In this document: positions 1 to 64,000 of the stretch, piece after piece
Layout of the letters: every line of letters starts with the position of its first letter
Numbering within the stretch: the first letter of the stretch is position 1
DNA from: Streptomyces sp. TLI_235
GTDB taxonomy: Bacteria; Actinomycetota; Actinomycetes; Streptomycetales; Streptomycetaceae
DNA: 64,000 bases
Direction of reading: 5' to 3'
NCBI GenBank assembly: GCA_002300355.1
Contig: NSGV01000002.1
Location: 1,488,001 to 1,552,000, forward strand
Position numbers and translations under genes: made by a program
Notes under the pieces: model-generated
What the model saw: the letters and a program-made list of their open reading frames with translations, nothing else
Databases searched by the model: none
What the model was told of the DNA's origin: nothing

Positions 1-1
1 C

Positions 2-1630
2 GCACTCGGCTCGGCCGCGGCCGTCGCCCTGCCCGCAACGGCCCAGGCGGCCAACCTGCTCACCAACCCCGGCTTCGAGAGCGGCACGCTCAGCGGCTGG
101 TCCTGCACCGGCGGGCGCGGCTCGGTGGTCGGCAGCCCCGTCCACTCCGGCAGCAAGGCGCTCTCCGGCGCGGCGAGCGCGAGCGACACCGCGCAGTGCA
201 CGCAGACCGTCGCGGTGCAGCCCAACACCACCTACACGATGTCCGGCTGGGTCCGCGGCAACTACGTCTACCTGGGCGTGACCGGCGGCGCCTCCACCTG
301 GACGCCGTCCGCCGCCTCGTACCAGCAGCTGTCGGTGACCTTCACCACCGGCGCGAGCCAGACCAGCGCGCAGATCTTCACCCACGGCTGGTACGGCCAG
401 GGCACCTACTACGCCGACGACATCAGCCTGGCCGGCCCGGGCGGCGGGGGCGGCGGCGACACCCAGGCGCCGACCGCGCCGAGCGGCCTCGCCTCGACCG
501 GCAAGACCTCCTCCACCGTCTCGCTGTCCTGGAACGCCTCCACCGACAACGTCGGCGTGACCGGCTACGACGTGTACAGCGGATCGAGCGTGGTCGCCAG
601 CAGCACCGGCACCTCGGCCACCGTGACCGGCCTGGCCGCGAGCACCGCCTACACCTTCACCGTCAAGGCCAGGGACGCCGCGGGCAACACCTCGGCCGCC
701 TCCAACAGCCTCGCGGTGACGACCAACGCCGGCGGCGGTGGCGGCACCGGCTTCAAGCAGGCCGCACCGTACCTGTACATGGGCTGGGGCGAGCCGCCGT
801 CCGCGACCACCGTGATGAGCGCGACAGGCATCAAGTGGTTCACCATGGCGTTCATCCTCTCCTCCGGCGGCTGCAACCCCTCCTGGGACGGCCAGCGCCC
901 GCTCACCGGCGGCGTCGACCAGCAGACCGTCAACGCGATCCGTGCGGCCGGCGGCGACATCGTCCCGTCGATCGGCGGCTGGCAGGGCAACAAGCTCGGC
1001 CCGAACTGCGCCACCCCCGAGGCCCTGGCCGCCGCCTACCAGCAGGTGATCAGCGCGTACGGGCTGAAGGCGGTCGACGTCGACATCGAGAACACCGACG
1101 AGTTCGAGAACACCGTCGTCCAGGACCGCATCCTCGGCGCCCTGAAGATCGTCAAGCAGAACAACCCCGGCCTGCGGACCATCCTCACCTTCGGCACCTC
1201 GACCACCGGCCCGACCTACTACGGCAACCGGCTCATCGAGCAGTCCAAGGCGCTGGGCGCGGACATCGACGTCTTCACCATCATGCCGTTCGACTTCGGC
1301 GGCGGCGCCGACATGTACGGCAGCACCGTGAGCGCGGCCAACGGCCTGAAGAACAAGCTGAAGACCACCTTCGGCTGGGACGACGCCACCGCCTACGCCC
1401 ACGTCGGCATCTCCGGCATGAACGGCCTCTCCGACCAGCAGGAGACCACCACCCCGGCGAACTGGACGAGCATCCGCGACTGGGCCAACGCCAACCACAT
1501 CGCCCGCCTCGCCTTCTGGTCGGTCAACCGCGACCGGCCGTGCGCGGGCGGCGGCGTGGCCGAGAACTGCTCCGGCATCAACCAGAACAACTGGCAGTTC
1601 ACCTCCATCACGGCCGGCTTCACCGGCTGA
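2..1630 (+). CDS. Secreted GH18 chitinase-like enzyme (5' partial)
   Basis: Predicted extracellular glycoside hydrolase family 18 enzyme acting on chitin or a related beta-1,4 GlcNAc polymer. The reading frame is open from the left edge; the first visible residues (AVALPATAQAANLL) look like the end of a signal peptide, so only the start is missing. Domain order: an N-terminal jelly-roll carbohydrate-binding module (NPGFESGTLSGW), a Gly-rich linker, a fibronectin type III domain (about 470-720 bp), a second Gly linker, then the GH18 barrel. The catalytic strand reads LKAVDVDIE; DxDxE is kept although the usual leading Asp-Gly is Lys-Ala, as in PF-ChiA-like GH18 enzymes. About 543 residues are visible. 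Chitinase activity is inferred from the family. Confidence 0.85.
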   Translation, partial: ALGSAAAVALPATAQAANLLTNPGFESGTLSGWSCTGGRGSVVGSPVHSGSKALSGAASASDTAQCTQTVAVQPNTTYTMSGWVRGNYVYLGVTGGASTWTPSAASYQQLSVTFTTGASQTSAQIFTHGWYGQGTYYADDISLAGPGGGGGGDTQAPTAPSGLASTGKTSSTVSLSWNASTDNVGVTGYDVYSGSSVVASSTGTSATVTGLAASTAYTFTVKARDAAGNTSAASNSLAVTTNAGGGGGTGFKQAAPYLYMGWGEPPSATTVMSATGIKWFTMAFILSSGGCNPSWDGQRPLTGGVDQQTVNAIRAAGGDIVPSIGGWQGNKLGPNCATPEALAAAYQQVISAYGLKAVDVDIENTDEFENTVVQDRILGALKIVKQNNPGLRTILTFGTSTTGPTYYGNRLIEQSKALGADIDVFTIMPFDFGGGADMYGSTVSAANGLKNKLKTTFGWDDATAYAHVGISGMNGLSDQQETTTPANWTSIRDWANANHIARLAFWSVNRDRPCAGGGVAENCSGINQNNWQFTSITAGFTG

Positions 1631-1724
1631 CCACCGCAGCACCCAGGTGCCGCTCCCGCCCGACGGCGGGGGCGGCACTGTGCGTGTCGGCAGGCTCTCC
1701 GTGTGTCGGCAGGCCCTTTGGCAG

Positions 1725-1744
1725 GCCGATTGTTAACGCTAACA
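1725..1744. promoter_or_regulatory. LacI-type operator-like site, upstream copy
   Basis: GCCGATTGTTAACGCTAACA has the same GTTAAC centre as the other three sites in this arabinose region, but its left arm is degenerate. Its centre lies 108 bp from the centre of the main operator at 1833-1852, close to a whole number of helical turns, so it could be an auxiliary looping site. Inference from sequence likeness only. Confidence 0.4.
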
Positions 1745-1819
1745 GCCTGCCCGTCAACCTGCCTGCACGGAGCTTCCACTTCTATGCCCGCGCGTGACCC
1801 GATGGTGACATCGACCCCC

Positions 1820-1852
1820 TTGACGGGCTTCTTGTGAGCGTTAACACTCAAG
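1820..1852 (+). promoter_or_regulatory. Promoter and LacI-type operator of the monosaccharide ABC operon
   Basis: A -35 TTGACG (1820-1825) and a -10 TAACAC (1842-1847) are 16 bp apart. The operator TGTGAGCGTTAACACTCAAG (1833-1852) overlaps the -10. The araB promoter on the other strand has the same geometry: TTGACA, seven bases beginning GGC, then TGTGA..GTTAAC. This points to repression by the LacI-family protein encoded at 12998-14032. Confidence 0.65.
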
Positions 1853-1986
1853 TAACGCCAGGCCAGGGCACCGGAAACCGGATGCCGTCCGGCCCCTGGC
1901 GGGCAGCCCCACCCCTGCCGAACCCCCCGATCGACCGATCCGGCGCTCCCCGCCCGCCCCGGTCGCGGCACACCCCTGGAGGAACT

Positions 1987-3084
1987 GTGCGGAAGCTCTC
2001 TACGGCCCTCGCCGCGGCCGGTCTCGCGCTGTCGCTGGCGGCCTGCGGCCAGAGCGCCAACGGCCTCGGCGACGGCGCGTCCAAGGACGGCGCCAAGGGC
2101 GGACTGGTCGGTATCGCCATGCCGACCAAGTCCTCCGAGCGCTGGATCAACGACGGCAACAACATGGTCAAGGAGTTCCAGGGCAAGGGCTACAAGACCG
2201 ACCTGCAGTACGGCGACAACGTCGTCGAGAACCAGGTGTCGCAGATCGAGAACATGATCACCAAGGGCGCCAAGCTCCTGGTCGTCGCCGCGATCGACGG
2301 CTCCTCGCTGACCGACGTGCTGCAGAAGGCGGCCGACGCCCACATCCCGGTGATCTCCTACGACCGGCTGATCCGCGGCACCAAGAACGTCGACTACTAC
2401 GCCACCTTCGACAACTTCAAGGTCGGCGTCCTGCAGGGCACGTACATCGCCGACAAGCTCGGCCTCAAGGACGGCAAGGGCCCGTTCAACGTCGAGCTGT
2501 TCGCCGGCTCGCCGGACGACAACAACGCCCAGTTCTTCTTCAACGGCGCGATGAGCGTCCTCAAGCCGTACATCGACAGCAAGAAGCTCGTGGTGCAGAG
2601 CGGCCAGACCGCCTTCAACCAGGTCGCCACGCTGCGCTGGGACGGCGGCGTCGCCCAGTCCCGGATGGACAACCTGCTGAGCAAGTCGTACACCGGCGCC
2701 CACGTGGACGCGGTGCTCTCGCCCTACGACGGCATCTCCATCGGCATCCTCTCCTCGCTCAAGGGCGTCGGCTACGGCAGCTCCGGCAAGGCGCTGCCGA
2801 TCGTCACCGGCCAGGACGCCGAGCTGGCCTCGGTGAAGTCGATCATCGCGGGCGAGCAGACCCAGACCGTGTACAAGGACACCCGCGAACTCGCCAAGGT
2901 CGCCGTCCAGATGGGCGACGCGGTGCTCACCGGCGGCAAGCCGGAGACCAACGACACCACCCAGTACGACAACGGCGCCAAGGTCGTCCCGGCCTACCTG
3001 CTGCAGCCGGTCAGCGTCGACAAGGAGAACTACGCCAAGGTCCTGGTCGACGGCGGCCAGTACACGGCCGATCAGCTCAAGTAG
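1987..3084 (+). CDS. chvE: Monosaccharide ABC transporter substrate-binding lipoprotein
   Basis: Periplasmic-binding-protein-fold lipoprotein that delivers a sugar, probably L-arabinose or related monosaccharides, to the MmsAB transporter. GTG at 1987 is chosen because GGAGG lies just upstream (1978-1982) and the product then begins with a compact lipoprotein signal ending in LSLAAC. About 365 residues, usual for ChvE-like proteins; the [13 protein letters not shown] opening and the DGSSL and SPYDG segments fit the family. It is first in a three-gene transport operon whose promoter carries a LacI-type operator. Sugar specificity is inferred from the araBDA neighbours. Confidence 0.88.
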
Positions 3085-3110
3085 TACGGGCCCGCACGGG
3101 CCTCCGACCC

Positions 3111-3148
3111 GGCGGCGGGAGCGGGAACGCCCCACCCGCCCCGCCGCC
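3111..3148 (+). terminator. Hairpin between chvE and mmsA (possible attenuator)
   Basis: GGCGGCGGGAGCGGG (3111-3125) pairs with CCCGCCCCGCCGCC (3135-3148), with one bulge and a 9-base loop. There is no U tract. Its place between the binding protein and the ATPase gene suits partial termination or 3' end protection, giving more binding protein than membrane components. Confidence 0.5.
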
Positions 3149-3170
3149 CCCAGAGATACGGAAGCACCCC

Positions 3171-4748
3171 ATGGCCGGACCTGTCCTCGAGATGCGTTCG
3201 ATCACCAAGACCTTCCCCGGTGTCAAAGCCCTCTCCGACGTCAACCTCAGCGTCGCCGCCGGGGAGATCCACGCGATCTGCGGCGAGAACGGCGCCGGCA
3301 AGTCCACCCTGATGAAGGTGCTGAGCGGCGTGTACCCGCACGGCAGCTACGAGGGCGAGATCCTCTTCGAGGGCGAGCCCTGCCGGTTCAGGGACATCCG
3401 GGCCAGCGAGCAGCGCGGCATCGTGATCATCCACCAGGAACTCGCCCTGGTGCCGTACCTGTCGATCGCCGAGAACATCTTCCTCGGCAACGAGCACGCC
3501 AGGCGCGGCATCATCAGCTGGAACCGGACGCTCACCCACGCCGCCGCCCTGCTCAAGCGGGTCGGACTGCACGAGAACCCGCACACCCGGATCGCCGACA
3601 TCGGCGTGGGCAAGCAGCAGCTCGTGGAGATCGCCAAGGCGCTGGCGAAGGAGGTGAAGCTGCTGATCCTGGACGAGCCGACCGCGGCGCTGAACGACGA
3701 GGACAGCCGCAAGCTGCTCGACCTGATGCTGGAGCTCAAGGCCCAGGGCATCTCCTGCATCATCATCTCGCACAAGCTCAACGAGATCGCCCGGGTCGCG
3801 GACTCCGTCACGGTGCTGCGCGACGGCCGCACCATCGAGACCATCCCGGTCGGCGCCGACGGCATCGCCGAGGACCGCATCATCCGCGGCATGGTCGGCC
3901 GCGACCTGGAACACCGCTACCCCGAGCGCACGCCCGAGGTCGGCGAGGTCGCCTTCGCCGTCGAGGACTGGACCGTCCAGCACCCGATCGACCACCACCG
4001 CAACGTCGTGGACGGCGCCTCGCTGAGCGTGCGCAGCGGTGAGATCGTCGGGATCGCCGGGCTGATGGGCGCCGGCCGGACGGAGCTCGCGATGAGCGTC
4101 TTCGGCCGCTCGTACGGGCGGCACACCGGCGGGCGGGTGCTCGTGCACGGCCGCGAGGTGTCCACCCGGACGGTGCCGCAGGCGATCGGGCACGGCATCG
4201 CGTACGTCACCGAGGACCGCAAGCAGCTCGGCCTCAACCTCATCGACGACATCAGCCGGAACATCTCGCTGAGCGCGCTCGGCAAGGTGGCTCGGCGGGG
4301 CTGGGTGAACCGGCACGAGGAGACGAAGGTCGCCGAGTCGTACCGGGCGTCGATGAACATCAAGGCGCCGTCGGTGTTCGCCGAGACCGGCAAGCTCAGC
4401 GGCGGCAACCAGCAGAAGGTCGTCCTCAGCAAGTGGATCTTCGCCGGGCCGCAGGTGCTGATCCTCGACGAGCCGACCCGCGGCATCGACATCGGCGCCA
4501 AGGCCGAGATCTACCAGGTGATCGCCGACCTCGCCGCGCAGGGCAAGGCCGTACTGGTGATCTCCTCCGAACTCCCCGAACTCCTGGGCCTGTGCGACCG
4601 GATCTACACGATGGCCGAGGGCCGGGTCACCGGTGAGGTGGCCCGTGCCGACGCCGACCAGGAGTCCCTGATGCGCCTCATGACCGTGAGCGCCGCCCCG
4701 CAGACCGCAGCCCCGCAGACCGCTGCATCCCGACCCGAGCAGGTGTAA
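3171..4748 (+). CDS. mmsA: Monosaccharide ABC transporter ATP-binding protein
   Basis: Double-domain sugar ATPase of the RbsA/GguA class, 525 residues, powering uptake with MmsB. The first nucleotide-binding domain has Walker [10 protein letters not shown] and Walker [11 protein letters not shown]. The second has the degenerate P-loop GLMGAGRTE usual for this class, signature LSGGNQQK and [11 protein letters not shown]. Start ATG 3171 gives [20 protein letters not shown], matching family N-termini. The permease gene follows after 3 bp, so the two are surely co-transcribed. The C-terminal tail holds a short repeat, [10 protein letters not shown]. Confidence 0.92.
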
Positions 4749-4751
4749 GGC

Positions 4752-5987
4752 ATGGCCCAGACCGAGACCACCGTAAAGACCCCGCCGGGCCCGGCGGCCC
4801 CCTCGGCGCCCCGCTCGACCGGCGCCGTGCTGGTCGGGGCGCTGCGCGGCAACGTCCGCCAGTACGGCATGCTGGTCGCGCTCGCGCTGATCGTCGTGCT
4901 GTTCCAGATCTGGACCGACGGCACTCTGCTGAAGCCGCTCAACATCACCAACCTGATCCAGCAGAACGGCTACATCCTGATCCTGGCGATCGGCATGATG
5001 ATCGTCATCATCGCGGGGCACATCGACCTGTCGGTGGGGTCGCTGGCCGCGTTCGTCGGTGCGGCGGCGGCCGTGATGATGGTGCGGCACGACCTGCCGT
5101 GGCCGCTGGCGCTGGTGTTCGCGCTGCTGATCGGCGCGGCGGCCGGCGCCTGGCAGGGCTTCTGGATCGCCTACATCGGCATCCCCTCGTTCATCGTGAC
5201 GCTGGCCGGCATGCTGCTCTTCCGCGGCGGCACCCAGATCCTGCTCCAGGGCCAGTCGATCGCGCCGTTCCCCAAGGGCTTCCAGAAGATCTCCAGCGGC
5301 TTCCTGCCCGAGGTCGGCCCGCACACCAACTACCACAACCTGACGCTGCTGCTGGGCGTCGGCGTGCTCGCGATCGCCGTGCTGCAGGAGGTCCGGGGCC
5401 GCCGGCAGGCCGCCTCGTACGGGCTGGAGCTGCTGCCGCTGGGGTTCTTCCTCGCCAAGCTGGCCGCGATCACGGCGGCGGTGGCGGTCTTCACCCTGCT
5501 GCTCGCCAGCTACCACGGCGCCCCGATCGTGCTGCTGATCCTCGGTGCGCTGCTGGTCGGCTTCGGGTACCTGATGCGCAACTCGATCATCGGCCGGCAC
5601 ACCTACGCGATCGGCGGCAACGAGCCCGCGGCGAAGCTGTCCGGGGTGAAGAGCAAGCGGGTGGTGTTCCTCGCGTTCGTGAACATGGGCGTGCTGGCGG
5701 CGCTGGCCGGCCTGGTCTTCGCGGCCCGGCTGAACGCCGGCACCCCGCAGGCCGGCATCAACTTCGAGCTGGAGGCGATCGCGGCGGCGTTCATCGGCGG
5801 CGCCTCGGCCTCGGGCGGTGTCGGCACGGTGCTCGGCGCGATCATCGGCGGTCTGGTGCTGGGCGTGCTGAACAACGGCATGTCGCTGGTCGGTGTCGGC
5901 ACCGACTACCAGCAGGTGATCAAGGGTCTGGTGCTGCTGGCCGCGGTCGGCTTCGACGTCTACAACAAGCGCAAGGCCGGCTCCTGA
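4752..5987 (+). CDS. mmsB: Monosaccharide ABC transporter permease
   Basis: Multi-pass membrane permease of the GguB/XylH class, 411 residues, forming the channel with MmsA. The conserved GHIDLSVGS segment after the third hydrophobic stretch and the GGNEPAAKLSG loop (EAA-like coupling region) are present, as is the C-terminal FIGGASASGGVGT motif. The N-terminus is a Pro/Ala-rich cytoplasmic tail of about 35 residues. It is last in the chvE-mmsA-mmsB operon and is followed by a strong terminator at 6001-6040. It should import pentoses or hexoses; arabinose is the best guess from context. Confidence 0.92.
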   Translation: MAQTETTVKTPPGPAAPSAPRSTGAVLVGALRGNVRQYGMLVALALIVVLFQIWTDGTLLKPLNITNLIQQNGYILILAIGMMIVIIAGHIDLSVGSLAAFVGAAAAVMMVRHDLPWPLALVFALLIGAAAGAWQGFWIAYIGIPSFIVTLAGMLLFRGGTQILLQGQSIAPFPKGFQKISSGFLPEVGPHTNYHNLTLLLGVGVLAIAVLQEVRGRRQAASYGLELLPLGFFLAKLAAITAAVAVFTLLLASYHGAPIVLLILGALLVGFGYLMRNSIIGRHTYAIGGNEPAAKLSGVKSKRVVFLAFVNMGVLAALAGLVFAARLNAGTPQAGINFELEAIAAAFIGGASASGGVGTVLGAIIGGLVLGVLNNGMSLVGVGTDYQQVIKGLVLLAAVGFDVYNKRKAGS

Positions 5988-6000
5988 CCCCGGCCCGCGA

Positions 6001-6040
6001 CGGCTCCGCCCGGTGTGTGTGCGCACACCGGGCGGAGCCG
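6001..6040 (+). terminator. Terminator of the chvE-mmsA-mmsB operon
   Basis: A perfect 17-bp stem, CGGCTCCGCCCGGTGTG (6001-6017) with its complement at 6024-6040, and a 6-base loop. It lies 13 bp after the mmsB stop. No U run follows, as is common in streptomycetes. Confidence 0.8.
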
Positions 6041-6106
6041 TTCCCGTCGGCGCCCGGGCGTAGCGTGGCCGTACGAGGTCGGGCACGGAACGCGACGGAG
6101 TCGTCC

Positions 6107-6574
6107 ATGGGTGGAGCACGGTCGGGCGGGGCAGCCGCGCACGGGCCGGTGGCGGAGGGCCGCTACCGGCTGCGCAACGTCGGCAGCGGGCTGCTGCTGG
6201 AGATCGCCGGCGGGCGCGGCGGCAGTGGTGCGAAGGCCCGGCACGCGGCGGACGACGGCAGCGAGGCGCAGGTGTGGCAGGTGTCGGCGGTGCACCCGGG
6301 GGCGGGGCTGTACCACCTGGTGAACGCGGCGAGCGGCAAGCGTCTCGACGTCATGGGTGCCCGGACGGAGGACGGGGTGCCGATCCAGCAGTGGTCGCCG
6401 AACGGCTTCGGCGCCCAGGAGTGGCTGTTCGAGCAGCACGTGGACGCGCCGGGCACGTTCACCGTGGTGGCGGTGATCAGCGGCAAGACCGTGGAGGGCT
6501 GCGCGGACGGCTCGGTGCGCCAGCAGGAGGACGCCGACACCCCCGCGCAGTGGTGGCGGCTGGAGCCCGCCTGA
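6107..6574 (+). CDS. Small ricin-type beta-trefoil (RICIN) protein
   Basis: A 155-residue protein made almost only of one ricin B-like beta-trefoil fold. It contains YRLRNVGSGLLLEI, YHLVNAASGKRLDVMG and a terminal WWRLEPA, with repeated Q-W pairs (QVWQV, IQQWSPNGFGAQEW) typical of the three subdomains. Such domains bind galactose- or xylan-type sugars. No signal peptide is visible, so it may be cytosolic, or the start may lie further upstream in a poorly conserved region. ATG 6107 is chosen as the first ATG after the terminator. The role is unknown; its place in an arabinose locus makes sugar binding plausible. Confidence 0.75.
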   Translation: MGGARSGGAAAHGPVAEGRYRLRNVGSGLLLEIAGGRGGSGAKARHAADDGSEAQVWQVSAVHPGAGLYHLVNAASGKRLDVMGARTEDGVPIQQWSPNGFGAQEWLFEQHVDAPGTFTVVAVISGKTVEGCADGSVRQQEDADTPAQWWRLEPA

Positions 6575-6620
6575 CGCGCGCCCCCGCGGCACCGTGCCGC
6601 ACGGCCCGTACCGTTGGGGC

Positions 6621-7820
6621 ATGAGCGATCGTCAGACCGACCGCCCCACCCGTTCCACGGCGTACCTGGCCGCCTCCGGCGTCTTCGCGGTCTGCATGGC
6701 CGGCACCACCCTGCCCACCCCGCTCTACTCGCTGTACCAGGAGGAGCTGGGCTTCTCGGAGTTGGTCGTCACGGTGGTGTTCGCGGTGTACGCCTTCGCC
6801 GTGATCGGGGTGCTGCTGGCCGTCGGCAACGTCTCGGACACCGTCGGCCGCAAGCCGGTGCTGCTGGCGGGCCTGGGCTTCGCCGGCCTGAGCGCGGTCT
6901 GCTTCCTGGTGGAGGGCGGGGTGCCGCTGCTCTGCCTGGGCCGGCTGATGTCGGGCTTCTCCGCGGGCCTGTTCACCGGGACGGCGACCGCGTACGTGCT
7001 GGAGCTGGCGCCGGCGGGCAAGGGGGGCCGGGCGGCGTTCGCGGCGACGGCTGCGAACATGGGCGGGCTGGGGCTCGGCCCGCTGCTCTCGGGGGTGCTG
7101 GCGCAGTACGCGCCCGAGCCGCTGGTGCTGCCGTTCGTGGTGCACCTGGCGATGGTGGCGGTCGCGGCGTGGGTGCTGGTGGCGCTGCCGGAGTCGGTGC
7201 CCGGGGCGCGCGGCCCGGCCGCGGCGCGGGTGAAGGCGCCGAGCCTGCCGCCCGAGGTGCGCGGGGTGTTCGTGCCGGCAGGCGTCGCGTGCTTCGCCGG
7301 GTTCGCGTTGCTCGGCGTGTTCACCGCGGTCTCGCCGGCCTTCCTGGCGCAGACCCTGGACGTGCACAACAAGGCGCTGATCGGGCTGATCGTCTTCGCG
7401 ACGTTCCTGGCGTCGACGGGCGGCCAGTTGGCGGCCGGTCCGCTGGGGGCGCGGCGAGCGCTGCCGCTGGGCTGTGCGGTGCTGCTCGCCGGACTGGTGC
7501 TGCTCGGCGGTGCGCTGCTGGCCGAGGTGCTGGCGCTGCTGGTGCTGAGCGCGCTGGTCGGCGGCACGGGCCAGGGGCTGTCGCTGCGCGGCGGGGTCGG
7601 GGCGGTGGCGGCGGCGGCGCCCGCGGAGCACCGCGCCGGTTCGATCTCCGCGCTGTTCGTGGTGGCCTACACGGGGATCTCGATCCCGGTGATCGGTGTC
7701 GGTGTGCTGTCCGAGCCGGTCGGGCTGGAGGACGCGGGGGTGGTGTTCATCGTCTGCATGGCTCTGCTGACGGTCTTCGCCGGGCTGTATCTGCTGCGCC
7801 GTCCGGCGCCGGGGCCGTGA
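6621..7820 (+). CDS. MFS transporter
   Basis: Major facilitator superfamily permease of 399 residues with about 12 hydrophobic segments. The loop 2-3 signature is GNVSDTVGRKPVLL. ATG 6621 follows a weak TTGGGG ribosome site; an upstream in-frame start at 6594 would add a short non-conserved stretch. It lies between the sugar transporter and the convergent ara operon, which could suggest sugar or sugar-product export. Drug-efflux-type MFS proteins of this form are common, however, and the substrate cannot be read from the sequence. Confidence 0.85.
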   Translation: MSDRQTDRPTRSTAYLAASGVFAVCMAGTTLPTPLYSLYQEELGFSELVVTVVFAVYAFAVIGVLLAVGNVSDTVGRKPVLLAGLGFAGLSAVCFLVEGGVPLLCLGRLMSGFSAGLFTGTATAYVLELAPAGKGGRAAFAATAANMGGLGLGPLLSGVLAQYAPEPLVLPFVVHLAMVAVAAWVLVALPESVPGARGPAAARVKAPSLPPEVRGVFVPAGVACFAGFALLGVFTAVSPAFLAQTLDVHNKALIGLIVFATFLASTGGQLAAGPLGARRALPLGCAVLLAGLVLLGGALLAEVLALLVLSALVGGTGQGLSLRGGVGAVAAAAPAEHRAGSISALFVVAYTGISIPVIGVGVLSEPVGLEDAGVVFIVCMALLTVFAGLYLLRRPAPGP

Positions 7821-7830
7821 CGGCACGCGG

Positions 7831-7868
7831 ACGGGCCGCACCCCGCTGAGCGCTGGGGTGCGGCCCGT
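7831..7868. terminator. Bidirectional terminator between the MFS gene and araA
   Basis: A perfect 14-bp stem: ACGGGCCGCACCCC (7831-7844) with its complement at 7855-7868, loop of 10 bases. It lies between two convergent genes, so it can serve both. Confidence 0.78.
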
Positions 7869-7904
7869 CGGGCCCGGCCGGTGAGCGCGGCCGGTGGGCG
7901 GGGC

Positions 7905-9413
7905 TCAGAGGGTCTGGGCGAGGCGGTGGTAGGCCTGGTTCCAGCGCAGTTCGCGGGTGAAGCGGCGCATGGTGGTGTCCCCGTCGATGAGGACGAGTTC
8001 GACGGCGAGCATCTCGGCGAGGTCGTCGAGCTCCTCGGTGCCCAGCGCCCGGGTGAGGACGGTGTGGTGGGGGCCGCCGGCGGTGAGCCAGGCCTCGGTG
8101 GACGTGCGCAGGTCGGGGCGGGGCTTCCAGACGGCGCGGGCGACGGGCAGGTGGGGCAGCGGCTCGGCGGGTGCGACGACGTCGACCTCGTTGGCGACCA
8201 GGCGGAAGCGGTCGCCCAGGTCGGCCATGCCGACGACGACGGCGGGGCCGGGTGCGGCGTCGAAGACGAGGCGCACCGGGTCCTCGCGGCCGCCGATGGA
8301 GAGCGGGTGGACCTCGCAGGAGGGCGTGCCGGCGGCGATCGACGGGCAGACCTCCAGCATGTGGGCGCCGAGGATCAGTTCCTGTCCCGGTTCCAGGTGG
8401 TAGGTGTAGTCCTCCATGAAGGAGGTGCCGCCGGGCAGGCCCTCGGCCGCGGTCTTGAGGGTGCGCAGCAGGACGGCGGTCTTCCAGTCCCCCTCGCCGC
8501 CGAAGCCCCAGCCGTCGGCCATCAGGCGCTGGACGGCGAGGCCGGGCAGCTGGCGCAGGCCGCCGAGGTCCTCGAAGTTGGTGGTGAAGGCGCCGAAGCC
8601 GCCGCCGGTGAGGAAGGTGCGCAGGCCGAGTTCGATGCGGGCGGCGTAGCGCAGCGATTCGCGGCGGTCGCCGCCGGGCCGGAGTTCCGGGGCGAGCCGG
8701 TAGAGCTCGTCGTACTCCTTGGTGAGGGCGGTGACTTCGGTGTCGTCGGCATCGTCGACGGCGGCGACGAGGTCGTTGACGCCGTAGGTGTTGACGGAGA
8801 CGCCGAGGCGGAGCTGGGCCTCGACCTTGTCGCCCTCGGTGACGGCGACGTCGCGCATGTTGTCGCCGAAGCGGGCCAGCTTCAGGGTGGCCAGTTCGGC
8901 GCGGCCGGCGGCGGCTCGGGCCCAGGAGGCGATGCGGCGGGCGGTGGCGGGGTCGGTGGCGTGGCCGGCGACGGTCTTGCGGGCGGTGCCCAGGCGGGTC
9001 TGGATGTACCCGAACTCGCGGTCGCCGTGGGCGGCCTGGTTCAGGTTCATGAAGTCCATGTCGATGGTGGACCACGGCAGCTGCCGGTTGGCCTGGGTGT
9101 GCAGGTGGAGCAGCGGCTTGCGCAGGGCGTCGAGGCCGGCGATCCACATCTTGGCCGGCGAGAAGGTGTGCATCCAGGTGATCAGGCCGATGCACCCGTC
9201 GTCGGCGTTGGCGTCGAGGCAGGTGCGGCGGATGGCGGCGGCGTCGGTGAGGACGGGCTTCCAGACGATGCGGACGGGGATGCCGTGGTCGGCGTCGAGC
9301 GTGGCCGCGACCTCGCGGGACTGTTCGGCGACCTGGCGCAGGGTGTCCTCGCCGTAGAGGCCCTGGCTGCCGGTGAGGAACCAGATCTCGCGGGTGTCGG
9401 CGGTGTGCGTCAT
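7905..9413 (-). CDS. araA: L-arabinose isomerase
   Basis: Converts L-arabinose to L-ribulose, the first step of arabinose catabolism. The protein is 502 residues, the normal AraA length, opening with [13 protein letters not shown] and containing the family blocks [21 protein letters not shown] and [12 protein letters not shown] 9413 is preceded by AAGGAG at a good distance. It is last in araB-araD-araA; araD ends 14 bp upstream. Longer upstream frames read into the end of araD and are not part of the gene. Confidence 0.96.
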
Positions 9414-9427
9414 GGGGTGGTTCTCCT

Positions 9428-10099
9428 TCACCGGGCCGCGGGCTGCTGGCCGTAGACGTGCTGGTAGCGGTGGTTGAGGTGGTCGATGTCGGCCTGGGCG
9501 ATGGGCAGGGGTTCGCCGAGCTGACGGGAGATGTGGACGGTGCGGGCGACGTCCTCGCACATGACGGCGGCCTTGACGGCGGCCTTGGCGTCCTTGCCGA
9601 TGGTGAAGACGCCGTGGCTCTTCATCAGGACGGCGGGCGAGCGGTGGCCGCGCAGGGTGTCGACGATGCCGCGGCCGATGGAGTCGTCGCCGATGAGGGC
9701 GAACGGGCCGACGGGGATCTCGGCGCCGAACTCGTCGGCCATGGCGGTCAGGACGCAGGGAACGGCCTCGCCGCGGGCGGCCCAGGCGCTGGCGTAGGTG
9801 GAGTGGGTGTGGACCACTCCGCCGACCTCGGGCATGTGGCGGTAGACGTAGGCGTGGGCGGCGGTGTCGGACGACGGGTTGTGGTCGCCGGCGACGACGG
9901 TGCCGTCGAGGTCGCAGAGGATCATGGTGTCGGGGGTCAGCTCGTCGTAGGCGACGCCGCTGGGCTTGATGACCATCAGGTCCTCGCCGGGGATGCGGGC
10001 GGAGACGTTCCCCGCGGTCCAGACGACGAGGTTGTAGCGGACCAGTTCCTGGTGGAGGTCGCTGACCTGGCGGCGGATCAGGTCGATCGGGGAGCTCAT
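9428..10099 (-). CDS. araD: L-ribulose-5-phosphate 4-epimerase
   Basis: Class II aldolase-fold enzyme that turns L-ribulose 5-phosphate into D-xylulose 5-phosphate for the pentose phosphate pathway. It has 223 residues. Visible motifs are GNVSAR, IKPSGV, the zinc-binding HTHSTYA and KSHGVFTIG. The ATG overlaps the araB stop codon (ATGA), so translation is coupled. The long frame running upstream in the same phase is only a shadow of araB. Confidence 0.95.
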
Positions 10100-11844
10100 C
10101 GGTCCTCGCTGGTGCGGTCGGCGGTCAGGGCGGCGTTGCGGATGGCGCGCAGGCGGTGCAGCTGCTTGTCGGGGCCGGTGCCGAAGTGGTCGTGCAGGGC
10201 CCGGTATTCGGCGTAGAGCGCGTCGTAGGCGTCGGCGCGCGCCGGGTCGGGCAGGTGGGCGTGGCGGTTTACGCGGCCCATCGCGGCGGCGGCGGTGCGC
10301 ACGTCCGGGTGGGCGCCGGCGGCGACGGCGGCGTGGATGGCGGAGCCGAGGGCGGGGCCCTGCTCGGAGGCGGCGAGCGAGACGGGACGGCGCAGTACGT
10401 CGGCGTAGATCTGCATGAGCAGGGCGTTCTTCTTGAGGCCGCCGGCGACGACGAACTCGGTGACGGGGACGCCGCCGTCCTCCAGGGCCTCGACGATGGT
10501 GCGGGTGCCGTAGGCGGTGGCCTCCAGGAGGGCGCGGTAGATCTCCTCCGGCCGGGTGGCCAGGGTGATGCCGACGATCACTCCGGACAGGTGGTGGTCG
10601 ACGAGGGTCGAGCGGTTGCCGCCCATCCAGTCGAGGGCGACCAGGCCGTGGCCGCCGACGGGCTGGTCGGCGATCCGGCGGGTGAGGAGCTGGTGGAGGT
10701 CCTCGCCGGTGCGCTGGGCCTCGGCGAGGTAGTCGGCGGGCACGCCCTGGCGCAGCCACCAGGCGAAGATGTCGCCGACGGCGCTCTGGCCGGCCTCGTA
10801 GCCGTAGGAGCCGGCGACGATGCCGCCGTCGACGACGCCGCAGATGCCGGGGACGTCGGCGAGGGCGGCGCCGTTGACGACGTGGCAGGTCGAGGTGCCC
10901 ATGATGGCGAGCAGCCGGCCGTTCTCGACGGCGCGGGCGGCGGGGGCGGCGACGTGGGCGTCGACGTTGCCGGCGGCGACCGCGATGCCTTCGGGCAGGC
11001 CGGTCCAGGCGGCGGCCTGCGCGGTGAGCGAGCCGGCCCTGCTGCCGAGCGGGAGGAGCGGGTGCTCCAGGCGGGTGCGGGCGAAGTCGGCGAAGCCGGG
11101 GTGGAGGGCGCCGAGGTAGTCCTCGTCCGGGTAGCCGCCGTCCTGGTGGATGCCCTTGTAGCCGGCGGTGCAGGTGTTGCGGGTCTCGGTGCCGGTGAGC
11201 TGCCAGACGATCCAGTCGGCGGCCTCGATCCAGCGCTCGCAGGCGGCGTAGACCTGCGGGTCCTCCTCCAGCACCTGCAGGGCCTTGGCGTACTGCCACT
11301 CGGCGGAGATCTTCCCGCCGTAGCGGTGGATCCACTTCTCGCCGCGCCGGTGCGCGAGGGCGTTGATGCGGTCGGCCTGCGGCTGGGCGGCGTGGTGCTT
11401 CCACAGCTTGGGCCAGGCGTGCGGTCGGCCGGCCCACTCGGGGGTCTCGGCGAGCGGGGTGCCGTCGGTGCGGACGGGCAGCACGGTGCAGGCGGTGAAG
11501 TCGGTGGCGATGCCGATGACGCGGGCGGGGTCGACGCCGGAGGCGGCGAGCGCGGCGGGGACGGCGGTGCGCAGCACCTCGCGCCAGTCCTCGGGGTGCT
11601 GGAGCGCCCAGTCGGGGGGCAGCGGGCGGCCGGTGCCGGGGAGGCGGTCCTCGATGACGGCGTGCGGATAGGTGTGGACGGCGGTGGCGATCTCCTCGCC
11701 GTCCCGGACGCGGACGACGACGGCGCGGCCGGAGAGGGTGCCGAAGTCGACGCCGACGACGTACGCGTCCTCGGTGCCGGGCTGCTCCGCACCGGGCTGA
11801 TCGGCACCGGGCTGGTCGGCCCGGGTGGGGGGCGTCTCGGTCAC
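10096..11844 (-). CDS. araB: Ribulokinase
   Basis: FGGY-family kinase that phosphorylates L-ribulose. It has 582 residues, with the N-terminal phosphate-binding motif [15 protein letters not shown] and the ATP-site segment MGTSTCH; the C-terminal FGGY half contains [21 protein letters not shown] 11844 is chosen for the GGACGAG upstream; the first 20 or so residues include a short repeat ([16 protein letters not shown]) not found in the catalytic core. It heads the araB-araD-araA operon, whose promoter and operator lie at 12061-12093. Confidence 0.95.
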
Positions 11845-12060
11845 TGTCTCGTCCTTCGTACGGGGGGTGGGGAGGTCCGGGCCGGCCGCCGGCTGATCCG
11901 CCCCGTCGCGGGCCGGCGGCCGGCCGGTGTTCCGCTGCCTCACCCTCACCGGGAGCGGAACGGCGGCCGCCGGGCCGGGCGGGCCGAAGCGGGGTGGCCG
12001 CCGGCCGGCGGGGCGGGTGGTCGCGCCGGCCGGCGGCGGGCGCCGGGCGACTCCGGATGC

Positions 12061-12093
12061 TGTGATTGTTAACGTTCACATTTTGCCTGTCAA
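12061..12093 (-). promoter_or_regulatory. araBDA promoter with LacI-type operator
   Basis: On the minus strand, -35 TTGACA (12093-12088) and -10 TAACAA (12071-12066) are 16 bp apart. The operator TGTGATTGTTAACGTTCACA (12061-12080, plus strand) is the most symmetric of the set, with TGTGA/TCACA arms around GTTAAC. It covers the -10, as expected for repression. The same layout is found before chvE. Confidence 0.7.
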
Positions 12094-12446
12094 GGGTGCC
12101 GGGGCGGCCGACCCGCCACCCCTCCCCCTCCCAGGCTCACGCGGCATCCGGGGGAACGGCCAGCCGGTCGAACGCGCGGTCCCCGCTCACACTGGTGCAC
12201 CCACGGTCCGACCGGCGCGCGCTGCGGTGCTTCCCGGCGGCGCACACGCCGACCGGACGGTCGCGGTCGAAGGAGCGAACGGCACCCGGCCGGTTCGCAC
12301 ACCGGGCGCGGGCCGAACGGCCGGAGAGCGCGCACGGCCCACCGCCGGGCGCCGCGCCGCTCCCGAGCGCCGTTGAACGGCGGGCGGGCCGACGGCTGGG
12401 ATGGGCCCCCGCGTGATCAACGCACCGACCAGCCCCGGAGGCCCCG
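12094..12446. other. Intergenic region between araB promoter and a secreted-protein gene
   Basis: About 350 bp with no convincing gene. Open frames here lack ribosome sites and codon bias. It must hold the promoter of the 12447 gene; CCCCGGAGG at 12434-12442 is the likely ribosome site of that gene. No repeat or RNA structure stands out. Confidence 0.5.
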
Positions 12447-12963
12447 ATGACCGGACCCACCCCTGCGCGCTCCGCCACCGCCGTGTTCCCCGCCCTGCGC
12501 CGCGCCCCCCGGCGGGCCGGCCGGCCGGGGCGCCGTCGCGGCCGCGGCCCTCACCGGCGCACTGGCGCTGACCTGCCCCGCGCCCGCCTCGGCCGCGGCC
12601 TACACGAATTCGGTGTACGCGCCCGAGCGGGCGGGGAACACGCTGACCGGCTGGGGCAACCTGAGCCGGGACTGCAGCGGCACGGTCGGCTGCTACAACT
12701 ACATCAAGATCGAGCGCGGCCGCTGGTACGGCTGGGAGTTCATGGGCGGCAACTGGGCCGGCAACAACGGCTGGAACTCCGCGTCCGCGCCCGTCGCGAG
12801 CGGCTGCTACAGCTACCGCACCACGGTGGACAGCTACAACGACATCGTCGGCGGGTACGGCGCCGGCGTGAACACCGGCCAGGTCGGCGCCACGGTCGAC
12901 GGGCAGAAGATCTACCGCTTCCGCGTCACCTGGAGCTCCGGCACCAAGAGCTACTGCCGCTGA
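12447..12963 (+). pseudogene. Small secreted protein, apparent frameshift in signal peptide
   Basis: A short exported protein of unknown function. ATG 12447 follows a good GGAGG and begins MTGPTPARSATAVFPALRR, a normal basic n-region, but this frame then runs into nonsense. The hydrophobic core and cleavage region (ALTGALALTCPAPASAAAYTN) and the mature part (12601-12963, ending SGTKSYCR) are in the next frame, which has no usual start codon after its stop at 12448-12450. A one-base indel in the G/C run at about 12522-12535 would join the two. The mature part is Gly/Tyr/Trp/Asn-rich with several cysteines, and I do not recognise it. It is a sequencing error or a real disruption. Confidence 0.6.
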
Positions 12964-12997
12964 TCCGCGGCCGCCCGAGGGCTCGCGTCGGCGGAGG

Positions 12998-14032
12998 TCA
13001 GACCGTCCGGCGGGCCGGGCCCGTGGAGCGGCGCAGCACCATCTCCGGGGCGACCAGGACGTGGCTGCGGGCGTGTGCCACCCCGGCGAGTTCCTCGACC
13101 AGCAACTCGAGGGCGCGGCGGCCCAGTTCCCCGAAGTCCTGGCGGACGGTGGTGAGCGGCGGGGTGAAGTAGGCGGACTCCGGGATGTCGTCGAAGCCGA
13201 TGACGCTGATCTCGCCCGGCACCGGCCGGCCGGCCTCGTGGAGCGCCCGGAGCAGGCCGAGGGCCATGTGGTCGTTGGCGCAGAAGACGGCGGTGACCTC
13301 CGGGTCCGCCGCGATCTGCCGGCCCGCCTCGTAGCCGGACCGGGCACTCCAGTCACCGCTGTAGACCGGGGGCACCGGGGCACCGGCCTCCTCCAGGGTC
13401 CGGCGCCAGCCGTCCAGGCGGTCCTGGGTCTCCAGCCAGCCGGCCGGGCCGGCGACATGGTGGACGGTGCCGTGGCCAAGGTCGAGGAGGTGGCGGGTGG
13501 CGGCGGCGGCACCGGTGAGGTTGTCGACCGCGACCATCGGGACGCGGGAGCGACTGCCGGAGCCGACCGCGACGACGGGCACGGAGCTGGAGAGGCGGGC
13601 GACCGCGCCGACCGCGGAGATCTGCGGGGCGATCACGGCGACGCCCTCGACGCCCTGGTCCCGCAGGCGGTCCACCGCTTCCTGGACGGAACGGGCGTCC
13701 AGCGAGCGGAGGCTGGCCACACTGACGAAGTAGCCGGCGCTCCGGGCGGCCTGTTCGAGGCCGTCGAGCATGGACGCCGGGCCGTAGAGCGTACTGGCGA
13801 AGCTCACCACACCGAGGGTCTGGGACCGGCGGGTGACCAGGGCCCGGGCCGCCGAGTTGGGGCGGTAGTCCAGTTCCCTGATGGCGGCGAGCACCTTGTC
13901 GCGGGTGCCGGGCCGCACGTGCGGGGCGCCGTTCAGGACGCGGGACACGGTCTGGTGCGACACTCCGGCGAGCTTGGCGACGTCGGCCATCACGGGCTGT
14001 CGGGGCTCCGCCCCGGCAGTCTCACTTCCCAC
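12998..14032 (-). CDS. LacI-family transcriptional regulator of arabinose genes
   Basis: Repressor of 344 residues with an N-terminal helix-turn-helix (MADVAKLAGVSHQTVSRVLNG) and hinge (YRPNSAARAL), then a periplasmic-binding-like effector domain (LGVVSFASTLYGP; VIGFDDIPESAYFTPPLTTV). GTG 14032 is chosen because GGGGG lies six bases upstream; ATG 13990 would remove about 14 residues and still keep the DNA-binding domain. Its own promoter carries one of four related operators, so autoregulation is likely. Targets are inferred to be araBDA and chvE-mmsAB; the effector is probably arabinose or a phosphorylated derivative. Confidence 0.88.
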   Translation of the reverse strand: MGSETAGAEPRQPVMADVAKLAGVSHQTVSRVLNGAPHVRPGTRDKVLAAIRELDYRPNSAARALVTRRSQTLGVVSFASTLYGPASMLDGLEQAARSAGYFVSVASLRSLDARSVQEAVDRLRDQGVEGVAVIAPQISAVGAVARLSSSVPVVAVGSGSRSRVPMVAVDNLTGAAAATRHLLDLGHGTVHHVAGPAGWLETQDRLDGWRRTLEEAGAPVPPVYSGDWSARSGYEAGRQIAADPEVTAVFCANDHMALGLLRALHEAGRPVPGEISVIGFDDIPESAYFTPPLTTVRQDFGELGRRALELLVEELAGVAHARSHVLVAPEMVLRRSTGPARRTV

Positions 14033-14099
14033 TCACAGCCCCCTTGTCGGTGCAGCAGAGCCAGATCCGCGCTGCAACTGTCTCACGAGTGCGGAAGGG

Positions 14100-14127
14100 A
14101 GTGTAATTGTTTGCGCTCACATGGCAA
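14100..14127 (-). promoter_or_regulatory. Promoter/operator of the LacI-family gene
   Basis: On the minus strand, -35 TTGCCA (14127-14122), 16 bp, then -10 TACACT (14105-14100). The spacer is filled by TGTGAGCGCAAACAATTACA (14121-14102), which matches the ara operators in its TGTGA arm but has GCAAAC instead of GTTAAC at the centre. Autoregulation is inferred. Confidence 0.55.
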
Positions 14128-14177
14128 GCGGGAGGAGCGGCGGGCCGAAGCGGTCGGATGCGGCCGGAGAACTGGTC

Positions 14178-14223
14178 GGCCCCCGTCCAGGGCGCCTCCG
14201 GCGCGGGCTCCTGGACGGGGGCC
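14178..14223 (-). terminator. Terminator after the DUF5133 gene
   Basis: A perfect 14-bp stem, GGCCCCCGTCCAGG (14178-14191) with its complement at 14210-14223. A second small hairpin, GCGCC-TCC-GGCGC (14192-14204), lies inside the loop. It sits 25 bp after the stop of the minus-strand gene. Confidence 0.75.
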
Positions 14224-14247
14224 GGGTCTCACCGCGGCCCGGTGCCG

Positions 14248-14514
14248 CTACGCGGCGACCACGGGCCCGGCCACCAGCACGGCGGGCTCGGCCCGTGCCG
14301 CCGGGGCGGCGACCGCCGACGCGCGGTGCCGGGCGAGCAGCCGGCGGGCCCGGGCGAGGGCCCGCAGCGGGTCGCGGACGCCCGTGTACACGCACACGGT
14401 GTAGAGGGCGTCCTCCCGGCGCCGCCGGACGACCGCGTCCGGCGAGCCCACATCGGCGAGCGCATCCAGCTCCGCAACCAGCGCACCCAGCACGACGTAG
14501 TTGATCAGCGGCAT
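14248..14514 (-). CDS. DUF5133 family small protein
   Basis: An 88-residue protein with the pattern of the streptomycete DUF5133 family: an N-terminal helix (MPLINYVVLGALVAELDAL), an Arg-rich turn, then DALYTVCVYTGVRDP and RARRLLARH. Function is unknown; these proteins are small, probably cytosolic, and often lie near regulators. ATG 14514 is chosen because AGGGAG stands 7 to 8 bases upstream. The Ala/Val-rich C-terminal tail after residue 70 is variable in the family. A strong terminator follows. Confidence 0.7.
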   Translation of the reverse strand: MPLINYVVLGALVAELDALADVGSPDAVVRRRREDALYTVCVYTGVRDPLRALARARRLLARHRASAVAAPAARAEPAVLVAGPVVAA

Positions 14515-14826
14515 GGGCCAACTCCCTCGGTTCCAGGACGGACGGACCGGTTCCGCATCCTGCTCGCGCGGCTGCCCGGCGATTCGCGCGCCAAGCCCAT
14601 GCCCTCCGGATGGACGCACGCTCTCCACATTTCCCACGCTTTGTCGACATGTCCCCGACCAGCCGGGGACGGACGCACCCCAACCAATTCACGGAGCAGC
14701 AGGGCGGGGCCGGAGATGTGACACCGCTCCGCCTGATGACACCGCTCCGCCCGCGGCGCGGCCGCTACCGGAGCCCACGGTTCCCCGAGCCCGGGGCGGA
14801 CCTGGCACGCGTCGCCCGGGGCGGTG
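14515..14826. other. Intergenic region with short tandem direct repeat
   Basis: About 310 bp between two minus-strand genes. It must contain the promoter of the DUF5133 gene. TGACACCGCTCCGCC occurs twice (14719-14733 and 14737-14751, 18-bp period), which could be a paired protein-binding site. No other feature is evident. Confidence 0.45.
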
Positions 14827-16194
14827 CTACCTGCCGTCCCAGGGGGTGCGGGGGGACTGCACCGGGGGGACGGGGGGCATCGGGGGCGGTGGCGGGGGGT
14901 AGAGCGGTTCGGGCTGCCGGAGGGGCTGCTGGGGGTGCGGGTGGTGGTGCGGGGAGGACCGCGGCGGGGCGGTCGGGCGGTCGGTGTCGGGGGGCGGCGG
15001 GGCCTGGCGGCGGGCGCCGCCGCCGAGGATGCGGCGCAGCAGGCTGTCCGGGGGCAGCACCTCGGCCCAGCGCTCGGGGTACTCGGCGGGGGCATGGCCC
15101 TCGTCGTCGTCCTCGTCCTCGTCCTCGCCGCCGTCGGCGAGACCGAGCTCGCGAACGAGCTGGGCACGCTGGAGGGCGCGGCGGGCGGCGGCCTCGCGGA
15201 CGACGGTGGCGGCGGCGGCCTCGCTGGCGCGCTCGTTCTGGGCACGGGCGTCGGCGGTCTCGACGCTGGGCCAGCGGCGGTCGATCGCGGCGTTCATGGC
15301 GGCGCCGATGAGGACGGCGAGCGCGACCACGAAGATCCACAGCAGCACGGCGACCGGGGCGGCGAGCGAGCCGTAGACGGAGGGGCCCTCGACCGAGCTG
15401 ACCAGGTAGACGCGGAGCAGCACGCTGCACACCACGAGGACGAGCAGGGCGACCAGGGCGCCGGGGATGTCCTCGCGCCAGGGCGTGTTGGCGGGGACGG
15501 CGACGTGGTAGAGCGTGGTGAGGAAGATCACCAGGAGCAGGATCGCGGCGGGCCAGTAGAGCGCGTTGACCAGGCCGGCGGAGTTGGGCAGGGCGCCGAT
15601 CACCAGGCCGGGGCCGGCGACGAGCAGCGGCAGGACGAGCGAGCCGATGAGGAGCGCGCCGAGGTAGAGGCCGAGCGACATCAGGCGGGTCTTGACGATG
15701 CCCCGCTTGCCGTCGAGGCCGTACATGACGGTGATGGTGTCGATGAAGATGTAGAGCGCCCGGGAGCCCGACCACAGCGAGAGCAGGAAACCGATCGAGA
15801 TGAGGTCCGGCCGGGCCTTGTCGAAGACGCCGGTCAGCAGGGGTTGGACGATCTGGTCGACCGAATCCGGTGAGAGGACCGTTTCGGATGCCGAGACGAC
15901 GTCGTTCTTCAGCTTGTCGATGGTGCCGGCGCCGAGGATGTCGTCGAGGTAGCCGAGGGTGCCGGCGAGGCAGAGCAGCAGCGGCGGGATGGACAGCAGG
16001 GTGAAGAAGGCGGCCTCGGCGGCGAGGCCGGTGACGCGGTACTCGACGCAGGTGTCGGTGGTGTCCTTGAGCAGGGCCCACAGGGTCTGGCGCCAGCCGT
16101 TGCGGCGGGCGCGGCGGCGTCCGCCCCTGCGGCGCGAGGGCCGGTCGTGGGCCTGGCCGGGGGTCTCCCGCGGAGTACTGCCTGCTGCTTGCAC
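14827..16194 (-). CDS. YihY/BrkB-family inner membrane protein
   Basis: A polytopic membrane protein of about 455 residues with six hydrophobic helices and the family landmarks GLAAEAAFFTLLSIPPLLL, LWSGSRALYIFIDTI and YGSLAAPVAVLLWIF. The family was once called ribonuclease BN but is now seen as uncharacterised membrane proteins. The C-terminal third is cytoplasmic and unusual: a helical Arg/Ala region, an acidic run (GGEDEDEDDDEGH) and a Pro/His-rich tail. GTG 16194 is chosen since TACGGT, a good -10, ends six bases upstream, suggesting a leaderless transcript; starts further upstream are possible. Confidence 0.85.
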   Translation of the reverse strand: MQAAGSTPRETPGQAHDRPSRRRGGRRRARRNGWRQTLWALLKDTTDTCVEYRVTGLAAEAAFFTLLSIPPLLLCLAGTLGYLDDILGAGTIDKLKNDVVSASETVLSPDSVDQIVQPLLTGVFDKARPDLISIGFLLSLWSGSRALYIFIDTITVMYGLDGKRGIVKTRLMSLGLYLGALLIGSLVLPLLVAGPGLVIGALPNSAGLVNALYWPAAILLLVIFLTTLYHVAVPANTPWREDIPGALVALLVLVVCSVLLRVYLVSSVEGPSVYGSLAAPVAVLLWIFVVALAVLIGAAMNAAIDRRWPSVETADARAQNERASEAAAATVVREAAARRALQRAQLVRELGLADGGEDEDEDDDEGHAPAEYPERWAEVLPPDSLLRRILGGGARRQAPPPPDTDRPTAPPRSSPHHHPHPQQPLRQPEPLYPPPPPPMPPVPPVQSPRTPWDGR

Positions 16195-16420
16195 GCCCCT
16201 ACCGTACTGGGCAGCGCCTACCTCCCCCGCGCACGCGCGCGAAGGGGGGTCCGGGGCGGCCCGCGGACGGGCCGTCAGGTGCACGGGAAGCGGCCCTCCG
16301 GTATGGTCCGCACCGCTGTGACGACGGGGAATCCACCAGGCGTCCCAGAATGCGAAACATCCGCGTCCAAAATGCGGACGTTAGTGGACCGAGGGTCGTT
16401 CGCCGTGCGAATCTCTTGCC

Positions 16421-16504
16421 ATGCCAAGCGCCGGAGCCACCCTAGTAGGTCGACTGCACGTCGATCTCCTCCGCGTGTCCAGCGCCATCTGTCCGGTGAC
16501 CTGA
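16421..16504 (+). CDS. Sulfur-operon leader peptide (27 codons)
   Basis: A short upstream reading frame, starting MPSAGATL and ending GRLHVDLLRVSSAICPVT before TGA. This is the RxHVDLxRxxSAxC pattern of the putative leader peptides that precede sulfur-assimilation genes in streptomycetes. It stands 190 bp before the sulfite reductase start. There is no clear ribosome site; GAATCT at 16409-16414 could be a -10 placing transcription start at or next to the ATG (leaderless). The single Cys codon near the end suggests that ribosome stalling under cysteine shortage controls the downstream operon. Family recognition is from memory; the mechanism is inferred. Confidence 0.8.
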   Translation: MPSAGATLVGRLHVDLLRVSSAICPVT

Positions 16505-16602
16505 GCCCTACCCCGCCGCCACCCACGGCACCGGCGCCGGCACCTCGCGAATCCCCGCCGATGCGGATGCGCGGGCGCCCTCCGGCCAGCGTCACTGCAC
16601 CC

Positions 16603-16639
16603 TGACGCCTGCAGCAACTGCGCAGGTCAGAGCAGTTGC
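16603..16639 (+). promoter_or_regulatory. Possible attenuator/alternative hairpins before sulfite reductase
   Basis: GCAACTGC (16614-16621) pairs perfectly with GCAGTTGC (16632-16639). An overlapping stem, TGAC.CCTGC (16603-16612) with GCAGG.TCA (16622-16629), places the first arm of the other stem in its loop. The two structures could therefore compete, as in leader-peptide attenuation. No U run follows. Read by eye, with no folding energies calculated. Confidence 0.4.
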
Positions 16640-16694
16640 GTGCCCGGGGATGCCGAATCCCTCATCAGAGCCAGCTGCCAAAGGACGAGACACC

Positions 16695-18419
16695 ATGGCC
16701 CCTACTCCCGAACCGGTCGAGCCCACGGTCGCCGGCGCCCCCGTGCGCCGCCCCGCCGCCGCCCGCAAGGTGACCCGCCACCGCGGCGAGGGTCAGTGGG
16801 GCATGGGCCACTTCACGCCGCTGAACGCCAACGAGCAGTTCAAGAAGGACGACGACGGTCTCAATGTGCGGACACGCATTGAGACGATCTACGCGCACCG
16901 CGGCTTCGACTCCATCGACCCGGCGGACCTGCGCGGCCGGATGCGCTGGTGGGGCCTGTACACCCAGCGCAAGGAGGGCATCGACGGCGGCAAGACGGCC
17001 ATCCTCGACCCCCACGAGCTGGACGCCGAGTACTTCATGCTCCGGGTCCGCATCGACGGCGGCCAGCTGACGGTCGCCCAGCTGCGGGCGATCGCCGAGG
17101 TCTCCGAGCTGTACGGCCGCGGCACCGCCGACCTGACCGACCGGCAGAACGTCCAGTACCACTGGATCCGGATCGAGGACGTCCCGTCGATCTGGCAGAA
17201 GCTGGAGGCCGTCGGCCTGTCCACCACCGAGGCCTGCGGCGACACCCCGCGCGTCATCCTGGGCTCGCCGGTCGCCGGTATCGCCGAGGACGAGATCATC
17301 GACGGCACGCCCGCGATCGCCGAGATCCAGCGCCGCTTCATCGGCAACAAGGAATTCTCCAACCTGCCGCGCAAGTTCAAGTCCGCGATCTCCGGCTCGC
17401 CGCTGCTGGACGTGGCGCACGAGATCAACGACATCGCCTTCGTCGGCGTCGTCCACCCCGAGCACGGCCCCGGCTTCGACCTCTGGGTCGGCGGCGGCCT
17501 GTCCACCAACCCCAAGCTGGGCGTCCGGCTCGGCGCCTGGGTGCCGCTGGAGCAGGTCCCGGACGTGTACGGCGGTGTCATCGGCATCTTCCGCGACTAC
17601 GGCTACCGCCGGCTGCGCAACCGCGCCCGGCTGAAGTTCCTGGTCGCCGACTGGGGCGTGGAGAAGTTCCGCCGGGTGCTGGAGGACGAGTACCTCAAGA
17701 CCGAGCTCGTCGACGGCCCCGCGCCGGCCGAGCCGGTCGCCCGCTGGCGGGACCACGTCGGCGTCCACCGGCAGAAGGACGGCCGCTACTACGTCGGCTT
17801 CGCGCCGCGCGTCGGCCGGGTCAACGGCAAGGTCCTCGGCCAGATCGCCGACCTCGCCGAGCAGCACGGCTCGGACCGCCTGCGCACCACCGCCGAGCAG
17901 AAGATGATCGTCCTCGACGTCGCCGAGGACCGCGTCGACTCCCTGGTGGCCGGCCTGGAGGCGCTCGACCTGCAGGTCAAGCCGTCCCCGTTCCGCCGCG
18001 GCACGATGGCCTGCACCGGCATCGAGTACTGCAAGCTCGCCATCGTCGAGACCAAGGAGCGCGGCCGCACCCTGATCGACGAGCTCGAGCAGCGCCTGCC
18101 GGACTTCGACGAGCCGCTCACCATCAACATCAACGGCTGCCCCAACGCCTGCGCCCGCATCCAGGTGGCGGACATCGGTCTCAAGGGCCAGCTGGTCACC
18201 GACGACGACGGCGAGCAGGTCGAGGGCTACCAGGTGCACCTCGGCGGCGCGCTCGGCCTGGAGGCCGGCTTCGGCCGCAAGGTCCGCGGTCTCAAGGTCA
18301 CCAAGGACGGCCTGCCGGATTACGTCGAGCGCGTGCTGACCCGCTACCGGGCCGACCGCCACGAGGGCGAGCGCTTCGCCCAGTGGACGGCCCGGGCCAC
18401 CGAGGACCAGCTCTCGTGA
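16695..18419 (+). CDS. sir: Ferredoxin-dependent assimilatory sulfite reductase
   Basis: Reduces sulfite to sulfide with six electrons, using siroheme and a [4Fe-4S] cluster. It has 574 residues in the usual two-repeat nitrite/sulfite reductase layout. Cluster and siroheme ligands are visible in MACTGIEYCK and INGCPNACAR. GLYTQRKEGIDGG and TDRQNVQYHW mark the N-terminal half. A Tyr (ETIYAHRGF) and a Cys (TEACGDTPR) are candidates for the Tyr-Cys cross-link of the Mycobacterium enzyme. ATG 16695 follows AAGGACGAG. First structural gene of the sulfur operon; its stop overlaps the next start. Confidence 0.95.
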   Translation: MAPTPEPVEPTVAGAPVRRPAAARKVTRHRGEGQWGMGHFTPLNANEQFKKDDDGLNVRTRIETIYAHRGFDSIDPADLRGRMRWWGLYTQRKEGIDGGKTAILDPHELDAEYFMLRVRIDGGQLTVAQLRAIAEVSELYGRGTADLTDRQNVQYHWIRIEDVPSIWQKLEAVGLSTTEACGDTPRVILGSPVAGIAEDEIIDGTPAIAEIQRRFIGNKEFSNLPRKFKSAISGSPLLDVAHEINDIAFVGVVHPEHGPGFDLWVGGGLSTNPKLGVRLGAWVPLEQVPDVYGGVIGIFRDYGYRRLRNRARLKFLVADWGVEKFRRVLEDEYLKTELVDGPAPAEPVARWRDHVGVHRQKDGRYYVGFAPRVGRVNGKVLGQIADLAEQHGSDRLRTTAEQKMIVLDVAEDRVDSLVAGLEALDLQVKPSPFRRGTMACTGIEYCKLAIVETKERGRTLIDELEQRLPDFDEPLTININGCPNACARIQVADIGLKGQLVTDDDGEQVEGYQVHLGGALGLEAGFGRKVRGLKVTKDGLPDYVERVLTRYRADRHEGERFAQWTARATEDQLS

Positions 18420-18616
18420 GCGAGAGGGCAGCTCCGTTCCACTGCCCGTACTGCGGCGACGAGGACCTGCGGCCCTCGGAGGCCGGGCACGGCTGCTGGG
18501 AGTGCGCCTCCTGCCGGAGGGCCTTCCAGCTGAAGTTCCTGGGCCTGCTCCGGCCCGACGGCACCACCGGTACGACGACGGACACCGAGCACACCGACGA
18601 AGGAGGTGGCGAATGA
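18416..18616 (+). CDS. Zinc-ribbon mini-protein of the sulfur operon
   Basis: A 66-residue protein with two CxxC pairs (FHCPYCGDEDL and CWECASC), a likely zinc ribbon or rubredoxin-like knuckle, followed by FQLKFLGL and a Thr/Glu-rich tail. Its GTG overlaps the sulfite reductase stop (GTGA), and its own stop overlaps the cysH start (ATGA). Translation is therefore tightly coupled to both reductases. A role as electron-transfer partner or assembly factor for these enzymes is plausible but unproven. Confidence 0.8.
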   Translation: MSERAAPFHCPYCGDEDLRPSEAGHGCWECASCRRAFQLKFLGLLRPDGTTGTTTDTEHTDEGGGE

Positions 18617-19311
18617 GCACGGCGACCGACTACGAGGCACTGGCCACCACGGCCGCCCGCGACCTCGAGGACGCGACCGCGCAGGAGATCCTGCAGTGGG
18701 CCGCCGACACCTTCGGCAAGCGGTTCTGCGTCACCTCCTCGATGGAGGACGCGGTCGTCGCCCACCTCGCCTCCACCGTGCTGCCCGGCGTCGACGTGGT
18801 CTTCCTGGACACCGGCTACCACTTCGCCGAGACCATCGGCACCCGGGACGCGGTGGCCGCGACCATGCCGGTCAACGTCATCACGCTCACCCCGAAGCTC
18901 ACCGTCGCCGAGCAGGACGCCCGGTACGGGCCGAACCTGCACGACCGCGACCCGGACCTGTGCTGCTCGCTGCGCAAGGTCGAGCCGCTGAACCGCGGCC
19001 TCGGCGCGTACGACGCCTGGGCGACCGGGCTGCGCCGCGACGAGTCGCCGTCCCGGGCGAACACCCCGGTGGTGGCCTGGGACGCCAAGCGCCGCAAGGT
19101 GAAGCTCGCGCCGATCGCCCGCTGGACGCAGGACGACGTCGACGCCTACGTGCAGGCCAACGGCGTGCTGCTCAACCCGCTGCTGTGGGAGGGCTACACC
19201 TCCATCGGCTGCTCGCCGCTCTCGTGCACCGCCAAGCCCGGCGAGGGCGAGGAGGGCCGGGCCGGCCGCTGGGCGGGCTCCGGCAAGACCGAGTGCGGCA
19301 TCCACCTCTGA
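18613..19311 (+). CDS. cysH: Phosphoadenylyl-/adenylyl-sulfate reductase
   Basis: Reduces (P)APS to sulfite with thioredoxin. It has 232 residues with the N-type ATP-PPase fold and the iron-sulfur-type motifs DLCCSLRKVEPL and, near the C-terminus, TECGIHL. ATG 18613 follows AGGAGG. The second cysteine pair reads SIGCSPLSCTAKP, with four residues between the cysteines where the well-known enzymes have two (GCxPCT). A kinase gene (cysC) lies next to it, so PAPS is available as substrate. It belongs to the sulfur operon, coupled to the zinc-ribbon gene by ATGA. Confidence 0.93.
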   Translation: MSTATDYEALATTAARDLEDATAQEILQWAADTFGKRFCVTSSMEDAVVAHLASTVLPGVDVVFLDTGYHFAETIGTRDAVAATMPVNVITLTPKLTVAEQDARYGPNLHDRDPDLCCSLRKVEPLNRGLGAYDAWATGLRRDESPSRANTPVVAWDAKRRKVKLAPIARWTQDDVDAYVQANGVLLNPLLWEGYTSIGCSPLSCTAKPGEGEEGRAGRWAGSGKTECGIHL

Positions 19312-19348
19312 CCATCCGCCAGACCGACGAGACCCAGGAGAGATCACC

Positions 19349-19948
19349 GTGACCACAGCCGACACACTGGACGCCGGGGAAGCCGCAGAGGCGGCCCGCG
19401 CGGCCGCCCCCTGCGAGCGCGGCGCCACCGTGTGGCTGACCGGGCTGCCCAGCGCGGGCAAGACCACCCTGGCCTTCGCGCTGGCCGAGCGGCTGCGCGC
19501 CGAGGGCCACCGGGTGGAGGTCCTGGACGGTGACGAGATCCGCGAGTTCCTCTCCAAGGGCCTCGGCTTCACCAAGGAGGACCGGCACACCAACGTGACC
19601 CGGATCGGCTTCGTCGCCGAGAAGCTGGCCTCGAACGGTGTCAAGGTGCTCGCCCCGGTGATCGCCCCCTACGCGGACTCCCGCACCGCCGTCCGTGAGC
19701 GGCACGCCGCCAACGGCACCGACTTCCTGGAGATCCACGTCGCCACCCCGGTGGAGCTCTGCGCCGAGCGCGACGTCAAGGGCCTGTACGCCAAGCAGGC
19801 CGCCGGCGAGATCTCCGGTCTCACCGGTGTCGACGACCCGTACGAGGCGCCGCAGAACCCCGAGCTGCGCCTGCAGACCCAGGGCCGCGCGGTCGCCGAA
19901 TCCGCCGCAGAGCTGCACGCCTTCCTGACGACGAGGGGCCTCGCATGA
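19349..19948 (+). CDS. cysC: Adenylyl-sulfate kinase
   Basis: Phosphorylates APS to PAPS. It has 199 residues, P-loop GLPSAGKTT, then VLDGDEIREFLSKGLGF and the family block ISGLTGVDDPYEAP. GTG 19349 is preceded by AGGAGAG (19337-19343). The frame ends in ATGA overlapping cysD. With CysD, CysN and CysH it takes sulfate to sulfite. Confidence 0.94.
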   Translation: MTTADTLDAGEAAEAARAAAPCERGATVWLTGLPSAGKTTLAFALAERLRAEGHRVEVLDGDEIREFLSKGLGFTKEDRHTNVTRIGFVAEKLASNGVKVLAPVIAPYADSRTAVRERHAANGTDFLEIHVATPVELCAERDVKGLYAKQAAGEISGLTGVDDPYEAPQNPELRLQTQGRAVAESAAELHAFLTTRGLA

Positions 19949-20883
19949 CGACCGCCACGCACAGCCTCCTGGACACCCAGGAGAACCCGTACGCGCTGTC
20001 GCACCTCGATGCCCTGGAGGCGGAGTCGGTGCACATCTTCCGCGAGGTGGCGGGGGAGTTCGAGCGCCCGGTGATCCTCTTCTCCGGCGGCAAGGACTCC
20101 ATCGTCATGCTGCACCTGGCGCTGAAGGCGTTCTGGCCGGCCGCGGTCCCCTTCTCGCTGCTGCACGTCGACACCGGGCACAACTTCCCCGAGGTCATCG
20201 AGTACCGCGACCGCACCGTCGCCGAGCACGGCCTGCGCCTGCACGTCGCCAGCGTCCAGGACTTCATCGACGACGGCCGGCTGCGCGAGCGCCCCGACGG
20301 CACCCGCAACCCGCTGCAGACCGTCCCGCTGTTGGACGCCATCGAGAGCAACAAGTTCGACGCCGTCTTCGGCGGCGGCCGCCGCGACGAGGAGAAGGCC
20401 CGCGCCAAGGAGCGCGTCTTCTCCCTCCGCGACGAGTTCGGCGCCTGGGACCCGCGCCGCCAGCGCCCCGAGCTGTGGTCGCTGTACAACGGCCGGCACG
20501 CGGTCGGCGAGCACGTCCGGGTCTTCCCGCTCTCCAACTGGACCGAGCTGGACGTCTGGCAGTACATCGAGCGCGAGGGCATCGAGCTCCCGGAGATCTA
20601 CTACGCCCACCACCGCGACGTGTTCAAGCGCGACGGCATGTGGCTGACCGCCGGCGAGTGGGGCGGCCCGAAGGACACCGAGCCGGTCGAGAGCCGGCTC
20701 GTCCGGTACCGCACCGTCGGTGACATGTCCTGCACCGGCGCCGTCGACTCCGACGCCGTCACGATCGCCGACGTGATCGCCGAGATCGCCGCCAGCCGCC
20801 TGACCGAGCGCGGCGCCACCCGTGCCGACGACAAGATGTCCGAGGCCGCGATGGAAGACCGCAAGCGCGAGGGGTACTTCTAA
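19945..20883 (+). CDS. cysD: Sulfate adenylyltransferase subunit 2
   Basis: Catalytic PP-loop subunit of ATP sulfurylase, 312 residues, making APS from sulfate and ATP. The pyrophosphate loop is FSGGKDSIVML; VFGGGRRDEEKARAKER, SNWTELDVWQYI and VGDMSCTGAVDS are family hallmarks. Its ATG overlaps the cysC stop by 4 bp. The partner GTPase CysN starts one base after the cysD stop. Confidence 0.96.
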   Translation: MTTATHSLLDTQENPYALSHLDALEAESVHIFREVAGEFERPVILFSGGKDSIVMLHLALKAFWPAAVPFSLLHVDTGHNFPEVIEYRDRTVAEHGLRLHVASVQDFIDDGRLRERPDGTRNPLQTVPLLDAIESNKFDAVFGGGRRDEEKARAKERVFSLRDEFGAWDPRRQRPELWSLYNGRHAVGEHVRVFPLSNWTELDVWQYIEREGIELPEIYYAHHRDVFKRDGMWLTAGEWGGPKDTEPVESRLVRYRTVGDMSCTGAVDSDAVTIADVIAEIAASRLTERGATRADDKMSEAAMEDRKREGYF

Positions 20884-20884
20884 G

Positions 20885-22204
20885 ATGACCACCACTCCGG
20901 AGACCACCGCCACCGCGCTGCTGCGGTTCGCCACCGCCGGCTCCGTGGACGACGGCAAGTCGACCCTGGTCGGCCGGCTGCTCCACGACTCCAAGTCGGT
21001 CCTCGCCGACCAGCTGGAGGCCGTCGAGCACGCGTCCCGCAGCCGCGGCCAGGAGGCGCCCGACCTCGCGCTGCTCACCGACGGCCTGCGCGCCGAGCGC
21101 GAGCAGGGCATCACCATCGACGTCGCGTACCGCTACTTCGCCACCGCGCGGCGCCGGTTCATCCTCGCCGACACCCCCGGCCACGTGCAGTACACCCGGA
21201 ACATGGTGACCGGCGCCTCCACCGCCGAGCTCGCCGTCGTCCTGGTCGACGCCCGCAACGGCGTCGTCGAGCAGACCCGCCGGCACGCCGCGGTCGCCGC
21301 CCTGCTGCGGGTGCCGCACGTCGTCCTCGCGGTGAACAAGATGGACCTGGTCGAGTACGCCGAGCCCGTCTTCGCCGCCATCGCCGAGGAGTTCACCTCC
21401 TACGCGGCCTCACTGGGCGTCAAGGACGTCGTCGCGGTGCCGATCTCCGCACTGGCCGGCGACAACGTCGTCGAGCCCTCGGCGAACATGGACTGGTACG
21501 GCGGCCCGACCCTGCTGGAGCACCTGGAGACCGTCCCGGTCGGCAGCGACCCCAGCGCCGAGCCGACCCGGTTCCCCGTCCAGTACGTGATCCGGCCGCA
21601 GACCGAGGCCCACCCGGACTACCGCGGCTACGCCGGCCAGCTCGCCTCCGGCGTGCTGCGGGTCGGCGACCCGGTGACCGTGCTGCCCTCCGGGCACACC
21701 ACCACCGTCGTCGGGATCGACGCGCTCGGCGCGGAGACGGACATCGCCTGGGCCCCCCAGTCGGTCACCGTCCGCCTCGCCGAGGACATCGACATCTCCC
21801 GCGGCGACCTGATCGCGGCCGGCCCCGCCCCGGTGCCCACCAAGGACATCGAGGCGACCGTCTGCCACCTCAACGAGCGGGCCCTGCGCCCCGGCGCGAA
21901 GGTGCTGCTCAAGCACACCACCCGCACCGTGCGCGCGCTGGTCAAGGAGATCTCCTACCGGATCGACATCGACACTCTGGAGCAGCGCTCCGGCGCCGAC
22001 GGCCTGGAGGTCAACGACATCGGCCACGTGGTGCTGCGCACCGCCGAGCCGCTGGCGCTCGACAGCTACACCGACAACCGCCGGACGGGCTCGTTCCTGC
22101 TGATCGACCCGGCCGACGGCACCACCCTCACCGCCGGCATGGCGGGCGAGGCCTTCGACACCGTACGCGCCACCACCGAACCGATCGAGGAGGACTGGGT
22201 CTGA
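20885..22204 (+). CDS. cysN: Sulfate adenylyltransferase subunit 1 (GTPase)
   Basis: Elongation-factor-like GTPase that drives sulfate activation by CysD. It has 439 residues with G1 GSVDDGKST, DTPGH and NKMD motifs, followed by beta-barrel domains. ATG 20885 lies one base after the cysD stop. There is no fused CysC kinase domain, consistent with a separate cysC upstream. Confidence 0.95.
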   Translation: MTTTPETTATALLRFATAGSVDDGKSTLVGRLLHDSKSVLADQLEAVEHASRSRGQEAPDLALLTDGLRAEREQGITIDVAYRYFATARRRFILADTPGHVQYTRNMVTGASTAELAVVLVDARNGVVEQTRRHAAVAALLRVPHVVLAVNKMDLVEYAEPVFAAIAEEFTSYAASLGVKDVVAVPISALAGDNVVEPSANMDWYGGPTLLEHLETVPVGSDPSAEPTRFPVQYVIRPQTEAHPDYRGYAGQLASGVLRVGDPVTVLPSGHTTTVVGIDALGAETDIAWAPQSVTVRLAEDIDISRGDLIAAGPAPVPTKDIEATVCHLNERALRPGAKVLLKHTTRTVRALVKEISYRIDIDTLEQRSGADGLEVNDIGHVVLRTAEPLALDSYTDNRRTGSFLLIDPADGTTLTAGMAGEAFDTVRATTEPIEEDWV

Positions 22205-22317
22205 TGCCCAGCGAGGCGTTCTCGGGCATGGACAAGGAAGGCGGCCGCATCGGCAGCGGCGTCCTCGGCAGCGGCCAGGGCGGCCTGACGCGATGTGGGG
22301 GCGGACAGGGGCACTGA
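22204..22317 (+). CDS. Possible 37-codon micro-ORF coupled to cysN
   Basis: ATG overlaps the cysN stop (TGATG). The frame encodes a Gly/Ser-rich peptide beginning MPSEAFSGMDKEGGRI and ending in GHstop. It could be a real coupled mini-protein or chance. There are no cysteine pairs or hydrophobic stretches and I recognise no family. Confidence 0.25.
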   Translation: MPSEAFSGMDKEGGRIGSGVLGSGQGGLTRCGGGQGH

Positions 22318-22327
22318 TCCCCTGTCA

Positions 22328-22364
22328 CCGGGCCGGTTCCTTCCCACCGCAGGCACCGGCCCGG
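22328..22364 (+). terminator. Hairpin between cysN and the ssuA-like gene
   Basis: CCGGGCCGGT (22328-22337) pairs perfectly with ACCGGCCCGG (22355-22364) around a 17-base loop. It may end part of the cys transcript or form an internal processing site before the transporter genes. Confidence 0.4.
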
Positions 22365-22454
22365 CTTGCCCGGCATACGACATGCCGTCAGCACCACACC
22401 GACTTCTTCCATCGGCGCTTCCCACGGGCGCCCACCGTGAACGGGACGACTCCC

Positions 22455-23603
22455 ATGGCACACGACTCCGCCACCACGCATACCTCCACCCGGTTCGGCA
22501 GCGGCCGGTTCAGACGGCCGGCCGCGGTCGCCGTCGCCGCGCTCACCGCCGCGGGCCTGCTCTCCGCCTGCAGCTACGGCGCCAAGAGCGAGGACAAGAG
22601 CTCGGCGGCCCCGGCCCCGGCCGCCTCCGGCGCGAAGCTCTCCGCGGACACCGTGAAGATCGGCTACTTCGCCAATCTGACCCACGGCACCGCGCTGGTC
22701 GGCCTCAAGGAGGGCCTGATCCAGAAGGAGCTCGGCGCCACGAAGATCAAGACCCAGATCTTCAACGCCGGCCCGACCGAGATCGAGGCGCTGAACGCCG
22801 GCTCGATCGACATCGGCTGGATCGGCCCCTCCCCCTCGATCAACGGCTACACCAAGTCCGAGGGCAAGTCGCTGCGGATCATCAGCGGTTCGGCCTCCGG
22901 TGGTGTCCGCCTGGTGGTCAACCCCGACAAGATCAAGACCCTGGACGACCTCAAGGGCAAGAAGATCGCCACCCCGCAGCTCGGCAACACCCAGGACGTG
23001 GCGCTCCTCAACTACCTGGCCACCAAGGGCTACAAGGTCGACGCCGCGTCCGGCGCCGGCGACGTCAGCGTGGTGCGCACCGACAACAAGGTGACCCCGG
23101 ACGCCTACAAGTCCGGCTCCATCGACGGCGCCTGGGTGCCCGAGCCGACCGCCTCCAAGCTGATCAGTCTCGGTGCCAAGGAGCTGCTCAACGAGAAGCA
23201 GGTCTGGCCGGACGGCAAGTTCGTCATCACCAACATCATCGTCTCGCAGAAGTTCCTCAAGGAGCACCCGGACGTGGTGGAGGCCGTGCTGCGCGGCTCG
23301 GTGAAGACCAACGCCTGGATCAAGGCCAACCCGGACCAGGCCAAGGCCTCCGCCAACGCCGCGATCAAGGAGGCGGCCGGCAACGCGCTGGACGCCGCGA
23401 TCCTCGACCCGGCGTGGAAGGACATCGAGTTCCTGGACGACCCGCTGGCGAACACCCTGCAGGCCGAGGCCGACCACGCGGTCACCGCGGGCCTGCTGAA
23501 GAAGCCGAACCTCGCCGGGATCTACGACCTGACCCCGCTCAACAAGGTGCTCCAGGCCCAGGGCGGGACCGCCGTGGCGGACGCCGGACTCGGCGCCAAG
23601 TGA
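22455..23603 (+). CDS. ssuA: Aliphatic sulfonate/sulfur ABC transporter binding lipoprotein
   Basis: Substrate-binding protein of the SsuA/NrtA fold, 382 residues. It has a Tat-like basic start (RFRRPAAVAVAALTAAG) and lipobox LLSACSY. VKIGYFANLTHGTALVGL and GWIGPSPSINGY are typical. ATG 22455 is chosen; GTG 22437 is an alternative with a similarly weak ribosome site. It directly precedes the matching ATPase and permease in the sulfur operon, so it likely takes up sulfonates, taurine or another sulfur source; the exact ligand is unknown. Confidence 0.85.
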   Translation: MAHDSATTHTSTRFGSGRFRRPAAVAVAALTAAGLLSACSYGAKSEDKSSAAPAPAASGAKLSADTVKIGYFANLTHGTALVGLKEGLIQKELGATKIKTQIFNAGPTEIEALNAGSIDIGWIGPSPSINGYTKSEGKSLRIISGSASGGVRLVVNPDKIKTLDDLKGKKIATPQLGNTQDVALLNYLATKGYKVDAASGAGDVSVVRTDNKVTPDAYKSGSIDGAWVPEPTASKLISLGAKELLNEKQVWPDGKFVITNIIVSQKFLKEHPDVVEAVLRGSVKTNAWIKANPDQAKASANAAIKEAAGNALDAAILDPAWKDIEFLDDPLANTLQAEADHAVTAGLLKKPNLAGIYDLTPLNKVLQAQGGTAVADAGLGAK

Positions 23604-23623
23604 GTCGCACCCGATAACCCCGC

Positions 23624-23681
23624 GGTCCGCCCCGCCCCCGCCCAGTCGATGCCCAGTCACCGGGCGGGGCGGGGCCGGACC
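23624..23681 (+). terminator. Hairpin between binding-protein and ATPase genes
   Basis: A long, slightly imperfect stem: GGTCCGCCCCGCCCCCGCCC (23624-23643) with GGGCGGGGCGGGGCCGGACC (23662-23681). It is placed as in the chvE-mmsA gap, after a binding-protein gene, and likely lowers read-through to the membrane components. Confidence 0.55.
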
Positions 23682-23768
23682 CCGGCCCCCGAGCGCCACC
23701 AGCCAGCCTCCCTCCTTGCCCGCCGCCGGGCAGGAGGGGCCCATGCCACTCACGGAGGAGGTCCCCGG

Positions 23769-24561
<793 letters not shown>

Positions 24562-24575
<14 letters not shown>

Positions 24576-25461
24576 CACCACCACCCTGGTCAAGGACCCG
24601 ACCGGCGACACCGCGAGCGTCGAGGCCGGCCTGGACGCCCTGGACGCCGTCCAGGTCCAGCGCACCCCGCTCACCCAGGTGCTGCGCCAGAAGGTCCTGC
24701 CGCCCGTGCTCGGCGTGCTGCTCGTCCTCGGCGTCTGGCAGCTCGCCTTCAGCCTGGAGCTGACCACCCCGGACAAGCTGCCCAGCCCGGCCGCCGTCTG
24801 GACCTCGCTCACCGACCTCTGGTACGAGGGCACGCTGTTCTCGATCATCTGGACCAGCGTGTGGCGCGGCATCTCCGGCTTCCTCGCGGCCGTCGTCATC
24901 GGCACCCCGATCGGCCTGCTGGTCGCCCGGGTCAAGCCGATCCGGGCCGCGCTCGGCCCGGTCCTCTCCGGCCTGCAGTCGCTGCCCTCGGTCGCCTGGG
25001 TGCCCGCCGCCGTCATCTGGCTCGGCATCAACAACTCGGCGATGTACGCGGTCATCCTGCTCGGCGCCGTCCCGTCGATCGCCAACGGCCTGGTCTCCGG
25101 CGTCGACCAGGTCCCGCCGATCTACCTGCGGGCCGGCCGCACCCTCGGCGCCACCGGCCTGGCCGGCGCCCGCCACGTGCTGCTGCCCGCCGCCCTGCCC
25201 GGCTACCTGGCCGGCCTCAAGCAGGGCTGGGCGTTCTCCTGGCGCTCGCTGATGGCCGCCGAACTCATCGCCTCCTCCCCCGACCTGGGCCTCGGCCTCG
25301 GCCGCTACCTGGAGAACCAGCGCGAGTTCAACGACATGTCGGGCGTGCTGCTCGGCATCGTCCTGATCCTGGTCGTCGGCGTGGCGATCGACCTGCTGGT
25401 CTTCTCCCCGCTGGAGCGCCGCGTGCTGCGCAACCGCGGCCTGCTGGTCACCACCCGCTGA
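24562..25461 (+). CDS. ssuC: Sulfonate-type ABC transporter permease
   Basis: Membrane permease of 299 residues with about six helices and the SsuC/TauC coupling-loop signature AGRTLGATGLAGARHVLLPAALPGYLAGLKQGWAF around residues 192-226. PSVAWVPAAVIWLGI is also typical. A cytoplasmic N-terminal extension of about 40 residues precedes the first helix. ATG 24562 lies inside the ssuB 3' end. Confidence 0.92.
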
Positions 25462-25472
25462 GGACACCGACC

Positions 25473-26255
25473 ATGCGTACCGGCACGCCGTCCGTCTCCG
25501 CCCCCGCCCGTCGTGGCGGGGCGGGCGGCCCCGCCCTGCTGCTGATCGCCCACGGCAGCCGCGACCCGCGGCACGCCGCCACCGTGGACGCCCTCGTCCA
25601 CCGCGTTCGCGCCCTGCGGCCCGGACTCACCGTCGCCACCGCCTACCTGGACCACTGCGCGCCGCGCATCCCCCAGGTCGCCGGCCGCCTCGGCGACGCC
25701 CTCGCCGTGCCGCTGCTGCTCAACCGGGCCTTCCACGCCAAGAGCGACATCCCCGCCGCGCTGCGCGCCGCCGGCGCCGACCTGCCGCTCGCCGACGTGC
25801 TCGGCCCCTCCCCGCTGCTGCTGGACGCCCTCGACCGGCGCCTCGCCGAGGCCGGTCTGGACACCGCCTCCGCCGCCGTCCGCGCCCGCACCGGTGTGGT
25901 GCTCGCCGCGGCCGGCTCCTCCGACCCCGCCGCCGACGCCGCGACCCGGGCGGTCGCCGAGCGCTGGCGGCGCAGCCGCGGCTGGGCCGCCGTCGAGGTC
26001 GCGTACGCCTCCGCGGCCGGACCGCGCGTCCCCGAGGCGGTGGCCGCGCTGCGGGCCGCCGGAGTGCGGACGGTGGCGGTCGCCCCCTACCTGCTGGCCC
26101 CCGGCCTGCTGCCCGACCGGATCGCGGCCGGCGCCGCCGCCGCCGACCTGCTCGCCGGTGTGCTGGGCGCCGCCCCCGAAATCGCCGAACTCCTGCTGGA
26201 GCGCTACGACGACGCCCGGTCCGCCGCGGCCGCCCCGGCGGCGCTCTCCGCCTGA
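25473..26255 (+). CDS. Sirohydrochlorin chelatase (CbiX/SirB type)
   Basis: Inserts iron (or cobalt) into sirohydrochlorin, the last step to siroheme, the cofactor of the sulfite reductase encoded at the head of this operon. It has 260 residues formed by two related halves. The first half carries the catalytic-type LLIAHGSRDPRH; the matching spot in the second half is AAAGSSDP without His, as in two-domain forms with one active half. ATG 25473 follows AGGAC after the ssuC stop. It is the last gene of the operon. Metal preference is inferred from context. Confidence 0.88.
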   Translation: MRTGTPSVSAPARRGGAGGPALLLIAHGSRDPRHAATVDALVHRVRALRPGLTVATAYLDHCAPRIPQVAGRLGDALAVPLLLNRAFHAKSDIPAALRAAGADLPLADVLGPSPLLLDALDRRLAEAGLDTASAAVRARTGVVLAAAGSSDPAADAATRAVAERWRRSRGWAAVEVAYASAAGPRVPEAVAALRAAGVRTVAVAPYLLAPGLLPDRIAAGAAAADLLAGVLGAAPEIAELLLERYDDARSAAAAPAALSA

Positions 26256-26268
26256 CCGGCGCCTCCCG

Positions 26269-26505
26269 TCACTCGGCCAGCCCGTCGGCGGTGGCGTCCA
26301 ACTGCATCCGCTCGTACTCGCCGAGGCACGGGTAGAGGGTGCCGCAGTCGCGGCAGGCGCGGGCGAAGGTCACCGTGAACGTCGGCCGCGACTTGAATCT
26401 CCCCGGCCGGGGGAACCGGAGCCGCATCCGCTCCGTCGCCATCGAATCCGTCGTCAGTTCCCCTACCGGACTCAACCGTTCCGAGCCGCACATCCCGCAT
26501 CGCAT
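26269..26505 (-). CDS. Small zinc-ribbon protein
   Basis: A 78-residue protein with MRCGMCGSERL at the start and ARACRDCGTLYPCLGEYER later, two CxxC pairs likely to bind zinc. ATG 26505 follows GGTAGGG; GTG 26514 is also possible. It is convergent with the chelatase gene. Function is unknown; similar small ribbons are common next to Uma2-type genes and in streptomycete house-keeping regions. Confidence 0.65.
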   Translation of the reverse strand: MRCGMCGSERLSPVGELTTDSMATERMRLRFPRPGRFKSRPTFTVTFARACRDCGTLYPCLGEYERMQLDATADGLAE

Positions 26506-26550
26506 GCCGGGCACCCTACCCACCCGCCGGTGCGGACACGCGGGGAATCC

Positions 26551-27132
26551 TCAGAGCCAGCGCTTCGGGTCCGCCAGGTCGATGTCGATCGGGAACGGCA
26601 GGTCTAGCGCGAGCCGCTTGCGATGGATGCCCATCGGGGCGTACGACCCGGTCGCCCGATCCAACTCGTAGACATGGACGGCCAGTTCACCGCCCTCGTT
26701 CTCGACCCGCCAGAAGTGCCGGAAGCCTGCGGCCGCGTACTTGCGCGGCTTGACCTCACGGTCCCGCGCCTCGGAGTCGGGCGAGACGACCTCGACGGCG
26801 AGGATGACGTCCTCGGGCCGCTGGGTGGTCTGCTGCGGCCGTTGGGCGGCGTCACGCGACACGACCATCAGGTCCGGCTCCGGCCGGTCGCGGCGGCCGA
26901 GGGTGACGGTCATCTCGCGAAGCACCGCAAGATGGTCCGGTCGGGCCTGGAGCAGGCCGAACTGCAGGAGATTGATGGCGTACATATGGAAAATAGCCTG
27001 CGGACTCACGAAGACGAGGCTCCCGTCGATCAGCTCCGTGCGCGGAGGAAGATTCGGAAGCCGGTCGAGGTCGTCGGCCGTCCACCCACCCTCGGGCGGG
27101 ACGGGCCAGGTCGGCTGCGGTGCGACGGTCAT
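26551..27132 (-). CDS. Uma2 family (DUF820) restriction-endonuclease-like protein
   Basis: A 193-residue protein with the PD-(D/E)xK-like fold of the Uma2 family: RTELIDGSLVFVSP, RPEPDLMVVS, VILAVEVVSPDSEARDREVKPRKYAAAGFRHFWRV (given as residues of the core, about 117-150), then a C-terminal beta region. The catalytic set would be the Asp of PDLMVV, the Glu of VEVVSP and the Lys of KPRKY. ATG 27132 is chosen for GGGAG five bases upstream; ATG 27144 and 27162 are alternatives. Many streptomycetes carry dozens of these; the biological role is not settled. Confidence 0.82.
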   Translation of the reverse strand: MTVAPQPTWPVPPEGGWTADDLDRLPNLPPRTELIDGSLVFVSPQAIFHMYAINLLQFGLLQARPDHLAVLREMTVTLGRRDRPEPDLMVVSRDAAQRPQQTTQRPEDVILAVEVVSPDSEARDREVKPRKYAAAGFRHFWRVENEGGELAVHVYELDRATGSYAPMGIHRKRLALDLPFPIDIDLADPKRWL

Positions 27133-27193
27133 CACTGCTCCCATGGGCCGGATTCTCGCCATCGCGTACAGCGTACCCAGCGGATTCGGACGA

Positions 27194-27649
27194 TCACTCA
27201 CCCGATCGTGGGAGCAGGGCCAGGTACCGGGGGTCCGCGGGGTCGGCGTCGACCCAGCGCCAGGCATGGGCGGCGCAGGTGCGCTGGTGGGGGGTGCCGG
27301 TGGCGAGGGTGGTGAGCAGGCGGTCCTGGAGGCGGCGGGCGCCGGCCGCGGTGACGAGGGCGCCGGCGAGCCAGCGCGGGGAGTTCGGGTCGTCGTCGTG
27401 GACGAGGGCCCGGTAGACGGCGTCCTCGTGGGCGCGGGTGAGGGCGCGGTCGGCGGTGAGGGCGCGGAGGGCCGTCTGCCGCTTGTGGCCGATGCGGTGG
27501 TACTGGGGGTAGTGCGGGTTGCGGGCGGCGAGCAGGGCGACCCGCGGGTCGTCCGGCTCCTCGAAGGGGAGGCCGAGTTCGGCGAGCAGGGCGTCGAGGG
27601 CCTGTTCCTGGAGGTCGAGCCGTTCGGCGGGGCCGGGTGCCGTGGTCAC
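27194..27649 (-). CDS. Hypothetical protein coupled to a TetR regulator
   Basis: A 151-residue, mostly alpha-helical protein, Arg/Ala/Leu-rich, with no signal or membrane segment; I do not recognise it. Notable stretches are NPHYPQYHRIGHKRQTALR and THQ/HAWRWVDADPADPRYLALL near the end. GTG 27649 overlaps the stop of the TetR gene (GTGA), so the two are co-translated. A regulatory or chaperone-like helper role is only a guess. Confidence 0.6.
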   Translation of the reverse strand: MTTAPGPAERLDLQEQALDALLAELGLPFEEPDDPRVALLAARNPHYPQYHRIGHKRQTALRALTADRALTRAHEDAVYRALVHDDDPNSPRWLAGALVTAAGARRLQDRLLTTLATGTPHQRTCAAHAWRWVDADPADPRYLALLPRSGE

Positions 27650-28275
27650 GGTGTCTCCTGGGCGGCGCCGGTGCGCATGCCGGTGAGTGCCCGCAGGCCG
27701 TCCTGGACGACGGAGGGGTCGGCGTCGCCGAAGAGGGCCTGCTGGGCGATGAAGCCCTGGGCGGTGGCGATGAGGGTGCGGGCGACGTGGTCGGCGTCCG
27801 GGCCGGGGGGCATCAGGCCGGTCGCCCGGTAGCTCTCGACCAGTCCGGCCCAGGCGGCGCGCATGGCCCGCCAGCCCTCGTCGAGGGTGGCGGCGAGGGT
27901 CGGGTTGCGCAGGGTCTCCGTCCAGACCTGGATGATCAGGCGGGCGAGGGCCTGGCGGTCCCCGGCGGGTGAGGCGCGTTCGAAGACGGCGGTGAGCACC
28001 CGGCCGAGCAGGACGTCCGGGGTGGGTGGTGGCACGGCCGCGGCGGCGTCGGCGAAGGCGGATCCGATGACCGCGAAGGCCTCCCCGGCGATGGCCGCGA
28101 CGATCTCGTCCTTGCTCGCGAAGTAGCGGTAGACCGCGCCGGCCGACAGGTCGGACTCGCGGAGCACGTCCTGCATGGAGGTGGCGTGGAAGCCGTTGCG
28201 CGCGAAGCAGCGGGCCGCGCCGTCGAGGATCTGCCGGCGGCGGGCGTCGAGGTGTGCCTGGGATACGCGGGCCAT
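27646..28275 (-). CDS. TetR-family transcriptional regulator
   Basis: Repressor of 209 residues with an N-terminal HTH (RRRQILDGAARCFARNGFHATSMQDVLRESDLSAGAVYRYFASK, residues about 12-55) and a C-terminal ligand domain. ATG 28275 follows GGTGGGGG. It is divergent from a membrane-protein gene at 28382, and two similar operator-like sites lie between them (28288-28303 and 28344-28359), so it probably represses itself and that gene. The ligand is unknown. Confidence 0.88.
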   Translation of the reverse strand: MARVSQAHLDARRRQILDGAARCFARNGFHATSMQDVLRESDLSAGAVYRYFASKDEIVAAIAGEAFAVIGSAFADAAAAVPPPTPDVLLGRVLTAVFERASPAGDRQALARLIIQVWTETLRNPTLAATLDEGWRAMRAAWAGLVESYRATGLMPPGPDADHVARTLIATAQGFIAQQALFGDADPSVVQDGLRALTGMRTGAAQETP

Positions 28276-28287
28276 GGCCCCCACCCT

Positions 28288-28303
28288 AAAACGAACGTTC
28301 ATT
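28288..28303. promoter_or_regulatory. TetR operator-like site 1
   Basis: AAAACGAACGTTCATT contains the palindrome GAACGTTC. It lies 13 bp before the TetR start codon. Confidence 0.55.
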
Positions 28304-28343
28304 CTTGACAAGGAACGCCGGGCGGCCGAAGAGTGGGCCACGT

Positions 28344-28359
28344 AAAACGAACGATCCTT
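28344..28359. promoter_or_regulatory. TetR operator-like site 2
   Basis: AAAACGAACGATCCTT matches site 1 in 13 of 16 positions and lies 22 bp before the start of the divergent membrane-protein gene. A paired site suggests control of both directions. Confidence 0.5.
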
Positions 28360-28381
28360 CTCTTTGAATCGAGGGGCAGCC

Positions 28382-29395
28382 ATGTCCGCCTCCCCCGAAT
28401 CCGTACCCGCCCCCCGCCGTGTGCTGGCCGTCTGGGTGCTCATCCCCGCCCTGGTCGCGCTGGCACTGTGGGCGTTCGCCTGGCCAGCCGCCCGGCTCGC
28501 CCCGCGCCACCTGCCGATCGGCACGGCCGGTCCGGCCGCCGCCACCGCCGCGCTCGACCGGCAGCTCGCCGCGCACCCCGGCGCCTTCGAGGTGCACCAC
28601 TACCCGGACGGGTCCGCCGCCCGGCAGGCCGTCCTGGACCGCGAGGTCTACGGCGCCCTGGTGGCCGGGTCCGGCGGCCCCGAACTGCTCACCGCCTCGG
28701 CGGCCGGCCCGACCGTCGCCCAGCTGCTGCGGTCGGCCGCCGAGTCCGGCGCCCCCGCGGGCAGCACCGTCCGGGTCACCGACGTGGTGCCCGCCCCGGC
28801 CACCGACCCCCGCGGGGCGGTCTTCGGCGCCGGGCTGCTGCCGCTGGTCCTCGCCGGGGTCGCGGCGGGTGCCGCCGTCACCCTGCTCCGGCTGCGCGGG
28901 GCCCGGGCAATCGCGGCCCTCGTCGGCGCCGCCCTGCTCGCCGGCCTGCTCGGTGCGCTCATCGCCCACAGCTGGCTGGGCGCCCTCACCGGACCCTGGT
29001 GGGCGGAAGCCGGGGTGATCGCCCTGACGCCCCTCGCGGTCGGCGCCTCGGTCGCCGGGACGGCCGCCCTGCTCGGCACACCCGGCATCGGCCTGACCGC
29101 GCTGCTGATGGTGCTGATCGGCAACGCCTTCTCCGGTGTGGCCTCCGCACCCGAGCTGCTCCCCGCCCCGGCCGGCGTCCTGGGGCAGCAGCTGCCCCCG
29201 GGCGCGGCCGGGACCCTGCTGCGGTCGGTGTCCTACTTCGACGGCGCCGGCGCGGGCGGCCCGCTGCTGACCCTGGCCCTCTGGGCCGGGCTGGGCCTCG
29301 CCGTCCTCGGCCTGACCGCCGCCCGCCGGCGCACCGACCGCCCCGCCGAACCCGTCCTGACCGTCGTCCCGGACACCACCGCCGCCACCGCCTGA
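28382..29395 (+). CDS. YhgE/ABC-2-like membrane protein under TetR control
   Basis: A 337-residue membrane protein: one N-terminal helix (VLAVWVLIPALVALALWAF), an extracellular domain of about 100 residues, then five helices. This layout resembles YhgE/Pip and ABC-2 permease-type exporters without an ATPase. ATG 28382 follows GAGGGG; TTG 28364 would add six residues. Its divergent TetR partner and the operator pair suggest an inducible efflux or stress function. No specific substrate can be named. Confidence 0.72.
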   Translation: MSASPESVPAPRRVLAVWVLIPALVALALWAFAWPAARLAPRHLPIGTAGPAAATAALDRQLAAHPGAFEVHHYPDGSAARQAVLDREVYGALVAGSGGPELLTASAAGPTVAQLLRSAAESGAPAGSTVRVTDVVPAPATDPRGAVFGAGLLPLVLAGVAAGAAVTLLRLRGARAIAALVGAALLAGLLGALIAHSWLGALTGPWWAEAGVIALTPLAVGASVAGTAALLGTPGIGLTALLMVLIGNAFSGVASAPELLPAPAGVLGQQLPPGAAGTLLRSVSYFDGAGAGGPLLTLALWAGLGLAVLGLTAARRRTDRPAEPVLTVVPDTTAATA

Positions 29396-29420
29396 CGGGC
29401 TCGGGCACCCGGGGCCGGCG

Positions 29421-30455
29421 TCAGATCCGGCGCAGGGTGAAGGTGTCGACGGGCGTGCCGGCGAAGAGCAGGTCGGCGCGGCCGTCGAGGAGGTACACGC
29501 TGCCGCCCGGGCCGGGGGTGAGCACGGTGGGGGCCGGGTCGGTCAGCGGGCGGACGGAGGCGCGGGCGGTGCGCCAGCCGTCGGTGGAGCGGAGGTCGAC
29601 CCTGGTGGTGGCGCCGCTGCCGCCGAGGTGGTTGGTGATGCCGCGCAGGGTGCCGTCGGGGTCGGCGAGCAGGCCGTCGACGCCGGTGAGGGCCCCGTCC
29701 GGGCCGCTGACGGTGGTGCGGGAGAGCTGCCGCGGGTGGTCGATCGGCACCCGCCAGAGCGTGCCGTCGTCGTACTTGCCGACGAGCAGGGTGCGGCCCT
29801 GCCGGACGATGCCGTTGAGGCCGAAGGCGCCCTGCGGGGCGGCGAGCCGCCCGTCGCGGACGAGGATGCCCGCGGAGCCGTCGGGGGCGACCCGGTAGAC
29901 GATCGGGGCGAAGGAGTCGGTGACGTACGCGGTGCCGTCCGGGCCGATCGCGAGGTCGTTGGCGAAGTGCGGTCCGCCGTCGCCGGCCACCGCGGCGAGG
30001 TCGGTGTAGAAGAGGCGCCGCCCGGTGGCGAGGTCGTAGGCGCCGATGCCGGCGATCCGTCCGGAGCCGGCCGGGTCGGTGCGCACCGAGACACCGGGGT
30101 CGCCGTTGGCGACCAGGAGCCGGCCGCGGGCGGCGTCGACGTGGATGCCGACGGTGGAGACCAGCACCGCCGGGTCGTCGACCAGCGGCGTGACGGTGCC
30201 GTCGGGGCTGACGGCGGAGACGGTGCCGTGGCGGAGCGAACCGACCAGGAAGCGCCGGTGAGCCGGGTCCCAGGTGGCGCCCTCGGGGTGCAGGGTGTCG
30301 GCGTGGCCGGTGATCACGGCGGGCCGGCCGTAGCCGGCGGGCACCGCTGCCGCCGTGTGGGCGGCGGGCGCGGCGGCGGCCGGGAGGGCCGGTACGGCGG
30401 CCAGGGTCGTGGCGAGGGCGGTGAGCAGCAGGACGCTGCGTGCGCGGCGGTTCAT
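29421..30455 (-). CDS. Secreted SMP-30/NHL-type beta-propeller protein
   Basis: Exported protein of 344 residues with a signal peptide (MNRRARSVLLLTALATTLAA, cleaved after an Ala-rich stretch). It carries repeated propeller blades: HPEGATWDPAHRRFLVGS, GIHVDAARGRLLVANG, FANDLAIGPDGTAYVTDS and GLLADPDGTLRGI. The pattern fits SMP-30/gluconolactonase-like or NHL propellers, which bind sugars, lactones or metal. It is divergent from an XRE-type regulator that may control it. Enzyme activity is not certain. Confidence 0.75.
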   Translation of the reverse strand: MNRRARSVLLLTALATTLAAVPALPAAAAPAAHTAAAVPAGYGRPAVITGHADTLHPEGATWDPAHRRFLVGSLRHGTVSAVSPDGTVTPLVDDPAVLVSTVGIHVDAARGRLLVANGDPGVSVRTDPAGSGRIAGIGAYDLATGRRLFYTDLAAVAGDGGPHFANDLAIGPDGTAYVTDSFAPIVYRVAPDGSAGILVRDGRLAAPQGAFGLNGIVRQGRTLLVGKYDDGTLWRVPIDHPRQLSRTTVSGPDGALTGVDGLLADPDGTLRGITNHLGGSGATTRVDLRSTDGWRTARASVRPLTDPAPTVLTPGPGGSVYLLDGRADLLFAGTPVDTFTLRRI

Positions 30456-30534
30456 CTGGTTTCCCGTCAGGAGTGCTTCGTCGGACGGCTTCCAGCCTCG
30501 CGGCCGGTGGGGCGGCGCAGCAGTGCGTGGCGAT

Positions 30535-30555
30535 ACTGGTAGTCGGGCTACCAGT
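30535..30555. promoter_or_regulatory. Inverted-repeat operator between propeller gene and XRE regulator
   Basis: ACTGGTAG (30535-30542) and CTACCAGT (30548-30555), a perfect 8-bp inverted repeat with a 5-base spacer, in the divergent promoter region just before the regulator ribosome site. It is a likely binding site for the regulator. Confidence 0.6.
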
Positions 30556-30572
30556 CACCAGGGGGAGGGGCC

Positions 30573-31436
30573 ATGGCCGATCGGGATGTGCGCAGGCAGG
30601 CGCTGTCGAATTTCCTGCGGACCCGCAGGGCCGCGCTGACGCCGGCGGATGTGGGGATGGCACCGGGGGTGCGGCGGCGCACGCCGGGGCTGCGCCGGGA
30701 GGAGGTGGCGATCCTCGCCGGGGTGGGGGTGACCTGGTACACGTGGCTGGAGCAGGGCCGGGAGATCAATCCGTCGCCGGAGGTGCTGGCGAGTCTGGCG
30801 CGGACGCTGCGGCTGGACGCGGCGGAGTCGGCGTACCTGTTCCGGCTGGCGGGTGCGGCGCCGCAGCCCGGCGGGTATGCCGAGGAGCCGTCGGCGGGTG
30901 TGCCGGCGGCGCTGCGGCGGTTGCTGGACGCCCAGGCGCCCGCCCCGGCGTTCCTGACGGACGCGGACTGGGACGTGCGGGCGTGGAACACGCCGGCCGA
31001 GGCGATGTTCGAGTTCGCCGGGATGGCGCCGGAGGACCGCAATCTGGCCTGGATGGTCTTCGCGGACCGGCGGATCCGGGAGCGCACGGTGGACTGGGAG
31101 CGGCATGCGCGGCGCACCCTGGCGGAGCTGCGGGCCGCGTACGGCGAGCGGGGCGGCGCGGGATCGCCGCGGGCGCGGCAGCTGGCGGCGGTGATCGCCC
31201 GGCTGCGGGCGTCCTTCCCGGAGGCGGACCGCTGGCTGGACGAGCACCGGGTGAGCGAGCGGGCGGGCACCGAGAAGGTGGTGCAGCACGAGACGGTGGG
31301 CCTGCTGCGGCTGGACCAGGTGGTGCTGAGCGCCCCGGGCGGGCTGCAGCTGGTGGTGGTCGCGCCGCGCGACGAGGAGACCGGCGAGCGCCTGCGGCGG
31401 CTCGTCCCGGACTCCTCGCCGGCGGTGACGGTCTGA
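30573..31436 (+). CDS. XRE-family regulator with MmyB-like ligand domain
   Basis: A 287-residue regulator. The N-terminal HTH (RRRTPGLRREEVAILAGVGVTWYTWLEQGR) and the C-terminal PAS-like MmyB domain (AFLTDADWDVRAWNTPAEAMF; HPVVGLLRLD-type end seen as HETVGLLRLDQV) match the large actinobacterial family that usually controls a divergent gene. ATG 30573 follows GGGGGAGGGG. The divergent partner here is the secreted propeller gene, whereas short-chain dehydrogenases are more common partners. Confidence 0.88.
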   Translation: MADRDVRRQALSNFLRTRRAALTPADVGMAPGVRRRTPGLRREEVAILAGVGVTWYTWLEQGREINPSPEVLASLARTLRLDAAESAYLFRLAGAAPQPGGYAEEPSAGVPAALRRLLDAQAPAPAFLTDADWDVRAWNTPAEAMFEFAGMAPEDRNLAWMVFADRRIRERTVDWERHARRTLAELRAAYGERGGAGSPRARQLAAVIARLRASFPEADRWLDEHRVSERAGTEKVVQHETVGLLRLDQVVLSAPGGLQLVVVAPRDEETGERLRRLVPDSSPAVTV

Positions 31437-31443
31437 CCGTGGG

Positions 31444-32040
31444 TCAGTAAGGGCGCGCGGCCGCGGCGAGTTCGTCGGCCGTGGCGGGCAGCGGTGTGGT
31501 GACGGCGGCCCAGGAGCGGTCGGCGAAGTGCAGGTCGACCCGGCCGCGCTGGAGGACGCCGGTGGGGTTGCGGTGCAGCGCCGCAGCCTGCCTGGGTGCC
31601 TCCCAGTGCAGGGCGTACTGCTCCTTGAGCTGCCACAGCTTGGAGCGGTCGACGACCACGAGGTGGCGCCGGTCGGTGACGGCGAAGGTGCTGACGGAGC
31701 TGGCGCTGTCGTCGCGCATCCGGCGGACGAACCGGCCTGCCTCGCTGTGCCAGCCGCCGGCCATGCCCTGGCCGTGCCAGACCGAGTCCGGCACGGCGTC
31801 CATCATCCGGTCCTCGACCGCGCCGACGGCGGCGCCGACCGGGTTGACGGCGGCGTAGGCGCGGCGCAGCACGTTGAAGGGCTTGCCGAGCTTCTGCTCG
31901 AGCTCGCTCGGCTGCCGCTGCACCTGGAGTTCGGCGGGTGTCGGCGGGATGCCGGGGGCGAGGCTGACGGACGCGGCGGCGAGGAGTTGCTCGCCCGGCT
32001 GCAGGAAGGGCGTGACGATGTCGCGGTCGCGGTTGAGCAC
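31444..32040 (-). CDS. Hypothetical protein of a type VII-like operon
   Basis: A 198-residue protein, soluble by appearance, third gene of the operon. It opens MLNRDRDIVTPFLQPGEQLLAAA; the second half (FAVTDRRHLVVVDRSKLWQLKEQYALHWEAPR) resembles PH-like or bacterial SHOCT-adjacent sensor folds, but I cannot assign a family. It starts 12 bp after the WXG-type gene. A chaperone or immunity-type role for the exported protein upstream is possible, without direct support. Confidence 0.65.
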   Translation of the reverse strand: MLNRDRDIVTPFLQPGEQLLAAASVSLAPGIPPTPAELQVQRQPSELEQKLGKPFNVLRRAYAAVNPVGAAVGAVEDRMMDAVPDSVWHGQGMAGGWHSEAGRFVRRMRDDSASSVSTFAVTDRRHLVVVDRSKLWQLKEQYALHWEAPRQAAALHRNPTGVLQRGRVDLHFADRSWAAVTTPLPATADELAAAARPY

Positions 32041-32052
32041 GGTGTCCTCCTG

Positions 32053-32988
32053 TCAGCCGAAGGCCGAATCGAAGCGGCGCTTGCGTTCCTCCGCGCTGAG
32101 CTCCGGCTCCTGGCGGGGCTGGGCGATGCCGGTGTGCTCGCGGGCGGCGGTGGAGGGGTGGGGGTTGCCGGCGATCCGGTCGTCGATCTCGTCGGCGAGG
32201 ATGCCGGCGCCGGACTGTACGGCCTGCTGGACGGTCTGGCCGACCGGGTCGCCGGTGAGGCCGATGCCGTGCAGGGCGGCCTTGCCGATCATCTTGGTGC
32301 CCTTCTTGGCGAGGTACGCCGGGACATCGATCGGCTTGTTCCAGGTCCAGGGCTTCTTGGGGTTGAGGTGGGGGCGCTTGGAGACCGCCTTGAGGGCCTT
32401 CATCGCCTCCTCGATCTTCTTGAGGGCGCGGGCCAGCTTGGCGACCAGGTTGGCGATCCGGGCGCTGGCGATCGTGCCCTCGGCGGCGGCCGCGGCGGCC
32501 TCGGCGGCGAGCGAGATGCCCGCGGTGACGACGCTGAAGGCGAGCGAGGCGGCGAAGGTGATGATGGCCCACTCGATGAGCTCGCGGATGACCGTCTCTA
32601 CGAGGTCCTGGGCCATCCGGCTCTCGGCGGCGGCCTCGTCGAGGAGTTCGGCGGTGGCGTCCATGTCGTCCGCCTCGGCCTCCAGGGCCGTCTCGTACTC
32701 GGCGAGTTCCTGGAGGAACTTCTCGGCGGCCTCGCCCTGCCAGTCGTGGGCGAGGGCGGCGCGGTCGCGGCGCTGGTCGGCGACGACCTCGCGCAGTTCG
32801 CCGGCCTGGCGGCGCCACAGCTCGGCGGCGGCTTCGAGGCCCTCGGGGTCGCCGGTGACGAACTCCAGAGGCTCGGCAAGGGGTTCGACGATGGGGCGCA
32901 TGATCTCGTCGACCACGCTGCCGAACGGGCTCATCCACTGGTTGATCTTGGTGTAGGCGTCGACGGCGCCGGAGACGGGTCCGCTCAT
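32053..32988 (-). CDS. WXG100-like protein with long C-terminal region
   Basis: A 311-residue protein. Residues about 55-130 form a helical hairpin with the WXG motif in the turn (HDWQGEAAEKF), as in type VII secretion substrates. Hydrophobic Ala-rich helices follow (IITFAASLAFSVVTAGISLAAEA), then a basic segment (KKPWTWNKPIDVPAYLAKKGTK) and a C-terminal tail. ATG 32988 is chosen for GGGGG upstream; GTG 32991 is possible. The start overlaps the stop of the EspC-like gene. It could be an exported effector or pore-like protein; no toxin motif is clear. Confidence 0.7.
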   Translation of the reverse strand: MSGPVSGAVDAYTKINQWMSPFGSVVDEIMRPIVEPLAEPLEFVTGDPEGLEAAAELWRRQAGELREVVADQRRDRAALAHDWQGEAAEKFLQELAEYETALEAEADDMDATAELLDEAAAESRMAQDLVETVIRELIEWAIITFAASLAFSVVTAGISLAAEAAAAAAEGTIASARIANLVAKLARALKKIEEAMKALKAVSKRPHLNPKKPWTWNKPIDVPAYLAKKGTKMIGKAALHGIGLTGDPVGQTVQQAVQSGAGILADEIDDRIAGNPHPSTAAREHTGIAQPRQEPELSAEERKRRFDSAFG

Positions 32989-33308
32989 CACAGCCCCCTG
33001 GCGATCGCGTGGAGGGAGTCCGCGGTGGCGGCCTCGGCCTGCTCGTAGTTGCGGGCGACGCCCTGGACGTGCTCGTCGATCCGGGCCATGGTGTCGGCGG
33101 CCGAACCGAGGTTCTCGACGGCGGCGTCGGCGCGCTCGGCGTAGTCGCGGCCGGTCTGCTCGGCCTCGGGCAGTTTGCCGAAGGCCCCGGCCGACAGCTG
33201 GTGGGCGCCGAGTTCGGCGCGGATGGCGCGCAGCTTCTCCGAACGGTCCGCGGAGGTACGGGCGAATCGCCGCAGTGCCTCCGGATCGACGCGGTACTCC
33301 CCTGACAC
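32988..33308 (-). CDS. EspC-like type VII secretion-associated protein
   Basis: A 106-residue helical-hairpin protein beginning VSGEYRVDPEALRRFARTSADR, with a partner helix at IDEHVQGVARNYEQAEAATADSL. This looks like the ESX EspC/WXG100 class (small, signal-less, secreted as dimers). GTG 33308 follows GGAGG eight bases upstream; longer upstream frames show no family likeness. First gene of a three-gene operon; the next gene overlaps its stop. Confidence 0.7.
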   Translation of the reverse strand: MSGEYRVDPEALRRFARTSADRSEKLRAIRAELGAHQLSAGAFGKLPEAEQTGRDYAERADAAVENLGSAADTMARIDEHVQGVARNYEQAEAATADSLHAIARGL

Positions 33309-33486
33309 GATGTGTCCTCCCCCGTGCAGTGCGCCCAGGACGGCGCGGAATTGACGGAACCTCTTGTTCAGGTCATGGAATGCCCATGAGCGAACAAAGA
33401 AGCTAACACACCTGGTCGCACCAGGTCCGGAGGGCGATGTGAGGGTTCGTCGGCGATCCGGCGGGCCCGACCGACCGCAGGCGTGC

Positions 33487-33523
33487 CGAAGGGGCGCCAC
33501 CCGGTGCGGGCGGCGCCCCTTCG
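33487..33523. terminator. Terminator between DEAD helicase and the type VII-like operon
   Basis: A perfect 12-bp stem CGAAGGGGCGCC (33487-33498) with its complement at 33512-33523. It lies 10 bp after the helicase stop on the minus strand. Confidence 0.75.
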
Positions 33524-33532
33524 GACGGCCGG

Positions 33533-35211
33533 TCAGCTGTAGTCGTGGCGCTGGCGGCCGGTGCCGTAGTTGCCGCCGCTGCGCGAGCCCGAGCCGGGCT
33601 TGCTCCGGCCGGAGGAGCGGCCGATGAAGCCGGCCGCGGTGCGGCCGCTGCCGCTGCCACCGCCGGTGCCACCGCCGAGGCGCTGCTTGGGGCGCGGCTG
33701 GCGGGCGTTGCCGTTGGCGTCGACGTCCTTGGGCAGCCCGGAGCGCTTGCCGGGGCGGCGGCGCGGCGCACCGGAGCGGCCGGCCTTCTCGCCGCCCTGC
33801 CCGGCGGCGGGCGCGGCGGCGTCCGCGGACTGCTCGGCGACCACGATGGTGACCGGCGTACCGGTGGGGGTGCGGGCGCCGGTGATGCGGTTCAGCTCGA
33901 CGTCGTCCGGGCGGACCTTGGTGACGGTGGGCCGGATGCCGGCGGTGCCCATCAGCCGGTTGACCTCGCGGCGCTGCTCGGGCAGCACGAGGGTGACCAC
34001 GGTGCCGGACTCGCCGGCGCGGGCGGTGCGGCCGCCGCGGTGCAGGTAGTCCTTGTGGTCGATCGGCGGGTCGACGTTGACGACGAGGTCGAGGCCGTCG
34101 ATGTGGATGCCGCGGGCGGCGACGTTGGTGGCGATCAGCGCGGTGACCCGGCCGTCGCGGAACTGGTCGAGCACCCGGTTGCGCTGCGGCTGGGACTTGC
34201 CGCCGTGCAGGGCCGCGGCCCGCACGCCGTTCGCGAGCAGCTGCTTGGCGAGCCGGTCGGCGCCGTGCTTGGTGTGCACGAACATGATGACCCGGCCCTC
34301 GCGGGAGGCGATGTGCGCGGTCGTGGCGGCCTTGTCGGCGGGGTCGAGCTGCAGGACGTGGTGGTCCATGGTGCTGACCGCGCCGGCCGACGGGTCGACG
34401 GAGTGGGTGACCGGGTCGTCGAGGAAGCGGCGGACGAGCCGGTCGATGTTGCGGTCGAGGGTGGCGGAGAACAGCATCCGCTGGCCGCCCTCGGCGACCT
34501 GCTCGAGTAGCTTGCTGACCTGCGGCAGGAAGCCCATGTCGGCCATCTGGTCGGCCTCGTCGAGGACGGTGATCGCGACGTCGGCGAGGTTCACGTCCTG
34601 CCGGTTGATCAGGTCGTCCAGCCGGCCGGGGGTGGCGACGAGGACCTCGACGCCGCGGCGCACCTGGTTGGCCTGCCGGCCGATCGGCATGCCGCCGACG
34701 ACGGTGCCGATCCGCAGCTGCAGTGCCTGCGCGTACGGGGCGAGCGCGTCGGTGACCTGCTGGGCGAGCTCGCGGGTGGGCACCAGGACGAGGGCGAGCG
34801 GGCGACGGGCGTCGGCCCGCTTGCCGGCGGTGCGGGCGAGCAGCGAGAGGCCGAAGGCGAGGGTCTTGCCGGAGCCGGTGCGGCCGCGGCCGAGCACGTC
34901 GCGGCCGGCCAGCGCGTCCGGCAGGGTCGCGGACTGGATCGGGAAGGGCTCGGTGACGCCCTCCCGGGTCAGCGCGGTGAGCAGCGCCTTCGGCATGTCG
35001 AGCTCGGCGAAGGTGGCCGCCGGCGGGCGGGCCGGGGTGCCCTCGACGACGGTGAAGTCCTGCGCCTCGGCGGGCGCGGGGCGCGCGGTGCGGGGGGCGC
35101 GCTGGACGCGGCGCTCGCCGCCGCTGCCGCGGGGCCGGTGCCGCGCTGCGGGCGGCCGGCGCCGGGGGCCCGGCGGGAGGTACCGCGCTGCGGGCGTGAC
35201 TGATCGGTCAT
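33533..35211 (-). CDS. DEAD-box RNA helicase (apparent N-terminal frameshift)
   Basis: ATP-dependent RNA helicase with all core motifs: Q-motif region FAELDMPKALL..FPIQSATLP, Walker A RGRTGSGKT, PTRELA, TPGRL, VLDEADQM, SATLDR, and HRGGRTARAG in the second domain. A Gly/Ser/Arg-rich RNA-binding tail follows. The natural start appears to be ATG 35211 (MTDQSRPQRGTSRRAPG, with GGACGGAG upstream), but that frame differs from the helicase core. Restoring one base in the GGCCCCGCGG run at about 35130-35140 would give GTGPRGSGGERRVQRAP and join them. The only start in the core frame is a distant TTG without family likeness. Sequence error is the simplest reading. Confidence 0.85.
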
Positions 35212-35322
35212 ACTGCTCCGTCCTGATCGGCCGGCGGGCACGTCGATGCGTGCGCCCGGACCTTGCGGGTCGGCCGTCAGGAGTGGATGCAGGACCGCCC
35301 CGGCCGTTCGGCGGCAATGGGC

Positions 35323-35352
35323 GAGGGCCCGCACCCGCAGGTGCGGACCCTC
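35323..35352 (-). terminator. Terminator after the cold-shock gene
   Basis: GAGGGCCCGCACC (35323-35335) pairs with GGTGCGGACCCTC (35340-35352) with one G-U type mismatch and a 4-base loop, 29 bp beyond the cold-shock gene stop. Confidence 0.7.
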
Positions 35353-35380
35353 ACTCGTTTCACGCGTGAGTCGGCTCGAC

Positions 35381-35797
<417 letters not shown>

Positions 35798-35827
35798 TCA
35801 CATCGCGGGCGCCCCGGGATTGAACGG

Positions 35828-35873
35828 CCCGCGGACGGGGCATACCGGGTCGCTCCCGAGCCCCGTCCGCGGG
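35828..35873 (-). terminator. Terminator after the first MMPL gene
   Basis: A perfect 14-bp stem CCCGCGGACGGGGC (35828-35841) with its complement at 35860-35873 and an inner CGGG/CCCG pairing. It lies just beyond the stop of the minus-strand MMPL gene. Confidence 0.78.
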
Positions 35874-35878
35874 TTCCG

Positions 35879-38125
35879 TCAGTGCCGGCCGGCCGGCTCC
35901 GGCTCGGTGTCCGGAACGGTGACGGAGGCGTCCTTCGCGGAGCCGTCGCCGTGGCCCGGCCACCAGGCCGCACGGCCCAGCAGGGCGGTGATCGCCGGAG
36001 TGAAGAACATCGCCATCACGAAGGCCGAGATGATGATGCCGAAGGCGATCGAGAAGCCCATCTGGCTGAAGAGCGAGTTTCCGGCCAGCAGCATGGTGCC
36101 GAAGGTGGCCGCCAGGATGAAGCCCGCCGCGGCGACGGTCGGACCGGCGTGCTTGACCGCCTCGCCGGCGGCCTCGCGCGGGGTGCGGCCCTCCTTCACC
36201 TCCTCGCGGAGACGGGCGATCATCAGGATGTTGTAGTCGGTGCCGATCGCGACCACGAACAGGTAGATGAAGATCGGCAGCATGAACATCAGGCCCGGCT
36301 CGCCGCCGATCTTCTGGAAGATCAGCGAGGTGGCGCCGAGGGTGGCGCCGAAGCCGAGACCGACCGAGGCCATCAGGTACCAGGGCGCGACCACGCTGCG
36401 CAGCTGCAGGGCCAGGATGACCAGGATGAGCAGCGCCGCCAGCGGGAAGACCAGCGTGTAGTCGTGGACCATCGCGGTGTTGATGTCCTTGAACACCGAG
36501 GTCTGACCGCCGACCAGGGCCTTGGTCCCGTTGGGGGCGGAGGCGTGGGCGGTGTCGCGCAGGCCGTCCATGGTGTCGATGGCCTTGTTGGTGGCGGGCG
36601 CGTCCTTGAGGATCACCGTGATGTCGGCGGTGAGCCCGTCCCTGCTGAGCTGGGTCCGGTCGGCGGGCACCGCGGCGACGCCGGGGACCTTGGCCAGCGC
36701 GGCGCGGTAGCCGTCGAGGCCGGGAACGTCCAGCTTCGCGCCGTCGGTGGCGGTCAGGTAGACGTGGCTCGGGTCGGCGGCGCCGGCCGAGAAGGCCTTC
36801 ATCATGCGGTCCTGGACGACCATCGACTCCTTGGTCTTCGGCATCGAGCCGCTGGCCAGGTCGAAGGTGCCCTTGTAGCCGAGGGCGGCGACGGTCAGGG
36901 CGACCAGCACCAGGCCGGAGGCCAGCGCGGCGACCGCCGGACGGCGCTGCACGGCGCCGCCGAGGGCGGCGAAGCGGTTGCCCTTGGCCTGGCGCATCCA
37001 GTGCTCGGGGAAGCCGCCGGACGGGCGGGGGCGGCGGGCGCCGCGGGCCAGCCAGGCCAGCTGCCGGCCGTCCCAGCGGAGCCACTCGACGACCCGGCGG
37101 AAGAGCACCCGCTCGGGGAGCACCGAGAGCACGGCCGGGACGAGGGTGATCGAGGCGAAGGCGGTGACCGCGACGGCGATGGCCAGCGCCGGGCCGAGCG
37201 CGGTGAACATGCCGAGGCTGGAGAGCACCAGCACGGCGAACGCCGCCACCACGGCGCCGGCGGCGGAGGCGATCGCCTCGCCGACCCGGCCGACCGCGTT
37301 GACCACGGCCTCCTTGCGGTCGTCCCCGGCCCGCAGCCGCTCGCGGTAGCGGAACATCAGGAACAGGAAGTAGTCGGTGCCGACGCCGAAGAGCACCACG
37401 ATGAGGATGGCGGACATCGAGTTGTCCGCCTTCAGTCCGAAGATCTTGCTCGCGTCGGCGATCAGGCCGTTGGCGACCATCGAGTAGACGAAGATCGACA
37501 CGATCGGCAGCAGGGCGACGATCGGACTGCGGAAGATCAGCCAGAGGGTGAGCAGGATGATCACCACGGTGCCGATGCCGATCAGCGCCTGGGCCAGCTT
37601 GGACGAGTCCTGCTGGTCGAGGATGCTGGCGGCCGGGCCGCCGAGCAGCATCTTGACCGGGGTGCCGGCGGTCAGCTCGGTGCCCGCCTCGCGCAGCGCC
37701 TTGGCGGCGTCCGCGGCCTCCGGCTTCTGCATCACCTTCTTGTCGATGGCGATCATCGACATGCCGAAGGTGCCGTCCGGGGAGTAGCCCTTGCCGACCG
37801 GCAGGATGGTCTCGACGTCGGGGATGTGCCGCTCGGCGAGGCCCTTGACGACCTTCTCGGCGGTGGCCTTGTCGGCCTCGTCCAGCTTGCCGCCGTCCGT
37901 GCGCTCGAACAGCGCGTAGGCGCCCGGCGAGAAACTCGCCGGGAACGCCTTCGACTGCAGCTCGATGGCCTGGATCGACTCGTAGTGCTTGGGGAGGAAG
38001 GCGCTCTCGTCGGTCTGCGCGGTGATCGTCGGCGCGGTGGAGATGATCGCGACGGCCGCGATCAGCCACGCTCCGATCACCCACCAGGCCCGCCTGACGA
38101 CGAAGTCTCCGATTCGGTGGAACAT
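35879..38125 (-). CDS. MMPL-family (RND) transporter 1
   Basis: A 748-residue exporter with the duplicated RND layout: one helix, an extracytoplasmic domain and five helices, twice. The proton-relay regions are visible as GVGTDYFLFLMFRYRE and AIGTDYNILMIARLREE. The cytoplasmic loop between the halves is basic. MMPL proteins export lipids or siderophore-like molecules; the cargo is unknown. Divergent from a second MMPL gene, with tandem operator-like repeats in between. Confidence 0.92.
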   Translation of the reverse strand: MFHRIGDFVVRRAWWVIGAWLIAAVAIISTAPTITAQTDESAFLPKHYESIQAIELQSKAFPASFSPGAYALFERTDGGKLDEADKATAEKVVKGLAERHIPDVETILPVGKGYSPDGTFGMSMIAIDKKVMQKPEAADAAKALREAGTELTAGTPVKMLLGGPAASILDQQDSSKLAQALIGIGTVVIILLTLWLIFRSPIVALLPIVSIFVYSMVANGLIADASKIFGLKADNSMSAILIVVLFGVGTDYFLFLMFRYRERLRAGDDRKEAVVNAVGRVGEAIASAAGAVVAAFAVLVLSSLGMFTALGPALAIAVAVTAFASITLVPAVLSVLPERVLFRRVVEWLRWDGRQLAWLARGARRPRPSGGFPEHWMRQAKGNRFAALGGAVQRRPAVAALASGLVLVALTVAALGYKGTFDLASGSMPKTKESMVVQDRMMKAFSAGAADPSHVYLTATDGAKLDVPGLDGYRAALAKVPGVAAVPADRTQLSRDGLTADITVILKDAPATNKAIDTMDGLRDTAHASAPNGTKALVGGQTSVFKDINTAMVHDYTLVFPLAALLILVILALQLRSVVAPWYLMASVGLGFGATLGATSLIFQKIGGEPGLMFMLPIFIYLFVVAIGTDYNILMIARLREEVKEGRTPREAAGEAVKHAGPTVAAAGFILAATFGTMLLAGNSLFSQMGFSIAFGIIISAFVMAMFFTPAITALLGRAAWWPGHGDGSAKDASVTVPDTEPEPAGRH

Positions 38126-38209
38126 GCTCGTGATGCCTCCTGGGCATGGTTCACCGCAGCCCTCGGGGGACGGAAACCGGGCAACGGCAGGACCGGCCGG
38201 GAGAATCCC

Positions 38210-38279
38210 CTAGCCGGTCGGCAGGCAAGTACGTGTTTGGGGGCATCCTATGCGATGCCGCTAGCCGGTCGGCAGGTAA
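38210..38279. repeat. Tandem operator-like repeats
   Basis: Repeat units at 38210-38228 and 38261-38279 agree at 18 of 19 positions (only C/T at position 17 differs). Both are on the same strand and same helix face, fitting two dimers of a TetR- or MarR-like repressor. Confidence 0.6.
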
Positions 38280-38423
38280 CCCCGCCCCCCGTACGGAACC
38301 CCTAGGGGGTACCGGCCGCTTCCCGGAACCATCCTGACCTGCGCCGCCGACAGCGCGCCTCCTGCTCCGGGCGGATTCCCCTCCACCTCAGGGTGGAGCG
38401 TGTCCCGACCACGAGGATGAGCA

Positions 38424-38447
38424 CGGGGTGGGGAAAACCCCACCCCG
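38424..38447 (+). terminator. Perfect hairpin upstream of the second MMPL gene
   Basis: CGGGGTGGGG and CCCCACCCCG enclose AAAA. It is a strong 10-bp stem in the shared control region, either a leftover terminator or a transcript-leader structure. Confidence 0.5.
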
Positions 38448-38590
38448 ACCCTCCGGGCAGGCCCAGGGTCGACTCACCCGCCAGCCGGATACTGCGTCAA
38501 CTCCCGGATTCCTAGGCTCGTTCCAGCAGCCGGGAGGTGCCCGGCACCGGCTCCGGCGGGCCCGCACCCGCCGCTCTCCCTGGGGGACCT

Positions 38591-40852
38591 GTGACACCCA
38601 AGCTCGGCCTCGCCGCCGCCATGGGCGCGTGGAGCGCCAGACACCGCAAGACGGCGGTGTTCGGCTGGCTCCTCTTCGTCGTCCTCGCCGCCTTCCTCGG
38701 CGGCCTCCACGGCAGCACCAAGGTCACCGACTCCGAGATGATGCCGGGCGAGGTCGCCCGCGCCGCGAAGATCCTCGACGACGCCGGGATCAAGTCCCCG
38801 GCCGGCGAGACCGTGCTCGTCCAGAGCGCCGCACTGACCGCCGACGACCCGGCCTTCCGCGCCGTCGTCGACGAGGTCGCCGCCGCCGTGAAGGCCACCG
38901 GCAGCGCCGCCGACCTGCGCAGCCCGTACGACACCGGCGCGGTCTCCGCCGACCGGCACTCCGCGCTGCTGCAGTTCACCATGGCCGGGGAGGACCGCGA
39001 GAAGGCCGTCGAGAACGTGCCGGCGGTGCTCGACGCGGTCGCCGGGGTGCAGGCGAAGCACCGGGACCTCACCGTCGAGGAGTTCGGCGAGGCCAGTGCC
39101 GGCAAGTGGTTCCAGGACCAGTTCAAGAACGACTTCCAGCGCGCCGAGTGGACGGCCGTCCCGCTGGCGCTCGGCATCCTGCTGATCGCCTTCGGCGCCC
39201 TGGTCGCCGCCGTACTGCCGGTCGTCCTCGCCCTCACCGCCTTCATCGCCGCCGGCGGCCTGGTCGCCCTCTCCAGCGGACTGCTGCACACCAGCGACGA
39301 CGCCAGCTCGGTGATGCTGCTCGTCGGACTCGCCGTCGGCGTCGACTACTGCCTCTTCTACCTGCGGCGCGAACGCGAGGAGCGGGCCGCCGGACGCGAC
39401 GCCGCCACCGCGCTCAGGGTCGCCGCCGCAACCTCCGGCCGGGCCGTGCTGGTCTCCGGCGTCACCGTGGTCGTCGCCATGGCCGGCCTCTTCCTCACCG
39501 GCATCGCCGACTTCCAGGCGATGTCCTTCGCCACCATCCTCGTGGTCATCACCGCCGTGCTCGGCTCGCTCACCGTGCTGCCCGCGCTGCTCTCCATGCT
39601 CGGCGACCGGGTCGACAAGGGCCGCCTCCCGCTCCTGCACCGGCTGCGCGGCACCGAGGCCGGCACCGGCGGCCGGGTCTGGAACGCCCTGCTCACCCCG
39701 GTGCTGAACCGACCGCTCGCCGCCACCGTCCTCGCCGGCGGCCTGCTGCTCGGCCTCGCCGCCCCGCTGCTCACCATGCACACCGCCAACCTGACCTTCC
39801 AGCAGCAGCTGCCCGAGGGCAACGCCCTGGTCGCCACTTCGCAGCGGATCGAGAAGGCCTTCCCCGGCAGCCCCGCCCCCGCCCTGGTCGTGGTCAAGGC
39901 CCGGGCGATCGACGCCCCCGAGATGAAGCAGGCCCTCGCCGACCTGAAGACCCGGGCGCTGGCCACCGGGAGGATGCGCGAGCCGATCCAGGTGACGGTG
40001 CACAGCGCGCAGAACGTCGCCCTGGTCGACATCCCGCTCGCCGGCAGCGGCAACGACACCGTCAGCACCGAGGCGCTCGAGGCGCTGCGCGGCGACGTCG
40101 TGGCGAACACGGTGCTCAAAGTGCCCGGCACCGAGGCCCCGGTCACGGGCAGCACCGCGGGCTCGCACGACTTCAACGAGCAGATGTCCCACTCGATGCT
40201 CCCGGTCTTCGGCTTCGTCGTCGCCTTCGCCTTCCTGCTGATGCTCTGCTCGTTCCGCTCGCTCGGCATCGCGCTGACCGCGGTGGTGCTCAACCTGCTG
40301 TCGGTCGGCGCCGCGTACGGCGTGCTCGCGCTGGTCTTCCAGCACGGCGTCGGCGCCTCGCTCTTCGGCACCGCCGGGGTCGGCGCGGTGGAGTCATGGG
40401 TGCCGCTCTTCCTCTTCGTGATCCTCTTCGGCCTGAGCATGGACTACCACGTCTTCGTGGTCTCCCGGATCAAGGAGGCGCACGACCGGGGTCTGGCCAC
40501 CCGCGCCGCCGTCTCCTACGGCATCCGCTCCACCGCCGGCGTGGTGACCAGCGCCGCGGTGATCATGGTGGGAGTGTTCGGGGTCTTCGGCACGCTGTCC
40601 ATGCAGTCCATGAAGCAGATGGGCGTGGGCCTGGCCGTCGCCGTGCTGATCGACGCGACGGTGATCCGCGCGGTGCTGCTGCCCGCCGTGATGAGCCTGC
40701 TCGGCGAGCGCAACTGGTACCTGCCGTCGTGGCTGAACTGGCTGCCGAACCTCTCGCACGGCGAGTCCTTCCCGCCCGTCACCCCGGCCGCACCCGCCCC
40801 CGCCGGCCTGCACCTGCCGGACGGGCAGCCCGCCGGCGGCACCCGGGTCTGA
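38591..40852 (+). CDS. MMPL-family (RND) transporter 2
   Basis: A 753-residue exporter of the same family as its divergent neighbour but clearly a different subgroup. Key membrane motifs are GLAVGVDYCLFYLRRERE and FGLSMDYHVFVVSRIKEA. GTG 38591 follows GGGGGA with short spacing; the product then begins VTPKLGLAAAMGAWSARHRK, with the first helix after the basic stretch. The C-terminus is Pro/Ala-rich. Cargo is unknown. A strong terminator follows. Confidence 0.9.
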   Translation: MTPKLGLAAAMGAWSARHRKTAVFGWLLFVVLAAFLGGLHGSTKVTDSEMMPGEVARAAKILDDAGIKSPAGETVLVQSAALTADDPAFRAVVDEVAAAVKATGSAADLRSPYDTGAVSADRHSALLQFTMAGEDREKAVENVPAVLDAVAGVQAKHRDLTVEEFGEASAGKWFQDQFKNDFQRAEWTAVPLALGILLIAFGALVAAVLPVVLALTAFIAAGGLVALSSGLLHTSDDASSVMLLVGLAVGVDYCLFYLRREREERAAGRDAATALRVAAATSGRAVLVSGVTVVVAMAGLFLTGIADFQAMSFATILVVITAVLGSLTVLPALLSMLGDRVDKGRLPLLHRLRGTEAGTGGRVWNALLTPVLNRPLAATVLAGGLLLGLAAPLLTMHTANLTFQQQLPEGNALVATSQRIEKAFPGSPAPALVVVKARAIDAPEMKQALADLKTRALATGRMREPIQVTVHSAQNVALVDIPLAGSGNDTVSTEALEALRGDVVANTVLKVPGTEAPVTGSTAGSHDFNEQMSHSMLPVFGFVVAFAFLLMLCSFRSLGIALTAVVLNLLSVGAAYGVLALVFQHGVGASLFGTAGVGAVESWVPLFLFVILFGLSMDYHVFVVSRIKEAHDRGLATRAAVSYGIRSTAGVVTSAAVIMVGVFGVFGTLSMQSMKQMGVGLAVAVLIDATVIRAVLLPAVMSLLGERNWYLPSWLNWLPNLSHGESFPPVTPAAPAPAGLHLPDGQPAGGTRV

Positions 40853-40874
40853 CCGGGACCCGACACATCGCCCA

Positions 40875-40907
40875 CGGCCGGGCCCCGCAGCACGCGGGGC
40901 CCGGCCG
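40875..40907 (+). terminator. Terminator after the second MMPL gene
   Basis: A perfect 14-bp stem CGGCCGGGCCCCGC (40875-40888) with its complement at 40894-40907, loop of 5 bases. Confidence 0.82.
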
Positions 40908-40948
40908 CCGTGCGCCAGGATGATCCGGACCGCACCGAGGAGCCCTCC

Positions 40949-41833
40949 GTGACCGCCTTCGACGAAGCCCGCGCCCGCGACCTGCTGGCCGACGCCTGCC
41001 GCGCCGCCGACCTGCCCGCCCCGGACGGCGCCCGGCTGCTCTCCCTCGGCGAGAACGCCGTCCTCGACCTGGGCGCCCCCGCCGTCGTCGCCAAGATCGG
41101 CCGCAGCCCGCTGCTCCTCCCCCGCGCCGGCCGCGAACTGGCCGTCGCCGCCTGGCTGGACACCAGCGGCGTCCCGGTCGTCCGGCCCTGGCTGACCACC
41201 CCGGTGACGGCCGACGGACACCCGGTCACCTTCTGGCACCGGCTGCCCCAACCCGTCCGCCCGGCCCGGCCCGCCGACCTCGCCCCGCTGCTGCGCGCCC
41301 TGCACGCGCTGCCCGCCCCCGACCTGCGGCTCGGCCCCCGCGACCTGCTCGGCCCGGTCGATCGGTGGCTCGCCGCCGCGGCCGGCCACATCGACCCGGA
41401 GGACGCCGCCTTCCTGCGCGCCCGGAAGGAGAGCTTCGTCACGGCCGCCGCCGCGCTCACCCCCCACCTCGCCCCCGGTGCGGTGCACGGCGACGCCCTG
41501 CCCCGGAACGTCCACATCGGCCCGGACGGCCCCGTCCTGCTCGACCTGGAGAACGTCAGCAGCGACCTGCGCGAGCACGACCTGGTCGTCCTGGCGCTCA
41601 GTCACGACCGGTACGGCGTACCGGAGGAGGACTACCTCGCCTTCGTCGGGGCCTACGGCTGGGACGTCCGGGACTGGGACGGCTTCGCGGTGCTGCGCGG
41701 CGCCAGGGAGACGGCGAGCGCCGCCTGGGTCGCCCAGCAGGTCCCGGGGAACGCAGCCGCGGCGGTCGAGTTCCGGCGCCGGGTGGACTCCTTGCGCGAC
41801 GGACTGACCTCCGTACGCTGGTATCCGTTCTGA
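40949..41833 (+). CDS. Aminoglycoside phosphotransferase-fold kinase
   Basis: A 294-residue APH/choline-kinase-like protein. The catalytic loop is AVHGDALPRNV and the metal-binding region is VLLDLENVSSDLREHDL, equal to the HGDxxxxN and D motifs. An N-terminal nucleotide-binding lobe is present (VVAKIGRSP). GTG 40949 follows GAGGAG. These proteins phosphorylate small molecules; the substrate is unknown and antibiotic resistance cannot be assumed. It stands alone between two terminated units. Confidence 0.82.
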   Translation: MTAFDEARARDLLADACRAADLPAPDGARLLSLGENAVLDLGAPAVVAKIGRSPLLLPRAGRELAVAAWLDTSGVPVVRPWLTTPVTADGHPVTFWHRLPQPVRPARPADLAPLLRALHALPAPDLRLGPRDLLGPVDRWLAAAAGHIDPEDAAFLRARKESFVTAAAALTPHLAPGAVHGDALPRNVHIGPDGPVLLDLENVSSDLREHDLVVLALSHDRYGVPEEDYLAFVGAYGWDVRDWDGFAVLRGARETASAAWVAQQVPGNAAAAVEFRRRVDSLRDGLTSVRWYPF

Positions 41834-41949
41834 GACCCGAAAACCGGGTCCGTTCGTACCCGACGACGGAACCGGCGATCCGCGCCTGACGTCGTCCCCG
41901 GCACACGCCCCCACCCGGAGTGGCCGGTACGACGTCAGGAGTCGTCACC

Positions 41950-42924
41950 ATGCGGATTCCCAGCCCCCGATCCCGTCGCACCCTCGGCCTCGGCCTCGCC
42001 GCGCTGCTCGCCCCCACCGTGATCGCCGCCTGCGGTTCCGCCGGCCACGCCCGCACCGCGAGCGCCGACGGCGCGCGCACCACCGCGGCGGCCGTCACCC
42101 CGCGCGACACCGCCGCCACCGGCGGATCACCGTCCCCCGCGAGCCCCGCCCCGAGCATCCCGGCGCAGCGCAGCGCGCCGCCCTCGACGAGCGGCTCCGC
42201 CACCCCGTCGACACCGGCCACGACGCCGTCGGCCGGCACCGCCACCCCGGCCGCGCCCAGCACCTCCGCGACGCCGTCCACGCACACCCCGACCGGCGGG
42301 CCGACCACCGGGCCGACCCGGACCCACCAGGTGATCCGGTCCACCGCGACCGGCGGCCGAACCGTCGCCCTCACCTTCGACGACGGCCCGGGCCCGGCCA
42401 CCCGCCCGATCCTCGACCTGCTGGCGCAGTACCACGCCAAGGCCACCTTCTGCATGGTCGGCAACGAGGTCGACCGGGACCCGGCCGCCGTCCGCCGGGT
42501 CCTCGCCGAGGGCCACCGGCTCTGCGACCACACCGTCGACCACCCGCAGCCGCTGCACGGGCGCAGCCACGACCAGCAGGTGCACGAGATCGCCGACGCC
42601 AAGCAGACCATCCTGCGGGCCGGTGGGCCGGGCGCCGAGGTCCCGTGGTTCCGCGCCCCGGGTGGCGACTTCACCGCCGAGAACGAGCAGATCGCGGCCG
42701 ACCACGGCATGGCCTCGCTCGGCTGGTCCGTCGACCCGCGCGACTGGGCGCGGCCCGGCGTGCCCGCGATCGTCGCCAACGTCCAGCAGCACCTGCGCCC
42801 CGGCGGCGTGGTGCTGATGCACGACGGCGGCGGCGACCGCAGCCAGACCGTCGAGGCCCTGCGCCAGCTCCTCCCCTGGCTGGTCGCGCAGGGCTACACC
42901 TTCGACTTCCCCGCCGGCGGCTGA
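41950..42924 (+). CDS. Polysaccharide deacetylase lipoprotein (NodB/CE4)
   Basis: An exported lipoprotein of 324 residues (LAPTVIAACGS lipobox) with a Ser/Thr/Pro-rich cell-wall linker of about 100 residues, then a CE4 catalytic domain. All five NodB motifs are visible: TFDDGPGP, HTVDHP, RAPGGD, VDPRDW and VLMHDG. It likely deacetylates peptidoglycan or chitin-type GlcNAc polymers at the cell surface. ATG 41950 follows AGGAG. Confidence 0.92.
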   Translation: MRIPSPRSRRTLGLGLAALLAPTVIAACGSAGHARTASADGARTTAAAVTPRDTAATGGSPSPASPAPSIPAQRSAPPSTSGSATPSTPATTPSAGTATPAAPSTSATPSTHTPTGGPTTGPTRTHQVIRSTATGGRTVALTFDDGPGPATRPILDLLAQYHAKATFCMVGNEVDRDPAAVRRVLAEGHRLCDHTVDHPQPLHGRSHDQQVHEIADAKQTILRAGGPGAEVPWFRAPGGDFTAENEQIAADHGMASLGWSVDPRDWARPGVPAIVANVQQHLRPGGVVLMHDGGGDRSQTVEALRQLLPWLVAQGYTFDFPAGG

Positions 42925-42948
42925 CCGGCCCCGGCGCGGGCCGCCGGC

Positions 42949-43680
42949 TCAGCCGGCGGACGTCACCGCGGGTGCGAAGGGCACCACGGGCCAGGCGGGC
43001 TCGATCCTGGCCTGCGGGTCCGAGGTGCGGCGCAGGTACTGCTGGAAGGACGCGGCCTGCTCGGCCGCGGCCCGCACCTGAAGGGCGTGCAGGTCGGCGA
43101 GCGGAACGCCGCCGACCGCGGGGAAGACCTCGCCGAGCCGGCGGGCCACCCGGGCCGCGGCCACCGCGTCCGCACCCGCCTGGTGGGCGCCGTCCAGCAC
43201 CACCCCGTAGTGCTCGCACAGCGCCTGCAGATTGCGCTTGCCGCGGCGGTAGCGGTCGGCGTGCTTGTCGAGCACCAGCGGGTCGATGACCGGGGCGGGT
43301 GTGCCGCCGAGCCGCGCGGACAGCGGGCTGACGCCGTGTCGGCGGCACTCGCGGTCGAGCAGCGACAGGTCGTAGCGCGCGTTCATGATGACCAGCGGGG
43401 TGCCCGAGCCGAGCGCCTCCGCGATGGCCCGGGTGATCTCCTCGACGGCCTCGGCCGAGGCCACCCCGCGCTCGCGGGCCTGCGCCGTGCCGATGCCGTG
43501 GATCGCGGTGGCCTGGGCGGGGATGGGTATGCCCGGGTCGACCAGCCAGTGCCGCTCCCGCGGGACCGTGCCGTCCGGCTCCAGCCGGACGAGGGCCGCG
43601 GTGACGATCCGGTCGTTCTCGATGTCGGTGCCGGTGGTCTCCAGGTCGAAGGCCAGCAGGCCGGCGGAGAGCCAGCTCAT
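42949..43680 (-). CDS. DEDDh 3'-5' exonuclease (PolC-epsilon-like)
   Basis: A 243-residue nuclease. Exo motifs: FDLETTGTD (Asp and Glu metal ligands), NARYDLSLL and the C-terminal HQAGADAVAA (His and Asp), giving the DEDDh set. LNHPG-type spacing GIPIPAQATAIHGIG also fits. It likely trims or proofreads nucleic acid. ATG 43680 follows GGGGG. Longer frames upstream are not family-like. Confidence 0.88.
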   Translation of the reverse strand: MSWLSAGLLAFDLETTGTDIENDRIVTAALVRLEPDGTVPRERHWLVDPGIPIPAQATAIHGIGTAQARERGVASAEAVEEITRAIAEALGSGTPLVIMNARYDLSLLDRECRRHGVSPLSARLGGTPAPVIDPLVLDKHADRYRRGKRNLQALCEHYGVVLDGAHQAGADAVAAARVARRLGEVFPAVGGVPLADLHALQVRAAAEQAASFQQYLRRTSDPQARIEPAWPVVPFAPAVTSAG

Positions 43681-43804
43681 CGCGGGCCCCCGGCCGTGCG
43701 GTGGCCGGTCCGGGCGGGTGCGGTCGGTGTCCCCCTCCGGGTCGTCATCCGGCACTCCTTCCGTCGTTCCTGCCGTGACGGGGACCATCATCGCCCGCAC
43801 CAGT

Positions 43805-43841
43805 GACAGCCCCGCCGGGCGGGTCGCCGGGCGGGGCTGTC
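43805..43841 (-). terminator. Terminator after the DyP peroxidase gene
   Basis: A perfect 12-bp stem GACAGCCCCGCC (43805-43816) with its complement at 43830-43841, downstream of the minus-strand peroxidase gene. A 12-bp unit GGCTGTCGGAGT overlaps it and repeats at 43835-43870. Confidence 0.72.
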
Positions 43842-43897
43842 GGAGTGGCTGTCGGAGTGGCCGTCGGCAGTTTGCCGGCGGTGGGCCGGACGGCCGG

Positions 43898-45142
43898 TCA
43901 GGCGGTGCCGAGGAGGCCGCTGCCGAGCCAGCCGTCCTCGTCCGGCACACCGGGCAGGACGAAGAAGTAGCCGCCGCCGGTGGGCGCCAGGAAGGCGGCC
44001 AGCGGCTCGCCGTTCAGCCGCTGCTGGACGGCCTCGAACTGCCGGGTGACGTCCTGCTGGTAGCAGCAGAACGCCAGCCCCATGTCGAGGTCGCCGCCCG
44101 CGTCGACGCCGCGGTCGTAGTTGTAGCCGCGGCGCAGGATCCGCGAGTCGGCGGCGGCGGCGGTCCGCGGGTTGGCCAGCCGGATGTGCGCGTCGAGGGC
44201 GATCACGGCGCCGTCCGGGTCCTGGCCGTAGCCCGGGGCGTCCTGCTCGGCGGTGCCGCCGAGGGGTGCGCCGCTGTCGCGGTGCCGGCCGATGATCCGC
44301 TCCTGGTCGGCGACCGGCAGCGTGTCCCAGGGCTCCACCCGCATCCGGATGATCCGCAGCACCTGGTAGCTGCCGCCGACCGCCCAGGCGGGCTCGTCCC
44401 CGTCGGCGGCGACCCAGACCAGACGGTCCATCACCCGGTCGGAGGTGGCGTCCGGATTGGAGATGCCGTCCTTGAAGCCCTGCAGGTTGCGCTGGGCGCC
44501 GTCCGGGCGGGCCGGGTTCTGGAAGCCGTCGATCCGCCAGCGGGCGCGCAGCGTCCCGCGGGTGTGCCGGGTGAGGTCGCGCAGGGCGTGCAGCACGGTG
44601 TCCCGGCTGTCGGCGCAGATCTGCAGCGACAGGTCGCCGTGCAGCTCGGGGCCGAGGTCGTCGCCGGGGAAGGCGGGCATCGGGGCGAGCCGCCGCGGGC
44701 GAGCGGCGGCCAGGCCGTACCGGTCGTCGAAGAGCGAGGCGCCGACGGCGACGGTCACGGTGAGTCCGTCGGCGGGGATCTCGGTGCCGAGCAGGCAGGT
44801 GTCCGACGGCGGGTCGCCGGCACCGGTCGCCGACGGGGTGCCGCCGGCCGTGAGGAAGCGGCTGCGTTCGGTCAGAGTGCGCAGCAGCTGTTCCAGCGCC
44901 GGCCGGTCGGGGGCGGTGACGTCGGCGGCCAGGAAGACCGCGAACCGCTGCGGCGGCGTGGTGACGCCCGCCTGGTGCGGGCCGTGGAAGGGGACGGCTG
45001 CCCGGTGGACGGCGGGGGCGGACGCCGCGGCGGACGCGGCGGCGGGGGCGAGGACCGGTCCCGCGGCGACGGCGGCGCCGGCGGCGAGGGTGGCCTTGAC
45101 GAAACTGCGGCGGGCGGGGGCGGCAGCGGTCTGCTCGGTCAT
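43898..45142 (-). CDS. Tat-exported DyP-type heme peroxidase
   Basis: A 414-residue peroxidase of the EfeB/DyP class with a twin-arginine signal ([20 protein letters not shown]). The DyP signature [11 protein letters not shown] holds the catalytic Asp; [10 protein letters not shown] contains the proximal His, and RRGYNYDRG is conserved. It could oxidise dyes and phenols or remove iron from heme. The efeU/efeO iron-uptake partners are absent here, so the iron-uptake role is unsure. ATG 45142 is chosen at the start of the Tat signal. Confidence 0.92.
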
Positions 45143-45402
45143 CGGGGGCTCCCGGTGTCGAACGGAGGTGGGGGGGCGGAGCGCGACGTTCGGCCGTCGC
45201 GGCCGCTTCGCACACGCCCCAACCGTGCGGTGCGGTGCGGTGCGCCGCACCTGGACCGCGCCCCTCACATGCCGCCAAGTCCCGTCCGTCCGAACACACT
45301 TGCCGCACCACCGGGATTCCGCGCCCGACCGCCCCCGGGGTGACACCCCATCCGCCGACCGGCCGCACGGGCGAACCCGGGGGCGTGCGGGGGCAGGGGC
45401 CC

Positions 45403-46662
45403 TCAGGACACCGCGCGGGAGTCCCCCCAGCTGCCCTCGAACTCCTCGCGGTAGACCTCCAGCAGCCCGGGTTCGGTGCCGCCCGGTTCCTGGCCGGCGC
45501 CGCCCCGCAGGACGAGGGCGGGCGACTCGATGCCGCGGGCCCGGCGGAGGTAGGGCTGGATGACGCCGACGTCCCCGGAGCGGCGCCGGCCGCCGGTCTG
45601 GCCGGTGACCCGGGGGCCCTCGACGAGGTAGGCGGTGAAGCGGGGCATCTCGTCGAAGACCCGGATCTCGAAGCCGCCCGGGTCCCGCAGCCGGGCCCGG
45701 ACCCGCCGCACGTGCATGATGTTCATCTCGATCGAGCGCCCGAGTTCGCCGCGGCCGAGCCCGAGTTCGCGTTCCCGCCGGCGGACGGCGCTGCTGGCCG
45801 GGTTGAGGAAGAGCAGCCGGACCCGGCAGCCGTCGGTGGCGAGCCGCACCAGGCGCTTGCCGGTGTAGTTCTGGCAGAGCATGCCGAGGCCGATGCCGAC
45901 CGCGTCCAGGCGGCGGGCGCCGTCCAGCAGGTCCTCGACGGGGAGCTCGCGCTGGAGGCGGACCCGGTCGGCGTGGACGGCGACGACGTCGGCGTAGCGG
46001 CCGGCGACGAGCTCCTCGACGACGTCGGCGGGGACGCCGCCGGCGCCGCCGTCGAGCAGGCTGAGCAGCCGGGCGGCGGCGCGCTCGGTCTGGTCGAGGA
46101 CGGTCTGCGAGAGGCTGCGGTTGCGGGAGACGACGTGCCGGGCGACCTCGAGTTCGTCGAGGGCGAGTTCGACCTCGCGGCGGTCGAGGACGTACGGCTC
46201 GAAGCACGGCCAGTGCTGGACCATGAGTTCGCGCAGCTGGGGCAGGGTGAGGAAGACCAGCGGGTCGTCGTCGGCGGGGTCGAGGAGGTAGCCCTTGCGG
46301 CGGCTGACCTCGCGGACGGCGCCGGAGCGCAGGACCCACTCCTCGCCGGCCGGTCCGGCGGCGGCGGTGACCCAGTCCTCGCCGTGGGCGGGGGCGTAGA
46401 TGGGCCGCAGTGCCTCGTCGACGAGGGCGCGCAGGCGCTGTTCGACGAGGTTGAGCCAGACGTAGGCGCGGCCGGTGAGGCGGACGCGGTGGTAGGCGTG
46501 CTCCCATTCGAGGGCGGTCCAGCCGAGCGGGGTGCCGTCGGCGGGGACGGGGCCGGCGGAGCGGCCGGGGGGGCTGGAGCGCATGACGACGGTCGGTGCC
46601 TCGCTGCGGCCCGGCTGCGGCCCGTCGAGGCCGTCGCCCCGGCCGTCGGCGGGGAACCCCAT
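45403..46662 (-). CDS. SAV2148-family HEPN domain protein
   Basis: A 419-residue cytosolic protein of the conserved streptomycete SAV2148 family. Landmarks are [38 protein letters not shown] (about residues 48-85) and [33 protein letters not shown] (about 320-352). HEPN domains act as RNases or nucleotide binders in toxin-antitoxin and defence systems, yet this family is widespread and conserved with no known partner gene here. The N-terminal 40 residues are Pro/Gly-rich and variable. Confidence 0.82.
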
Positions 46663-47076
46663 GCGCTACCTCACCTCTCGCCGCCGCTCCCGCGGAGCGG
46701 CGGACCGTCCACTGACAGCGTCTCCACCATGGCGGCCTGGGCAGAGCCTGTCTCCGCATGGGCCGGCGAGCGCGCGCCGCCGGACGATCAAGGGTACTGC
46801 CCGCTCCGGGCGGGACGCAGCCTGTTGACGGCACAACAATTCGACGGGAGGGCGGGCGACGGGCCCGAGCGCCGGGTTTTCGCGCCACGGACACCCGTTC
46901 GGGCGAACAACAGGTGAATGGGTTCGGTCGGCGGGCGGGGGTTGGGGAGTATGCGACATGTGCCGTGCGTGTGCCGTGCGTCACGCCGAGGGCGGTCCGC
47001 ACATGCCGGGGCCAGCTCCCGGGCAGATCCGAGGGAGCGCCAGTTCCCCCACGGAGCAAGGAAGTTGAGGTCCCTC
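46663..47076. other. Intergenic region between HEPN gene and glgX
   Basis: About 410 bp with divergent promoters. A hairpin CCGCCGCT/AGCGGCGG (46681-46703) lies in the leader of the HEPN gene. GTGCCGTGCGT is directly repeated near 46960-46980. GAGG at 47067-47070 is the glgX ribosome site. No other gene is credible. Confidence 0.5.
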
Positions 47077-49191
<2,115 letters not shown>

Positions 49192-49276
49192 CGGACGGGG
49201 CGCGGGCGGCCGTCCGGGTGGGCCATTCGTGCCACCCGGGCCATAGCCACGGCCGGGCCCGGGTAGGGATCACCCC

Positions 49277-51649
49277 ATGACGTCCGCCGCCGCACAACCA
49301 CCGACGGCCAGTTACCGGCTCCAGCTCCAGCCGGGCTTCACCCTGCGCGACGCCGCCCGCGCGGTGCCGTACCTGGCCGCGCTCGGCGTCTCCCACCTGC
49401 ACCTCTCCCCGCTGCTGGAGGCCGCCCCGGGTTCCACCCACGGCTACGACACGGTCGACCACGGCCGGATCAGCGAGCAGCTCGGCGGCGAGGCGGCGCT
49501 GCGGGCGCTCGCGGACGAGGCCCACCGGCACGACCTGCGGCTGATCGCCGACGTGGTGCCCAACCACATGGCGCTGCCCGTCCCCGAGCAGCTCAACCAG
49601 CCGCTCTGGCAGGTGCTCAGGGACGGCCCGGACTCGCCCTTCGCGACCTGGTTCGACATCGACTGGACGGCGCAGCCCGGCCCGGTCGACGCGCCCGCCC
49701 GCGGCCGGCTGCTGCTGCCGCTGCTCGGCGACCGGCTCGGCGGCGTCCTGGACCAGCTGGTGGTCGACGGCGAGGTGCTGCGCTACCACGACCACGCGTT
49801 CCCGCTGCGCCCCGGCACCGCGCACCTGCCGCTGCCGGGGCTGCTGGAACGGCAGTGGTACCGGCTGGCCTGGTGGCGGCTGGCCAGCAGCGAGCTGAAC
49901 TACCGCCGGTTCTTCGCGATCAACGACCTGATCGCGGTCCGGGTCGAGGTGCCGGAGGTGTTCCGGGCCACCCACGAGGTGCTGCTGCGGCTGCACGGCG
50001 AGGGCGTGCTGGACGGCTTCCGGGTGGACCACCCGGACGGGCTGGCCGACCCGCGGGGCTACCTGCGCCGGCTCGCCGAGGCCACCGGCGGCGCGTACAC
50101 GGTGGTGGAGAAGATCCTCGCCGGCGCCGAGCGGCTGCCCGGGGACTGGCCGTGCGCCGGCACCACCGGCTACGACGCGCTGCGCCGGATCGACGGGGTG
50201 CTCACCGACCACGCCGGCGCGGAGCGGCTGGTCACCGCTTACCAGCGGGACGTCGCGGACCGGACGACCGCGGCCGAGGCGGCGCTGCGCGGCCGCGCGG
50301 AGCTGACCGGGCCGCACGGCGAGCTGGCCGCCGAGGTGGACCGGCTGCTGCGGCTCGTCCGCCGGATCGGCGCCGCCGACCAGACCCTCGCCGACCACCC
50401 GCTGCCGGCGCTGCGGGACGCACTCTGCGGCCTGCTGACCGACCACCCGGTGTACCGGCCCTACGTGGTGCCGGGCGAGGAGCCGCCCGAGGAGGCGCTC
50501 GCACACCTGGCCGGCGGCGCCGAGGGCACCCCGGACCGGCTGCTGCGGGACCTGGCGCTCGGCCGGCTCGGCCGCAGCCCGGAGAAGGACGAGTTCTGCC
50601 GGCGGTTCGCCCAGACCACCTCGGCGGTGGCCGCCAAGGGCGTGGAGGACACCGCCTTCTACCGGTGGAACGCGCTGGTCTCGCTGAACGAGGTGGGCGG
50701 CGAGCCGAGCCGGCCGGGCCTCGGCCCGGCGGCCTTCCACCGCTGGTGCGCCGACCAGGAGCGGGACTGGCCGGACGGGATGACGGCGCTGTCCACCCAC
50801 GACACCAAGCGCAGCGCGGACGCCCGGGCCCGCCTCGCCGTGCTCGCCGAGCTGCCGGACGCCTGGGCCGCGGAGTGCGCGGCGTGGACGGCCGCCGCCG
50901 GGCCCTGCCCGGACCGCAGCACCGCCTGGCTGCTCTGGCAGACCCTGGTCGCGGCCTGGCCGATCGGTGAGGAGCGGCTCGTCCAGGTGGTGCTGAAGTC
51001 GGCCCGGGAGGCGAAGCTGCGCACCTCCTGGACGTCACCCGACGAGGCCTTCGAGCGGGCGCTGACGGCGTACGCCCGCGGTGCGCTCGCCAACGCCGGG
51101 CTGTGCCCGCGGATCGCCGGCTTCGTGCAGCTGCTCGCCCCGTACGCGCGGTGCAACACGCTGGCGGCGGCGCTGCTGCACCTGACGGTGCCGGGTGTGC
51201 CGGACCTGTACCAGGGCAGCGAGGAGCCGCTGTACACGCTGGTCGACCCGGACAACCGGGCGCCGGTCGACCTGGGGGCGCTGGCGGTGCGGCTGACCGA
51301 CTCGGCCGCCGACCGCGGCGGGGACCTCGCCCGGGAGAAGCTCCACCTCACCACCACGGCGCTGCACCTGCGGCGGCGCGGGCCGCTCGGCGCGTACCGT
51401 CCGCTGGAGGCTTCCGGCCGGGCGGCGGCCCACCTGCTCGCCTTCTTCCGCGGCCCGAAGGTGGTCGCCGCGGTGACCCGGCTGCCGTACGGGCTGCAGC
51501 GGGCCGGCGGCTGGGGGGACACCGTACTGGAGCTGCCCGAGGGCCACTGGACGGACGAACTGACCGGGCGGCAGTACGAGGGCGGGCCGCTGCCCGTCTC
51601 CTGGCTGCTTGAGCGCCACCCGGTCGCACTGCTCACGGAGGGCCGTTGA
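49277..51649 (+). CDS. treY: Malto-oligosyltrehalose synthase
   Basis: A 790-residue GH13 enzyme that turns the reducing end of a maltodextrin into a trehalosyl unit. Markers: SYRLQLQPGFTLRDA start, HLHLSPLLEAAPGSTHGYD, DGFRVDHPDGLADP (nucleophile), TVVEKILAG (acid Glu), THDTKRSADARARLAVL and PGVPDLYQGSE. ATG 49277 is followed by the usual N-terminus. Its stop overlaps the treZ start (TTGA), so the two are co-translated. Confidence 0.95.
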   Translation: MTSAAAQPPTASYRLQLQPGFTLRDAARAVPYLAALGVSHLHLSPLLEAAPGSTHGYDTVDHGRISEQLGGEAALRALADEAHRHDLRLIADVVPNHMALPVPEQLNQPLWQVLRDGPDSPFATWFDIDWTAQPGPVDAPARGRLLLPLLGDRLGGVLDQLVVDGEVLRYHDHAFPLRPGTAHLPLPGLLERQWYRLAWWRLASSELNYRRFFAINDLIAVRVEVPEVFRATHEVLLRLHGEGVLDGFRVDHPDGLADPRGYLRRLAEATGGAYTVVEKILAGAERLPGDWPCAGTTGYDALRRIDGVLTDHAGAERLVTAYQRDVADRTTAAEAALRGRAELTGPHGELAAEVDRLLRLVRRIGAADQTLADHPLPALRDALCGLLTDHPVYRPYVVPGEEPPEEALAHLAGGAEGTPDRLLRDLALGRLGRSPEKDEFCRRFAQTTSAVAAKGVEDTAFYRWNALVSLNEVGGEPSRPGLGPAAFHRWCADQERDWPDGMTALSTHDTKRSADARARLAVLAELPDAWAAECAAWTAAAGPCPDRSTAWLLWQTLVAAWPIGEERLVQVVLKSAREAKLRTSWTSPDEAFERALTAYARGALANAGLCPRIAGFVQLLAPYARCNTLAAALLHLTVPGVPDLYQGSEEPLYTLVDPDNRAPVDLGALAVRLTDSAADRGGDLAREKLHLTTTALHLRRRGPLGAYRPLEASGRAAAHLLAFFRGPKVVAAVTRLPYGLQRAGGWGDTVLELPEGHWTDELTGRQYEGGPLPVSWLLERHPVALLTEGR

Positions 51650-53385
51650 CCACGTACCGCGTATGGGCACCCGAGGCGGACATGGTGGAGGTGGAGATCG
51701 ACGGCCGGCCGCACCCGATGGCCCGGGAGGGCGACGGGAGCAGCGGCTGGTGGCGGGGCGAGGCGCCGGACGGCGACTACGGCTTCCGGCTGGACGGCGG
51801 CCGGGCGCTGCCCGACCCGCGCTCGCCGCGGCAGCCGGACGGCCCGGACGGGCTCAGCCGGGCCGTCGACCACGCCGCCTTCCGCTGGTCGGACACGCCG
51901 TGGCGGGGCCGGCCGCTGCCCGGCAGCGTGCTGTACGAGCTGCACGTGGGCACCTTCACCCCGGCCGGGACCTTCGAGGCGGCGGCCGAACGGCTGGACC
52001 ACCTGGTCGACCTGGGCGTGGACTTCGTCGAGCTGATGCCGGTCTGCCCGTTCCCCGGCCGGTACGGCTGGGGCTACGACGGGGTGTCTCCGTGGGCGGT
52101 GCACGAGCCGTACGGCGGCCCGGACGGGCTGAAGCGCTTCGTGGACGCCGCGCACCGCAAGGGCCTCGGCGTGGTGCTGGACGTGGTGCACAACCACCTC
52201 GGCCCGTCCGGCAACTACCTCCCGGTGTACGGGCCGTACTTCACCGACCGGCACCACACGCCGTGGGGTTCGGCGGTGAACCTGGACGCGCCGGGCTCCG
52301 ACGAGGTGCGGGGCTACCTGATCGGCAGTGCGCTGGCCTGGCTGCGGGACTACCGGATCGACGGGCTGCGGCTGGATGCGGTGCACGCCCTCGCGGACGA
52401 CCGGGCGCTGCACTTCCTGGAGGAACTCGCCGTCGAGGTCGAGAAGTTGGCGGAGGCGACCGGGCGGCCGCTGTTCCTGGTCGCCGAGTCCGACCTGAAC
52501 GACCCGCGCACCACCGCGCCCCGGCAGGCCGGCGGTCTCGGGCTGACCGCGCAGTGGAACGACGACTTCCACCACGCCCTGCACACCCTGCTGACCGGCG
52601 AGTCCGGCGGCTACTACGCGGACTTCGCGGCCGACCCGTACGCGGCCTGCGCCAAGACGCTGACCCGGGGCTTCTTCCACGACGGCAGCCGGTCCTCCTT
52701 CCGCGGCCGCTCGCACGGCCGGCCGTTCCCCGCCGCGTACGGGCACCGGCTGCTCGGCTACGCGCAGAGCCACGACCAGATCGGCAACCGGGCGGCCGGG
52801 GACCGGCTCTCGGCGACCCTCTCCCCCGGCCGGCTGGCCGCCGCGGCGGCGCTGGTGCTGACCTCGCCGTTCACCCCGATGCTGTTCATGGGCGAGGAGT
52901 GGGGGGCGAGCACCCCCTGGCAGTACTTCACCGACCACACCGACCCGGCCCTCGCGGAGGCCGTCCGGCAGGGCAGGCGGCGGGAGTTCGCCGCGCACGG
53001 CTGGCAGCCCGAGGACGTGCCCGACCCGCAGGCCCGCGCCACCGTGCTCGGCTCCACCCTCACCTGGGCCGAGCGGACCAGGGAGCCGCACGCCGGGCTG
53101 CTCGACTGGTACCGGCGGCTGATCCGGCTGCGCCGCACCCACCCGGAGCTCACCGACCCGGACCTCGGCGCCGTCCGGGTCGACCACGACGCGGCCGGGC
53201 AGTGGCTGGTGGTGCACCGCGGCCCGTTCCGGGTCGTCGTCCACCTGGGCACCGAGGCCCCGCGGCGGATCACCCTGGACCGGCCGTACGGGCAGACCCT
53301 CGCCCTGTACGGGGACTGCTGGCCGGAGTCGGACGGCTCGCTGCACCTGGCGGCGGAGTCGACCGCGGTGGTGCGGGTCGGCTGA
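51646..53385 (+). CDS. treZ: Malto-oligosyltrehalose trehalohydrolase
   Basis: A 579-residue GH13 enzyme that releases free trehalose from the TreY product. TTG 51646 is taken as start because GGAGGG lies a few bases upstream, the frame overlaps the treY stop, and the product begins at TTYRVWAPEADMVEV as in the family. Catalytic blocks are YRIDGLRLDAVHAL (nucleophile), LVAESDLNDPR (acid) and SHDQIGNR. An N-terminal beta-sandwich domain and a C-terminal beta domain flank the barrel. Trehalose serves as stress protectant and spore reserve in streptomycetes. Confidence 0.95.
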   Translation: MTTYRVWAPEADMVEVEIDGRPHPMAREGDGSSGWWRGEAPDGDYGFRLDGGRALPDPRSPRQPDGPDGLSRAVDHAAFRWSDTPWRGRPLPGSVLYELHVGTFTPAGTFEAAAERLDHLVDLGVDFVELMPVCPFPGRYGWGYDGVSPWAVHEPYGGPDGLKRFVDAAHRKGLGVVLDVVHNHLGPSGNYLPVYGPYFTDRHHTPWGSAVNLDAPGSDEVRGYLIGSALAWLRDYRIDGLRLDAVHALADDRALHFLEELAVEVEKLAEATGRPLFLVAESDLNDPRTTAPRQAGGLGLTAQWNDDFHHALHTLLTGESGGYYADFAADPYAACAKTLTRGFFHDGSRSSFRGRSHGRPFPAAYGHRLLGYAQSHDQIGNRAAGDRLSATLSPGRLAAAAALVLTSPFTPMLFMGEEWGASTPWQYFTDHTDPALAEAVRQGRRREFAAHGWQPEDVPDPQARATVLGSTLTWAERTREPHAGLLDWYRRLIRLRRTHPELTDPDLGAVRVDHDAAGQWLVVHRGPFRVVVHLGTEAPRRITLDRPYGQTLALYGDCWPESDGSLHLAAESTAVVRVG

Positions 53386-53394
53386 CGCCCCGGG

Positions 53395-54213
53395 TCAGTC
53401 CGGCTTGCAGACGATGAAGCGCTTGTACGGGTGGCGGCCCGGGCGGTCGCCGATCTCCCGGCAGGCGGCCTGCAGGTCGTGCAGGTCGGCGACGGAGAGC
53501 TCCAGCGGGGGCTCGTCCGGCTGGTGGGTGGTGCGGATCGGGTAGTCGACGCCCGGCTCGGCGGTCATCTCGATGTGGCAGCCCAGCACGTGGGTGACCT
53601 CACGGCCGGCGGCGAACTCCACCAGGCGGTCGACGGTGCGGGTGAAGGCCGGCCAGTCGTCGACGTACAGCCGGCCCGGGTAGACGGTGTCGCCGGTGAG
53701 CAGGAAGCCGGTCCGCGGGTCGTGGTAGGTGACCGACGCCGGGTGGTGGCCCGGGGTGGCGAGGCACTCCAGCACCCGGCCGCCGAGGTCCAGCGCACGG
53801 CTCTCCTCGCCGCGGAAGCCGAACCAGGCGAGCGCCTCCCCCGCCGGCACCAGCTCGGTGTCCGGCCGGTCCGCGAACTGGCCGTCGCCCGCGGTGTGGT
53901 CGCCGTGCCCGTGGCTGTGCAGGATCAGCAGCGGCAGCCCCGGGCTGCGCCGCTCGATCAGCTCGTCGACGGTGCGGCGCAGCGGCAGGTGCGCCGGGTC
54001 GGCGGTGGCGCCGGTGTCGATCAGCACCGCCCGCTCGGTGCCGAACAGCAGGAACAGGAACGGCGCCTCGTAGTGGACGGCCTTGTTCTGCCGCAGGATG
54101 TACGTCGCCGCGTCGACCTCGTGGACCTGGAGGTCGGGGTCGGTGTTGTGCTTCGCGGACGTCGATCCGTGGATCCAGCGGACGTCCAGCGGTGTGCGGT
54201 GCTGTGCGGTCAT
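53395..54213 (-). CDS. MBL-fold metallohydrolase
   Basis: A 272-residue metallo-beta-lactamase-fold hydrolase with the metal motif HSHGHGDHTAG, a later His (ATPGHHPASV) and bridging Asp (LLTGDTVYP), then a final His (LGCHIEM). The two metal sites look complete. The substrate is unknown; glyoxalase II-like, lactonase-like and RNase-like members all exist. It is convergent with treZ with only 9 bp between stops. Confidence 0.85.
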   Translation of the reverse strand: MTAQHRTPLDVRWIHGSTSAKHNTDPDLQVHEVDAATYILRQNKAVHYEAPFLFLLFGTERAVLIDTGATADPAHLPLRRTVDELIERRSPGLPLLILHSHGHGDHTAGDGQFADRPDTELVPAGEALAWFGFRGEESRALDLGGRVLECLATPGHHPASVTYHDPRTGFLLTGDTVYPGRLYVDDWPAFTRTVDRLVEFAAGREVTHVLGCHIEMTAEPGVDYPIRTTHQPDEPPLELSVADLHDLQAACREIGDRPGRHPYKRFIVCKPD

Positions 54214-54258
54214 GGCATCCCCCTTCGTTCGCGAAGCTACCAGAGGGGGCGTCGCGGC

Positions 54259-55152
54259 TCAGCGGAGGAAGGCGGTGATCCGGGCGCGCAGGCCGGCCGC
54301 GTCCAGGCCGTAGGCGGCGAGGTGCTCGGGGATCGAGCCGTAGTGGCGGTGCTCCTCGCGCGGCACGCCGAGGCCGAGGACGCGGTGCGGGAGGTCGGCG
54401 AGCGCGTCGTGGGCGGCGCCCGCGGAGGTGCCGGCCAGGTAGGGCTCGACCAGGACGACGTCCGCGCGGTCGCCGAGGGCGGCGCGCAGCCCGGCGGCGT
54501 CGAAGGGCCGGACGGTGGCGGCGTAGAGCACGGTGACGTCCAGGCCCTCGGTGGCCTCCAGCACGGCGTCCAGCATCGGGCCGACGGCGACCACCGTGCC
54601 GCGGCGGCCGGTGCGGACGGGCAGCAGCCGGCCGGGCTCGACGGGCTGCGCGGCGTCGTTGCGGTGGGCGGAGAGCCGCAGGTAGACGAGGCTGTCGCCG
54701 TCCGCGGCGGCGTGCCGCAGCAAGGTCTCGGCCTCGTCGGGGTGGCCGGGCACGTGGACCGTCCAGCCGGGCAGGGTGTCCAGCAGGGCGACGTCCCCGG
54801 GCGCCATGTGGGTGCGGCCGCCGGCCGGCCAGTCGTACGAGCCGGCCGCGCTGACCAGGACGGCCCCGACGCCCTGGTGGACGAGGTCGAGCTTGATCTG
54901 CTCCCAGGGCCGCTCGATCAGGAAGCTGGCGAAGGTGTGCGCGATCGGTCGCAGGCCCGTGAGGGCGAGGCCGGCGGTGACGCCGATCTGCAGCTGTTCG
55001 CGGATGCCGACGTTGAGCACCCGGTCGGGGTGGCGGTCGGCGGCCGGGCGGAGGGAGTCGGCGCCGATGTCGGCGAGGACGACCGCGAGCCGGGGGTCGT
55101 GGTCGAGCAGCTCGGTGGTGACGGCGGCGAAGCGCTCGCGCATGGTCTCCAT
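54259..55152 (-). CDS. Transketolase, C-terminal (pyrimidine-binding) subunit
   Basis: A 297-residue protein equal to the PYR plus C-terminal domains of transketolase: METMRERFAAVTTELL, VGIREQLQIGVTAGLALTG (with the catalytic-type Glu) and AHTFASFLIERPWEQIKLDL. It works with the separately encoded N-terminal subunit upstream to move two-carbon units between sugar phosphates. ATG 55152 is chosen; ATG 55143, preceded by GGAG, is an alternative. The gene follows the N-terminal subunit after 31 bp, in one operon controlled by the divergent SoxR-like gene. Confidence 0.88.
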   Translation of the reverse strand: METMRERFAAVTTELLDHDPRLAVVLADIGADSLRPAADRHPDRVLNVGIREQLQIGVTAGLALTGLRPIAHTFASFLIERPWEQIKLDLVHQGVGAVLVSAAGSYDWPAGGRTHMAPGDVALLDTLPGWTVHVPGHPDEAETLLRHAAADGDSLVYLRLSAHRNDAAQPVEPGRLLPVRTGRRGTVVAVGPMLDAVLEATEGLDVTVLYAATVRPFDAAGLRAALGDRADVVLVEPYLAGTSAGAAHDALADLPHRVLGLGVPREEHRHYGSIPEHLAAYGLDAAGLRARITAFLR

Positions 55153-55183
55153 GGCAGGGGCCTTTCTCGGTGGTGGGGAGCGG

Positions 55184-55888
55184 TCAGTTCTTGGGTTCGA
55201 CGCGGGCGACGACCGCGTGCGGCCGGTCCGGGTGCGGGGCGGTGAAGGCGGCGTGCAGGGCCTCGTGGTCGCGGCCGTCCACCGTCGCGGTGGACCAGCC
55301 CTCGGCGGCGAATCGGGCCGCGATGCCGCCGCGCCAGCCGTGGGTGGCCGAGGAGTTGTCGATCACCACGGTGTGCAGCCGGTCCAGGCCGGCCGCGCCG
55401 GCGAAGGCGACCGCCTCGTGGTTGCTGCCCTCGTCGAACTCGGCGTCGCCGACCAGCACCCAGACGGCGGGGGCGGTGAGGCCCTGGGCGCGCAGGCCGA
55501 GTGCGGTGCCGACGGCCAGCGGCAGGCCGTGGCCGAGCGAGCCGGAGGCGATCTCCGCGCCGGGCACCAGCAGCCGGTCCGGGTGGTGGCCGAGCGGGGA
55601 GTCGTAGCCGCCGAAGCTCGGCAGCACGGCCTCGTCGAGGAAGCCCTTGGCGGCGAGGACGGCGTAGTAGGCCATCGGGCCGTGGCCCTTGGAGAGCAGG
55701 AAGCGGTCACGGTCCGGGGCGTCGGCGGTGGCCGGGGCGACCCGCAGGACACGGTCGTAGAGCACCCAGAGGGCGTCCAGGGTGGAGGTGGCGGCGGGGC
55801 CGTGCTTCTCGTCGCCGGTCATCAGGGCCATCAGGGCGGGCAGGTCGCCGAAGGTGCGCGGCCGCTGCCGCGTGGTTGCGGTGGTCAT
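55184..55888 (-). CDS. Transketolase, N-terminal (thiamine-diphosphate-binding) subunit
   Basis: A 234-residue protein equal to the PP domain of transketolase. Visible: LLSKGHGPMAYYAVLA, GSLGHGLPLAVGTALGL and the ThDP/metal motif VGDAEFDEGSNHEAV...VIDNS. ATG 55888 lies about 7 bases from a predicted -10, with no ribosome site, so the transcript is probably leaderless. Split transketolases serve pentose or special sugar pathways in many bacteria; here redox control is suggested by the promoter. Confidence 0.88.
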   Translation of the reverse strand: MTTATTRQRPRTFGDLPALMALMTGDEKHGPAATSTLDALWVLYDRVLRVAPATADAPDRDRFLLSKGHGPMAYYAVLAAKGFLDEAVLPSFGGYDSPLGHHPDRLLVPGAEIASGSLGHGLPLAVGTALGLRAQGLTAPAVWVLVGDAEFDEGSNHEAVAFAGAAGLDRLHTVVIDNSSATHGWRGGIAARFAAEGWSTATVDGRDHEALHAAFTAPHPDRPHAVVARVEPKN

Positions 55889-55895
55889 GGCAGAA

Positions 55896-55937
55896 ATCCT
55901 GCAAGTTGAAGTCGACTTCAGGTCAAGCGGCTATCCT
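55896..55937. promoter_or_regulatory. Divergent MerR/SoxR-type promoter
   Basis: The near-palindrome GTTGAAGTCGACTTCAGG (55905-55922) sits in the middle. On the minus strand it fills a 19-bp spacer between TTGACC (55926-55921) and CAGGAT (55901-55896), the over-long spacing that MerR-family activators correct. On the plus strand TTGAAG (55906-55911) and TATCCT (55932-55937) are 20 bp apart. Both predicted transcripts would start at or next to their ATG codons. Confidence 0.7.
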
Positions 55938-55944
55938 CGGCCGC

Positions 55945-56439
55945 ATGGGACCGACCCGGCACGACCTGTTGACCATCGGCCAACTCTCCGCCCGCAGCGG
56001 GCTGGCGGCCTCCGCGCTGCGCTACTACGAGCGGATGGGGCTGATCAGCGCCGATCGCACCACCGGCAACCAGCGCCGCTACGCCCGCGCCACGCTGCGG
56101 CGGATCGCCTTCGTCCGGGCGGCGCAGCGGGTCGGCCTGTCCCTGGAGGAGGCGCGCACCGCGCTGGACCGGCTGCCGGAGGACCGTGCGCCGAGCACCG
56201 CCGAGTGGGGCGAGGTGGCCGGCACCTGGCACGAGCGGATCGACCGGCAGATCGAGGAACTCCAGCTGCTGAAACGGAAGTTGACCGGCTGCATCGGCTG
56301 CGGCTGCCTGTCCCTGTCGCGCTGTGCGCTGTACAACGCGGGCGACCGGGCGGGCGCGGCCGGGCCGGGCGCCCGCTACCTGCTGACCGGCGACCCGGCG
56401 GACGGCCCGGCGCCGGGGGCAGCCGCGGCGGAGCACTGA
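55945..56439 (+). CDS. soxR: SoxR-like [2Fe-2S] MerR-family regulator
   Basis: A 164-residue MerR-type activator. The winged HTH reads TIGQLSARSGLAASALRYYERMGLI (residues about 10-34), followed by a dimerisation helix. The cluster motif CIGCGCLSLSRC (Cys 116, 119, 121, 127) has the exact C-x2-C-x-C-x5-C spacing of SoxR. It should sense redox-active metabolites or oxidants. ATG 55945 is seven bases after the predicted -10, so it is leaderless. The divergent transketolase operon is the obvious target. It may be a second SoxR-like protein rather than the main one of the genome. Confidence 0.88.
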   Translation: MGPTRHDLLTIGQLSARSGLAASALRYYERMGLISADRTTGNQRRYARATLRRIAFVRAAQRVGLSLEEARTALDRLPEDRAPSTAEWGEVAGTWHERIDRQIEELQLLKRKLTGCIGCGCLSLSRCALYNAGDRAGAAGPGARYLLTGDPADGPAPGAAAAEH

Positions 56440-56551
56440 CCGACCGGCAGGCCAACGGGCCCGGGCCGGATCGGGCGTTCGGGGGCCGGCGGCCGGCGCC
56501 GCCCGTCTATGCTGCCGGGGTGAGAGTCGAACGGCTGCCGGGAGCGCGGAC

Positions 56552-57400
56552 ATGACCGACCATCAGGACATATCGCTGGACTGGATGTCCGGTACCGGCG
56601 AACCGCACGAGCCGGTTGACCTGCGCCCGGAGATCCCGCACCCGGCCCGCATGTACGACTACTACCTGGGCGGCAAGGACAACTTCCCGGCCGACCGGGA
56701 GGCGGCGGAGAAGGTGCTGGCGCTGAGCCCGCTGGTGCGGATCAGCGCGCTGGCCAACCGGGCGTTCCTGCAGCGTTCGGTGCGCCACCTGGCCGAGGCC
56801 GGGGTGAAGCAGTTCCTGGACATCGGCACCGGAATCCCGACCGCGGGCAACACCCACGAGACGGCGCAGCGGGTGCACCCGAACGCCCGGGTGGCGTACG
56901 TGGACAACGACCCGATCGTGCTGGTGCACAGCCGGGCGCTGCTGGCCGGCTCCAGCCGCGGCACGGTGACGGTCACCCAGGCCGACCTGCGCGACCCGGC
57001 GAAGATCCTGGCCGACCCGCAGGTGCGCGAACTGCTGGACCTGGGGCGACCGGTGGCGCTGCTGCTGTTCGCGGTGCTGCACTTCGTCGACGACACCGAC
57101 GACCCGTACGGCATCGTGCGGACGCTGGTCGACGCGCTGCCCTCGGGCAGCCACCTGGCGCTCTCGCACGGCACCGCCGACTTCGTCTCGGCGGCGGACG
57201 CGGCGAAGGGCCCGGCGATCTACCGCAACGCGACCGCACAGCTGAGCATGCGCACCCGGGAGCAGGTCCTGAGGTTCTTCGACGGGCTGGAGCTGCTGGA
57301 GCCGGGCCTGGTGACGGCCCCGCTGTGGCGCCCGGACACCGCGACGTCGGCGACCGACGCCGAGGTGGGCATCTGGGCGGGCGTGGGCCGCAAGCCCTGA
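56552..57400 (+). CDS. SAM-dependent methyltransferase (DUF574 type)
   Basis: A 282-residue methyltransferase of the actinobacterial DUF574/Methyltransf_19 family: PHPARMYDYYLGGKDNFPADRE near the N-terminus (about residues 30-51), the SAM-binding FLDIGTGIPTAGN, VAYVDNDPIVLVHSRALL and LLFAVLHFV. Many paralogues exist per streptomycete genome and few have known substrates. ATG 56552 follows GGAGCGCGGA. Confidence 0.88.
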   Translation: MTDHQDISLDWMSGTGEPHEPVDLRPEIPHPARMYDYYLGGKDNFPADREAAEKVLALSPLVRISALANRAFLQRSVRHLAEAGVKQFLDIGTGIPTAGNTHETAQRVHPNARVAYVDNDPIVLVHSRALLAGSSRGTVTVTQADLRDPAKILADPQVRELLDLGRPVALLLFAVLHFVDDTDDPYGIVRTLVDALPSGSHLALSHGTADFVSAADAAKGPAIYRNATAQLSMRTREQVLRFFDGLELLEPGLVTAPLWRPDTATSATDAEVGIWAGVGRKP

Positions 57401-57486
57401 GCCGTCCGGCCCTCCGCGCCCGCCGGCGCCCGAGCCCCGCTCGGGGTACTGGGCGCCGCGCGGCGATCACTCGACGGAGCCGGCCG

Positions 57487-57606
57487 TCACAGGAACGTGC
57501 GCGGTTCGGCGGCGAGGTGCCCGGGATGGGCGAGCGGGTCGGAAAAATCGAGGTCGTCGGCGGCCTCGATGAGGCCGCAGACCTGGTCGGCCGGTGCGCA
57601 GTCGCC
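57487..57606 (-). pseudogene. Truncated remnant of the 59380-60153 gene family
   Basis: The minus strand reads GDCAPADQVCGLIEAADDLD joined to FSDPLAHPGHLAAEPRTFL before a stop. These match two separate parts of the intact gene at 59380-60153 (GDCAPVAPVCGLIDASADH and LTDPRAHPEHLAAELRTLL) with the middle about 95 residues missing. There is no start or upstream part. It is a decayed, internally deleted copy on the other side of the integrase. Confidence 0.7.
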
Positions 57607-57646
57607 AGGCGTGCCTGCCTGACGACCCCGCCCGTCAGCGCGATTT

Positions 57647-57853
57647 CTAAGCGAAGACCACGAGCGCAAAGGCCAGCAGTACAAGGATCGCCACGACAAG
57701 CCATCCGCGCTTGCTCGGCCACTGGCCGCCTTGGCTGTGGCTGAGGATCCGGTTGGTGCTGTCGTCGCTGTGGTGGTGTCCGTGCTGGTGGCCCCCGAAC
57801 CCGCTGTGGTGATGATCTCCGTGGTGACTGCCGTCGTGCCCGCCGCCGTCCAT
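57647..57853 (-). CDS. Histidine-rich single-pass membrane mini-protein
   Basis: A 68-residue protein. The first 40 residues are very rich in His and Gly (GGGHDGSHHGDHHHSGFGGH, then QHGHHHSDD), a likely metal-binding stretch. A single hydrophobic helix (WLVVAILVLLAFALVVFA) ends the chain. ATG 57853 follows GGGGG. It lies between the remnant gene and the integrase on the same strand. A role in binding Ni, Zn or Cu at the membrane is plausible; I know no named family. Confidence 0.65.
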   Translation of the reverse strand: MDGGGHDGSHHGDHHHSGFGGHQHGHHHSDDSTNRILSHSQGGQWPSKRGWLVVAILVLLAFALVVFA

Positions 57854-58044
57854 CTCGCACCCCCAAGTAGTAGCTGTGCGGCCAGCTTGGCACGCGTAGG
57901 CTCCTCGAAACCTCAGAACACCCTCTGGCGCCCGTCCGGCCGCCTCCCTGTGCAGCGGGCCCAACCTGTTCGTTTCTGGTGGCGGCCTCGTCCGGGCCGG
58001 GTGAGGTCGCGTTCACGGCCTCCCGGAGATCAGAGGAGAGGGCG

Positions 58045-59361
58045 TTAAGTCTGAGAGTCTTCAGAGGTTCCGGCCTGCCGCTGCTGGCGGGCTTGCCTGG
58101 CTGCCGTCCACGGGTCCTGCTGCTTCACCTTGATGCGGCGGAAGTAGCGCTGCATTGCGGTCGAGCCCCTGCGCCAGTCGCCCAACTCGGCGATCCGGTC
58201 CTGCGGCACGCCGGCCTCCTTGAGCTCGGCGGTACCGCCGACGCGCAGGCTGTGCGCGGTCACCCTGCGGGCGGTCTCGGCGTTGATCAGGGCGCTGTGG
58301 CCGGCCTCGGCCCGGTCGTGCTCGGCGAGCTGCGCGACCTGGGCGAACGCGGCCTTCGCCCTCCGCTTCACGATGCCGTTGACGGTTCCGCCGGACAGGC
58401 GCGAGAGCTCGACCCACTCCTCCGCGGTGATCTCGCAGTCGTCCTTGAGTGTGCCGTCCGGGTGCTGCGGGCGGGTCTGCGGTGTGAGCCGGACGGCGAG
58501 CCGGCCGGCTTTGTCGAGCGCGCGGAAGAGGGCCTGGTCCCGCGGCTGGCGGATACGGCGGCCGTACGCCAGCCACGCCCGCATCCGGCGCACCGGGCAC
58601 AGGTGCGGGGCATCGTCGCGAGTCGACACCCAGCCCTCGAAAGCGGACCCGTCCTTGCGGGTGTTGCGATTCACCAGCCTTACGTCGATGCCGTCATGAC
58701 GAACGACCAAGTGAGTGACAACCAGACGGTGGAGCTCGATCCGGCGGGTGAGCAGATGCCAGCCGAGGGTCAGAATCGCGGCGTCGCGAAGGTCGGCCGG
58801 CAAGCCCCTGCCGCAGGTCGCGAGCATCGCTTCGAGGTCCGCCTCGCGGACCTCGGGGGACTGCTTCTCGGTGTTGCTCTTCGCCCACCGGGTGCGGAAC
58901 GCGGCGATCATCTCGCGGACCTCGACGGTGGCCGGCCGGGTCTTCCCAGGCGTGCAGCGCTCCTGCCAGGTGACCACGGCCGACATGTACTTGCTCACAG
59001 TGTTCGGGTCGTACCGGCCGCTATTGATCATCCAGCCGACGTACTCGATCAGGGTGGCCGTGGTGCACGGCAGAGCGACCCGCCTGCGCTCGGCACACCA
59101 CTGCTCGAACAGCTTCACCTGATGTCGGATGTTCCGGTCGGTGTTCTTCGGCTGGGCGGTGTGCACCAGGCTCGCGATGTCATCGCTGATGAGGAAATCC
59201 CGGAAGGTGTACTCCACTGGCCGGCCGGCGGCTGGAAGCCGCTCCCCCGCTAACAGGTCGGTGTTTCGGTCGAAGCCGATGACATCCAGGTCGGCCGGCT
59301 GCGCGACCGCGGCCGGTGGCGTGCTGGAGGCGTCGACGGGGTGCTGATCCGGCTCGGTCAC
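58045..59361 (-). CDS. Tyrosine recombinase / integrase
   Basis: A 438-residue site-specific recombinase. An N-terminal SAM-like core-binding domain (KNTDRNIRHQVKLFEQWC; WMINSGRYDPNTVSKYMSAVV) precedes the catalytic domain. Catalytic residues: Arg in LLTRRIELHRL, the HSLRVGGT box, and the nucleophile Tyr in STAMQRYFRRI. GTG 59361 is the first start with the right N-terminus. Codon use and base composition look less GC-extreme than neighbours, fitting transfer. No excisionase, replication or transfer gene and no tRNA target is visible. Confidence 0.88.
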   Translation of the reverse strand: MTEPDQHPVDASSTPPAAVAQPADLDVIGFDRNTDLLAGERLPAAGRPVEYTFRDFLISDDIASLVHTAQPKNTDRNIRHQVKLFEQWCAERRRVALPCTTATLIEYVGWMINSGRYDPNTVSKYMSAVVTWQERCTPGKTRPATVEVREMIAAFRTRWAKSNTEKQSPEVREADLEAMLATCGRGLPADLRDAAILTLGWHLLTRRIELHRLVVTHLVVRHDGIDVRLVNRNTRKDGSAFEGWVSTRDDAPHLCPVRRMRAWLAYGRRIRQPRDQALFRALDKAGRLAVRLTPQTRPQHPDGTLKDDCEITAEEWVELSRLSGGTVNGIVKRRAKAAFAQVAQLAEHDRAEAGHSALINAETARRVTAHSLRVGGTAELKEAGVPQDRIAELGDWRRGSTAMQRYFRRIKVKQQDPWTAARQARQQRQAGTSEDSQT

Positions 59362-59375
59362 GCCGCACAGAGCCC

Positions 59376-59387
59376 TTCTCTAGAGAA
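59376..59387. repeat. 12-bp perfect palindrome before the integrase gene
   Basis: TTCTCTAGAGAA, 15 bp upstream of the integrase GTG and overlapping the stop of the next gene. It could be an operator for the integrase or part of an attachment core. Confidence 0.45.
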
Positions 59388-60153
59388 TCGATCCGGCAAC
59401 GGCCTGGAGGAGCGTGCGTAGTTCGGCCGCGAGGTGTTCGGGATGCGCGCGAGGGTCGGTGAGATTGAGATCGACGCTGCCGGCAGGACGGACGGTGCCG
59501 TCGGGCTGGTCGCGACCGTCACGTACCGACAGGTACCAGCGGGAGTCGCCGCGGGCGAACTCCGCGAGGCGCCCGTTCATGGTCAGGTTGATGCCGCATC
59601 CGCAGCCCTCCCCGTCATCGCCCTGTTCACCGGGTCCGTGCCGCTGATCGAGCTCGACGCCGAGGATCTCGGCGACTGCGGCGATCGTGTCGTGCGGGCC
59701 GGACGGGAGGGTGAGCGCGGATCGCAGCGCCGTCAGTTCATCGACCACGGCGTCGGCGTAGAAGGGCACCACGAACAGCACGTGGTCCGCGGAGGCATCG
59801 ATGAGGCCGCAGACGGGGGCGACCGGTGCGCAGTCGCCCCGGCTCTCGATCTCTGCAAGGACGGTGCACAGCCGCTGAAGGGCGATGCCGGCCGCGTCGA
59901 CCTGGGCGAACAGCGCGGCGGCGAGGACGGAAGCCTGCTGTGGGGTGTAGAGGGCCCACTCGTGATACAGGGCGTCCACCGTGGCCCGGGCCGCCTCCGC
60001 ACCGGTGACGGCCAGCGAGATCGCGTCGTCCGGACCACGAGTCCGACCGCCCTCGTAGCAGCGGATCTCCCTGGCGAGGTCACCGAGAGCGGTCCGGGGT
60101 GTCCGCCCCTCGTAGCCCTGCCAGAGCTCGGACCAAGGGGTGTTGCTACTCAT
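59380..60153 (-). CDS. Hypothetical protein next to integrase
   Basis: A 257-residue soluble protein of unknown function. It has a helical N-terminal half (AISLAVTGAEAARATVDALYHEWALYTPQQASVLAAALFAQVD, about residues 45-87), a middle region with CAPVAPVCGLIDAS, an acidic Cys-containing stretch (GEGCGCGINLTMNG), and DLNLTDPRAHPEHLAAELRTLL at the end. The same ending is found in the remnant at 57487-57606. Such proteins are frequent in streptomycete accessory regions. ATG 60153 is the only good start. Confidence 0.7.
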   Translation of the reverse strand: MSSNTPWSELWQGYEGRTPRTALGDLAREIRCYEGGRTRGPDDAISLAVTGAEAARATVDALYHEWALYTPQQASVLAAALFAQVDAAGIALQRLCTVLAEIESRGDCAPVAPVCGLIDASADHVLFVVPFYADAVVDELTALRSALTLPSGPHDTIAAVAEILGVELDQRHGPGEQGDDGEGCGCGINLTMNGRLAEFARGDSRWYLSVRDGRDQPDGTVRPAGSVDLNLTDPRAHPEHLAAELRTLLQAVAGSIL

Positions 60154-60448
60154 GTGCTCTCCTCCGGCCTGCGCGCGACGGCGGGCGAGGCTCTGGATCG
60201 TCTTCTGGAGGGCGGTCCCGGCCCGGGCCTCGGGCCGGGCGTCGACCGCGGCTGGGCCGTGCAGCGGGCGTGGGACCGACCGGCGCCCGTGTCCGTGTCA
60301 GGTCGGAGACGGGGCGCCGGTCGGCGTGGCCCGCTAGCGGGCCGTGCACATGGAACGGAGCTGAGGACATCACCTCCTGCGTGAGTGGCGTCTGCGGCAG
60401 GGGGGAGGACGCCGCATGCCTTGGGCGCGAGCCGGTGGTACCGCTCGG
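60154..60448. other. Intergenic region with strong palindrome
   Basis: About 295 bp between the hypothetical gene promoter and the end of the sugar ABC operon. GGCCCGCTAGCGGGCC (60328-60343) is a perfect 16-bp palindrome that may end the ABC transcript. No gene is seen. Confidence 0.5.
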
Positions 60449-61312
60449 CTACTTGAGGGCGCCGGCCATCATGCCGCCGACGAACTGGCGCTGGAAGGCG
60501 AAGAAGACGGCCAGCGGGATCACCATGGAGACGAACGCGCCCGTGGACAGGACGTCGATGTTGGAGCCGAACTGACGGGTCTGTTCCTGGAGGGCGACGG
60601 TGAGCGGGGCGGAGTTGCTGTCGGCGAAGATGAGGGCCACCAGCATGTCGTTCCACACCCACAGGAACTGGAAGATGGCCAGGGATGCGATGGCCGGTCC
60701 GCCCAGGGGGAGGACCACGCGGGCGAAGAGGCGCAGCTCTCCGGCCCCGTCCAGCCGTGCGGCTTCCAGGAGTTCCCGTGGGATCTCGGCGAAGAAGTTG
60801 CGCAGCAGGAAGATCGCGAAGGGCAGTCCGAAGGCGGCGTGGAAGAGGACGACGCCGATGAGGCTGCCGAAGATGCCGAGGCTGGCGTAGAGGTCGGTGA
60901 CGGGGATGAGGGCGACCTGGACGGGGACCACGAGCAGGCCGATGAGCAGGAGGAAGAGCCAGTCCCGGCCGGGGAATTCCAGCAGGGCGAAGGCGTAGCC
61001 GGCCAGTGCGCCGATGACGACGACGAGCAGGGTCGCGGGCACGGTGATCAGCACGGTGTTGAGCAGGGAGTGGGTGATCTCCGTGTTGCCCAGCAGGTGG
61101 CCGTAGTTGTCCAGGGTCAGCTGGGTGGGGCGGGTGAGGACGCTCCACCAGCCGGTTGCCTGGATGTCGGTCGGCCCGCGCAGCGAGGAGACGAGCAGGC
61201 CGAGGGTGGGGACCAGCCAGAACAGGGCGGCCGCCAGCAGGAACAGCCGAACGGCGCCACTGCTGAGGCGGGCGGCCAGCCTGGCCGGCAGGGAGGTGGC
61301 GGGAGCGGTCAC
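60449..61312 (-). CDS. CUT1 sugar ABC transporter permease (MalG type)
   Basis: A 287-residue permease with six helices and the EAA loop ELLEAARLDGAGELRLFARVVLPLGGP (about residues 188-214). It forms the membrane channel together with the MalF-type protein. GTG 61312 overlaps the stop of that gene (GTGA). It ends the operon in this window. No ATPase gene is present; streptomycete CUT1 systems usually share a distant MsiK-type ATPase. Confidence 0.92.
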   Translation of the reverse strand: MTAPATSLPARLAARLSSGAVRLFLLAAALFWLVPTLGLLVSSLRGPTDIQATGWWSVLTRPTQLTLDNYGHLLGNTEITHSLLNTVLITVPATLLVVVIGALAGYAFALLEFPGRDWLFLLLIGLLVVPVQVALIPVTDLYASLGIFGSLIGVVLFHAAFGLPFAIFLLRNFFAEIPRELLEAARLDGAGELRLFARVVLPLGGPAIASLAIFQFLWVWNDMLVALIFADSNSAPLTVALQEQTRQFGSNIDVLSTGAFVSMVIPLAVFFAFQRQFVGGMMAGALK

Positions 61313-62667
61313 CGGTTGCGCTCCTTCCGGAACCGCCGGATGTTGAAGAACATCGCGGGCAGGACGAGAACCAGCAGCAGCACACCGAGCGCACTGCCGA
61401 CGCCCTGGTCGTTGCCGCCGCCGAAGGACGAGAGGTACAGCTGGAGGGCGAGGACGTTGGCGTCCTGCTGGGTGGAACCGGGGGCGATGATGTACACCAG
61501 GTCGAAGACCTTGAGCACGTTGATGACCAGGGTGACCAGGACGACGAGCAGCACCGGCGCGAGCAGCGGGACGGTGATGCGTCGGAAGACCGTCCATTCG
61601 CTCGCCCCGTCGACTCGGGCCGCTTCCATGAGTTCGCGCGGGACCTGGGCCAGGCCGGCGGCGATCAGCACCATCGCGAAGCCGGTCCACATCCAGATGT
61701 ACGAGCCGATGATCGACCAGGTGACCAGGGTGGGGCCGAGCCAGCTGATGCCGCGGTACTGGCCGGTGAAGTTCTCCGCCGGAAGGGCCAGCCGGACGGC
61801 GGCGCCGCCGGTGGTGAGGGCGAAGGTGCCGTCCGTGCCCGAGGTGGCGGTGGCGACGACGTGACCGTCGCGCACCGCCTGGACCCGGACTCCGGCCAGG
61901 GCCTTCTCGCCGGGGTCGATCCGCGCCGGTGTACCGCCGCCGCCGGGGAGGAAGTCCAGCCAGACCGTGCCGCAGACGTCTCCGGTCGGACAGCCGGCGG
62001 GTGTCGCCGCCGGTCGGGCGCCGGGCAGGGTGTTCGGGGCGATGCCGACCAGCGGCAGCGCGGCGGGGGTGCCGGAGGGGACTTCCGCGGCGGTGGTGAA
62101 GCCGCCTCCGTCAGCGGTGAGGCTGCCCCCGGTGCGTGGGTGGGCTCCCGGGTACGCGGAGGCCTTGAGGAAGGTGTCGTGCACGGTGACCGCCACGGCG
62201 TTGGCGGCGCCCTTGGCCGGATCCTGGTCGTAGACCAGCCGGAAGATGATGCCGGCGGCCAGCATGGAGATCACCATCGGCATGAAGACCACCAGCTTGA
62301 AGGCCGTGCCCCAGCGGATCCGCTCGGTCAGGACGGCGAAGATCAGGCCGAGGCCGGTGGCGGCGGTCGGGGCGACCACCACCCAGATGGCGTTGTTCTT
62401 GAGAGCGGTGAGGGTGTGGCCGTCGGTCAGGACGGTGCCGTAGTTGCCCAGTCCGACGAACCGGGTGAAGCCGTCGGCGGCGAAGAGGCTCCTGGCCAGC
62501 GACCACACGATCGGGTAGAGGACCAGTGCGCTGAGGAGCACCAGCGCGGGCAGCAGGAAGGCGGCTGCGATCCACCGGCGGGTGCTCATCGCCGAGCGGG
62601 GCCGCTCGCGGCCGGTGGGCGGGGACGGCGGTGCGGGTGGGGCTTGCGGGGCGACGTGTGTCGTCAT
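61309..62667 (-). CDS. CUT1 sugar ABC transporter permease (MalF type) with inserted domain
   Basis: A 452-residue permease, about 150 residues longer than typical. Standard parts are present: N-terminal helix, GNYGTVL, FMPMVISMLAAGIIFRLVYDQDP and the EAA loop ELMEAARVDGASEWTVFRRI. Between the third helix and the next (residues about 150-290) sits a large extracytoplasmic insertion with a Pro/Gly-rich part, a Cys pair (GCPTGDVCG) and a Cna-B/SdrD-like beta-sandwich (KALAGVRVQAVRDGHVVATATSGTDGTFAL). It is in the place of the MalF P2 loop, which in E. coli contacts the binding protein. ATG 62667 follows a weak site. Confidence 0.9.
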   Translation of the reverse strand: MTTHVAPQAPPAPPSPPTGRERPRSAMSTRRWIAAAFLLPALVLLSALVLYPIVWSLARSLFAADGFTRFVGLGNYGTVLTDGHTLTALKNNAIWVVVAPTAATGLGLIFAVLTERIRWGTAFKLVVFMPMVISMLAAGIIFRLVYDQDPAKGAANAVAVTVHDTFLKASAYPGAHPRTGGSLTADGGGFTTAAEVPSGTPAALPLVGIAPNTLPGARPAATPAGCPTGDVCGTVWLDFLPGGGGTPARIDPGEKALAGVRVQAVRDGHVVATATSGTDGTFALTTGGAAVRLALPAENFTGQYRGISWLGPTLVTWSIIGSYIWMWTGFAMVLIAAGLAQVPRELMEAARVDGASEWTVFRRITVPLLAPVLLVVLVTLVINVLKVFDLVYIIAPGSTQQDANVLALQLYLSSFGGGNDQGVGSALGVLLLVLVLPAMFFNIRRFRKERNR

Positions 62668-62675
62668 GGCCGTCC

Positions 62676-64000
62676 TCAGCCCGCGTTCTTGTAGGCCTTG
62701 GCGGCGTCCGCCTCCAGCTTCTGCTGCGCGCCGGCCACGTCGGAGGGGTTGGCCAGGAAGTCCTGGAGGTCCTTCCACTCGCCCTGGCCCTTGGTGCCGC
62801 CGAACGCCCCCGGCGTCTGGTCGGACATGTCGAAGCGGAAGGAGTCACCGGACTGGATGAGCGACTTGGCAATGCCGCGCGTGATGTCGTCCGGGTACGC
62901 GGAGAGGTCGAGCGACTTGTTCGGGGAGATGAAGCCGCCGAGCTGGGCCTCGATCTTGGCGGCCTCGGGGGAGGCGAGGTACTGCAGCAGGGCCTGCGCA
63001 CCGGGGCCGTCCTTGAGGGCGACTGCGGCGTCGCCGCCGCTGACGACCGGCGGCTTCCCGGAGTCGACGGCGGGGAAGGGGAAGAACTTGGCGTCGGTGC
63101 CGACCTTGGCCTTGGTCTCCTGGGCGATGTTGGTGGCGACGAAGTCGCCTTCGTACACCAGGCCGGCCTTCACCGGGTCGGCGAAGGCCTGGGCGACGGA
63201 CCCCGGGTAGTCGGTCTGCAGGGCGCCGCCGGGGCCGCCGGCGATCAGGGCGGGCTTACCGAACAGCTGGCCGAGGGTGGTCAGCGCCTTGGCGACGGAC
63301 GGGTCGGTCCAGGGGATCTGGCGCTTCGTCAGCTTGTCGTAGTTCTCGGGGCCGGCCTGGCTGAGGTAGATGTTCTCGAACCAGTCGGTGAGGGTCCAGC
63401 CGTCGGCGCCGCCGATCGCGACCGGGCTGACACCGGAGTCCGACACCGCCTGGGCGACCTTGAGGAACTCCGCCCAGGTGGTGGGCAGAGCGCTGATCCC
63501 GGCCTGGTCGAAGACCTTGGTGTTGTACCAGACGGTGGACTTGTTGGACGCCTTGAAGTAGACGCCGTACTGCTTGCCGCCGTAGCTGCCGAGGCTCTTC
63601 CAGGTGGAGCTGTAGTTCTTGGTCAGTGCGGCGTCGACGGCGGGGTCGACCGGCTTCAGCCAGCCCGCCTTGGCGAACTGGGCGAGCACCCCGACCTGGG
63701 GCAGGAAGGCCACGTCCGGAGCGGCGCCGCCCTGGATCTTGGTGCCGAGGAAGGTGGAGACGCTGTCCCCGGTCGGGACGAAGGTGGTGTGGGCTCCGGT
63801 GAGCCTGTCGAACTGCTCGATCACCTTGAGGAAGTTCTGCTGCTCGGGTCCGGTCCAGACGGCCGCCACCGAGAGGTTCTGGCCGTGCAGGTCCGGCAGG
63901 TGGAGGCTGCCGGTCGGGGAGGCCGCGGTCGAGCTGCTGGTGCTGCCGTTGCTGCACGCGGTGGAGAGCACCGCGAGGCTTGCGAGGATGGTGATGGCGG
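62676..64000 (-). CDS. CUT1 sugar-binding lipoprotein (5' end outside window)
   Basis: Extracellular solute-binding protein, about 441 residues visible. The right edge cuts the signal peptide; the lipobox LAVLSTACSNG is seen. Typical features: VWTGPEQQNFLKVIEQFD, PDVAFLPQVG, VWYNTKVFDQAGI and a C-terminal Lys/Ala helix. It captures an oligosaccharide for the two permeases that follow after 8 bp. The sugar is unknown. Confidence 0.9.
   Translation of the reverse strand, partial: AITILASLAVLSTACSNGSTSSSTAASPTGSLHLPDLHGQNLSVAAVWTGPEQQNFLKVIEQFDRLTGAHTTFVPTGDSVSTFLGTKIQGGAAPDVAFLPQVGVLAQFAKAGWLKPVDPAVDAALTKNYSSTWKSLGSYGGKQYGVYFKASNKSTVWYNTKVFDQAGISALPTTWAEFLKVAQAVSDSGVSPVAIGGADGWTLTDWFENIYLSQAGPENYDKLTKRQIPWTDPSVAKALTTLGQLFGKPALIAGGPGGALQTDYPGSVAQAFADPVKAGLVYEGDFVATNIAQETKAKVGTDAKFFPFPAVDSGKPPVVSGGDAAVALKDGPGAQALLQYLASPEAAKIEAQLGGFISPNKSLDLSAYPDDITRGIAKSLIQSGDSFRFDMSDQTPGAFGGTKGQGEWKDLQDFLANPSDVAGAQQKLEADAAKAYKNAG

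Follow-up and report, generated by a model that had tools for sequence, protein, structure and literature searches.

The leader ORF and its sulfur gene cluster

The window, i.e. the whole stretch of 64,000 nucleotides analysed here, carries a short open reading frame (ORF) in front of a group of sulfur genes headed by a sulfite/nitrite reductase (SiR). By direct reading of the letters, the ATG start codon of this ORF is at 16421-16423 and its TGA stop codon at 16502-16504; the frame, the coordinates and the residues are exactly those given in the initial annotation. The distance of 190 nt between the leader and the reductase, which was also part of that annotation, holds when it is measured to the conserved SiR ATG at 16695. 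The mechanical ORF, which begins at 16650, is longer than SiR read from this alignment-conserved start. The leader and the genes that follow it are located as follows.

16421-16504, + strand: leader ORF, 27 codons plus TGA, product MPSAGATLVGRLHVDLLRVSSAICPVT, member of NF042934
16490-16492, + strand: conserved Cys codon TGT, codon 24 of the leader, three codons 5' of the stop
16681-16686, + strand: AAGGAC, Shine-Dalgarno (SD) sequence of SiR, conserved among the aligned orthologs listed
16695-18419, + strand: SiR (Pfam), first gene of the sulfur cluster, with its ATG at 16695 conserved among the aligned orthologs listed
18613 and 19945: PAPS-reductase domain (Pfam)
19349: APS kinase (Pfam)
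20885: EF-Tu-type GTPase, CysN-like (Pfam)
22446: ABC substrate-binding protein (Pfam)
23769: ATPase (Pfam)
24559-25461: permease (Pfam)

A 66-residue frame at 18416 gave no match in the Pfam search.

With regard to the identity of the ORF, the NCBIfam model NF042934 (cis_reg_atten), "putative leader peptide", matches MPSAGATLVGRLHVDLLRVSSAICPVT with a score of 37.7 bits, its cut-off being 27 (E = 1e-9, hmmscan). This score above the curated cut-off agrees with the initial proposal of a leader of the RxHVDLxRxxSAxC type. The model of the Ms4527A Cys-rich leader, NF042936, gives 20 bits, which is under its cut-off of 45 (hmmscan). No family was matched in a Pfam search of the leader peptide, and an Rfam search of the window returned nothing at the gathering score, with one sub-threshold, chance-like match on the other strand. 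A position 5' of sulfur genes is what we take to be the defining trait of NF042934, and SiR and sulfate-assimilation genes do follow here.

Other leaders of this type precede a variety of genes. Ten proteins encoded 3' of paralog leaders all had Pfam matches, namely ThiS, rhodanese, NMT1-type binding protein, acyl-CoA dehydrogenase, FMN reductase, cysteine dioxygenase, APS kinase, SDF symporter, luciferase-like monooxygenase and DUF4395. A role in sulfur metabolism is plain for several of them (ThiS-type carrier, rhodanese, APS kinase and cysteine dioxygenase), and we infer such a role for the remaining ones.

Conservation of the leader and of its upstream region

The initial annotation had suggested searching related genomes with the leader-family models and had named a lack of RLHVDL..SAIC conservation at related loci as a possible refutation. 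The leader was matched at E <= 1e-7 in 69/70 genomes of the source genus, and the motif was found to be conserved, with the leader kept before SiR. As these matches come on top of the E-value obtained with NF042934, the ORF at 16421-16504 is beyond chance. Judged from its sequence, it is a real, conserved leader peptide and a further member of an already known family. All 69 same-genus leaders exhibit an ATG start, a TGA stop and, 260-317 nt past the leader stop, the SiR motif RGEGQW. Some codons that are rare in the genes of the window recur in these SiR leaders: codons 5, 8, 9 and 11 are GGA (69/69), CTA (45/69), GTA (37/69) and CGA (69/69), respectively.

A match over the NF042934 cut-off was observed in 59 of the 61 relatives searched. 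An exact-pattern scan of named genomes yielded 37 stretches, 24 of which are named Kitasatospora and 11 Streptomyces, and many of these 37 genomes are probably also among the 69 same-genus ones. From the names, the host is more likely to be Kitasatospora-like than a member of Streptomyces sensu stricto. The SiR motif is found downstream of the leader in 34/37 of these stretches; those of L251 and L257 stop 174 and 76 nt past the match, which is too short to show it. In L272 (Mangrovactinospora gilvigrisea), a SiR-type leader precedes a gene that resembles, by eye, the ABC substrate-binding gene of the cluster, and the UTR differs; either the leader has shifted from one sulfur gene to another or the genes have been rearranged. 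L282, which is without SiR, and L272 are apparently one contig, as they are equal in length and sequence.

At the level of the taxonomic family, 149/200 genomes and 14/17 genera gave a match at E <= 1e-4, the source genus being counted. Twenty other-genus loci were hand-picked for diversity from the match lists with their letters still unseen; a leader is recognisable in 19 of them, and SiR lies downstream in 18 of those 19, the exception being L282. In the twentieth, L291, no leader was found by the motif used. In a draw across the phylum, a match to NF042934 at E <= 2e-5 was obtained in 7/149 genomes, including the source genome.

Conservation extends upstream of the leader, where the following elements were identified.

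16342-16358, + strand: GTCCCAGAATGCGAAAC, a related block that is a degenerate copy of the GTCCAAAATGCGGAC dyad
16365-16379, + strand: GTCCAAAATGCGGAC, a dyad adjoining the -35-like element
16385-16390, + strand: TGGACC, -35-like element
16409-16414, + strand: GAATCT, -10-like element, 6 nt 5' of the leader ATG

TGGACC is present in 69/69 orthologs and GAATCT in 64/69; the two elements are 18 nt apart in 63/64 orthologs with both, and 6 nt separate GAATCT from the leader ATG in 62/69. No SD-like tetramer was found between -15 and -4 relative to the leader ATG in any of the 69. The promoter-like elements and the missing SD suggest that the leader start is probably leaderless. A generic sigma-70 scan scored no promoter at the elements at 16385-16414. 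The dyad occurs in the form GTCC(N5-9)GGRY in 69/69 orthologs and in a similar form in the other-genus rows listed; together with the degenerate copy, it is a candidate regulator-binding site, which would make a second layer of control possible.

Codon usage at the conserved cysteine

The Cys at codon 24 is encoded by TGT in all 69 same-genus SiR leaders. At the protein level, TGT was observed at the conserved Cys in 56/56 leaders of a first search, among them the leader of the window itself, and in 21/22 leaders of a second set, the exception being L183. Forty regions had been hand-picked for diversity from the match lists before their letters were seen, and the second set comprises all 22 new loci of the draw across the phylum. 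Pooling of the protein-level sets gives TGT in 77/78 leaders; this becomes 78/80 when L014 and L016 are added, and 74/75 when only the leaders over the cut-off are considered. From the search of the source genome itself, 8/18 matches were used, eight others being short matches at E > 0.1. L014 (TGT) and L016 (TGC; 24.8 bits, below the cut-off) were left out after their codons had been seen, and L015, L017 and L019 were counted although they are below the cut-off. TGT is also present in 37/37 leaders of the pattern scan, whose genomes overlap the 69, and in 19/19 other-genus leaders. The TGA of L183 and the TGC of L016, a weak own-genome match, speak against the codon reading favoured below. 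L183 is a family leader with TGA at the conserved Cys position and another Cys earlier, and might be either a leader in decay or one in which the pause occurs at the stop codon.

This preference is not shared by Cys at other positions. Elsewhere in these peptides, Cys is encoded by TGC 45 times and by TGT 7 times in the first set, and 21 and 8 times in the second, and TGT accounts for 6/89 Cys codons of the window genes (36 plausible genes chosen by base composition). The near-invariant UGU is the most noteworthy part of our results when set against this UGC preference of the window genes. The remaining codon counts refer to 77 leaders, L183 being excluded. As these leaders are related to each other, they cannot be treated as 77 separate cases; when the peptides are clustered greedily at 75% identity, 18 sequence types are left, all with TGT. 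When positions are counted from the conserved Cys, R(-13) and R(-6) are each encoded by five codons, L(-8) by four, and D(-9) by GAC in 58 and GAT in 19 leaders. The Cys found seven codons upstream, C(-7), is TGC in 24 cases and TGT in 2. The codon of S(-3) is also biased (AGC in 38/40). The base following TGT varies, being C in 60, T in 12, G in 4 and A in 1 of the 77.

The UGU codon is read by a GCA anticodon through G-U wobble. Two clearly different tRNA-Cys genes were found in the source genome (L217 6251-6324 and L233 90-164) and, since both carry the anticodon GCA, UGU is probably wobble-read here. No tRNA-Cys with an ACA anticodon was found in the 44 tRNA loci scanned, a set that covers one of the 12 long-arm tRNA matches. 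A conserved UGU in these leaders is not mentioned in the titles and abstract openings of the literature searched, mostly without subscription papers, and we do not claim novelty for it. The conservation of TGT in nearly all relatives hints that this one codon may serve the ribosome as a measure of cysteine.

Possible mechanisms of control

The reading that we favour, with a probability of roughly 0.55, is that 16421-16504 encodes a leader peptide, probably with a leaderless start, which would act in cis and inform the sulfur genes headed by SiR of the cysteine supply. In favour of this reading are the NF042934 membership, the placement before SiR, the sulfate-assimilation genes that follow, and the TGT found in 77/78 leaders while the R, D and L positions use two to five codons. 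The ribosome would begin at a 5'-terminal AUG, synthesise RLHVDLLRVSSAI and then reach UGU, which would be decoded through wobble by tRNA-Cys(GCA), the sole tRNA-Cys type found. When Cys-tRNA is short, the ribosome would wait at UGU with its leading edge over the leader stop. The near-terminal position of the Cys, already pointed out in the initial annotation, recurs across the family (3 codons from the stop in median, range 0-7, in 77 leaders), so that a waiting ribosome would cover the stop region. It would thereby shield C-rich RNA from an event that switches expression off by default, in the simplest case termination by Rho ahead of SiR. With ample cysteine, the ribosome would finish and depart, and the operon would be turned down. 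The leaderless start, the pausing, the cysteine response and the Rho step are all parts that we infer. Such control would help to explain how these actinomycetes adjust their sulfur assimilation.

The default-off step relates to the RNA between the leader stop and SiR, in which one region stands out.

16505-16564, + strand: C-rich, G-poor stretch (C 0.55, G 0.25), candidate Rho-loading region

In the 60 nt past the leader stop, the 69 orthologs have mean contents of C 0.57 and G 0.22; for comparison, the values in the window are C 0.38 and G 0.34 upstream of 28 genes and C 0.42 and G 0.36 downstream of 23 stop codons. A simple stem-plus-T-run scan found no intrinsic terminator at 16300-16720. 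A default-off Rho step would fit with this lack of a terminator-like site and with the C-rich, G-poor RNA past the stop. In the paralogs, a C>G skew was observed in 40/77 cases against 8/28 controls (p = 0.046), where the paralog fraction is either 0.62 of 78 or 40/77 depending on the handling of threshold ties and the lower value is quoted, the controls being those of the count that gave 0.62; this skew is modest and extends far past the stop region. The rut-like composition is compatible with Rho, with an excess that is weak in the paralogs, and it hints at Rho as the most likely second step.

Several features fit less well with waiting at a codon as the sole principle. Classical attenuation is weakened by the presence of only one Cys codon in the leader, and a model based purely on codon waiting is weakened by the conservation of the amino-acid motif, which such a model does not need. 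Simple induction by cysteine starvation fits poorly, as the family also precedes cysteine dioxygenase, a cysteine-degrading enzyme.

These features can be compared with those of known cysteine leaders. The study Canestrari 2020 reportedly describes mycobacterial poly-Cys short ORFs in which a stalled ribosome frees the ribosome-binding site. The SiR leader and the Ms4527A mycobacterial leaders are alike in being short, probably leaderless ORFs before cysteine-metabolic genes. However, Ms4527A-type leaders exhibit a Cys run, whereas one Cys is present here, the NF042936 score is under the cut-off and SD release was not found on average. With NF042934 itself, the leader has in common a match well over the cut-off and a place at the head of a sulfur cluster, and none of the features compared differs; this comparison is based on the name and description of the model, which are silent on codons.

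In the portions available of the following papers, Canestrari 2020 is cited by PMC9094748 and PMC13236596, and Cys-rich uORFs in mycobacteria are a matter of speculation in Shell 2015 (PMC4633059). The available part of Seliverstov 2005 (PMC1262725) describes actinobacterial cys leaders without a terminator, for which Rho was suggested. These share with the SiR leader the position before cys genes and the lack of a terminator, but the cases given there come from Mycobacterium, Propionibacterium and Bifidobacterium and have several Cys codons in a row, in contrast to the one Cys here. For the uORFC-8-2 motif before cysS, it was proposed in the consulted part of PMC8632094 that the Cys codons of the uORF sense Cys-tRNA; that motif has tandem Cys codons, mostly UGC, and a U-run terminator, whereas UGU stands alone in the SiR leader and the scan showed no terminator-like site. 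In S. lividans, the sections seen of PMC8079986 report several leader peptides as leaderless; the eight identified in that species are Leu, Trp, Ala, Ile, Met and Thr leaders, with none for Cys. A mechanism for single-Cys NF042934 leaders was not described in those parts of the literature that we consulted.

The most probable alternative to codon waiting, which we nevertheless consider somewhat unlikely, is nascent-chain arrest, in which RLHVDLLRVSSAI in the exit tunnel would stall the ribosome and the signal would be either a metabolite or the Cys-tRNA for the codon that follows. Each of the residues R(-13), D(-9), L(-8) and R(-6) is found in 76 or all 77 of the leaders although its codon varies, which indicates that the peptide itself is under selection. 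Nevertheless, chain arrest alone leaves the retention of UGU over UGC unexplained. It can act jointly with codon reading, and we tentatively consider, at less than even odds, a sensor with two keys, in which the conserved nascent chain slows the ribosome and the wobble-decoded UGU, not UGC, ties the pause to Cys-tRNA. If this were true, one codon rule would be shared by about 18 leader sequence types across many sulfur genes, and codon choice within one amino acid would be a conserved regulatory signal. A silent TGT to TGC change would separate codon reading from explanations based on the peptide or on RNA structure.

Translational attenuation, in which the SiR ribosome-binding site would be paired with the leader region at the Cys codon until a stalled ribosome released the SiR SD, appears unlikely. 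Pairing of UGUCC with GGAC of the SD is possible and is present in several MFE structures. In models of the window copy that include no more than 33 nt of SiR coding sequence, the SD is paired with the Cys region, and a ribosome placed there opens it by 0.05-0.14; the effect is gone with at least 36 nt. In line with this dependence on the modelled 3' end, the window copy had shown no change in one ensemble calculation and +0.14 in another. A strong response was modelled in some relatives (e.g. L126, L129, L149 and L171-L173). However, across the 69 SiR leaders the predicted probability of an unpaired SD is 0.49 when free and 0.48 when masked, and the mean change for 23 SiR orthologs modelled with four 3' ends is -0.02 to +0.03. 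For the 70/78 family leaders that were modelled, the other 8 having been skipped for want of a start or gene, the value goes from 0.22 to 0.27, which does not differ from control masks (p = 0.45). In these models, SD release is therefore not supported on average and is model-dependent in the window copy. In the LEU element of leuA, as drawn in the part of PMC1262725 that was available, the regulatory codons pair with the SD of the next gene, whereas the corresponding UGUCC:GGAC pairing is unsupported on average here.

It is quite improbable that UGU is retained as part of an RNA-structure or RNA-protein site rather than as a codon. The end of the leader can form a helix, P2, with a downstream arm.

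16589-16597, + strand: GCGTCACTG, possible P2 helix partner of the leader 3' end, with one C-C mismatch in the window copy

GATC occurs in the 3' arm of P2 in nine orthologs, and each of these has GATC in the 5' arm as well. However, UGU lies outside P2, and P2 is mismatched in the window copy and in L081, L086 and L112 and broken in L079, L083 and L089. UGU is also constant across unrelated downstream regions, with a variable next base. P2 was rejected as a conserved element because its covariation amounts to one position, it is broken in some orthologs and it is rare in other genera (the GGTCAC arm is present in 3/19 other-genus rows).

An untranslated or non-functional ORF with an incidental HMM score is very improbable, as the ORF is intact with ATG and TGA in 69/69 orthologs and shows codon-level constraint.

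With regard to other pairings in this region, an in-ORF hairpin, P1, was rejected, as one pair is lost in the 12/69 leaders with GGC at codon 10. The sequence GCAGGTC at 16622-16628 is kept in most of the aligned orthologs listed and is complementary to the leader end GACCTG.
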